A stretch of 31,041 nt of DNA. Source: a virus. Each line of letters starts with the position of its first letter. The first letter of the stretch is position 1. Position numbers and translations under genes: made by a program. Under the pieces are notes generated by a model. The model saw only the letters and a program-made list of their open reading frames with translations. It was not told where the DNA came from and ran no database searches. This document shows positions 1 through 31,041 of the stretch, in pieces. The stretch is taken from positions 1 to 31,041 of IMG/VR virus record IMGVR_UViG_3300010885_050382. One strand, given 5' to 3'.

Positions 1-147
1 CTCCAAGTGCATGATGAGCTTGCATTGTCCGTGCGCACGAAAGATGAAGCATTACAGGCCGCACAGATCATGGCGACATGCGTCAACATGGAAGTGCCCA
101 ACCGGTGTGACGTAGAAGTTGGCCCTAGCTGGGGCGAAGCAAAATAA
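1..147 (+). CDS. DNA polymerase, family A, C-terminal end (partial)
   Basis: This is the last 48 codons of a gene that begins before the window. Codon 1 onward reads LQVHDELALSV, which contains the QVHDE motif C of family A (Pol I/T7-like) polymerases, including one of the two catalytic aspartates. The protein ends EVGPSWGEAK, the usual C-terminus of this family. It would replicate the phage genome. The gene is followed within one base by a strong hairpin terminator, so it closes a rightward replication block. The gene on the other side of the terminator converges on it. Identity is confident although only a short piece is visible. Confidence 0.9.
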   Translation, partial: LQVHDELALSVRTKDEALQAAQIMATCVNMEVPNRCDVEVGPSWGEAK

Positions 148-170
148 AGGGCCCCGAGGGGCCCTTTTTA
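146..170. terminator. Rho-independent terminator between convergent genes
   Basis: A perfect 10-base-pair stem (146-155 with 158-167, arms AAAGGGCCCC and GGGGCCCTTT) is followed by T residues. Read on the other strand it also has A-flanked arms, so it can stop both the rightward polymerase transcript and the leftward operon. It lies exactly between the two stop codons. Confidence 0.85.
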
Positions 171-458
171 ACGAAACCATGTCTTGACCTTCTGCCACAG
201 CGTGGTAGGAGCCTTCTGGTCCAAGAATAGGTCTAACTGGCGCAGGGTAAAGAGGTACTCCCCCTTGTCCGTGCCAGAAACCCGCGTCGCGTCCAACTGC
301 AAGCGCGTTGCTAAGTACAAACCCGCACGCCGGACAACAGATACCGGCAGCAGTGTCCACCGGGCCAGATCCGTGGTGCGGCCTTTGTATCCGTTCGCGC
401 GCAGAGCAGCGAGGACCAAGGCCCGCGCTTCTTCCGGCTTGACTCGGGTTGCTTTCAT
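168..458 (-). CDS. Small winged-helix-like protein, unknown function
   Basis: A 96-residue basic protein, the last gene of the leftward operon. The ATG at 458 has GGAG seven bases upstream and overlaps the stop of the preceding gene (TAATG), so it is preferred over an upstream GTG at 497. Residues about 10-70 look like a helical segment followed by a short hairpin (VLAALRANGYKGRTTDLARW, then LDATR...GEYLFTL), as in winged-helix DNA-binding folds. That assignment is inference; I do not recognise the family. The stop lies inside the T-tract of the terminator at 146-170. Confidence 0.7.
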   Translation of the reverse strand: MKATRVKPEEARALVLAALRANGYKGRTTDLARWTLLPVSVVRRAGLYLATRLQLDATRVSGTDKGEYLFTLRQLDLFLDQKAPTTLWQKVKTWFR

Positions 459-625
459 TAGAATGCTCCAAGCCAAACGCCTGTGCCGTGCACACACCCC
501 ACGGGAAAGAACACCGCCCCTGCAATCAAGAAGCCCCAGGAGGCTGTCTTAAGGCAGGTGATGACATGCGTAAACCAGGCCAAGACGACCCAGCCACCTG
601 CTATGACAGGAAGTAGCGCCTTCAT
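458..625 (-). CDS. 55-residue membrane protein with two hydrophobic segments
   Basis: A short gene read as MKALLPVIAGG through to WLGAF. Hydrophobic stretches at about residues 4-18 and 30-54 suggest two membrane passes. It has a strong ribosome site (GAGGGGA), and its ATG overlaps the TGA of the preceding gene (ATGA) while its TAA overlaps the next ATG (TAATG). This double coupling is good evidence that it is translated. It could be holin-like or a small host-membrane effector; nothing in the sequence decides between these. Confidence 0.75.
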   Translation of the reverse strand: MKALLPVIAGGWVVLAWFTHVITCLKTASWGFLIAGAVFFPVGCVHGTGVWLGAF

Positions 626-1095
626 CGTGCATTCCCCTCAAGGCGGTCAGCCACCAGCGTAGCGTAGCCAGCAATATCGCGCCAAGAATCCACCTTGTCA
701 GGATTGCCATTGATGATGCGGCCCATCTTGTGGACGATCATGTCCAAAGCCTCGCGCTGGTCGAAAGCCAGTTGCGTGTCCCGCATTTCGGTGTAGGTGT
801 GCACGATGCGCTTCATCATCTGCATGATCTCCGCGCCTTGGATAAACTTGCCGTAGTCCTTGGCCCGCGAATCGAGGATCGTGTCGACGTTACTGGGCTC
901 CAGATCTGGGGGCTCCGGCGTCTCCCAAAGATTGGGCTCTGCGACAGGCTCTCCAGCGAGCGCCCGCTTACGCAGTTGGTAGACGGTCGAAATCGCCATG
1001 TTGAATTTCCCTGCCACTGCCGGAACAGCAGCGTCAGGGTTCTTACGAAAATATTCCATTACTTTCAGGGTTTTCGGTGCAGATGGTCTAGCCAT
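622..1095 (-). CDS. DUF6378-like phage protein with N-terminal HTH-like segment
   Basis: 157 residues from the ATG at 1095, which has AAGGAG seven bases upstream; an upstream TTG at 1125 would overlap the previous gene and has no such site. Residues about 1-45 (MARPSAPKTLKVMEYFRKNP...AISTVYQLRKRA) look like a helix-turn-helix. The C-terminal half (RAKDYGKF...DMIVHKMGRIINGNP...DSWRDIAGYATLVADRL) matches, from memory, the DUF6378 domain found in many phages, often with HTH or small replication-associated partners. The biochemical role is unknown. A DNA-associated role is inference from the N-terminal segment. Confidence 0.8.
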   Translation of the reverse strand: MARPSAPKTLKVMEYFRKNPDAAVPAVAGKFNMAISTVYQLRKRALAGEPVAEPNLWETPEPPDLEPSNVDTILDSRAKDYGKFIQGAEIMQMMKRIVHTYTEMRDTQLAFDQREALDMIVHKMGRIINGNPDKVDSWRDIAGYATLVADRLEGNAR

Positions 1096-1105
1096 GGGGT
1101 TCTCC

Positions 1106-1609
1106 TTATAAAACTGCGTTTTCAATGTCCGAAATTGGACGGGGGACTTTATGCGCGATGGGTCGTGCTTTTTTGTTTTTAACTATCGCTATGACAATAT
1201 CCATAGCTTTTTCCAATTCAGCTACAGTACAGGCATCCAACTGTGCGTCATGAATTTCCATAGCAAGATTGAAAGAGGTGAGTTCGGGTCCGCGCAAAAT
1301 AAACTTGCCAGTCTCCACGCCACGGCGTCCCACCGCCATGAGCGCGTCTTGCGCGGCCCGAATCTCATTCTCCCAGTCATCCCCAATGCGCATTGAAGCT
1401 AACGCTTCAGTGATGTTGAATGCGCAGATCAGGGTGTCAATATCGTTGCGCGTACCAAGGCCCGTGCACACCTGCTTGAGTGCCGCATGGTTCTTGATCT
1501 TGAGCGTGGTCCCAGCGCTGATCTCACCGACCACCTTCATACCGTTTTTGATGTAGTTCATGGTGTCCACGATCAGGCCCTTGGGCCGGTACTTACTGCG
1601 TTTTCTCAT
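1106..1609 (-). CDS. Conserved phage protein, unknown function
   Basis: 167 residues starting MRKRSKYRPKGL. The ATG at 1609 is preceded by a weak AGACAGG site and lies 17 bases inside the end of the upstream gene; a longer start would add a lysine-rich tail encoded by that gene's last codons. It is basic at the N-terminus, then mostly helical (NHAALKQVCTGLG, FNITEALASM, ELEKAMDIVIAIV). I recall similar proteins in phages of Betaproteobacteria, always hypothetical. It sits in the middle of the leftward operon. Confidence 0.75.
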   Translation of the reverse strand: MRKRSKYRPKGLIVDTMNYIKNGMKVVGEISAGTTLKIKNHAALKQVCTGLGTRNDIDTLICAFNITEALASMRIGDDWENEIRAAQDALMAVGRRGVETGKFILRGPELTSFNLAMEIHDAQLDACTVAELEKAMDIVIAIVKNKKARPIAHKVPRPISDIENAVL

Positions 1610-2009
1610 TTGCCTGTCTTTCTTCTTCTTCCTCTTCCCGCACCACGTCATCGTAGTTCTTTTGCATGCTCATCACCAGCAAGAACAACTCGTTGATGAC
1701 CTCTTTTAACCTGTTTTGCCGCTCGCGCCGCGTTTCAAACCAAAAGGCAGATGACACGCTGAAACTGTTCATGCGCAGTTCAATCTCAACAGTGGGCCCA
1801 GAGCCGTCTTCGTCCACAGCAAAACCTTCTTCCAGGCCCTCGGACCGCACCATGTACACCACACGGTCGTAGAGATCAGAGGCGGTGTTGGCCAAATATT
1901 CATTGCGCTCTATGCGCAAATCGTTCAAGGAGATCGGAGTCATCACAGCATGGGCTTGCGCACCCAGCTCAGAGATGATGACGTGCACATCGTGCTCTAT
2001 ATTTTTCAT
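1593..2009 (-). CDS. Acidic phage protein, unknown function
   Basis: 138 residues, ATG at 2009 with AAGGAC upstream. The body is acidic (FAVDEDGSG), and the last 30 residues form a strongly charged helix with a run of glutamates (REEEEEERQANEK), probably a coiled coil. I do not recognise the family. Its 3' end overlaps the next gene by 17 bases, which suggests coupled translation. Confidence 0.7.
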   Translation of the reverse strand: MKNIEHDVHVIISELGAQAHAVMTPISLNDLRIERNEYLANTASDLYDRVVYMVRSEGLEEGFAVDEDGSGPTVEIELRMNSFSVSSAFWFETRRERQNRLKEVINELFLLVMSMQKNYDDVVREEEEEERQANEKTQ

Positions 2010-2026
2010 AGCAGTCCTTACAGAGG

Positions 2027-2287
2027 TTACAGAGGTTTTAGGAAGACAGGGGCCGGTGCGTAGGATTCAACAAAGGGTTCCTCGACCACGCCGTAGATGT
2101 CTTCGTACGTGATGCGCGAACCGCGCTTCGCGGCTTCAGCAATAAGCTTCCTGGCCACCTCCGGCGGGACCATCTGCTCGCGCAGCTCGTAATGACCTAC
2201 GTTGCCCTGGGAGCATCCCAGCATGTCCGCAAACGCCTGCTGGGTCATGTTCATTTCAAGGCGTATCTTCTTAATTCCGTTTTCCAT
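2027..2287 (-). CDS. Cro/CI-type helix-turn-helix regulator
   Basis: 86 residues. Residues 4-50 form a typical Cro/CI HTH: IKKIRLEMNMTQQAFADMLG is helices 1-2, and CSQGNVGHYE is the recognition helix region, followed by PPEVARKLIAEAAKRG. The C-terminal 35 residues are a short tail with no protease-type domain, so it is Cro- or YdaS-like rather than a full CI. It probably binds operators in this genome, the divergent region 5424-5842 being the natural candidate. The ATG at 2287 lies 17 bases inside the upstream gene. No integrase is seen, so a lysogeny switch is not implied. Confidence 0.85.
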   Translation of the reverse strand: MENGIKKIRLEMNMTQQAFADMLGCSQGNVGHYELREQMVPPEVARKLIAEAAKRGSRITYEDIYGVVEEPFVESYAPAPVFLKPL

Positions 2288-2468
2288 CGTCCACTCCTAA
2301 TGTTCTAGATTGCTTAGCCTTGTTGATATCAACAAACTTTTTACTGGTGCTTTTCAGGACAAAGAAGAACTGGCTGTCGCGCCTGATTTCGTCGATCACT
2401 TCCCCTTCTTTGGTGACCAGCACCCAGTGGTTCTCGCCCCACTCTTTCCATCGCAAAGTTGTTCTCAT
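2271..2468 (-). CDS. Small phage protein, unknown function
   Basis: 65 residues, starting MRTTLRWKEWGENHWVLVT. The ATG at 2468 has GGAGAA upstream and overlaps the TGA of the preceding Mom-like gene (ATGA). It looks like a short beta-rich fold (HWVLVTKEGEVIDEIRR, QFFFVLKS) with a lysine-rich tail. It lies between the Mom-like gene and the Cro-like gene and is coupled to both. Function is unknown. Confidence 0.7.
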   Translation of the reverse strand: MRTTLRWKEWGENHWVLVTKEGEVIDEIRRDSQFFFVLKSTSKKFVDINKAKQSRTLGVDDGKRN

Positions 2469-3106
2469 ACTATTTCTCCATGGGCTACCTTAATGCATAA
2501 ATCAGGGCCGTCGTTATACCTTTTTTGGTCACACTTTGGGTAGGTCTTCAAGACTGGGTAATTCAATTTGCTTTTCATGCTGTGGCACTGTCGCCTGTCC
2601 CCGACAAACTGGAAATACCGGTGTTTTTCCATAGGCTTAACCATCTCAATGCCGTTTTCTTTTGCCCATCTTGTTGGGTTAGTAATTCCTCTGTCCCTCA
2701 GCGTCATTGGATGCGTCCGTTTGCCGTCAACAATGTAGGCCTTATCGTGGCTTTTGGTAGCACCTGTATAAATAATTCCGCAATGGTTCTGTTCCATGTC
2801 GGCGTAGCTGATAACTGCGCACGGCTTCGGCTCCAACAACTTCAAACTGTTAGCCACTAAAAAGCTAGAAGCGTTTTTTGTTTTGGACTGGACAACTACA
2901 CGTGCCAACTCGTAAAGCCTAAATTCCCGATCCTTAAAAGCGTGCTTTTGGATCGGTGGTGATGGTTGGCCATAAACGGCAATGCCTGTGATATGGCCCT
3001 CCTCTTCAAGGCCAAATCCAGCCCAAAAAATGGATGCCCTTCGGCTGTAGTGTTTTTGCAAAACAAAAGCATCTGCAACGCTTTTTAAAATAGGAATTAT
3101 TTTCAT
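2465..3106 (-). CDS. Mom-like DNA adenine modification protein (GNAT-fold)
   Basis: 213 residues from the ATG at 3106, which has a perfect AAAGGAG site. Phage Mu Mom converts adenine in phage DNA to a carbamoylmethyl form that resists host restriction. Features seen that fit this family: HYSRR at 19-23, YGQPSPPI at 45-52, the RLYELARVVV strand at 63-72 followed by NASSFLVANSLKLL, SYAD at 100-103 followed by a conserved His (108) and GIIY, DGKRTHPMTLRDRG at 127-140, and KHRYF at 161-165. The fold is related to GNAT acyltransferases, so a different acyl-type transferase is the main alternative. Compared with family members as I remember them, a short segment after GIIY (usually a QA-NW-type stretch) is missing. 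It is an internal gene of the leftward, probably early, operon, as expected for a protection function. Confidence 0.75.
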   Translation of the reverse strand: MKIIPILKSVADAFVLQKHYSRRASIFWAGFGLEEEGHITGIAVYGQPSPPIQKHAFKDREFRLYELARVVVQSKTKNASSFLVANSLKLLEPKPCAVISYADMEQNHCGIIYTGATKSHDKAYIVDGKRTHPMTLRDRGITNPTRWAKENGIEMVKPMEKHRYFQFVGDRRQCHSMKSKLNYPVLKTYPKCDQKRYNDGPDLCIKVAHGEIV

Positions 3107-3221
3107 ACCTTCTCCTTTATTAGGTGTCGTCTCTCCGACTGTCACGCATTTGCCGCCCGCGTTTGACGCACTTTACCGCCCCGCTGGAAATTACAGAAAA
3201 AGCCTTGGGGCAGATAGCAAT

Positions 3222-3446
3222 TTAGTAACGGTTCATAGCCATGTTCAAGTCCTCAAGCGGCACGTTTAAAATGTTTCCTGACTCAAGCACTGCTTTGACT
3301 TTTTGAAGTCTTGCAATTTGTTCTTGCAAATGGGCTATGCGGTTGTCAATGTTTTCAGCCACGGTTGTATTGCGGTGGCTTATTAAGCCTTGACCCGCCA
3401 GCAGTGCGCCCACAGGCCGTTCCATTTTTGCTTCGTTGTAATCCAT
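3222..3446 (-). CDS. Small coiled-coil protein, unknown function
   Basis: 74 residues from the ATG at 3446 with GGAGAAGAA directly upstream, preferred over in-frame codons further up. The middle (ENIDNRIAHLQEQIARLQKVKAVLE, about residues 30-55) is a heptad-patterned coiled coil, so the protein is probably oligomeric. The N-terminus (MDYNEAKMERPVG) is short and polar. 115 bases separate it from the Mom-like gene downstream, the largest gap in this operon. Confidence 0.65.
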   Translation of the reverse strand: MDYNEAKMERPVGALLAGQGLISHRNTTVAENIDNRIAHLQEQIARLQKVKAVLESGNILNVPLEDLNMAMNRY

Positions 3447-3490
3447 TTCTTCTCCAAGTTGTTGCGCCCACAAGCCGGGGCCGCTCGGCA

Positions 3491-3916
3491 TCAAGTGTTC
3501 TTTTGTTTGAGCTTGGTGGAAATGAGGTCGGCAAACTGCTTCAGACTTATGCCATCACCCTCCATACCCTCACCCACTGGTAAGTCATAAAATTTCTTTG
3601 CTGTCGTGTCGTAAGACCTTTTCAACCAAGTAACTATTCCAGCGTCAACCGCTAATTGTTCAACCTCCGCATCCGTCAGCCCTACCCACGGGCGCACGTA
3701 GTCTTGAATGTCATCGTCCTCGGTTAGCTTTGCTTGCGCTGCGGCTTGTTTACTTTTGAACCCGGGCATGTGTTCCCCTTTACCTTTGTCGTCGTATGCC
3801 GCTTTCCACTTTTTATACCTAGCTTGGCATTTCTCGCAATCGCACTCCCATAAGCATTCGTCCGGGTCAACGATGTCGCCTTCTCTTTTGATGGGTGCGT
3901 CTCCAAATTTAGTCAT
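3491..3916 (-). CDS. Phage protein with Cys cluster and PWVGLTD motif
   Basis: 141 residues from the ATG at 3916 with GAGGGAG upstream. Residues about 20-35 carry a cysteine cluster (DECLWECDCEKCQ) that could bind a metal. The second half contains RPWVGLTDAEVEQLAVDAGI, a short motif seen in many otherwise unrelated phage proteins, and related motifs occur in the next two genes. The C-terminus (SLKQFADLISTKLKQ) is helical. Function is unknown. It overlaps the end of the preceding gene by 8 bases. Confidence 0.7.
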   Translation of the reverse strand: MTKFGDAPIKREGDIVDPDECLWECDCEKCQARYKKWKAAYDDKGKGEHMPGFKSKQAAAQAKLTEDDDIQDYVRPWVGLTDAEVEQLAVDAGIVTWLKRSYDTTAKKFYDLPVGEGMEGDGISLKQFADLISTKLKQKNT

Positions 3917-4091
3917 ATGTTCTCCCTCTCGCCAAGTCCAGCAGTCGAGCAACTTGTCCAGCAGTTAACCCTACCCGCCAAGTGCTCGGGTCATACTTGT
4001 TGTAGCCAAGATGGTCTTCAATAAAACACCCGTTCAGCATCGCATCAAACATTGCTCGCTCAACAAAATCGAGCAGTTCTTTGTCATCCAT
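3909..4091 (-). CDS. 60-residue phage protein with VGLT motif
   Basis: Starts MDDKELLDFVERAM at 4091 with AAGGAGAAG upstream; it overlaps both neighbours by 8 bases. It is acidic and helical, and the last third (TWRVGLTAGQVARLLDLARG) is a diverged copy of the WVGLTDxEVxxL motif carried by the genes on both sides. Probably one of a set of shuffled small phage modules. Function is unknown. Confidence 0.7.
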   Translation of the reverse strand: MDDKELLDFVERAMFDAMLNGCFIEDHLGYNKYDPSTWRVGLTAGQVARLLDLARGRTYD

Positions 4092-4647
4092 TGTTCTTCT
4101 CCTTGAGGGCTTGCTCAACGGCTCGGGCAAATTCCAAAAACGTCTGGTCGTCGCTGTCCATTACATATTCAAGTAATAGCAATACGTCATCATCCGTCAG
4201 CCCTACCCACGGATGCGCTACAGACCACTTGAGGTTTGCGACTTTCAGTTTGCCCAATAGGTCATAAGCCTGCTCTTCCAAATCCTTGCATCTTGCACAC
4301 GCCACAGGCTCCTGCGCTGGCTGCACTGCTGGTTGCATCACTTGCGGAGTCCACTCAAGCGTGTGGATAACACCGTCGATGACGCGGATTTTTTCCCGCC
4401 AATCTTGCACTGACTGTGCCAATTCGTAAGTCATTTCAAAAATGTCAGGCTTGCATGGGTAGTGCTCACCCTTAACGCCTGTGATAATCCAGTCGCCGGG
4501 AGTAACGATATGCTCACCCTCAAGTGTCCTGATGTAGCCCCACAGGTCGTTCTTCATGTGCGGTTTCGTGTAGACCTCTGGATGGTCGCCGTGTTTAAAC
4601 CACTGCGTAGTTTCAATGACCACGGGTTTTTTGCGATATTTAGTCAT
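4084..4647 (-). CDS. Conserved phage protein with PGDWI..GVKGE..PCKPDIF domain
   Basis: 187 residues from the ATG at 4647; a GTG three codons upstream is the alternative. The N-terminal 80 residues (MTKYRKKPVVIE...TPGDWIITGVKGEHYPCKPDIFEMTYE) are a domain I recognise as widespread in phages and prophages, always of unknown function. A Pro/Gln linker follows, then a CxxC pair (CARCKDLEEQAYDL), and then the PWVGLTDDDVLLLLEY motif, so the protein is a modular fusion. A 12-codon open frame with a strong ribosome site precedes it and probably couples its translation. Confidence 0.75.
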   Translation of the reverse strand: MTKYRKKPVVIETTQWFKHGDHPEVYTKPHMKNDLWGYIRTLEGEHIVTPGDWIITGVKGEHYPCKPDIFEMTYELAQSVQDWREKIRVIDGVIHTLEWTPQVMQPAVQPAQEPVACARCKDLEEQAYDLLGKLKVANLKWSVAHPWVGLTDDDVLLLLEYVMDSDDQTFLEFARAVEQALKEKNNG

Positions 4648-4648
4648 G

Positions 4649-4687
4649 CTATCCACCCCATTGCCGGATGATGTCTTCTTGTTTCAT
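4649..4687 (-). CDS. Possible 12-codon leader peptide
   Basis: The frame MKQEDIIRQWGG begins eight bases after a strong GGAGGAA site and ends TAG one base before the ATG of the next gene. The GGGGTGGA inside its last codons doubles as the ribosome site of that gene. Its start resembles the first residues of common phage proteins that begin M..EDIIR, so it may be a remnant of such a domain rather than a true leader. Confidence 0.35.
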   Translation of the reverse strand: MKQEDIIRQWGG

Positions 4688-4688
4688 G

Positions 4689-4979
4689 TCAGTATTCCTC
4701 CGAGTAGCCAGCAGCTTGGTCCGCGACCCACGTTTCAATTTCCTTGACCACCGCAGAGGACAGCACCGGAGCGATGTCGACGTTGGAGCCGGGCAGGTAG
4801 ACGTGGTGCAGGGAGAAGGTGGCCGGGTAGTCAGGCTCGAGTTGTAAGCCGGTCAAAGGTTCCCGAGAACCGCGCTCCGGGGCTTCGTACTCAAACCAGC
4901 AGGTCAGGGTGCAGTTGAGCTCGTCGCAGTCGTAGTCAAAGGACAGGAGGCCTTCCTTGGAATGGTTGGGGGCGGTCAT
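4689..4979 (-). CDS. Acidic phage protein, unknown function
   Basis: 96 residues, ATG at 4979 with GGAG upstream and an ATGA overlap with the preceding gene. It is acidic and beta-rich (LLSFDYDCDELNCTLTCWFEYEAPERG, ATFSLHHVYLPGSNVDI) with a helical C-terminus (VVKEIETWVADQAAGYSEEY). I recall phage proteins starting similarly (DYDCDEL) but none with a known role. Confidence 0.7.
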   Translation of the reverse strand: MTAPNHSKEGLLSFDYDCDELNCTLTCWFEYEAPERGSREPLTGLQLEPDYPATFSLHHVYLPGSNVDIAPVLSSAVVKEIETWVADQAAGYSEEY

Positions 4980-5200
4980 GCAAGGCTCCGGAAAAAGGTG
5001 ACCAGGCGGTCGAGGATAGAGGGACGGTTCAAAGGGGTGGACAGGAGGGCGGATTGCAAGAGCAATGAATCGCGGCTCGCGGACCAGTTGGAGGGCGGGG
5101 TGTAGTACAGGCCAATCTTGACCTTGCCAGTGTCATAAGGCGGGACAGGATGGTGACTGGGGCCGTCAAACGGGCCTACAAGGCGTTTAGTAGGCTGCAT
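4976..5200 (-). CDS. Small phage protein, unknown function
   Basis: 74 residues, ATG at 5200. It is rich in proline in the first half (GPFDGPSHHPVPPYDTGKVKIGLYYTPP) and helical in the second (SLLLQSALLSTP...ILDRLVTFFRSLA). It overlaps the gene upstream by 14 bases and the gene downstream by 4, so it is part of the leftward operon. No family recognised. Confidence 0.65.
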   Translation of the reverse strand: MQPTKRLVGPFDGPSHHPVPPYDTGKVKIGLYYTPPSNWSASRDSLLLQSALLSTPLNRPSILDRLVTFFRSLA

Positions 5201-5423
5201 GGTGGGTAGCCTCCTCGATTGAGCTATACAGCTCTTCTATGCCACTTACAAGGACGTCAAGGGGCAGGTCCATGGACCGGGCAAGAAGAGTGGTGACCCG
5301 CATCAGGGAAATCAGGGCTGTCATGGGGTCTTCGGTCAAGGAAGACACGTGGGCCAGGAGTTCGGCTGCATGGTCTTTCGAGTCGTCTATCAGGTTGTGA
5401 AGGTGCTCATTATTTACGCTCAT
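5187..5423 (-). CDS. First gene of the leftward operon, unknown function
   Basis: 78 residues, mostly helical and acidic (IDDSKDHAAELLAHVSSL, ALISLMRVTTLLARSM, GIEELYSSIEEATHHA). The ATG at 5423 is preceded by AAGAAAGGATAGAGCAA, nearly the same initiation box used by the rightward early-type genes at 7219, 7536 and 8842. It is the promoter-proximal gene of the operon and therefore likely one of the first proteins made. No family recognised. Confidence 0.7.
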   Translation of the reverse strand: MSVNNEHLHNLIDDSKDHAAELLAHVSSLTEDPMTALISLMRVTTLLARSMDLPLDVLVSGIEELYSSIEEATHHAAY

Positions 5424-5842
5424 TTGCTCTATCCTTTCTTAAGTTACACGGGATGTGTGAAGAGATTATAAGCGGTACTGTGTTTGGATGGCAAGTACAA
5501 GAAGTGGTTTATTTTGTAGGGGTTTACCCTTAGGAAGGGGTGGTTTTGTAAGTTTGGAGTCAGGCTATATATACTTTTCCCAGAAAAAAAAGATTTTTAT
5601 TTTTTTAAAACCATTTAGGGGTAATTTGATGAAATGGAGTAATAGTGAGTATCCATGCGGGTTGTAGCTGTGACAGTACATCACGTTGACTTTTAGGTGT
5701 AAGCTTTTTCAAGGGGGGTTCGTGGGATGCTTTTTGAAAAAACTTTTTTTATTTTTAGTAGAAAAAAGACTATAGGGGCTGGGCCTTGCCTCTTGGAGCT
5801 GCTTCTGGTACACTTGGTTCAATGAGTTACAGGAGCGAACAG
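5424..5842. other. AT-rich divergent control region
   Basis: About 420 bases without a convincing gene separate the leftward operon from the rightward genes. It holds the leftward promoter, one possible rightward promoter (TTGTAA 5546-5551, 16 bases, TATATA 5568-5573), a small CCCTT/AAGGG hairpin near 5528-5540, and two A/T tracts (about 5581-5611 and 5731-5766). It is the natural site for operators of the Cro-like protein and possibly for replication initiation. No iterated short repeats were seen by eye. Confidence 0.55.
5458..5494 (-). promoter_or_regulatory. Sigma70-like promoter of the leftward operon
   Basis: On the minus strand, TTGCCA (5494-5489) and a perfect TATAAT (5470-5465) are 18 bases apart. 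The predicted mRNA would start near 5458 and carry a small ACAC/GTGT stem before the AAAGGATAGAG ribosome site of the first gene. The order promoter, hairpin, box matches the rightward cassettes. Confidence 0.6.
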
Positions 5843-6058
5843 ATGTTTCAAATCGAGTCGGGAGTAGAGATGCCGGTGGGCCGCTCAAAGTACCCGTTTG
5901 GCGACATGCTGCCCGGGGACTCTATCCGTTTTGTTGATGCCAGACAGGCCAACAGTGCCCGGGTGTCCGCGCTGCGGTTTGTCCGATCACATGTCCCCGA
6001 TTGGTCGTTCCAGTTGCGTCGAGTAGAAGACGGCTGGCGGCTGTGGAGAATCTCTTGA
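5843..6058 (+). CDS. Small conserved phage protein (YPF..M..GDS type)
   Basis: 71 residues starting MFQIESGVEMP; the ATG at 5843 has AGGAG seven bases upstream, better than ATGs at 5786 or 5822. The pattern KYPFGDMLPGDSIRF, then SARVSALRFVRSH, then FQLRRVEDGWRLWRIS is a very common small phage family with a conserved basic C-terminal beta hairpin. Function is unknown; a nucleic-acid role is possible from the basic surface. Its stop TGA overlaps a TTG that could start the terminase small subunit. Confidence 0.75.
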   Translation: MFQIESGVEMPVGRSKYPFGDMLPGDSIRFVDARQANSARVSALRFVRSHVPDWSFQLRRVEDGWRLWRIS

Positions 6059-6075
6059 CTAGGCGAGATGTTTGG

Positions 6076-6735
6076 ATGGTCCCTCCTGTTATTGGCGACA
6101 AGGCGCAAAAGCGCCTTGCGACAGAAGTGGCCCCTTTGCGCAAGCAGCGGAAGGTCTTGAATGCCAAGGAATGGAAGTTTGTCACCGAGCTGGTGAGCGG
6201 CGACGGCCGCGTCACCATGAAGGAGGCCGCCATCCGGGCCGGGTATAAACCCACCAGTGCCTCGGTCATGGCAAACAAGCTGACGAGCCCCAACGTCAAC
6301 CCTCACGTGGTGGCCGCGATTCAGGCCTATCGGGCCGAGCTCAACAGCAAGTACAACACCTCGTACGAACGGCACATGAAGGACCTGCAGCTCATCCGCG
6401 ACAAGGCTTTAGAGGCTGGGGCCTATGCTGCTGCCGTTCAGGCCGAATATCGCCGCGGGCAGGCCTTAGGATCGATCTATATCGACCGCAAGGAGATCAG
6501 GCACGGGACGATTGATTCAATGTCGAAAGAAGAAGTGCAGCGCAAGCTGGACGAGCTCAAGGCCCTGTATGGTGGACCACCCCCGAGCGCGCTGATTGAT
6601 GCCAGCACCGGCCAGGTGATTGAAAGCATTGACCGTGAAAAAGACCCCATTTTTGTTTCTCCAGTGGCAGAACCTCCGCCCGATATTTTTGAACGGGACA
6701 ATGATTTGGAATCCGGCGACCATGTCGACGCCTGA
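6076..6735 (+). CDS. terS: Terminase small subunit
   Basis: 219 residues from the ATG at 6076. A TTG at 6055, overlapping the previous stop and with GGAG six bases before it, is a fair alternative. It recognises phage DNA for packaging and hands it to the large subunit. Residues about 30-85 (AKEWKFVTELVSGDGRVTMKEAAIRAGY..TSASVMANKLTS..V..HVVAAI) are the HTH-type DNA-binding domain of small terminases. The middle is a long helical oligomerisation region, and the SMSKEEVQRKLDEL stretch near residue 160 is common in this family. The tail is acidic and proline-rich. It is unusual that the large subunit lies 5 kb downstream beyond an island of early-type genes. Confidence 0.8.
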   Translation: MVPPVIGDKAQKRLATEVAPLRKQRKVLNAKEWKFVTELVSGDGRVTMKEAAIRAGYKPTSASVMANKLTSPNVNPHVVAAIQAYRAELNSKYNTSYERHMKDLQLIRDKALEAGAYAAAVQAEYRRGQALGSIYIDRKEIRHGTIDSMSKEEVQRKLDELKALYGGPPPSALIDASTGQVIESIDREKDPIFVSPVAEPPPDIFERDNDLESGDHVDA

Positions 6736-7144
6736 AGCCGCCTTTGCTGCCCGGGTTCGCGATGGTTTGCGGCCATTGGGGGTAGACACCGAGCGAATCG
6801 AGAATCGCGTCAATTTGGGCGTGTCTGACATGCTGGTGGGTGCAGGTGACCGCTTTGTCTCAATCGAGCTCAAGGCCGTGTCGCGTGGCCTGAAAATAGC
6901 GCTTCGACCGCACCAGATCGCTTTTCTGACGCGCCATGCTGCCCATGGCCGCCCATGCTACGTGCTCGTGCATCAGATCAGCACGGTCGTTCGCCCGGGC
7001 CGCATTGCTTTGTACCATGGCCGACAGGCAATTGCCCTTGCTGAGCAGGGCTTGCGTCTTGACCCCGTGGCCGCGTGGCCCAATCGGGGCATGCCATGGC
7101 AGGAGCTGGCCGACATCTTATCAGGGAAAACCCCTATCAAATAA
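6722..7144 (+). CDS. PD-(D/E)XK nuclease (VRR-NUC-like)
   Basis: 140 residues from the ATG at 6722, overlapping the end of the terminase small subunit by 14 bases. Catalytic pattern seen: Asp36 in GVSDMLVG, Glu49-x-Lys51 in VSIELKAVS, and Gln65 in LRPHQIAFL, followed by the GRPCYVLVH strand. This is the layout of small stand-alone VRR-NUC/resolvase-like nucleases, which cut branched or structured DNA. Its position beside terminase suggests processing of concatemers or junctions before packaging. Recombination or degradation of host DNA is the alternative. Confidence 0.75.
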   Translation: MSTPEAAFAARVRDGLRPLGVDTERIENRVNLGVSDMLVGAGDRFVSIELKAVSRGLKIALRPHQIAFLTRHAAHGRPCYVLVHQISTVVRPGRIALYHGRQAIALAEQGLRLDPVAAWPNRGMPWQELADILSGKTPIK

Positions 7145-7145
7145 G

Positions 7146-7196
7146 TTGCGCGACTGTTAATTTAGGTGTATACTGGTGGAACCGGAACATCTCCGG
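7146..7196 (+). promoter_or_regulatory. Promoter plus 5' hairpin before the NinX-like gene
   Basis: TTGCGC (7146-7151), 17 bases, TATACT (7169-7174). The spacer contains GACTGTTAATT, which recurs exactly in the promoter at 8770-8798. A CCGGA/TCCGG hairpin (7182-7196) would lie at the start of the mRNA. The initiation box AAAGGATAGAG follows directly before the ATG. Confidence 0.7.
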
Positions 7197-7218
7197 CAAC
7201 CTAGAAAGGATAGAGAAA

Positions 7219-7509
7219 ATGAAAACAGCAGAACTGACAGGCGCTGCCCTTGATTGGGCGGTACATATTGCACTGCACGGCGCGTGCGAAGGCTACGCCG
7301 AACACGAATACACAACCGACTGGTCACAAGGTGGGCCGATTATCCACCAAGAGCATATGGAGTTCGATTGGGACGAGGCGACGCAGATGTACTCCGCCTA
7401 CGACGGTGTGCATGGTGGCACAGGGCAGACGCACCTCATTGCAGCTATGCGCTGCTACGTGGCAAGCAAACTAGGTGACGAGGTGGAAATACCTCAAGAG
7501 CTTGCATAA
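7219..7509 (+). CDS. NinX-like protein (DUF2591)
   Basis: 96 residues from the ATG at 7219, which has the AAAGGATAGAG box. The pattern MKTAELTGAALDWAV at the start, YTTDWSQGGPIIHQEHMEF in the middle and HLIAAMRCYVASKLGDEVEIP at the end is the DUF2591 family, named after P22 NinX. It is common in phage early or nin regions and its biochemical role is not known. It is the first gene behind its own promoter and is followed by two more small genes in the same transcript. Confidence 0.85.
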   Translation: MKTAELTGAALDWAVHIALHGACEGYAEHEYTTDWSQGGPIIHQEHMEFDWDEATQMYSAYDGVHGGTGQTHLIAAMRCYVASKLGDEVEIPQELA

Positions 7510-7535
7510 TTCACAACCCAGAAAGGATAGAGAAA

Positions 7536-7757
7536 ATGGAAACGCATTTTTACGCGTCAAGCGTAGCCGATTGGGCCACTACGAACGAAACCCGAGACCT
7601 TAGGGCATTGCTTAAGATCATGGATAAATTCGGGTACTCCTACAATCTGTTTTTTGTGCCTGTGGCGCATACTGCCAATTATGAAATCAAAGCATATCAA
7701 CCTCAAGTTGAGGGCGCGCAGTGGCTTGGTCATTTTGAGGTAAAGGGCAAAAAATGA
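7536..7757 (+). CDS. Small phage protein, unknown function
   Basis: 73 residues starting METHFYASSVADWATT. The ATG at 7536 has the same AGAAAGGATAGAGAAA box as the NinX-like gene. It appears alpha/beta (RALLKIMDKFGYSYNLFFVPV, YEIKAYQPQVEGAQWLGHFEV). No family recognised. Its TGA overlaps the ATG of the next gene. Confidence 0.7.
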   Translation: METHFYASSVADWATTNETRDLRALLKIMDKFGYSYNLFFVPVAHTANYEIKAYQPQVEGAQWLGHFEVKGKK

Positions 7758-7927
7758 ACCCTATCGTCGTGACTTTTTACGTTCCGCCGATTCCATGGCG
7801 TGGCGCTGATTATTGCGCTACCCGCTATGGATATGATTATCTGGACCCTTTGAGTTACGGTGAAACAGAAAGCGAAGCGGTAGCAGCGCTGCTTGAAATG
7901 GAGGGGCTATCGAGCCCTGATTTTTAA
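7754..7927 (+). CDS. 57-residue acidic protein, unknown function
   Basis: Starts MNPIVVTFYVPPIPWRG at an ATG overlapping the previous stop (ATGA) and ends LLEMEGLSSPDF. It is tyrosine-rich in the middle and acidic at the C-terminus. The overlap, consistent codon use and lack of any other gene here support it. It has no ribosome site of its own and probably depends on coupling. Confidence 0.6.
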   Translation: MNPIVVTFYVPPIPWRGADYCATRYGYDYLDPLSYGETESEAVAALLEMEGLSSPDF

Positions 7928-7947
7928 TAGTAAAAATTAATTGGACT

Positions 7948-7979
7948 GCAGCACCTATTGCCATAAAAATAGGTGCTGC
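7948..7979 (+). other. 12-base-pair hairpin in the leader of the Cys-rich gene
   Basis: A perfect 12-base-pair stem (7948-7959 with 7968-7979, arms GCAGCACCTATT and AATAGGTGCTGC) with an 8-base loop lies between the 57-residue gene and the AGAGGATAGAG box at 8009. It has no T-tract, so it is more likely an mRNA 5' or processing structure than a terminator. No good promoter is seen just before it. Confidence 0.7.
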
Positions 7980-8008
7980 TGTTTATCAACCTAGAGAGGA
8001 TAGAGATT

Positions 8009-8713
8009 ATGCTTAAAACCGTCGCTATTTCGGCCAATCGCAAAACCGGCCCCATCGCTGTAACGTACCGCTCCGGCGAACATGAGACATATGGCACGTG
8101 TCCGACAACGTGCCAACTGCACCCCAAAAGTGAAACCGGCACGTCATTGGTGGACGTGGATTATTTGGCCGCCTTGTCTGATGCTGTACCGCGTAACGGC
8201 CAGGCTTGGACTTATTCGCATTTTGCGGCCGAAGCTTTGCCAATGCCAGCACCGGGTAAAACCGTGTTCAATGTGTCATGCGACACTATGGCCGAAGCTG
8301 TTCGGGCTATCGAGCTAGGCCGCCCGGCGGTGTATGCTGCCCCGAAAACCATGGCCGACAGTTTCCCCATGGTTCACCGTGGCGTTAGGTTTGCACAATG
8401 CCCGGCCGAATTGTCCGAATCGTTTACGTGTCACCAGTGTGGAAATGGCCGCCCATTGTGCGCACGTGGCGACCGGGATTATGTTGTTGTTTTTGTGGCC
8501 CATGGCAGTGGCGCAAAACGCGTCGGTACTGACGAAAAGGGCGGATGCTATGCGGCCAGTGGTCCTACCGCGATACAGTGGCACGGCACCAAAAAAACCG
8601 GCGCATCGAATGATTCGCAGGCCATCGTTAAATTCGCTCGCTCGCTGCCGTCCGGTTCCATGCTGCGCCACCACGTGGCCGGAGACATTGGCCGGGAGAT
8701 GTCCGCATGTTGA
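8009..8713 (+). CDS. Cysteine-rich phage protein, unknown function
   Basis: 234 residues from the ATG at 8009, preceded by AGAGGATAGAGATT. The start MLKTVAISANRKTGPIAVTYR is followed by CPTTC (about residues 31-35) and later by CHQCGNGRPLC and GGCYA, a set of cysteines that could bind zinc. Related proteins in other phages and plasmids share the NRKTGP...CP..C start but have no known role as far as I recall. The size and the conserved cysteines suggest an enzyme or nucleic-acid binder. It sits between NinX-like and DUF932 genes in the early-type island. Confidence 0.75.
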   Translation: MLKTVAISANRKTGPIAVTYRSGEHETYGTCPTTCQLHPKSETGTSLVDVDYLAALSDAVPRNGQAWTYSHFAAEALPMPAPGKTVFNVSCDTMAEAVRAIELGRPAVYAAPKTMADSFPMVHRGVRFAQCPAELSESFTCHQCGNGRPLCARGDRDYVVVFVAHGSGAKRVGTDEKGGCYAASGPTAIQWHGTKKTGASNDSQAIVKFARSLPSGSMLRHHVAGDIGREMSAC

Positions 8714-8772
8714 TAGCCCTAGCGGTATTCTTAATACTTTGGCTAATAGTTGACTTATTTAATAGGGATTAG
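8707..8772 (+). CDS. Possible 21-residue single-pass membrane peptide
   Basis: The frame MLIALAVFLILWLIVDLFNRD is one hydrophobic helix with a polar C-terminal tail. The ATG has GGGAG eight bases upstream and overlaps the end of the Cys-rich gene, so coupled translation is plausible. Its TAG falls within the -35 region of the next promoter. Too short for ordinary gene finding, so confidence is limited. Confidence 0.45.
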   Translation: MLIALAVFLILWLIVDLFNRD

Positions 8773-8819
8773 CGAGACTGTTAATTATGGTCTATAATTC
8801 ATTCACCGGGATTATCCGG
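8769..8819 (+). promoter_or_regulatory. Promoter plus 5' hairpin before the DUF932 gene
   Basis: A perfect TATAAT (8793-8798) has TAGCGA 17 bases upstream and the same GACTGTTAATT spacer segment as the promoter at 7146. A CCGG-based hairpin (8806-8819) follows at the predicted mRNA start, then the GAAAGGATAGAG box before the ATG at 8842. Confidence 0.7.
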
Positions 8820-8841
8820 CAACACTGAAAGGATAGAGAAA

Positions 8842-9801
8842 ATGGCACATATGATCGACACCACCACCGGCACAGCCGCTATTGCTTACGCTGGTAATAC
8901 CCCATGGCATGGCTTGGGCCAAGCCTTGACACCTGATGCATCAATTGAGACGTGGACACGTGAAGCCGGGCTAAATTACACCGTGAACGAAGCTCCGGTT
9001 TTGTTTCAGACTGACGCGACAACAGCCCCGGAACAGTTCAAGGGCCGGAAAGTATTACACCGGAGCGACACCGGCGGCGCGCTGGCTGTAGTGTCTGACG
9101 GTTACCGCGTGGTTCAACCGGCCGAGGTCATGGGCTTTTTTGGAAAGCTTGTTGAGCTGGGCGGCTTTCAAATGGAAACCGCCGGAGTGCTCAGCCATGG
9201 CCGCCGGGTCTGGGCTCTGGCGAAAGTAAATGAGGGAGCCGATATCGTAGAGGGCGACACCGTCCGGCCTTATGTCTTGCTGGGCACGTCATACGATGGA
9301 ACCATGGCAACCGTGGCGAAATTTACATCGATCCGCGTGGTGTGCAATAACACCATCACCGCAGCACTGGGCCGGGAAAATGCCGGTACTGTCCGCGTGT
9401 TGCATAGCGAGCGCTTTGATGCTGATGCTGTACGGTTAGAGCTGGGCATTGTGGGCGATAACTGGGAACGCTTTTTGGTTCAATCGCGCAAATTGTCCGG
9501 GGAAACCATGGATAAAATTCAGGCCGATTCATTCGTCACTGCTCTGCTGCAGCCGTTCCACACCAGCAAAATCGAATTGAATCAGACCCGCGGATATAAG
9601 AGAATTTTTGAGTTATTCAATGGCCAGGCTATTGGCGCGAACATTCCCGGCGTGGCCGGTACACGTTGGGCAATGCTGAACGCTGTTACTGAATTGGTCG
9701 ACCATGAGCGTGGCCGCGGCAACAATACCCGAATGGAATCGGCATGGTTTGGAACCGGTGCAGCATTGAAAAATAGGGCGTTAGAGTTGCTTAGTGCTTA
9801 A
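8842..9801 (+). CDS. DUF932 phage/plasmid-like protein
   Basis: 319 residues from the ATG at 8842 with the GAAAGGATAGAGAAA box. The family is recognised by the start (GNTPWHGLGQALTP), KVLHRSDTGGALAVVSDGYRVVQP, and the FTSIRVVCNNTITAAL segment, and by its near-typical length. DUF932 proteins are common on plasmids and phages, often near anti-restriction or replication genes. The molecular function is not established. Having its own promoter with a perfect -10 box suggests strong expression. It is the largest protein of the early-type island. Confidence 0.9.
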   Translation: MAHMIDTTTGTAAIAYAGNTPWHGLGQALTPDASIETWTREAGLNYTVNEAPVLFQTDATTAPEQFKGRKVLHRSDTGGALAVVSDGYRVVQPAEVMGFFGKLVELGGFQMETAGVLSHGRRVWALAKVNEGADIVEGDTVRPYVLLGTSYDGTMATVAKFTSIRVVCNNTITAALGRENAGTVRVLHSERFDADAVRLELGIVGDNWERFLVQSRKLSGETMDKIQADSFVTALLQPFHTSKIELNQTRGYKRIFELFNGQAIGANIPGVAGTRWAMLNAVTELVDHERGRGNNTRMESAWFGTGAALKNRALELLSA

Positions 9802-10036
9802 CCTATCGATACCGGGCCGCCAATAGCGTGGCCCTATCGAGGGCAAACTATGCAAAAAATGCATAATTGCCCGGTTACTTTTGATATAGCTAAACCAGCG
9901 CCGCGGTCCCTGCCGTTATACGCCAAAACCGTGGCGCGCGGTCCGCGATAGGCACGGGCCGCGGAGCCCGGCCCGTGCCTATCGCGCCGGGCGGCGCGAT
10001 AGAAAAATACAATGGCCCGGGCCCCGGGGCCGGGGC
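9802..10036. other. Palindrome-rich non-coding region A
   Basis: No gene is seen here. It holds a two-tier hairpin at 9841-9872 (GGGCAA/TTGCCC outside, TATGCA/TGCATA inside), a perfect 16-base-pair stem at 9945-9960 with 9970-9985, and a perfect 10-base-pair stem at 9979-9988 with 9993-10002 that shares seven bases with the previous one. A very GC-rich near-palindrome follows (about 10015-10036) and abuts the next -10 box. CTATCG/CGATAG units recur throughout. Confidence 0.75.
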
Positions 10037-10069
10037 TATAATAGTGACACTGGTGGCAGCCGCCACCGG
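10037..10069 (+). promoter_or_regulatory. Promoter (-10) plus 5' hairpin before the gene at 10093
   Basis: A perfect TATAAT (10037-10042) is followed by AGTGACACT, close to the sequence after two later -10 boxes. No convincing -35 is seen; a GC-rich palindrome occupies that place. A GGTGGC/GCCACC hairpin (10050-10069, extended by one C-G and one T-G pair) lies at the predicted mRNA start. Confidence 0.6.
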
Positions 10070-10092
10070 GTAACTCAGAAAGGATATTGATC

Positions 10093-10461
10093 ATGGGCGA
10101 TAGAGTATTATTTCAAGTGGTGCGGACGGCCAGTAAAGAATTCGGCCCCGTTGTTTACTGTCATTGGTCCGGGGCCCGGGCCCCGGAGATTGTCCGCAAG
10201 CTGGCCGCCCGAATGGCCAGCAGGACCGGGGACATTGACTATGCGACCGCGCGACTGGTGCAGGAATGCACCGCGCCGGACACTGACGGCGCGCTAAGCT
10301 TTGGGGTATCCAATGCCCCGGCCATGTTGACCGCGGAAGATTCCCACGGCGACGCTGGCGTCGTGCTGATTGACTGCGACAGCTTTAGGTGTGAATGTCT
10401 GGGCGGGTATCTGGCCACTGGCCCCGACGGTTTCCCCGTTGATCGGCAGGTGGCAGCATGA
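10093..10461 (+). CDS. Phage protein, unknown function
   Basis: 122 residues from the ATG at 10093 after AGAAAGGATATTGATC; a TTG two codons upstream is less likely. It has a beta-rich start (MGDRVLFQVVRTASKEFGPVVYCHWSG), a helix (APEIVRKLAARMASR) and a C-terminal strand (GVVLIDCDSFRCECLGGY). No family recognised. Its stop overlaps the next ATG (ATGA). It has its own promoter. Confidence 0.7.
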   Translation: MGDRVLFQVVRTASKEFGPVVYCHWSGARAPEIVRKLAARMASRTGDIDYATARLVQECTAPDTDGALSFGVSNAPAMLTAEDSHGDAGVVLIDCDSFRCECLGGYLATGPDGFPVDRQVAA

Positions 10462-10700
10462 TCGTTCAACACTACTGCACCAACTACGCCAACAAACCCA
10501 GCGTGACCACGCTGCGCGCTGCGCTGCGCAAGGCCGCCGCCCAAGGCGGCGACTTTATCCAGTTGAGCTGGGGCGAGAATCAGATCACGGTAGAACGGAC
10601 TAACTACGGGTGGACGGGCACCGGATGGATTGGAAAGAACGGGGGCCAAGACCTGGCCCATGAATTAGAGCTTGCGCACCGGAAAAAAGATGTGTTATAA
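10458..10700 (+). CDS. Small phage protein, unknown function
   Basis: 80 residues starting MIVQHYCTNYANKPSVTTLRAALRKAA. A helix is followed by beta strands (DFIQLSWGENQITVERTNYGWTGTGWIG) and a basic C-terminus. The start overlaps the previous stop. Its own TAA lies inside the -10 box of the next promoter, an example of how tightly these cassettes are packed. Family not recognised. Confidence 0.7.
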   Translation: MIVQHYCTNYANKPSVTTLRAALRKAAAQGGDFIQLSWGENQITVERTNYGWTGTGWIGKNGGQDLAHELELAHRKKDVL

Positions 10701-10728
10701 TAGTCTCACTGCTGGCGGCCGCCAGCAG
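10672..10728 (+). promoter_or_regulatory. Promoter plus 5' palindrome before the gene at 10755
   Basis: TTGCGC (10672-10677), 18 bases, TATAAT (10696-10701) with an extended TG one base before it. The 20-base perfect palindrome CTGCTGGCGGCCGCCAGCAG (10709-10728) starts about eight bases after the -10 box and would form the 5' end of the mRNA. TATAATAGTCTCACTG is identical to the promoter at 11086. Confidence 0.75.
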
Positions 10729-10754
10729 TCAACCAACCATAGAGGATAGAGATC

Positions 10755-11051
10755 ATGACAATTGAAACCGCAACACCCAGCAGCATGGAAACGCTGGCCG
10801 GAATGTTTGACACCCTGGTCGACCTGGTGGCCGCCCGGGTGCTGGCTAAACTTGACAAAAAACTGGACAACAAACTAGAGCATTTTGCCGAGCACGACCT
10901 GGACGGCAAGATCGACGAATGGGCGGCCAACTTCCTGCAAGACCGCTTCAGTGAGTACGTGACAATTGACACCGACGACATTGATCTTGACGATAAGGTT
11001 TTAGATGCAGTTAAAAATATTGACTTTACCGTCCGAATTACTGCCGACTAA
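10755..11051 (+). CDS. Acidic coiled-coil protein, unknown function
   Basis: 98 residues from the ATG at 10755 after AGAGGATAGAGATC. It is strongly acidic. Residues about 10-50 form amphipathic helices (LAGMFDTLVDLVAARVLAKLDKKLDNKLEHF), followed by aspartate-rich segments (TIDTDDIDLDDKVLD). The charge pattern resembles DNA-mimic inhibitors, but that is only a guess from composition. It is the only gene of its cassette. Confidence 0.7.
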   Translation: MTIETATPSSMETLAGMFDTLVDLVAARVLAKLDKKLDNKLEHFAEHDLDGKIDEWAANFLQDRFSEYVTIDTDDIDLDDKVLDAVKNIDFTVRITAD

Positions 11052-11060
11052 TAAAAGTAG

Positions 11061-11116
11061 TTGACACGGGGCTAAAGCCCCGTGATATAATAGTCTCACT
11101 GTGCAATAGTGCACAG
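11061..11116 (+). promoter_or_regulatory. Promoter with spacer palindrome and 5' hairpin before the gene at 11143
   Basis: A consensus TTGACA (11061-11066) and TATAAT (11086-11091) are 19 bases apart, with TG one base before the -10. The spacer holds an 8-base-pair inverted repeat (CACGGGGC...GCCCCGTG, 11065-11084), a possible operator or terminator of the gene before. A CTGTGC/GCACAG hairpin (11099-11116) follows at the predicted mRNA start. Confidence 0.75.
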
Positions 11117-11142
11117 TACAACCCTAGAAAGAAGAGAGCATT

Positions 11143-11424
11143 ATGACGAAGATCATCACAATCGACGGTAGCAAATACGCACTGCCTGAGAGCATGGCCA
11201 TTAAGGATGTCCAGGCCCTGGCCGGGTTCTTGGTCACGCTGACCAAGATAGATTATGAGTACTGCTATGGCCAGGAAGATAACGCGTTCTACGCGTGCAA
11301 CGGTGCACAGATCAGCATCGGTGAGCAGGATCTGGTCACCAAGGCCGAGGCCAAGGCCCGGTCGACTAAGTCACGCGAAGAGTACGAGGCACGCAAGGCA
11401 GCCGAGGCAACGGCAGCGGCCTAG
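11143..11424 (+). CDS. Small phage protein, unknown function
   Basis: 93 residues from the ATG at 11143 after AGAAAGAAGAGAGCATT. A beta-rich front half (MTKIITIDGSKYALPE, YEYCYGQEDNAFYACNGAQISIG) is followed by an alanine- and charge-rich helix (KAEAKARSTKSREEYEARKAAEATAAA). No family recognised. It is the last gene of the early-type island and is followed by a clear terminator. Confidence 0.7.
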   Translation: MTKIITIDGSKYALPESMAIKDVQALAGFLVTLTKIDYEYCYGQEDNAFYACNGAQISIGEQDLVTKAEAKARSTKSREEYEARKAAEATAAA

Positions 11425-11443
11425 ATTTCAGAACCCAGATGCA

Positions 11444-11469
11444 AGCCCCGGCAGCCCCGGGGCTTTTTT
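11444..11469 (+). terminator. Rho-independent terminator
   Basis: Stem AGCCCCGG (11444-11451) with CCGGGGCT (11457-11464), five-base loop, then a run of T (11464-11469). It closes the last early-type cassette. Confidence 0.85.
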
Positions 11470-11479
11470 GTGGCCAGGT

Positions 11480-11510
11480 GCATAGCCCGGGCCTATCGGG
11501 GCCTAGGCCC
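11480..11510 (+). repeat. 31-base direct repeat, copy 1
   Basis: GCATAGCCCGGGCCTATCGG followed by GGCCTAGGCCC is repeated exactly at 11541-11571. Each copy holds a CCCGGG core and the left part of a 22-base palindrome; in this copy the palindrome (11494-11515) is perfect. Confidence 0.9.
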
Positions 11511-11540
11511 CGATAAATATATTTACCTTGACAACTGGCA

Positions 11541-11571
11541 GCATAGCCCGGGCCTATCGGGGCCTAGGCCC
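11541..11571 (+). repeat. 31-base direct repeat, copy 2
   Basis: Identical over 31 bases to 11480-11510 and spaced 61 bases from it. Just past the repeat one C has become T, so the 22-base palindrome (11555-11576) would pair through a single G-U if transcribed. Confidence 0.9.
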
Positions 11572-11597
11572 TGATAGCTGATAGCCTATAGCTATGG

Positions 11598-11616
11598 CGA
11601 TAGGCTATGCCTATCG
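11598..11616 (+). other. Hairpin that competes with the terminator at 11611
   Basis: CGATAGGC (11598-11605), loop TAT, GCCTATCG (11609-11616). Six bases of its right arm are also the left end of the terminator stem, so the two structures cannot form together. Confidence 0.7.
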
Positions 11617-11639
11617 GCGGCGCGCCGCCGATAGTTTTT
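11611..11639 (+). terminator. Strong palindromic terminator
   Basis: A perfect 24-base palindrome (11611-11634, arms CTATCGGCGGCG and CGCCGCCGATAG) is followed by TTTTT. It is the second terminator between the island and the head genes. Confidence 0.8.
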
Positions 11640-11891
11640 CTCAATTTTTCCCTCTATAGGTGGTTGGCGGGGGTGGGTGGGCCCGCATACCTCTCTGTGC
11701 TACTACGTACCTTTGACTTTAAGACAGGGGGAGGGCCATAAACAGCCCGTCAGCTACAGCGAAGAGGCGTACCCTGATTTCATACCCACAATTTGCCCAA
11801 GAGACTTGGACCCCCGCCCCCTAAAATAGGCCCCCTTGTTTGCAAAAATCAAAAGCCCGGTTAATATTTACAAAATTCAAAACCTGGTCCT

Positions 11892-13364
11892 ATGCCCAAT
11901 ATTCCACCCAAAGATGCTGAAGAAGAGATGCTGCGCTTGCAGCTCCGTCTGCAATTACTCGATGCCCACGAGAAGGCAACCACTGGCTTTCTTGACTTCT
12001 GCCGATACGTGTGGCCCGAGATGATCGTCGGGGAACACCACAAGATCATTGCTAAAGCCTTGGACCGCGTAGTGAGCGGCGAGTGCAAACGCCTGATGAT
12101 CGCGATGCCGCCACGGCACGGTAAATCCCAGATGGGCAGCTATCTGTTCCCTGCCTACATCATGGGCAAAAAACCTGACTCAAAACTCATTGTTGGCTCG
12201 CACACCGCGGACCTCGCACAGCGCTTCGGCCGGATGATCCGTAATCTTGTAGACGATGAGAAATACAAGGAGCTCTTCCCCGGCATGACCCTGTCCATCG
12301 ACTCCAAGGCCGCAGGCCGGTGGAACACGGCCCAAGGCGGTGAAGCCTTTTTCATTGGTAAGGGCGGTGCAATGACCGGGCGCGGCGGTAATATTGTTGT
12401 GCTGGACGACATCTTGGACGAGCAGGACGCTCTGTCTGATACGGCTATGGAGAACACGTGGGAGTGGTACACCTCCGGCCCGCGTCAACGTCTGCAACCA
12501 GGCGGCGCAATCATTGTGATCAACACCCGTTGGAAGACAGATGACCTCTCTGGCCGCCTGTTAAAACAGCAGGGCTACCTCAAGTCTGATCAGTGGGAGG
12601 TCCTGGAGTTCCCGGCCATCCTGCCTTCTGGTAATCCACTCTGGCCGGAGTACTGGCCCATCGATGAACTGGAAAAAGTCAAGGTATCCATTGGCCTGAA
12701 GAAATGGAACGCGCAGTGGCAGCAGCAACCTACGAACGATGAAGGTGCTGTTTTAAAACGCACCTGGTGGCGCAAGTGGACTGATCCTGAACCGCCGCAA
12801 TGCGAGTACCTTTTGCAGACCATGGACACCGCCTACAGCAAAAAGGAAACGGCTGACTTCTCGGTCATCGCAACGTGGGGCGTGTTCACCCCTGACATTG
12901 ACTCGGGCCCCAACCTCATTCTGTTGAACGTGCGCAAGGGCCGGTGGGATTTCCCCGAGCTCAAGCGGATCGCGAAGGATGAGTACCAGTACTGGAAGCC
13001 CGACAATGTCTTGATCGAGGCCAAGGCCACCGGCACGCCACTCCAGCAGGAACTCCGTAAGATCGGGGTCCCCGTCACGATGTTCTCGCCCGGCGGCCGT
13101 CGGCAGAATCAAGACAAGCTCAGCCGCGCGAACGCCGTAGCCCCTTTGTTGGAATCCGGCATGGTCTGGTATCCTGAGGGAATGGAATGCTGTGAGGAGC
13201 TTGTCGAAGAGTGCGCTGCTTTTCCCAACGGCAATAACGATGACCAGGTGGACGTGACAACCATGGCTTTGCAAAGATTTCGTCAGGGCAACTTTATTGC
13301 GCTGGACTCTGATGATCGGGAAGACGATAAATCGGATGAACGGGCAGTGGTTGAGTATTACTGA
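11892..13364 (+). CDS. terL: Terminase large subunit (packaging ATPase/nuclease)
   Basis: 490 residues, normal length. The N-terminal ATPase pumps DNA into the prohead and the C-terminal RNase H-like nuclease cuts it. Seen: Walker A MPPRHGKS at 72-79; Walker B IVVLDD at 168-173 followed by acidic residues; the TRWKTDDLSGRLL coupling region near 212-224. Nuclease acidic residues are Asp312 (TMDTAY), Glu376 (VLIEAKATG) and the Asp cluster 450-454 (NDDQVD). The ATG at 11892 has no clear Shine-Dalgarno site, unusual beside its neighbours, so initiation may rely on the leader. It is separated from the small subunit by about 5 kb. Confidence 0.95.
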   Translation: MPNIPPKDAEEEMLRLQLRLQLLDAHEKATTGFLDFCRYVWPEMIVGEHHKIIAKALDRVVSGECKRLMIAMPPRHGKSQMGSYLFPAYIMGKKPDSKLIVGSHTADLAQRFGRMIRNLVDDEKYKELFPGMTLSIDSKAAGRWNTAQGGEAFFIGKGGAMTGRGGNIVVLDDILDEQDALSDTAMENTWEWYTSGPRQRLQPGGAIIVINTRWKTDDLSGRLLKQQGYLKSDQWEVLEFPAILPSGNPLWPEYWPIDELEKVKVSIGLKKWNAQWQQQPTNDEGAVLKRTWWRKWTDPEPPQCEYLLQTMDTAYSKKETADFSVIATWGVFTPDIDSGPNLILLNVRKGRWDFPELKRIAKDEYQYWKPDNVLIEAKATGTPLQQELRKIGVPVTMFSPGGRRQNQDKLSRANAVAPLLESGMVWYPEGMECCEELVEECAAFPNGNNDDQVDVTTMALQRFRQGNFIALDSDDREDDKSDERAVVEYY

Positions 13365-13408
13365 TACCCAGTCTAAAATGTCCCATCTTTTCCCAAGGAC
13401 CTCGGACC

Positions 13409-15943
13409 ATGGCCCAACAAGCATTTGAAGACATAGCTGCTGCGGTGATGCAGGCCGAGAGCCGCGGTAAGCGGTACAAGGACGATGGTAAGACCTTGAC
13501 GACAAGCCCTAAGGGCGCTTTGGGTGAGATGCAGGTAATGCCTAAAACGATCCTTGATCCGGGGTTTGGTGTTGCTCCTGCCAAGGATAAATCCCCTGAT
13601 GAAATTGCCCGGGTAGGTCAAGATTATTTAAGAGCTATGCTTAATCGGTATGGCGACACGGAAAAAGCCTTGGTTGCATATAACTGGGGGCCGGGGTCCA
13701 CGGATAAATGGATTGCTGCAGGTGCCAATCCCAAGAAGCTGCCACCGGAAACAAGGACGTATGTTGATCGGATAAAGGGGTTTTTGGACAACGCCCCAGC
13801 CCCGAATGTTTCCCGTGAAACACAAACTCCTGCCGAGCAAACCATGGAACCGGCGTTGCGTTCCGGCATGACAGCGCAAGCTCCGGCACCAGCGCCAGCA
13901 CCAGCGCCAGCGCCAGCACCAGCGCCAGCACCAGCACCAGCACAGCCCCCTGCCCAATCCCAGTCCGCCGCCCCTGACCGGCTCGCGGCCCTCGGCCCAA
14001 GCTACCAAGCCGCCCTGGCTCTGTCGTTTCTGGCGGACACGGATGAAAAGGAAGACCGGGACGTGGAGCGCGAACCGGGCGTCGCGGAGAAGTATTTGGC
14101 AGAAATGGATGCAGTACCTAAATCTTCGGGTCTTGCTCAATTTGCCGACGTAAAAATACGGTCTCCGTTTGCTGAACCCCCGCAGCCGCAGATGCTGGCC
14201 ACCGGAGGCATGGTCCGCCGCGCTGGCGGCTCCCCAGAAACAGGGGAGCAAGCTCCGACAGCCGAGGAACTGGAAGCAGCAAACCGTCCGGCCACTGTCA
14301 ATCCCATGATTCAGCGCAAAGGTGAGGCCGCCAAGAGATTGGCGGCCATGCGGGATGTAAATACCCTGCCCGATCCCCGTACGTATTCTGCAGTTTCAGG
14401 ATTTTTGGGTACAAGGCCTGATGAACAGGGCTTTTCTGCCATGCACCCCGACCGGGAAGGCATCCGACAAGCTGGGGAAGCCGGTTTTTACGCGGGAACC
14501 GCGCTACAAGTCGCTCCAATCGCAGGCCAGGCAGCAAAAATGCTTGGAAAAGTGGCCGGGTCAGCGTTAAACGACCGAATATTGTCCGGTCAGAGCCTGA
14601 CACCCATCTTCAACACCCCTGCCCCCATCAATTTCGCGGTCAAACCACGTGGTGGCACGTTTGGGTATACCCCAACCGACCCTGAGCGCGTCAAACCTAT
14701 TACTGATTTGGGCAAATTGATGCAGGAGTATGGGACCGAGGCTCGGGATCTGGGTGCCGGTGACGAGCTTATTGATTTCTTGAAGGCCAAGGCCCCCAAA
14801 TACTTTACCAACAGCTACGGAACAGCCGATGATCCGCTTCGGACGGCGATCCGGGAGCGCCGGATTGAACCTTTTGATAGGGATGCGGAGAAAATAAAAC
14901 CCTACCTGGTGGATGCGGCAAACAATCCGGAAGCTCGTGGTCATTTGGCAGCCAAGTTGGACTTGGAGAAGGCCTACGATGAGCGCACGGGGATTCGCGC
15001 TTTTGCTTTGAAGCCTGAGGACAGCACAAGTGGGTTTCAAAGAGGAATGCGGGAAGATATTTCTACAAAATTGGGGCAAGAAGGTGTCCCGGTTGAGGCG
15101 CGCAACCTCCCCGAAATCAATGATTACTCTCGAAGCGATTTCACAGCTTATCCGACCAGTTCTGCCATGCTTCGCAGGATGGTGGAGAGCCAAGAAACGA
15201 TGCCGCCCAACATCCAACGAGCGTTGCAGACAGGCGAGACCATTTACGACGCGCGGCCAAGCTTTTCCTTACTTGAGCCTGCCAGTGTTATTGAAGCGCT
15301 GCAAGAAGTACCGGCCAACAAGCTCAAGAACATGAGCTTCCCCGAGGCTTTGATTCAAGGCACGCAGGCCTTGGCCCCGGTCCGCGATTACCTCACCGCT
15401 GTAGGCTTGGCAGAAAAAGGTGCAAGCGTTCCCCGCAAGGCTCTTGACTTGTTCACCACCCCAGTGCAAAAAGCTCCGTCTTTTGGCGGCAACTGGGTGA
15501 CGATTGACAAGCCGGTGGCCACCAGAATGGAAGGCGAGTTGATGAACCATTCGATAGGTGGCTACAGCTCAGGTGACAATTACGGCATGGCATACACCGG
15601 CCTGCCGTATGGCGGCAAAAAGGCCTTTGACGAAGGTTTGGTTCGCGTGTACTCTCTGCGGGATGAGCGGGGCTATCCTGCGGTCACCGTTGAGATGGCC
15701 AAGTCAAATGGTGGCAAGGCAGACACATGGAACGTGACGCAGATTCGTGGCCGCTTCAACTCCGAGCCGCCGCCCGAGGCACGGGATGATATTTTCCGTC
15801 TGTTAGAAAAAGTTGATACCCAAGACGGCTTAAAAGATATCAGGCAAAACAGTTATTACAAGTTGTCCACAGGAGAATCTGGACCAGGCTCAGTAGTAGA
15901 CTGGAACCATGAATACGGCCTGTGGAAACTTTCCGGCGAATAA
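13409..15943 (+). CDS. Lytic transglycosylase fused to a large polyvalent-like protein
   Basis: 844 residues. Residues 1-125 are an SLT lytic transglycosylase: catalytic Glu17 in MQAESRG, GALGEMQVMP at 36-45, and VAYNWGPG at 89-96; it cuts peptidoglycan. A Pro-Ala repeat linker (about 156-181) follows, then a long region without a recognised fold. The C-terminal part (about 690-800) has a pattern like the PcfJ-type domain of polyvalent proteins: GELMNHSIGGY, then LVRVYSLRDERGYPAVTVEM, then VTQIRGRFNSEPP. No signal peptide is present. Its place between terminase and portal and its size suggest an internal virion protein that enters the cell with the DNA and opens the cell wall. The transglycosylase is confident; the PcfJ comparison is from memory. 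Confidence 0.85.
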   Translation: MAQQAFEDIAAAVMQAESRGKRYKDDGKTLTTSPKGALGEMQVMPKTILDPGFGVAPAKDKSPDEIARVGQDYLRAMLNRYGDTEKALVAYNWGPGSTDKWIAAGANPKKLPPETRTYVDRIKGFLDNAPAPNVSRETQTPAEQTMEPALRSGMTAQAPAPAPAPAPAPAPAPAPAPAQPPAQSQSAAPDRLAALGPSYQAALALSFLADTDEKEDRDVEREPGVAEKYLAEMDAVPKSSGLAQFADVKIRSPFAEPPQPQMLATGGMVRRAGGSPETGEQAPTAEELEAANRPATVNPMIQRKGEAAKRLAAMRDVNTLPDPRTYSAVSGFLGTRPDEQGFSAMHPDREGIRQAGEAGFYAGTALQVAPIAGQAAKMLGKVAGSALNDRILSGQSLTPIFNTPAPINFAVKPRGGTFGYTPTDPERVKPITDLGKLMQEYGTEARDLGAGDELIDFLKAKAPKYFTNSYGTADDPLRTAIRERRIEPFDRDAEKIKPYLVDAANNPEARGHLAAKLDLEKAYDERTGIRAFALKPEDSTSGFQRGMREDISTKLGQEGVPVEARNLPEINDYSRSDFTAYPTSSAMLRRMVESQETMPPNIQRALQTGETIYDARPSFSLLEPASVIEALQEVPANKLKNMSFPEALIQGTQALAPVRDYLTAVGLAEKGASVPRKALDLFTTPVQKAPSFGGNWVTIDKPVATRMEGELMNHSIGGYSSGDNYGMAYTGLPYGGKKAFDEGLVRVYSLRDERGYPAVTVEMAKSNGGKADTWNVTQIRGRFNSEPPPEARDDIFRLLEKVDTQDGLKDIRQNSYYKLSTGESGPGSVVDWNHEYGLWKLSGE
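13877..13945 (+). repeat. CCAGCR hexamer repeat encoding a Pro-Ala linker
   Basis: About eleven tandem copies of CCAGC(A/G) code for an alternating Pro-Ala rod between the transglycosylase and the rest of the protein. Such tracts can change length by slippage. Confidence 0.85.
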
Positions 15944-15952
15944 GGAACAAAG

Positions 15953-18364
15953 ATGCCAATCGAAAAAAATAACGATCTGCCTGCGGGCAATATGGATGTT
16001 GAAGTTGAAGATGTTGCGGCAGGGGAAATGCCTGACATTGAAATCATCATTGATGATGAGGGCGGCGCTGAGATAAACCTTGGCGAAGAAGACGACGAAG
16101 AAGTGCCGTTTGACGCCAACCTTGCCGAGGTCCTCGATCCGGGAGTCTTGGCACAGATCAGCTCAGAGCTCATGCCTCTGTTTGACGCGGACCAAGGCTC
16201 GCGCAAGGATTGGGAAGAGCAGTACGGCAAGGGCTTGAAGCTCTTGGGCTTTACCTTTGATGAGCGCACCAAACCGTTCCGCGGCGCGGCCGCCGCAACG
16301 CATCCATTGCTGACTGAGGCCATTGTGCAGTTCCAGGCCCAAGCGCTGAAGGAACTCATGCCTGCCGAGGGTCCTGTGCGTACCCAAGTCATGGGCAAGG
16401 AGACACGCGAGAAGTTGATGCAGGCCGACCGCGTGCGCGACTTCATGAACTACCAGATCACGGACGTGATGGAAGAGTACACGCCTGACTTTGATCAGCT
16501 TTTGTTCTATACCGGCTACGGCGGTTCTGCATTCAAGAAAGTCTATTACGACGAAGACAAACAGCGCATGGTCAGCAAGCTGATCCTGCCCGACAACCTC
16601 TACATCCCCTACAACGGTTCAGGCGTCATGAGCGAATGCGCTCGGATCACGCACGTTGTGCCAATGTCCGTAAACGATTACCGCAAAGCCGTGCTGCGCG
16701 GGCAGTATCTGGACAATGCTCAAGAGCGCAGCAGCGCGGACATGGGCAACAACATTATTAAAAAAGAAACCGACCGCGTGACCAAAATGTCGCCCAACGC
16801 GGACGACGAGGAAATGGAATTGCTGGAATTCCAAATTGATTGGGACTTGGCAGGCTTTGAACACGTGGATGACAATGACGAGCCAACCGGTTTGCGCTTG
16901 CCCTACGTCATCACCATTGACAAAACCTCTGGTTCAACAGTAGGCGTGCGCCGCAACTGGAAAGAGGGCGATGATCTGTACCGCCGCAAGCAGTACTACG
17001 TCCACTACATGCTGGTCCAAGGCCTCGGCGCATACGGCTTGGGCTTTTTGCATCTGGTCGGCGGCTTGAGTCAGGCGGCTACCGCCGCGTTGCGCCAACT
17101 GATCGATGCCGGTACGCTGGCCAACCTGCCAGCAGGCTTCAAGGCCAAGGGCGCGCGCATCATGAACGACGATGTGCCGCTGCAGCCGGGCGAGTTCCGG
17201 GACATTGATGCCGGTGGCCAGGAGCTAAGCCAAACCCTTATGCCCTTGCCGTATAAAGAACCGAGCCAAACCCTGTTTGCGCTATTGGGTTTCTGTGCAG
17301 ACGCAGGCCGCCGCTTGGCCAGCGTTACCGATATGCAGGTAGGCGACAGCAACCAGAATGCTGCCGTGGGCACCACCATTGCTCTGCTGGAAAAGGGTGG
17401 CCAGGTCATGTCCGCCATCCACAAGCGCTTGCACTACTCCCAGAAGATTGAGTTCAAGCTCTTGGCCAAGGGTTTTGGTGAGTACTTGCCGGACGAGTAC
17501 CCGTACGACGTGCCGGGCGAGACGCGCACCATCAAGCGCAGGGACTTTGATGACCGCATTGACGTGCTGCCCGTTTCTGATCCCAACATCTTCTCCGTGG
17601 CTCAGCGCATCACCATGGCGCAAACCCAGTTGCAGTTGGCTCAGAGTAATCCGCAGATGCACAACATGTATGAGGCCTATCGCCGCATGTACCAGGCCAT
17701 CGGCGTGCGGGATATCGATCAGATTCTGAACACGCAGAACGTGGACAAGCCTAAAGACCCGGCCAGCGAGAATTCGCAGGCGCTGGACGGTTCACCGCTC
17801 AAGGCATTTGCTGGTCAGCAGCATGACGCCCACATGATGAGCCACTTAATGTTTGCGCTGTCCCCAACAATGGCCAACATGCCGCAAGTTACGGTCACCA
17901 TTCAGAAGCACATTTTTGAGCACCTTCGATTAAAGGCGGAAGAGGCAACAGAAGCCGAGTTGTTCACTCAATACGGCACGGACCCAGACAGCCTCGTCTC
18001 TGCCCTGCAACGCGAAGCGATGATTGCTATCAAAGTTGCAGAGTTCTACCAAGAAGCCAAGAAAATGCAGACTGATCTGCAAGGACCGCCTGCCGACGAT
18101 CCACTGGTCGCGGTCAAGGAAAAGGAAATCCAAGCCAAGGCCGCGGCCGACGCTGCGGATGCCGAAAACGACAAGGCCCGCCTCCAACTGGACGGCCAGC
18201 GCCTGCAAGGGGACCTTATGGTCGACAAGGCCAAAGTGGCACTCGATACCCAGAAACTTCAGCAGCAAGGATCACAAAATGCAGCCCAAAACAGCCAAGC
18301 CCAACAAAATGCCCAACTCCAAGCCATCAGTCGAGCCCAAAAAGGTGGCAACCCCCAGCGATAA
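15953..18364 (+). CDS. Portal protein
   Basis: 803 residues, ATG at 15953 with AAGGAAC upstream. The portal is the dodecameric ring at the capsid vertex through which DNA passes. The N-terminal 60 residues are very acidic. The core (KDWEEQYGKGLKLLGF..DERTKPFRGAAAATHPLL.EAIVQFQAQALKELMPAEGPVRTQVMG) is a pattern I recognise from portals of this length in environmental podovirus-like genomes. A hydrophobic region near residues 340-390 (YVHYMLVQGLGAYGLGFLHLVGGL) and a Gln/Ala/Lys-rich helical C-terminus (about 690-803) fit the wing/stem and barrel regions. The last 86 bases overlap a small gene in another frame. Confidence 0.9.
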   Translation: MPIEKNNDLPAGNMDVEVEDVAAGEMPDIEIIIDDEGGAEINLGEEDDEEVPFDANLAEVLDPGVLAQISSELMPLFDADQGSRKDWEEQYGKGLKLLGFTFDERTKPFRGAAAATHPLLTEAIVQFQAQALKELMPAEGPVRTQVMGKETREKLMQADRVRDFMNYQITDVMEEYTPDFDQLLFYTGYGGSAFKKVYYDEDKQRMVSKLILPDNLYIPYNGSGVMSECARITHVVPMSVNDYRKAVLRGQYLDNAQERSSADMGNNIIKKETDRVTKMSPNADDEEMELLEFQIDWDLAGFEHVDDNDEPTGLRLPYVITIDKTSGSTVGVRRNWKEGDDLYRRKQYYVHYMLVQGLGAYGLGFLHLVGGLSQAATAALRQLIDAGTLANLPAGFKAKGARIMNDDVPLQPGEFRDIDAGGQELSQTLMPLPYKEPSQTLFALLGFCADAGRRLASVTDMQVGDSNQNAAVGTTIALLEKGGQVMSAIHKRLHYSQKIEFKLLAKGFGEYLPDEYPYDVPGETRTIKRRDFDDRIDVLPVSDPNIFSVAQRITMAQTQLQLAQSNPQMHNMYEAYRRMYQAIGVRDIDQILNTQNVDKPKDPASENSQALDGSPLKAFAGQQHDAHMMSHLMFALSPTMANMPQVTVTIQKHIFEHLRLKAEEATEAELFTQYGTDPDSLVSALQREAMIAIKVAEFYQEAKKMQTDLQGPPADDPLVAVKEKEIQAKAAADAADAENDKARLQLDGQRLQGDLMVDKAKVALDTQKLQQQGSQNAAQNSQAQQNAQLQAISRAQKGGNPQR

Positions 18365-18422
18365 GCCGGGCAAAACGTATGTTTATCGCAAAGATGCGTT
18401 CAAGAAAGTGTTGATTACGTAA
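18279..18422 (+). CDS. 47-residue Lys/Pro-rich protein overlapping the portal gene
   Basis: Frame +1 to the portal: it starts MQPKTAKPNKMPNSKPSVEP and ends TYVYRKDAFKKVLIT. A good ribosome site (AAGGAT, eight bases before the ATG at 18279) lies inside the portal gene. The frame runs 58 bases past the portal stop, which supports real coding. It is strongly basic. Role unknown; a small capsid- or DNA-binding protein is possible. Confidence 0.55.
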   Translation: MQPKTAKPNKMPNSKPSVEPKKVATPSDKPGKTYVYRKDAFKKVLIT

Positions 18423-18426
18423 CAAT

Positions 18427-18445
18427 AATGTGCATAATGCACATT
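18427..18445 (+). repeat. 19-base palindrome after the portal region
   Basis: AATGTGCAT, one base, ATGCACATT: a perfect nine-base-pair inverted repeat in the only non-coding gap of the head module. It is followed by a GACAG/CTGTC hairpin around GGGGCCCC (about 18455-18473). It may be an RNA processing or regulatory site; there is no T-tract. Confidence 0.6.
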
Positions 18446-18492
18446 AAGCCCACGGACAGGGGCCCCATCTGTCTGCTTCATTGGAATAATCC

Positions 18493-18678
18493 ATGCTTGA
18501 ATTTGCCGAAAGAACGCTGATTGCCGTCAAAGGACTTCGTCGCCAGACGGAAGACCTCATTGTGAGCGGCAACGTGAAAGATATGGAGCAGTACCGGTTC
18601 CTGATGGGACGCCTTGAGGGTTACAAGTTTGTTGAGATGGAAGTACAAGAACTTCTCGGCAAAAACCTAGACCAATAA
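18493..18678 (+). CDS. Small helical head-module protein
   Basis: 61 residues starting MLEFAERTLIAVKGLRRQTEDL; almost entirely helical (LIAVKGLRRQTEDLIVSG, DMEQYRFLMGRLEGYKFVEMEVQELLG). The ribosome site is weak (GGAAT). It precedes the co-chaperonin gene by 10 bases. Similar small genes after portal are common in related phages but have no assigned role. Confidence 0.7.
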   Translation: MLEFAERTLIAVKGLRRQTEDLIVSGNVKDMEQYRFLMGRLEGYKFVEMEVQELLGKNLDQ

Positions 18679-18688
18679 AGGAGCTCTA

Positions 18689-19141
18689 ATGGAAATGACT
18701 GCGCTGGAGAAGAAGTGGGCAGACGATGCTGCTGCTCACGTACCTGTCTTGGACGATGCTTATGACAAAGAGGGCAGCCTCAATGTTGACAAGATCGAAC
18801 AGAAGGTAATGGACCGAATTCCCACCCCTACGGGTTGGAGAATCGTCATCCTGCCCTATCGAGGGGCAGAAAAAACCAAAGGTGGCATTGTTTTGTCAGA
18901 CCAGACCCGTCAGCGCGAGCAGACGGCAACGGTCTGCGGCTATGTGCTGTCTGTTGGGCCACTTGCCTACGCCGACGAGAACAAGTTCCCGACCGGACCG
19001 TGGTGCAAGAAAGGTGATTGGATTGTCTTTGGTCGATATGCAGGCGCGCGCCTGCCGATTGACGAAGGTGAAATCCGAATTATCAATGACGACGAAGTCC
19101 TGGCTGTGATCCAGAATCCTGAAGATATCGTTCACCTATAA
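18689..19141 (+). CDS. groES: GroES-like co-chaperonin
   Basis: 150 residues from the ATG at 18689 with a perfect AAAGGAG site. Residues about 44-145 follow the Cpn10 fold: PTPTGWRIVILPYRGAEKT, the mobile-loop motif GGIVLS at 65-70 that contacts GroEL, VCGYVLSVGPLAYAD, KKGDWIVFGRYAGARL, and IRIINDDEVLAVI. About 40 extra N-terminal residues precede the usual start, so it is longer than bacterial GroES (about 97). Phages such as T4 use their own co-chaperonin (gp31) to fold capsid protein in host GroEL. The position between portal and scaffold suggests the same here. Confidence 0.9.
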   Translation: MEMTALEKKWADDAAAHVPVLDDAYDKEGSLNVDKIEQKVMDRIPTPTGWRIVILPYRGAEKTKGGIVLSDQTRQREQTATVCGYVLSVGPLAYADENKFPTGPWCKKGDWIVFGRYAGARLPIDEGEIRIINDDEVLAVIQNPEDIVHL

Positions 19142-19149
19142 GGCAAATT

Positions 19150-20055
19150 ATGGCAACTGAAATGGACAATGAACAATTAGAATTTAATCTCGGAGAAGAT
19201 GAAAAAGCTGCTACGGTGACGTTTGACAACGACGCCGACGGCAACCAAGAAGCAGGCAAAGTACAAAAAGAAAGTTCTACTCACTCCGATGAGTTGGGCT
19301 CGGTCAACGAGGCAGTACAGAAGCGTATTGCCAAGCTGACCGCCAAGATGCGCGAGGCCGAGCGCCGCGAACAGGCTGCCGTGGAGTACGCCAAGGGGCT
19401 GCAGAACCAGACTCAGCAGCTTCAGCAAACGCTGGTCCATACGGACTACAACCGCTTGAACGAAACCAAGTACCGTTTGGACACACAACAGGTCCAACTA
19501 CGCCAGATCATCCACAAAGCGCGTGAAGAAGGCGACCTTGACACCGAGATAGAAGCGCAAGAACGCCTGACCAACCTGCTCCAGGAAAAGGGTCAAGTTT
19601 CAGGCTGGTTGCAGCGACAAGAACAGGCCGTGCGCAATCCTGCACCGCAGCAACAATATCAAGCCCCTCAACAGCAGCGTGCGCAGCCCGACCCACAGGC
19701 CGAAGAGTGGGCCTCCCGAAATACTTGGTTTGGCCAAGATCGTGTGTTGACTTACGCTGCGTGGGGCATTCACCAAGAACTCATTGAAAAAGAGGGTGTT
19801 GACCCGCAAACGACTGAGTACTATACTGAATTAGATCGGCGTCTTAGGGAGGAATTTCCTAAGAGGTTTGTAGGCGAGCAATCGTCTAATCAATCTACCA
19901 GACAACAGCGTTCCGCGCCTGCTGTTGCCCCTGCATCCCGGAGTTCCGGAATAAATAGTGCGCGCCGAACTGTCCGGTTATCACCGAGTCAGGTTGCTAT
20001 TGCAAAGAAACTGGGTGTACCTCTTGAAGAGTATGCCAAGTACGTAAAGGAGTAA
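19150..20055 (+). CDS. Scaffold (capsid assembly) protein
   Basis: 301 residues, ATG at 19150. Acidic N-terminus (EFNLGEDEKAATVTFDNDADG), long coiled coil (about 55-165, NEAVQKRIAKLTAKMREAERREQ...), Gln-rich linker (about 170-190), and a C-terminal segment (TVRLSPSQVAIAKKLGVPLEEYAKYVKE) typical of phage scaffolds, where the basic C-terminal helix binds the capsid protein. The scaffold guides capsid assembly and then leaves. Position between portal and capsid genes supports this. Confidence 0.85.
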   Translation: MATEMDNEQLEFNLGEDEKAATVTFDNDADGNQEAGKVQKESSTHSDELGSVNEAVQKRIAKLTAKMREAERREQAAVEYAKGLQNQTQQLQQTLVHTDYNRLNETKYRLDTQQVQLRQIIHKAREEGDLDTEIEAQERLTNLLQEKGQVSGWLQRQEQAVRNPAPQQQYQAPQQQRAQPDPQAEEWASRNTWFGQDRVLTYAAWGIHQELIEKEGVDPQTTEYYTELDRRLREEFPKRFVGEQSSNQSTRQQRSAPAVAPASRSSGINSARRTVRLSPSQVAIAKKLGVPLEEYAKYVKE

Positions 20056-20058
20056 GTC

Positions 20059-20532
20059 ATGAGCGAAAAATTAGTTATCGACCGAGCCCCCCGTTCCGCC
20101 GAAAGCCGGGACAAAGAGACTCGTCGCAGGCCATGGCGTCCACCTTCGCGCTTGGATGCACCACCTGCCCCCGAAGGATTTAAATACCGTTGGATTCGTT
20201 CCGAGATCAACGGTTCCCTTGACAACCAGAACGTGTACAGCAAACTGCGTGAGGGATACGAACTTGTTCGCCCCGAAAATATTCCTGAGGAATACCGCGC
20301 AACTTTGCCCACGATGGACGACGGCAAACATGCTGGCGTGATTTCTGTTGGTGGACTCTTGCTTGCCCAGATCCCCAATGAGACGGTTGAGGAGCGTAAC
20401 GCGTATTTCCGCCAAAGGGCACAGGAACAGTTGACTGCTGTAGACAACGAGATGATGCGTGAAAACGCCCACTCTTCAATGAAAATCCAGTCCCCCGACC
20501 GGAGTTCGCGCACAACATTCCGTCAACCGTAA
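20059..20532 (+). CDS. Conserved head-module protein, unknown function
   Basis: 157 residues, ATG at 20059 with AAAGGAG upstream. It has a basic N-terminus (RAPRSAESRDKETRRRPWRPP), then PEGFKYRWIRSEINGSLDNQNVYSKLREGYELV, DGKHAGVISVGGLLLAQIP, and a helical segment ending MRENAHSSMKIQSPDRSSRTTF. I recall this pattern between scaffold and capsid genes in similar phages; no role is known. A minor capsid or assembly protein is likely from context. Confidence 0.75.
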   Translation: MSEKLVIDRAPRSAESRDKETRRRPWRPPSRLDAPPAPEGFKYRWIRSEINGSLDNQNVYSKLREGYELVRPENIPEEYRATLPTMDDGKHAGVISVGGLLLAQIPNETVEERNAYFRQRAQEQLTAVDNEMMRENAHSSMKIQSPDRSSRTTFRQP

Positions 20533-20564
20533 GGTTGATACTTTTTATCCTCTAGGAGATTCAA

Positions 20565-21152
20565 ATGGCAAACATTAATAAGCCTTTTGGTCTGCGTCCT
20601 TCGGGTAATCTTTCTGCTACCGGTGCTCAAAAGCAATACGGCTATCAGATTGCTAACTCGTATGCCACAGCCATTTACCAAGGCGATCTCGTCGTCCTTT
20701 ATGACGGCTACATCATCAAGTACGACGCTTCTACACATACTGCTCCCACGGGCGTGTTTAACGGTGTGCAGTACAACGACCCAACTCGTGCCAACAAGCC
20801 GACTTGGAAAAACTACTACCCAGGCAGCATCACCGTCACCATTGGTGTTATTGACTGCGAAGTGTTGGACGATCCCGCCCAACTGTTCTTGGTGCAAGCT
20901 GGCGCTGCAGTGACTCAAGCCAACATTGGCAAGAACGCTGATCCAACAGCCTCTACCACGGGTAGCACAGTCAACGGTATTTCCAACGGATCGTTGGATT
21001 CGGCATCTATTGCCAAAACCGCTGCACTGACCTTCAAAATCGTTGGCCTCTATCAGTCTCCCGACAATGAGTTGGGTACTTATGCAGTGGTCGTTGTCAA
21101 ACTCAACCAACATCAGTACGGCAGCGTCGGTGTTGCATCTGACGGAGCATAA
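20565..21152 (+). CDS. Probable capsid decoration/stabilisation protein
   Basis: 195 residues, ATG at 20565 with AGGAGATTCAA upstream. It starts MANINKPFGLRPSGNL and is rich in beta strands, Ser, Thr and Ala (YAVVVVKLNQHQYG at the end), without Cys clusters or membrane segments. It directly precedes the major capsid gene, where head-stabilising proteins usually lie. The role is inferred from context and composition. Confidence 0.65.
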   Translation: MANINKPFGLRPSGNLSATGAQKQYGYQIANSYATAIYQGDLVVLYDGYIIKYDASTHTAPTGVFNGVQYNDPTRANKPTWKNYYPGSITVTIGVIDCEVLDDPAQLFLVQAGAAVTQANIGKNADPTASTTGSTVNGISNGSLDSASIAKTAALTFKIVGLYQSPDNELGTYAVVVVKLNQHQYGSVGVASDGA

Positions 21153-21154
21153 TC

Positions 21155-22069
21155 ATGGCCATTACCCGTTCACAACTTGTCAAAGAACTCGAGCCAGGCC
21201 TGAACGCCTTGTTTGGTATTGAATACAAGCGCTACGAAAACGAGCACGAAGAGATTTTCTCCACCGAGACATCTGACCGCGCGTTCGAGGAAGAAGTTAT
21301 GTTGACTGGTTTCGGCTCTGCTCCGGTGAAAACCGAGGGCGCTGGCCTGGCATACGACACCGCTTTGGAATCGTTCACTGCTCGCTACACGCACGAAACC
21401 ATCGCTATGGCGTTTGCGCTGACAGAAGAAGCCGTTGAGGACAACCTCTACGACCGTCTGTCTGCTCGCTACACCAAGGCCCTGGCTCGCTCCATGGCCA
21501 ACACCAAGCAAGTAAAAGGTGCTTCCGTGTTGAACAATGGTTTCACCGGCGGCCAGTACGCTGGTGGCGACGGCGTGGCTTTGCTGTCCACTGCTCACCC
21601 AACCGCTTTGGGCCCTAACTTCGCCAACCGCCCCACTGTAGGTGCTGACTTGAACGAGACTTCTCTCGAGCAGGGCATCATCGACATTGCGGCGTTCACT
21701 GACGAGCGTGGCTTGAAGGTTGCACTGACAGCGCGCAAGATGATTGTTCCTAAGGAGCTGCAATTCACCGCAGAGCGCCTGATGAAGAGCACCTTGCGCA
21801 CCAGCACGGCTGACAACGATATCAACGCGATCAAGTCCATGGGCCTGATTCCCGAAGGTTACGCTGTCAACCACTACCTGACCGACGTGGATGCATGGTT
21901 CCTGATCACCGACGCGCCTAACGGCCTGAAGATGTTCAACCGTTCGCCCATTAAGACCGCTTTTGAAGGCGATTTTGATACCGGCAACGTGCGCTACAAG
22001 GCCCGTGAGCGTTACAGCTTCGGCTGGTCTGACCCACGTGGTATCTACGGTTCTCCTGGTGCTGCATAA
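21155..22069 (+). CDS. Major capsid protein
   Basis: 304 residues, two bases after the previous stop. The start (MAITRSQLVKELEPGLNALFGIEYKRYENEHEEIF) and the pattern YTHETIAMAFALTEEAVEDNLYDRL, SARYTKALARSMANTKQVKGASVLNN, and LTARKMIVPKELQFTAERLMKS fit the HK97-fold capsid proteins of the Mu gpT-like group. The end (RYSFGWSDPRGIYGSPGA) is also typical. Its length suits a capsid protein without a long scaffold fusion, in keeping with the separate scaffold gene. A strong terminator follows. Confidence 0.9.
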   Translation: MAITRSQLVKELEPGLNALFGIEYKRYENEHEEIFSTETSDRAFEEEVMLTGFGSAPVKTEGAGLAYDTALESFTARYTHETIAMAFALTEEAVEDNLYDRLSARYTKALARSMANTKQVKGASVLNNGFTGGQYAGGDGVALLSTAHPTALGPNFANRPTVGADLNETSLEQGIIDIAAFTDERGLKVALTARKMIVPKELQFTAERLMKSTLRTSTADNDINAIKSMGLIPEGYAVNHYLTDVDAWFLITDAPNGLKMFNRSPIKTAFEGDFDTGNVRYKARERYSFGWSDPRGIYGSPGAA

Positions 22070-22085
22070 GCAATCAGGAAACATG

Positions 22086-22110
22086 AAAAAGGGGCCTTGT
22101 GCCCCTTTTT
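22086..22110 (+). terminator. Terminator after the capsid gene
   Basis: Perfect stem AAAAAGGGGC (22086-22095) with GCCCCTTTTT (22101-22110), loop CTTGT. It should limit read-through from the capsid gene into the tail region. Confidence 0.9.
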
Positions 22111-22147
22111 CTTTTGGTGTATATTGCTCTCATTCCGGGGTTTTCCG
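22097..22147 (+). promoter_or_regulatory. Promoter embedded in the terminator, with 5' hairpin
   Basis: TTGTGC (22097-22102), whose first five bases are the terminator loop, then 17 bases, then TATATT (22120-22125). A CCGG-GGTTTT-CCGG hairpin (22135-22148) follows, as in the early-type cassettes. It would restart transcription for the genes from 22215 on. Confidence 0.5.
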
Positions 22148-22202
22148 GCGTATCTAACAGTCCCGGCTGACGACATGCAGACAGATACGCCTTATCGCAT
22201 GT
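22147..22202 (+). promoter_or_regulatory. Structured 5' leader of the gene at 22215
   Basis: GGCGTATCT (22147-22155) pairs perfectly with AGATACGCC (22183-22191). Inside and beyond it, ACATGC (22173-22178) can pair with GCATGT (22197-22202), which would exclude the first stem. The ribosome site GTGAGGAAA follows at once. Confidence 0.5.
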
Positions 22203-22214
22203 GAGGAAATTACC

Positions 22215-22718
22215 ATGGCAAAAACGACCTTTAACGGCCCCGTCCGTTCGCAGAACGGCTTTCAGTCCGTCACCGTCAGCAAAACCACTGGCGCAGTCAC
22301 AATTGACGCTTCTTTTGGCACCACAACCAGCGTGACCAATCTGTCTTTCACCAGCCAGACCCACCCGACAACTGCCGCGATTAACGCCACTGCAACAGCC
22401 ACTGCTGCGCAGGTTATTACCGGCTACATTACCTCTACTTCGGCAGCCGCCACCACCATTACACTGCCTACAGGCACGTTGCTTGGTGCTGCGCTTGGTG
22501 CTGCCAAAGGCACCGTGATGGACCTGTACATTGACAACACTGCTGGCGCGAGCACGGTGACCATTGCTGTTGCAGTCAACGGTATTTTGTCTACTGCGGC
22601 CGTAGACACCCCGGGCAGCTTTGGTGACTTGACTGTTGCTTCTGGCGTTACTGGTTTGGCACGATTCACCATCATGTTCTCCAGCGCCACCGCATACGTA
22701 TTTACCCGCACTGCTTAA
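22215..22718 (+). CDS. Probable virion surface protein, Thr/Ala-rich
   Basis: 167 residues. Starts MAKTTFNGPVRSQNGFQSVTVSKTTG; the FNGPVRS..GF start is one I recall from small virion proteins. The rest is a Thr/Ser/Ala-rich beta repeat with low charge (TITLPTGTLLGAALGAAKGTVMDLYIDN, STVTIAVAVNG), as in decoration or fibre proteins. It has its own leader and possibly its own promoter, which suggests it is made in large amounts. Confidence 0.65.
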   Translation: MAKTTFNGPVRSQNGFQSVTVSKTTGAVTIDASFGTTTSVTNLSFTSQTHPTTAAINATATATAAQVITGYITSTSAAATTITLPTGTLLGAALGAAKGTVMDLYIDNTAGASTVTIAVAVNGILSTAAVDTPGSFGDLTVASGVTGLARFTIMFSSATAYVFTRTA

Positions 22719-22726
22719 TTGATCTC

Positions 22727-22747
22727 AGGGGCCTTGGCCCTTGTTTT
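22727..22747 (+). terminator. Weak terminator-like hairpin
   Basis: AGGGGCC (22727-22733) pairs with GGCCCTT (22736-22742) through one G-T pair, followed by TTGTTTT. The two-base loop is tight, so strength is doubtful. Confidence 0.4.
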
Positions 22748-22761
22748 AAAGGAGATTGATT

Positions 22762-23271
22762 ATGACCTTTCAATATGACGTAAAACAGGCGCATATAAAC
22801 GCTAGTGGGTTTTTGGTGCTTGGAAGAACCCGTGTCAAAGGCCTGTCTTATGTAGGCACTGCTACTGCAGGCTCGGTGACCCTATTTGACACAACCACGG
22901 CTCCGATTACGACTGCCACTTACGGGCGTTCCGGCACTACGGTGACTGTTACGCAGGCAGGACATGGCTTGGCTACAGGAGACGCAATCGGTATTGATTT
23001 TGGAGCAGGGACAGGTGGAACGGCCACAAACGGAAACTACGTTGTGACCGTTACGAACTCAAGCACTTTTACGCTCACTGACATCAACTCCGGCAGTATC
23101 ACTGCAGGGGCATCCATGGTGTATGCAACGCGTTGGTTACTGACGTATGACGTCAGTGCGAGCGACACTTTCAACAATGCTCCGCTTATTCCAAACGACG
23201 GGGTGGTAGCCAGATTTGGCGTATATGCGTACATGTCAAACCTTGCGGCAGTAAACATTTATTACGGATAA
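22762..23271 (+). CDS. Virion protein with GHGL-type beta module
   Basis: 169 residues from the ATG at 22762 with AAAGGAG upstream (a TTG two codons earlier is less likely). Residues about 53-118 (YGRSGTTVTVTQAGHGLATGDAIGIDF...GNYVVTVTNSSTFTLTD) are a small beta module widely reused in phage structural and fibre proteins. The rest is beta-rich. It probably lies on the head or at the tail. A partner in the particle cannot be told from the sequence. Confidence 0.65.
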   Translation: MTFQYDVKQAHINASGFLVLGRTRVKGLSYVGTATAGSVTLFDTTTAPITTATYGRSGTTVTVTQAGHGLATGDAIGIDFGAGTGGTATNGNYVVTVTNSSTFTLTDINSGSITAGASMVYATRWLLTYDVSASDTFNNAPLIPNDGVVARFGVYAYMSNLAAVNIYYG

Positions 23272-23281
23272 GGAGTCCATC

Positions 23282-23467
23282 ATGGGACGAGCAGCAAAAA
23301 TGTCAATTCCTGAGTACCAAGGCGAATGCCAACCTGGTGCGCAAAAGCAGGACATGTCTAAAGGCGGTCCAAAGCAGACTGCACGCAAGGATTACCAGAA
23401 GCCTTCGTCTTCTGTGTCCCCGCGCGGCGTGGGCGAAGCTCGGAACAAGCCCTGCAAGATGTACTGA
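23282..23467 (+). CDS. Small basic protein, unknown function
   Basis: 61 residues, ATG at 23282 with ATAAGGAGT upstream. It is polar and basic (GAQKQDMSKGGPKQTARKDYQKPSSSVSPRGVGEARNKPCKMY), probably largely disordered, ending in a cysteine motif (KPCKMY). It is followed after two bases by the next small basic gene, suggesting a linked role. Confidence 0.65.
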   Translation: MGRAAKMSIPEYQGECQPGAQKQDMSKGGPKQTARKDYQKPSSSVSPRGVGEARNKPCKMY

Positions 23468-23469
23468 CC

Positions 23470-23724
23470 ATGGCCAAGAAAGCTCCCTCTCTTGCTATCG
23501 GGCGCGGTGAGAAACTGCCCGCTTCCAAAGGAGCGGGCTTGACTGCTAAAGGCCGCGCCAAGTACAACGCTGCAACCGGCAGCAACCTCAAAGCTCCCCA
23601 GCCCCAAGGCGGCAAGCGCAAGGATTCTTTTTGCGCACGCATGAGCGGCGTGCCGGGGCCGATGAAAGACGAAAAAGGCAAGCCTACCCGCAAGGCTGCT
23701 GCTCTTGCAAGATGGAAATGCTGA
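23470..23724 (+). CDS. Conserved basic phage protein (DUF6321-like)
   Basis: 84 residues. The pattern GAGLTAKGRAKYNAATGSNL, KAPQPQGGKRKDSFCARMSG and GPMKDEKGKPTRKAAALARWKC is highly conserved in many phages, including cyanophages and marine phages, and I link it to DUF6321. The function is unknown. Very basic with two conserved cysteines near the middle and end, so nucleic-acid or metal binding is possible. It is encoded among virion genes. Confidence 0.8.
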   Translation: MAKKAPSLAIGRGEKLPASKGAGLTAKGRAKYNAATGSNLKAPQPQGGKRKDSFCARMSGVPGPMKDEKGKPTRKAAALARWKC

Positions 23725-23725
23725 C

Positions 23726-23971
23726 ATGGAAATGATGTTATGGAACGCAGCTCTAAGTGCGATTGTTGCTGTCATGGGCTTTATGCTTAAAAGCAAATTT
23801 GATGAGCTGGACAGGCTTGGCATTTTGCTGAACCGTACTCGTGAAGAAGTTGCTCGCGACCACATTACTCGGGCTGAGTTTCGTGCAGACATGCAGCAAC
23901 TGCTTGACCGGTTTGATCGGCTTGAGCGCAAGATTGATGGCCTTAGAGGCTTTAGTTCTCAACATGAGTAA
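23726..23971 (+). CDS. Membrane-anchored coiled-coil protein, holin- or spanin-like
   Basis: 81 residues from the ATG at 23726, one base after the previous stop. One N-terminal membrane helix (about 3-22, MMLWNAALSAIVAVMGFMLKSK) is followed by a charged coiled coil (FDELDRLGILLNRTREEVARD... LLDRFDRLERKIDGL). This layout is common in phages and often lies near lysis genes. A holin, spanin or inner-membrane anchor are all possible. No separate endolysin is seen nearby. Confidence 0.7.
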   Translation: MEMMLWNAALSAIVAVMGFMLKSKFDELDRLGILLNRTREEVARDHITRAEFRADMQQLLDRFDRLERKIDGLRGFSSQHE

Positions 23972-23992
23972 AAACTTTTAAAAGGTGGCAAT

Positions 23993-24349
23993 ATGAAAAA
24001 AGGTTACGCAGGCGGTGGCATGACCATGGTCAAAAAAGGCGGCAAGATGGTTCCGGACTTTGCTGCTGATGGCAAAGGCAAGATGGCCAAGGGCGGTATG
24101 GCCAAAGGTGGCATGCACAAGATGCCTGACGGGAAAATGATGAAAGACTCGGCCATGAAAAAGATGGCCCACGGCGGCATGGCAATGTCCGGTGTACCCG
24201 AGGGCGGCAGGATGAGCGCTTCGGGCTCAGACGCAGCAGGCCCTACTGCCACAACGCTGACCCAGAACGTCACAAAGTCTGTCCAAGGCGACAGAGTCCA
24301 AGTCCGCGGCGTAGGCGCTGCGCGTGCCCGTTCTGCCAAGATTTATTAA
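23993..24349 (+). CDS. Met/Gly/Lys-rich low-complexity protein
   Basis: 118 residues, ATG at 23993 with AAAAGGTGG upstream. The first 75 residues hold about fifteen methionines in GGM/KGGM repeats (MAKGGMAKGGMHKMPDGKMM), strongly basic; the last 45 look folded (TATTLTQNVTKSVQGDRVQVRGVGAARARSAKIY). Proteins of this kind occur between head and tail genes of environmental phages, without known function. DNA or membrane binding is a guess from composition. Confidence 0.7.
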   Translation: MKKGYAGGGMTMVKKGGKMVPDFAADGKGKMAKGGMAKGGMHKMPDGKMMKDSAMKKMAHGGMAMSGVPEGGRMSASGSDAAGPTATTLTQNVTKSVQGDRVQVRGVGAARARSAKIY

Positions 24350-24352
24350 TCT

Positions 24353-25033
24353 ATGGCCACTTCCGGCGTCTCTTCCTACAACCCCGACTTCGACGAGATC
24401 ATCCTCGAAGCTTACGAGCGCTGCGGCCTCCAGGTTCGGGATGGCTACGATGCCAGGACGGCGCGCCGGTCGCTCAATGTGATGTTTGCAGAGTGGGCCA
24501 ATCGCGGCCTAAACCTGTGGACGATTGAGCAACATGAGGTGGTTTTGACGGCCAACGTAAACGAGTACACGCTGCCCACGGACACAGTAGACGCATTGTC
24601 GGCAGTGATCCGTACCAATGCGGGTACGTCCAACCAGCAGGACATCACGATTGACCGCATCGGCAGCGCAGAGTATTTGCATGTCCCCAACAAGTACACC
24701 CCGTCGCGCCCAGCGCAGTACTATGTCCAGCGCACGGTCCCGGCCAAGCTATTTTTGTACCCTGCCCCCGACGCCACGCAGCAGTACATTTTCCGGTACT
24801 ACGGCATTCGCCGCATTGAAGAGGCCGGAGCGTTTACCAATACGGCGGACATATCCTTTAGGTTCCTGCCTTGCTTAATTGCTGGCCTGGCGTATTACTT
24901 GGCCATCAAGAAGGCCCCGGATCGCATCCAGATCCTCAAGCAGTTTTACGAGGAAGAGTTTGCGCGCGCAGCGGCCGAGGACCGTGAGCGGTCCAGCTAC
25001 TTTGCTGTGCCCACCTACATGGGGAACTACTGA
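24353..25033 (+). CDS. Head-to-tail adaptor (P22 gp4-like)
   Basis: 226 residues. The pattern FDEIILEAYERCGLQVRDGYDARTARRSLNVMFAEWANRGLNLWTIEQ, then EYTLPTDTVDALSAVIRT, DITIDRIGSAEYLHVPNK and FRFLPCLIAGLAYYLAIKKAPDRI is the first adaptor ring protein that binds the portal in short-tailed phages. The ATG at 24353 has no good ribosome site and follows the previous stop by three bases, so translation is probably coupled. Overlap TGATG with the next gene. Confidence 0.8.
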   Translation: MATSGVSSYNPDFDEIILEAYERCGLQVRDGYDARTARRSLNVMFAEWANRGLNLWTIEQHEVVLTANVNEYTLPTDTVDALSAVIRTNAGTSNQQDITIDRIGSAEYLHVPNKYTPSRPAQYYVQRTVPAKLFLYPAPDATQQYIFRYYGIRRIEEAGAFTNTADISFRFLPCLIAGLAYYLAIKKAPDRIQILKQFYEEEFARAAAEDRERSSYFAVPTYMGNY

Positions 25034-25365
25034 TGGCTGGGTACGCCGCAGGCAAGTATGCAATTGCGCTATGCGACCAATGTGGCCAGCGCTTCAAGCT
25101 CAACGTCCTCAAAAAGGAATGGACAGGCTTTAAAGTCTGTGATGAGTGCTACGAACCTAAACACCCCCAACTGGAGCCCAAGCGCACCATCAATGAGCCT
25201 CAGGCGCTTTTAGAGCCACGTCCTGAGGCCAGGATGGGCGTCACCGTGTATGTGGGCTTCACAGTGGACACTTCTTTTGCTAGTATCGGTATGCAGCCAA
25301 TGCCGCCTGCAAGACCCCTGGCTGCCGGAGCCATGCTTGGAACGGTCACAACGAGCATCACATGA
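25033..25365 (+). CDS. Virion protein with zinc-ribbon-like start
   Basis: 110 residues, start overlapping the previous stop (TGATG). Two CxxC pairs (CDQC about 14-17, CDEC about 36-39) around a short loop resemble a zinc ribbon (IALCDQCGQRFKLNVL...GFKVCDECYEPKHPQ). The second half is proline- and alanine-rich. It lies between two adaptor genes, so a minor structural or assembly role is likely. It overlaps the next gene by 4 bases (ATGA). Confidence 0.7.
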   Translation: MAGYAAGKYAIALCDQCGQRFKLNVLKKEWTGFKVCDECYEPKHPQLEPKRTINEPQALLEPRPEARMGVTVYVGFTVDTSFASIGMQPMPPARPLAAGAMLGTVTTSIT

Positions 25366-26207
25366 ACTACACCGAATTGCGCGATGCCATTGAGGCATAC
25401 ACCAACAACACCGACAGCGATTTCATTGCTGAGATACCGGTGTTTGTGCGCCAGGCAGAGCAACGCATCTACAACTCTGTTCAGATCGCCAACCTGCGCA
25501 GGAATATGACCGGAAATCTACAAGCAGGGAATAAGTACATCCCCTGCCCTTTTGATTTTCTCTCCGCATATTCTTTGGCTATTTATGCGGCTCCTTCAAC
25601 AACTGCGACAGGCACCACAGGCCTGTACACCATTGTTGTTGCCAGTGCCAGCAATATCACTAAGGGGATGTATGCTTCTGGCAATAATATTGGCACAGGT
25701 GCAGTAGTAACTCTGGTTGTGGGCACCACGGTCACGCTCTCTGCGGCCAACACAGGTACTGTGTCAGGCACTGTGCAGTTTCAGGGTGACTACATTTATT
25801 TGTTGAATCGCGATGTCAATTACATGCGCGAGGCATACCCTAACCCTATGCAACGGGCCACGCCAAAATACTATGCCATTTTTGGTCCCAACATCAACAA
25901 CGTCAACGAGCTGACTTTTATTGTTGGTCCCACCCCAGACATTGACTACAACGCCGAACTTCATTTTTACTACTACCCCGCGTCAATCGTCACGGCCGGA
26001 ACGTCCTGGCTTGGCGACAATTTTGACAGCGTCCTTTTGTACGGTGCCCTTGTTGAGGCATACACCTGGATGAAGGGCGAGCAGGACATGATGGCTGTCT
26101 ATGATGGCAAGTACAAAGAGGCGCTTGGCCTGTTGAAGAACTTGGGTGATGGCAAGCAACGCGGCGATGCCTACCAAGACGGTCAAGTCAGACTCCCGGT
26201 GAGGTAA
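25362..26207 (+). CDS. Adaptor protein (SU10-type) with inserted beta module
   Basis: 281 residues. The N-terminus (MNYTELRDAIEAYTNNTDSDFIAEIPVFVRQAEQRIYNSVQ) and C-terminal half (YLLNRDVNYMREAYP, TPKYYAIFG, LTFIVGPTPDIDYNAELHFYYYP, YGALVEAYTWMKGEQDMMAVYDGKY) match the phage adaptor family named after SU10. Residues about 76-140 interrupt this with a beta-repeat unit (GMYASGNNIGTGAVVTLVVG then TTVTLSAANTGTVSGTVQF) of the kind found in fibres. The adaptor joins portal and tail; the insert would protrude from it. Confidence 0.8.
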   Translation: MNYTELRDAIEAYTNNTDSDFIAEIPVFVRQAEQRIYNSVQIANLRRNMTGNLQAGNKYIPCPFDFLSAYSLAIYAAPSTTATGTTGLYTIVVASASNITKGMYASGNNIGTGAVVTLVVGTTVTLSAANTGTVSGTVQFQGDYIYLLNRDVNYMREAYPNPMQRATPKYYAIFGPNINNVNELTFIVGPTPDIDYNAELHFYYYPASIVTAGTSWLGDNFDSVLLYGALVEAYTWMKGEQDMMAVYDGKYKEALGLLKNLGDGKQRGDAYQDGQVRLPVR

Positions 26208-26210
26208 CCC

Positions 26211-26627
26211 ATGATTACCGCCGGATTGACTAACAGTTTTAAAGAGCAGCTCCTGCTTGGGATACATGACTTTAGCGTTGATGTAATAAAAATTGCTTTG
26301 TACACGTCTGCTGCTGACCTTGGCCCCACTACGCTGGTGTATACCACCGCCGGTGAGGTATCAGGTGTCGGCTATACGGCCGCAGGCCAAGTGCTGACAG
26401 GGGCAGTTGTGACGCGCACAGGCGGGACTGCGTATGTGTCTTTTAATAACCCGGCATGGAACGCTGCAACTTTTACCACGCGCGGCGCGTTGATTTACAA
26501 CTCGTCTAAAAGCGACCGTTCCATAGGTGTATTAAATTTTGGCTTGGATCAGACCATGTTGAGCCAGCAGTTTCAAATACAGTTTCCACCAAACAATGCG
26601 GATAATGCCCTTATCCGAATTAGCTAA
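26211..26627 (+). CDS. Beta-rich virion protein, paralogue A
   Basis: 138 residues. Starts MITAGLTNSFKEQLLLGIHDFSVDVIKIALYTSAADL. Several blocks are shared with the protein at 26847: a SFK/SFM-EL start, IALY / AALY, TTAGEVSGVGYTAAG / STGEVTGTNYTAGG, LIYNSSKSDR / LIYNSTQSNK, NFG / TFG, and NALIRIS / TALIRLA at the end. This indicates duplication. Probably a tail or baseplate component; the exact place is unknown. Confidence 0.7.
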   Translation: MITAGLTNSFKEQLLLGIHDFSVDVIKIALYTSAADLGPTTLVYTTAGEVSGVGYTAAGQVLTGAVVTRTGGTAYVSFNNPAWNAATFTTRGALIYNSSKSDRSIGVLNFGLDQTMLSQQFQIQFPPNNADNALIRIS

Positions 26628-26641
26628 ACAGGAAGACAATT

Positions 26642-26836
26642 ATGGCCATGGTCACAACCACCAAAGGCGAAATGGACGAGTCTCTTCTTGAGAAAAAAGA
26701 AGGTTCCGTTGATAATGACAACGAGTACACAACTTGGGTTGAGTATTGGTTGGACGGCGAGTTAGTACATCGGTCAGCACATGTGGCCCTCAAGAAAAAC
26801 GTAAGTTCTGCGGTAGAAGCCGCATCTTTTAATTAA
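26642..26836 (+). CDS. Small acidic protein between the paralogues
   Basis: 64 residues; ATG at 26642. The pattern TTTKGEMDESLLEKKEGSVDNDNEYTTWVEYWLDGELVHRSAHVALKK is conserved in phages I recall, located among tail genes. Acidic front, one beta hairpin, helical end. Function is unknown. Confidence 0.7.
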   Translation: MAMVTTTKGEMDESLLEKKEGSVDNDNEYTTWVEYWLDGELVHRSAHVALKKNVSSAVEAASFN

Positions 26837-26846
26837 GGAGCCTAAC

Positions 26847-27323
26847 ATGGCCAATACTCAAGCAATGACAACAAGTTTTATGGGCGAGCTGATGACCGCT
26901 ACTCATAATTTTGGTGTAGCACCTATTCGTGCCGTTACCACAGTGGATAGCTTTAAAGCTGCTCTGTACCTGACAACTGCAACGGTCAACGCAGCTACTA
27001 CTGCCTACTCTTCAACTGGAGAGGTCACGGGCACTAACTATACTGCAGGGGGTGTGGCAGTGACTATGGGAACTGTTCCAACTGCCACAAACAGTTCCGC
27101 GACAGCGGGCGTTGCCTTTGTTACGCCTTCAGCCAGCATTACATACACAACAGTGACCTTGGCTACGGCTTTTGATGCCGTGTTGATCTACAACTCGACG
27201 CAGAGCAACAAGGCTGTAAGTGTGCATACCTTTGGGTCACAGACCATTACGGCGGGGTCGTTTACTTTGACTATGCCTGCAAATACGACAAGCACCGCGT
27301 TGATTCGTTTGGCTACAACTTAA
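26847..27323 (+). CDS. Beta-rich virion protein, paralogue B
   Basis: 158 residues, ATG at 26847 with AAGGAGCC upstream. Shares the block order described for the protein at 26211 and is 20 residues longer, mostly in the first third. Thr/Ala-rich with low charge. The two copies flank a 64-residue gene, so duplication was followed by divergence, as often in tail-tip or fibre-associated proteins. Confidence 0.7.
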   Translation: MANTQAMTTSFMGELMTATHNFGVAPIRAVTTVDSFKAALYLTTATVNAATTAYSSTGEVTGTNYTAGGVAVTMGTVPTATNSSATAGVAFVTPSASITYTTVTLATAFDAVLIYNSTQSNKAVSVHTFGSQTITAGSFTLTMPANTTSTALIRLATT

Positions 27324-27341
27324 TCTACTCGGAGGTAGCGC

Positions 27342-27884
27342 ATGACTACCGCATGGGGCGAAGGTGCATGGAGTGATAACACTTGGGGCGGTTCCCAGTC
27401 TGGGATAACCGGGAATAGTGCCGTTGGTGCGGTAGGTACAGTAACTGCGTCTTCTGAGTTTCCTGTGCCAATTACAGGAGTAAACGCTTCTGGTGCAGTT
27501 GGTGTGGTAGGTATGGGTGGGCGCACAGTGGCGCTTACGGGTGTATCTGCTTCTGGCGCAGTGGGAGATGTTGTAGAGACAAACAACCCCACGGAAGATG
27601 GCGTTGTTGCACAGGGGCAGGTAGGTACGGTTAGTTCCGCGCGCACAGTGGCGCTCACTGGCGTCTCGGCATCGGGCGGCGTAGGGACCGTAAGTTTTGC
27701 TTACGTTGCGTTTTTGTCAAGCGTGACGGGAACAGGCAGCGTAGGCACTGCTGGTTCAAGCAGGACAGTGGCACTTACGGGCGTGTCCGCGCAAGGGCAG
27801 ACGGGTACGGCAAATTATTTCTACTGGACAACGATAGATGACACCGAGACTGCAAACTGGCAAAATGTTGAAATGGTTGTGTAA
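27342..27884 (+). CDS. Repeat protein with 20-residue units, probable tail component
   Basis: 180 residues starting MTTAWGEGAWSDNTWGGSQ. From about residue 21 to 160 it is built of seven units of 20 residues; RTVALTGVSA recurs at 61, 101 and 141, and each unit has a G.VG core. Such units usually form stacked beta turns in fibres or tail spikes. The first 20 residues are Trp/Gly-rich. The C-terminus (FYWTTIDDTETANWQNVEMVV) is probably an attachment segment. It precedes the fibre genes directly. Confidence 0.7.
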   Translation: MTTAWGEGAWSDNTWGGSQSGITGNSAVGAVGTVTASSEFPVPITGVNASGAVGVVGMGGRTVALTGVSASGAVGDVVETNNPTEDGVVAQGQVGTVSSARTVALTGVSASGGVGTVSFAYVAFLSSVTGTGSVGTAGSSRTVALTGVSAQGQTGTANYFYWTTIDDTETANWQNVEMVV

Positions 27885-27895
27885 AGGACATTGAT

Positions 27896-29233
27896 ATGGC
27901 AGTAACAAACTTCTCCCCTCTCCTGGGCCTTGCATTGCCTACAACAGGCGATCTATCAGGCACATGGGGCACCACGGTCAATGACGCTATCACCAGTTTG
28001 ATTGACTCAGCGGTTGCTGGCACTACTACGCTTTCTGCGGATGCAGATGTCACGCTATCCACGACCAACGGCGCAGCTAATCAAGCACGTAACGCGGTCA
28101 TTTTGTGGACAGCCAGCAACGGCGCAACTACCCGCAACATCACGGCTCCCGCGCAAAGTAAAGCCTATTTGGTCATCAATGCAGGTACTGGCTCTGTTGT
28201 TATCCGAGGCTCCGGCCCCACAACAGGCGTTACGGTTGCCTCTGGCGTTCGCGCCTTGGTGGCATGGAACGGTTCTGATTTTGTGAAAATTGTCAGTAAT
28301 CCGGTAGGCCTGACAACGGACGTATCGGGCATATTGCCTATTGCCAACGGCGGTACGGGAACAACTTCTACCACGTTTACAAATCTGGCCACCAACGTAA
28401 CAGGTACATTGCCTATTGCCAACGGCGGTACAAATGCAACAACAGCGGCCGCGGCACGTACCAGCTTAGGGGCAACAACGCTAGGTGCTAATGTATTTAC
28501 GATCACCAATCCTAGCGCAATAACTTTTCCTCAATTTAACGCAGACAACACGGTTTCAGCTTTGGATGCAGCAAGTTTCCGGACAGCAATTGGTGCGGGT
28601 TCGGGAACAGGTACAGTGACAAGCGTTGCGGCAACAGTCCCAAGCATCTTCAGTATTGCTGGTAGCCCAATCACCACCAGCGGTACATTGGCGATAACGT
28701 ACTCTGGCACTGCTTTACCAATTGCCAACGGCGGCACTGGAGCAACCACCCTAGCAGGGGCCAACATTGCTGTTGTCAATGTTGCCAACACCTTCACAGG
28801 CACACAGACATTTGCAGGAACATCCTCAAATCTGGCAGAAATCCTGACCAACGCAGCAGAGATAGCAACAATATCGGCTACAGCAGCCACTGGCACGATT
28901 AACTACGATGTCACCACCCAGTCTGTTCTGTACTACACAACGTCCGCAAGTGCTAACTGGACTGTCAACTTCAGAGCGTCAAGCGGTACATCACTGAACA
29001 CCGCCATGACCACGGGCCAGTCTGTGACTGCGGCTTTCTTGGTTACGCAAGGCGCTACGGCCTATTACAACAACGTGGTTCAGGTAGATGGCTCAACGGT
29101 GACCCCGAAGTATCAGGGCGGCACAGCGTATGCGGCTGGCAATGCAAGTTCAGTTGACGTGTATATGTACACCATCATCAAAACGGGCAATGCGGCATTT
29201 ACTGTGTTTACTTCACAAACCAAGTTTGCTTAA
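27896..29233 (+). CDS. Tail fibre protein
   Basis: 445 residues, ATG at 27896 with AAAGGACATTGAT upstream. The N-terminal part (FSPLLGLALPTTGDLSGTWGTTVNDAITSLI...VILWTASNG...ITAPAQSKAYLVINAGTGSVVIRGSG) is a virion-binding fibre domain common in environmental phages. The middle has three LPIANGGT units (about residues 147, 172 and 273), typical of fibre shafts; two share an identical 23-base DNA segment. The C-terminus is beta-rich and would contact the host surface or a further fibre subunit. Confidence 0.8.
   Translation: MAVTNFSPLLGLALPTTGDLSGTWGTTVNDAITSLIDSAVAGTTTLSADADVTLSTTNGAANQARNAVILWTASNGATTRNITAPAQSKAYLVINAGTGSVVIRGSGPTTGVTVASGVRALVAWNGSDFVKIVSNPVGLTTDVSGILPIANGGTGTTSTTFTNLATNVTGTLPIANGGTNATTAAAARTSLGATTLGANVFTITNPSAITFPQFNADNTVSALDAASFRTAIGAGSGTGTVTSVAATVPSIFSIAGSPITTSGTLAITYSGTALPIANGGTGATTLAGANIAVVNVANTFTGTQTFAGTSSNLAEILTNAAEIATISATAATGTINYDVTTQSVLYYTTSASANWTVNFRASSGTSLNTAMTTGQSVTAAFLVTQGATAYYNNVVQVDGSTVTPKYQGGTAYAAGNASSVDVYMYTIIKTGNAAFTVFTSQTKFA
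28334..28431 (+). repeat. Two identical 23-base fibre repeats
   Basis: The segment TTGCCTATTGCCAACGGCGG plus TAC occurs at 28334-28356 and 28409-28431; a diverged third copy (ATTGCCAACGGCGG) is at 28721-28734. All encode the LPIANGGT motif in the same frame. Confidence 0.85.
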
Positions 29234-29242
29234 AGGACAACC

Positions 29243-31041
29243 ATGCCACTAGTAAAAACAAGGGGTGCGGCATCCGCCCAAGGTTTTGGTGAGTTTGCAC
29301 AGGCATCTGCTGTCAACTACATTGAGGATGTGTTCAGCACATGGCTTTATACGGGCACAGGCGCAGCGCAGACTGTCACTAACGGGATTGATTTATCTAC
29401 CAAGGGTGGTTTGGTTTGGGTTAAAGATAGGTCACAGGGGTATAGCCATATCTTGGTTGATACTGCCCGTGGTATTTCATCTGGACTTAGCACAGACACA
29501 ACGGGTGCGGCTGGTGGGTCTGGTGGTTTTACATCTTTTGACACTACTGGTTTTAGTTTTGGCAGTGGTTTTGGTATTCGTAACAATAGCGGTGACAACT
29601 ACGTCTCATGGACATTCCGCAAGCAGCCAAAGTTCTTTGATGTTGTGACTTACACGGGTAATGGTGCTTCAACTAGATATATCTCCCACGATTTAGGGGC
29701 AAAACCAGGGATGATTATTATCAAGTGTACGAATAACGCATCAAATTGGCCAGTGGGTTTTGGAAATTCAATCGCATATTTATACTTAAACAGCACCGCT
29801 GCATCCCCCCAACTAAGTGACGGGTATGTTGAGAATTATTATTCAACAGCCACATCGTTTCTTGTAGACCAAGGTAATGGTACATCTGGACCCGGGGGTG
29901 GGGACGTTAATCTTAGTGGCCGAACCTACGTAGCCTACCTATTCGCCCACAACGCAGGCGGCTTTGGTTTGACGGGTACGGACAATGTGATTTCGTGCGG
30001 GTCTTCTGTTGGAGATGCAAGCGGCAACTGGACAAGCACACTTGGATACGAGCCTCAATGGGTATTGTGGAAACCGGCTTCTACTTCTGGCTTTTGGGAA
30101 ATTACCGACAATATGCGTGGCTTTTCACTTTCAAATAGTCAACGCCTTTACCCAAATCTTCCAAACGCAGAAGCAAGCGCTGGTGGCCCTTACTTAGTTC
30201 CTAACGCTACAGGTTTTAGTATGGTCGGAAGTGCTGTTTCCCTTGGTACAACAGTCATCTACGTAGCTATTCGCCGTGGCCCGATGAAAGTGCCTACGCT
30301 GGGTACGAGTGTGTACAACGCAGTTCCATATACGGGCGATGGTACGGATAACAGGCAGATAACAGGCGCTGGATTTCCACCGGACTTAGTCATTCCCGAG
30401 GGTCTCAATAGTGCTTCTTATGGAGCGAGATATGTATATGACCGACTCCGTGGCCCCACACAGGCGGGTTTGGCCACTGATAGAACAGATGGAGATACGA
30501 CAGGGCCAAATGTATTGAACTCATTTGATATGAATGGGATGACGATCTCATGGCCTAGTAATGGGCGAACTAATCAAAACGGAGGGACATACGCAGGCTA
30601 CATGTTCAAACGAGCGCCCAGTTTTCTTGATGAGGTTTGCTATGCGGGACAAAATTCTGCGCCACTTACTAATTCGCACAACCTTGGCGTTACCCCTGAG
30701 TTAGCAATAATCAAAAACAGAACTACTGCCACGGACTGGCTTGTACAGACGCAAATTACAGGACTTGGTAATTACTTGAATCTGAATACTGTTTATGCGC
30801 TGTCGTCTGCGGCTTACTTTATTACAGCATGGACAAGTACCACATTCACACTGTCCAACGGTATTACAGCCACGAATACACTGGGGAGTAATTACGTCGC
30901 CTACCTCTTTGCAACTTGCCCCGGTGTTTCCAAAGTAGGCAGTTACACAGGTAACGGCACAACCCAGACAATCAATTGCGGTTTTACAGGCGGTGCAAGA
31001 TTTGTTCTTATCAAGCGTACAGATGATTCTGGTGGTTGGTA
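29243..31041 (+). CDS. Large repeat-containing fibre protein (3' end outside the window)
   Basis: Open from the ATG at 29243 (AAAGGACAACC upstream) to the window end: 599 codons without a stop. Starts MPLVKTRGAASAQGFGEFAQ. At least five repeats of a lectin-like unit are seen, each near the pattern YVAYLFA/YVAIRR, then YTGNG/YTGDG, then a strand ending in IIIK/LIIPE/AIIK/VLIK, beginning near residues 120, 229, 338, 450 and 551. This DUF7483-like pattern (from memory) occurs in host-recognition fibres. It probably binds the bacterial surface. Completeness cannot be judged. Confidence 0.8.
   Translation, partial: MPLVKTRGAASAQGFGEFAQASAVNYIEDVFSTWLYTGTGAAQTVTNGIDLSTKGGLVWVKDRSQGYSHILVDTARGISSGLSTDTTGAAGGSGGFTSFDTTGFSFGSGFGIRNNSGDNYVSWTFRKQPKFFDVVTYTGNGASTRYISHDLGAKPGMIIIKCTNNASNWPVGFGNSIAYLYLNSTAASPQLSDGYVENYYSTATSFLVDQGNGTSGPGGGDVNLSGRTYVAYLFAHNAGGFGLTGTDNVISCGSSVGDASGNWTSTLGYEPQWVLWKPASTSGFWEITDNMRGFSLSNSQRLYPNLPNAEASAGGPYLVPNATGFSMVGSAVSLGTTVIYVAIRRGPMKVPTLGTSVYNAVPYTGDGTDNRQITGAGFPPDLVIPEGLNSASYGARYVYDRLRGPTQAGLATDRTDGDTTGPNVLNSFDMNGMTISWPSNGRTNQNGGTYAGYMFKRAPSFLDEVCYAGQNSAPLTNSHNLGVTPELAIIKNRTTATDWLVQTQITGLGNYLNLNTVYALSSAAYFITAWTSTTFTLSNGITATNTLGSNYVAYLFATCPGVSKVGSYTGNGTTQTINCGFTGGARFVLIKRTDDSGGW

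Follow-up and report, generated by a model that had tools for sequence, protein, structure and literature searches.

Predicted 5'-terminal RNA hairpins at sigma70-type promoters in the accessory-gene island of a freshwater phage family

Stem-loops at the 5' end of a message are known as stabilisers of single mRNAs. The ompA and papA mRNAs of E. coli are stabilised in this way (cited in PMC3997798); their leaders carry the hairpin at or near the extreme 5' end, with few unpaired 5' bases and the ribosome site outside the hairpin. In B. subtilis, RppH needs at least two unpaired 5' bases (PMC3997798). The units described here have the same layout. Unlike ompA and papA, which are single genes, they form a whole set of small phage promoters within one island, their arms change freely and their stabilising effect is a predicted one. 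When T7 transcripts were folded, the first base was paired in phi3.8, phi10, phi13, phi17 and phi2.5 and unpaired in several others; the present leaders resemble such T7 late leaders, e.g. phi10 (GGGAGACC..GGUUUCCC), in their paired first base. However, T7 transcription relies on the phage's own RNA polymerase, with a promoter sequence that dictates part of the arm, whereas the promoters here are of the sigma70 type and leave the arms unconstrained. An extended ribosome-site box that is strongly conserved and precedes only some of the non-structural genes, as here, is also a feature of the SAS/ESAS of cluster K mycobacteriophages (PMC3203893) and Microbacterium cluster EF phages (PMC7302621), and about half of the cluster K sites have an inverted repeat just 5' of the box (PMC3203893). 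The SAS box (GGGATAGGAGCCC or GGGAAAGGACCCC) differs from the one described below. Moreover, the ESAS repeats are sequence-conserved, and the authors who described them looked for RNA pairing without success, whereas the arms of the repeats described here differ between units and between orthologues, covary and are locked to the -10 box. The open-access papers searched contain no description of such an arrangement for these phages. Here a whole phage lineage has apparently turned the 5' hairpin into a standard module of sigma70 promoters, in at least two deep clades.

The DNA analysed, hereafter the window, is a viral record 31,041 bases long and part of an aquatic phage of ~60 kb, which groups with other ~60 kb aquatic phages by its terminase, portal and structural genes. 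In the terminase comparison, the closest named relative was Phage DSL-LC04 (63.5% identity), and the pelagiphages HTVC027P and HTVC023P were more distant (50-56% identity). Megablast with 20 kb of the window gave no match to known phages. The nearest related contig (59.9 kb) encodes terminase and DUF932 proteins that are 94-95% identical to those of the window. Since the contig of a relative was binned in a Rhodoferax metagenome assembly (MAG), a host in the Burkholderiales is plausible. As predicted from the comparisons below, 5'-hairpin promoters are a feature of a widespread freshwater phage family, in which they stand on many small accessory-gene messages.

The small (6061) and large (11892) terminase genes enclose an island of short genes. 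A preliminary description of this DNA had claimed five rightward units with one plan, and all five exist in the window: the -10 box is followed after six bases by a hairpin, then by a short linker, a ribosome site of the AGAAAGGATAGAG type and the ATG (Table 1). The promoter positions it had given need correction: 10037 is indeed a -10 box, but 7146, 10672 and 11061 are near the -35 sequences and 8769 is just 5' of its -10. The box that it had noticed on the other strand before 5423 belongs to a complete, weaker leftward cassette, a point that it lacked; the hairpin there has 4 bp (-2.5 kcal/mol, z 0.02) and is not significant alone. Predicted folding was strong in units 3-5 (z -2.3 to -2.9), moderate in unit 1 (-2.1) and weak in unit 2 (-1.3). 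The hairpin arms of the window units have little in common except their position, and the linker 3' of the stem is of the CAAC type in cassettes 1, 2, 4 and 5 and GTAAC in cassette 3. Two further boxes, at 7536 and 8009, had also been listed, and both are present. The first has no cassette promoter and precedes an internal gene of unit 1. At the second, a palindrome overlaps a possible promoter, read by inspection only, and the site was rejected as a 5' hairpin cassette. Rfam gave no match in the window at gathering score. A simple sigma70-like promoter scan of the window returned 9 sites against 11.5 by chance; because these sites are no more numerous than chance, such a generic scan is uninformative and the evidence for the cassettes comes from comparison.

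Table 1. Positions of the cassettes, related sites and genes in the window.
Feature	Position	Strand	Promoter	Hairpin or palindrome	Box	Start codon or remark
Small Cro/CI-like protein	2027-2287					
Leftward cassette	5421..5494	-	-35 TTGCCA 5494; -10 TATAAT 5470-5465	small hairpin ACAC-ATCCC-GTGT 5458-5446	AAGAAAGGATAGAG 5440-5427	ATG 5423 (divergent gene)
Cassette 1	7169..7221	+	-10 TATACT 7169-7174	hairpin CCGGA-ACATC-TCCGG 7182-7196	AGAAAGGATAGAG	ATG 7219
NinX-like gene	7219-7509	+				behind cassette 1
Box without cassette promoter	7524..7538	+			AGGATAGAG	5' of gene 7536-7757
Site before ATG 8009	7948..8011	+	possible TTGGAC-17-TAAAAA	palindrome GCAGCACCTATT..AATAGGTGCTGC	AGAGAGGATAGAG	ATG 8009
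DUF7227 protein gene	8009-8713	+				
Cassette 2	8793..8844	+	-10 TATAAT 8793-8798	hairpin CCGG-GATTAT-CCGG 8806-8819	GAAAGGATAGAG	ATG 8842
DUF932 protein gene	8842-9801	+				behind cassette 2
Cassette 3	10015..10095	+	-10 TATAAT 10037-10042	hairpin CTGGTGGC-AGCC-GCCACCGG 10050-10069; imperfect GC palindrome 10015-10036 immediately 5' of the -10	AGAAAGGATATTG	ATG 10093
Cassette 4	10696..10757	+	-10 TATAAT 10696-10701	hairpin ACTGCTGGC-GGCC-GCCAGCAGT 10708-10729	AGAGGATAGAG	ATG 10755
Cassette 5	11061..11145	+	-35 TTGACA 11061-11066; extended -10 TGATATAAT (-10 11086-11091)	hairpin ACTGTGCA-ATAG-TGCACAGT 11098-11117; spacer palindrome CACGGGGC-TAAA-GCCCCGTG 11065-11084	AGAAAGAAGAGAG	ATG 11143

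Every ATG with an upstream box was taken from ~150 related loci, blind to hairpins, which gave 477 distinct upstream stretches; a strong -10, picked by score, was present in 259 of them. Among these 259 starts, which are thus selected by box and -10, a stem of at least 5 pairs followed the -10 in 213. The stem started 3-7 nt 3' of the -10 in 179 of the 213, while ~8 were expected at those offsets after shuffling, and a separate scan from exact -10 boxes gave the same sharp offset peak. Seven bases 3' of the -10 stands an A in 70%, with a C in front of this position in 64%; C then A is the usual initiator. With +1 set at this predicted position, zero or one unpaired 5' base was found in 208 of 231 distinct leaders. 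The loci share ancestry, which thinning removes only partly; after thinning to 58 dissimilar leaders, 45 still had zero or one unpaired 5' base (49 if the start is one base later), against 21 for shuffled sequences. Counted from the predicted start, no more than a few bases precede the stem, as in the 5'-terminal stem-loop stabilisers. This agrees with the earlier proposal that the hairpin is the first structure of the mRNA. Some box-bearing promoters in the relatives have short leaders without a hairpin.

Pairing was analyzed in one length class (-10, six bases, 20 bases, then CAAC), for which length and flanks served to select 40 candidates. Most of these fit a perfect 8-pair register, the remainder being chance -10s or hairpins of other lengths. 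In the alignment of 22 distinct hairpins, 100% of cells are paired, compared with 71% in shuffles and 21-33% in slid registers. This figure is partly due to selection, the set having been drawn from in-register sequences, but the double changes, found in all 8 pairs with 20 further pair types, are not. A second set, from a subclade and located 5' of the DUF932 gene, has 96% of cells paired and 4 pairs changed on both sides. DSL-LC04 and its relatives form a sister clade with a different -10 (TAAAAT, TATTAT) and other boxes (AGAAAGCGAG, CAGGAGA); of its 40 distinct leaders, 38 again leave at most one 5' base unpaired. Because this clade keeps the hairpin despite its changed box and -10, the hairpin is better kept than the box. 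Selection of the hairpin as structure, and not as sequence, is strongly supported by these comparisons; the preliminary description had staked the same claim on paired changes in related phages, and such changes were found. The comparative evidence is strong enough to define the module.

We consider it probable that each cassette joins a host-sigma70 promoter to an RNA hairpin at the very 5' end of the message, and that this hairpin blocks 5'-end-dependent decay while the ribosome site stays accessible because of it. The promoter would be read by host sigma70, and the first base of the mRNA would open, or almost open, a stable stem-loop. A leader with at most one unpaired 5' base would keep RppH from converting the 5' triphosphate and would deny RNase E the 5'-monophosphate route of its 5'-end-dependent attack. 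The short messages transcribed from the accessory island would live longer, and the mostly unpaired CAAC-type linker, together with an extended Shine-Dalgarno, would keep translation initiation open. The RppH of E. coli, like that of B. subtilis, needs unpaired 5' bases, so that a blunt 5' hairpin would protect the triphosphate. Shielding of the mRNA appears the most likely function of the hairpin, and the half-life would be lengthened through blocking of RppH and RNase E as in the 5' stem-loop stabilisers. We infer the start site, the decay protection, the early timing and the host group that enter this explanation. As to timing, the mRNAs of small genes would gain most from protection if they are early and made from a single genome copy. 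The island genes are likely early, because gp33 and gp34 of HTVC027P, which are syntenic in that they lie between the terminase genes of that phage, are reported to be highly expressed in early to middle infection (PMC12753301). The cassette was not seen 5' of the genes inspected in HTVC023P, HTVC027P and 023Pt_psg01. Transcript starts of uncultured phages would become predictable from sequence alone, and the cassettes offer a natural library of distinct 5' hairpins in one geometry for testing 5'-end-dependent decay outside E. coli.

The window contains seven exact copies of the box AGGATAGAG, six of them 5' of a start codon; with one mismatch allowed, 8 sites are found versus 3.2 expected. 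AGAAAGGA can pair over its full length with UCCUUUCU, the 3' tail of Burkholderiales-type 16S rRNA. The 16S tail GGATCACCTCCTTTCT was detected in 2 of the 21 genomes of the Rhodoferax MAG's genus, with three copies in one, and was not found in the MAG itself, which is probably incomplete. In those 21 genomes the box pattern has six sites, all on the phage contig, and one elsewhere. Judged by its predicted pairing, the box extends a Shine-Dalgarno sequence, and its fixed form is specific to the phage. Its TAGAG part is without a pairing partner, as in the SAS motifs. The box had been described as nearly fixed, late genes using AAGGAG instead. It varies, however, with AAAGGATATTG in unit 3 and AAAGAAGAGAG in unit 5; it is also used without the promoter, and the sister clade pairs the same hairpin with other boxes. 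Several late genes do use AAGGAG, but many have weaker sites; none has the box.

The linker and the box are the sequence-conserved part of the cassette. In every unit the hairpin ends ~10 nt short of the box, and in 103 of the 231 predicted leaders the 7 Shine-Dalgarno bases are all free of pairing. These features would fit a hairpin that insulates translation, either by keeping the fixed linker and the ribosome site single-stranded regardless of the upstream sequence or by forming a ribosome standby site, with mRNA stability being secondary. Nevertheless, insulation does not need a stem exactly at +1, yet the stem start is fixed relative to the -10, and box-only genes without a hairpin exist. 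We regard this explanation as unlikely.

Palindromes over +1 occupy classic operator positions, the phage encodes a small Cro/CI-like protein and some promoters have a second palindrome in their spacer, all of which might suggest DNA operators to which a repressor of the phage or the host binds so as to coordinate the island. This is very unlikely, because the arms differ within one phage and between orthologous promoters and no common operator sequence was found across promoters, so that one protein could not read them. Non-Watson-Crick pairs in the stems also lean towards G.U over A.C, 20:3 by one definition and, more weakly, 8:4 by another; since the excess differs between the two definitions, it favors but does not prove a strand-specific action of the RNA. 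More improbable still is a promoter-proximal attenuator, pause or terminator that switches the genes. TTTTT does follow the stem in one DUF932 subclade, but most stems are followed by CAAC, ACAAC or TCAAC and not by T runs; in the window no T run stands directly 3' of a stem, and only one subclade of the relatives has them. Furthermore, termination after ~20 nt of RNA would be unusual and no antiterminator arrangement is visible. The least probable alternative is an RNA operator for a phage RNA-binding regulator, for which AGCC/GGCC loops recur in one large cassette set while elsewhere the loops vary widely (ATAG, GATTAT, ACATC, GGGC, nine-base) and the stem sequences are free.

Three near-complete genomes contain 4, 3 and 5 full matches to the cassette, all of them in this island and within ~5 kb beside the large terminase gene. 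When the hairpin was shifted by 14-30 nt in the scan, only 0-1 matches per genome were obtained versus 3-5 real ones; the cassette arrangement in these genomes is far beyond chance. In genome G002, the first cassette directly drives the homologue of gene 8009, and in the window three small genes lie between the first cassette and 8009, one of which carries a box of its own (7524). It seems that genes are inserted behind the cassette.

A second palindrome, perfect or near-perfect and absent from the preliminary description, fills the -35/-10 spacer and ends at or beside the -10 in ~55 of the 259 units (~20%), versus ~6 expected. It covaries as well: in TTGACA-19-TATAAT promoters, 89% of cells are paired and double changes are found in 6 of 8 pairs. 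Read as sense RNA, the spacer palindrome showed no G.U excess (2 G.U, 4 A.C). It sits at -10 boxes that follow the end of the preceding gene by 25-50 bases (47 of 67 cases), and gaps of 50-150 bases rarely have it. This palindrome may serve the previous message as a 3' hairpin, belong to the promoter, or do both, which raises the new question of promoters that also act as RNA 3' elements. A MerR-type promoter (19-bp spacer with dyad) was considered and rejected: one set has a suitable geometry, but the arms are variable and the spacing of other units is different. For a subset of units, an unlikely but conceivable scheme is that the read-through RNA would consist of a hairpin, an AU-rich UAUAAU linker and a second hairpin; cleavage of the linker, or initiation combined with 3' trimming, would then yield single-gene mRNAs that are hairpin-capped at both ends, the promoter doubling as a processing and 3'-end signal. 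In these two-hairpin units, the upstream hairpin lies right after the stop codon of the previous gene and the downstream one starts at +1.

In the window, the first cassette (-10 box, 5' hairpin, ribosome-site box) is separated from gene 8009, which encodes a DUF7227 protein, by a NinX-like gene and two small genes (7219–7927). In the near-complete genome of a 94% relative (G002), the cassette lies directly before the 8009 homologue, in contrast to the three intervening genes of the window. The ribosome-site box is duplicated at window position 7524.

Related loci (L051, L053–L059 and others) carry promoters of another class, in which CGTGGTAGTTCTTTTACGGGAGTTAA follows TTGACT-17-TATACT. No obvious 5' hairpin was seen at these promoters and their ribosome site differs from the cassette box. 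This class provides a natural contrast to the hairpin cassettes inside the same phages.

In about 20% of the cassettes of the window and its relatives, the -35/-10 spacer is filled by a second covarying palindrome that adjoins the -10 box, usually immediately downstream of the preceding gene's stop codon. This second palindrome is present in many relatives.

Additional features of the window and of related locus L164
Feature	Location	Strand	Note
Mom-like DNA modification protein	window 2465-3145	-	PHROG 1384
Small Cro/CI-like helix-turn-helix protein	window 2027-2287	-	
Spacer palindrome	window 11065-11084		
Spacer palindromes	L164 7060-7085, 7430-7455		
G-rich element GGCGGGGGTGGGTGGGCCCGC	window 11660-11685		upstream of large terminase gene

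The G-rich element recurs among many relatives (e.g. L024, L057, L061, L066) and could be a G-quadruplex or a packaging-related site.

GC-rich palindromes, several copies of which are alike, are densely packed in two intergenic stretches (window 9801–10036 and 11425–11640; e.g. CTATCGGGGCCTAGGCCCCGATA). Next to the leftward cassette, the divergent non-coding DNA at 5480–5820 is AT-rich and contains long runs of T and of A. The small Cro/CI-like protein is encoded by a phage with a relative that is called virulent.
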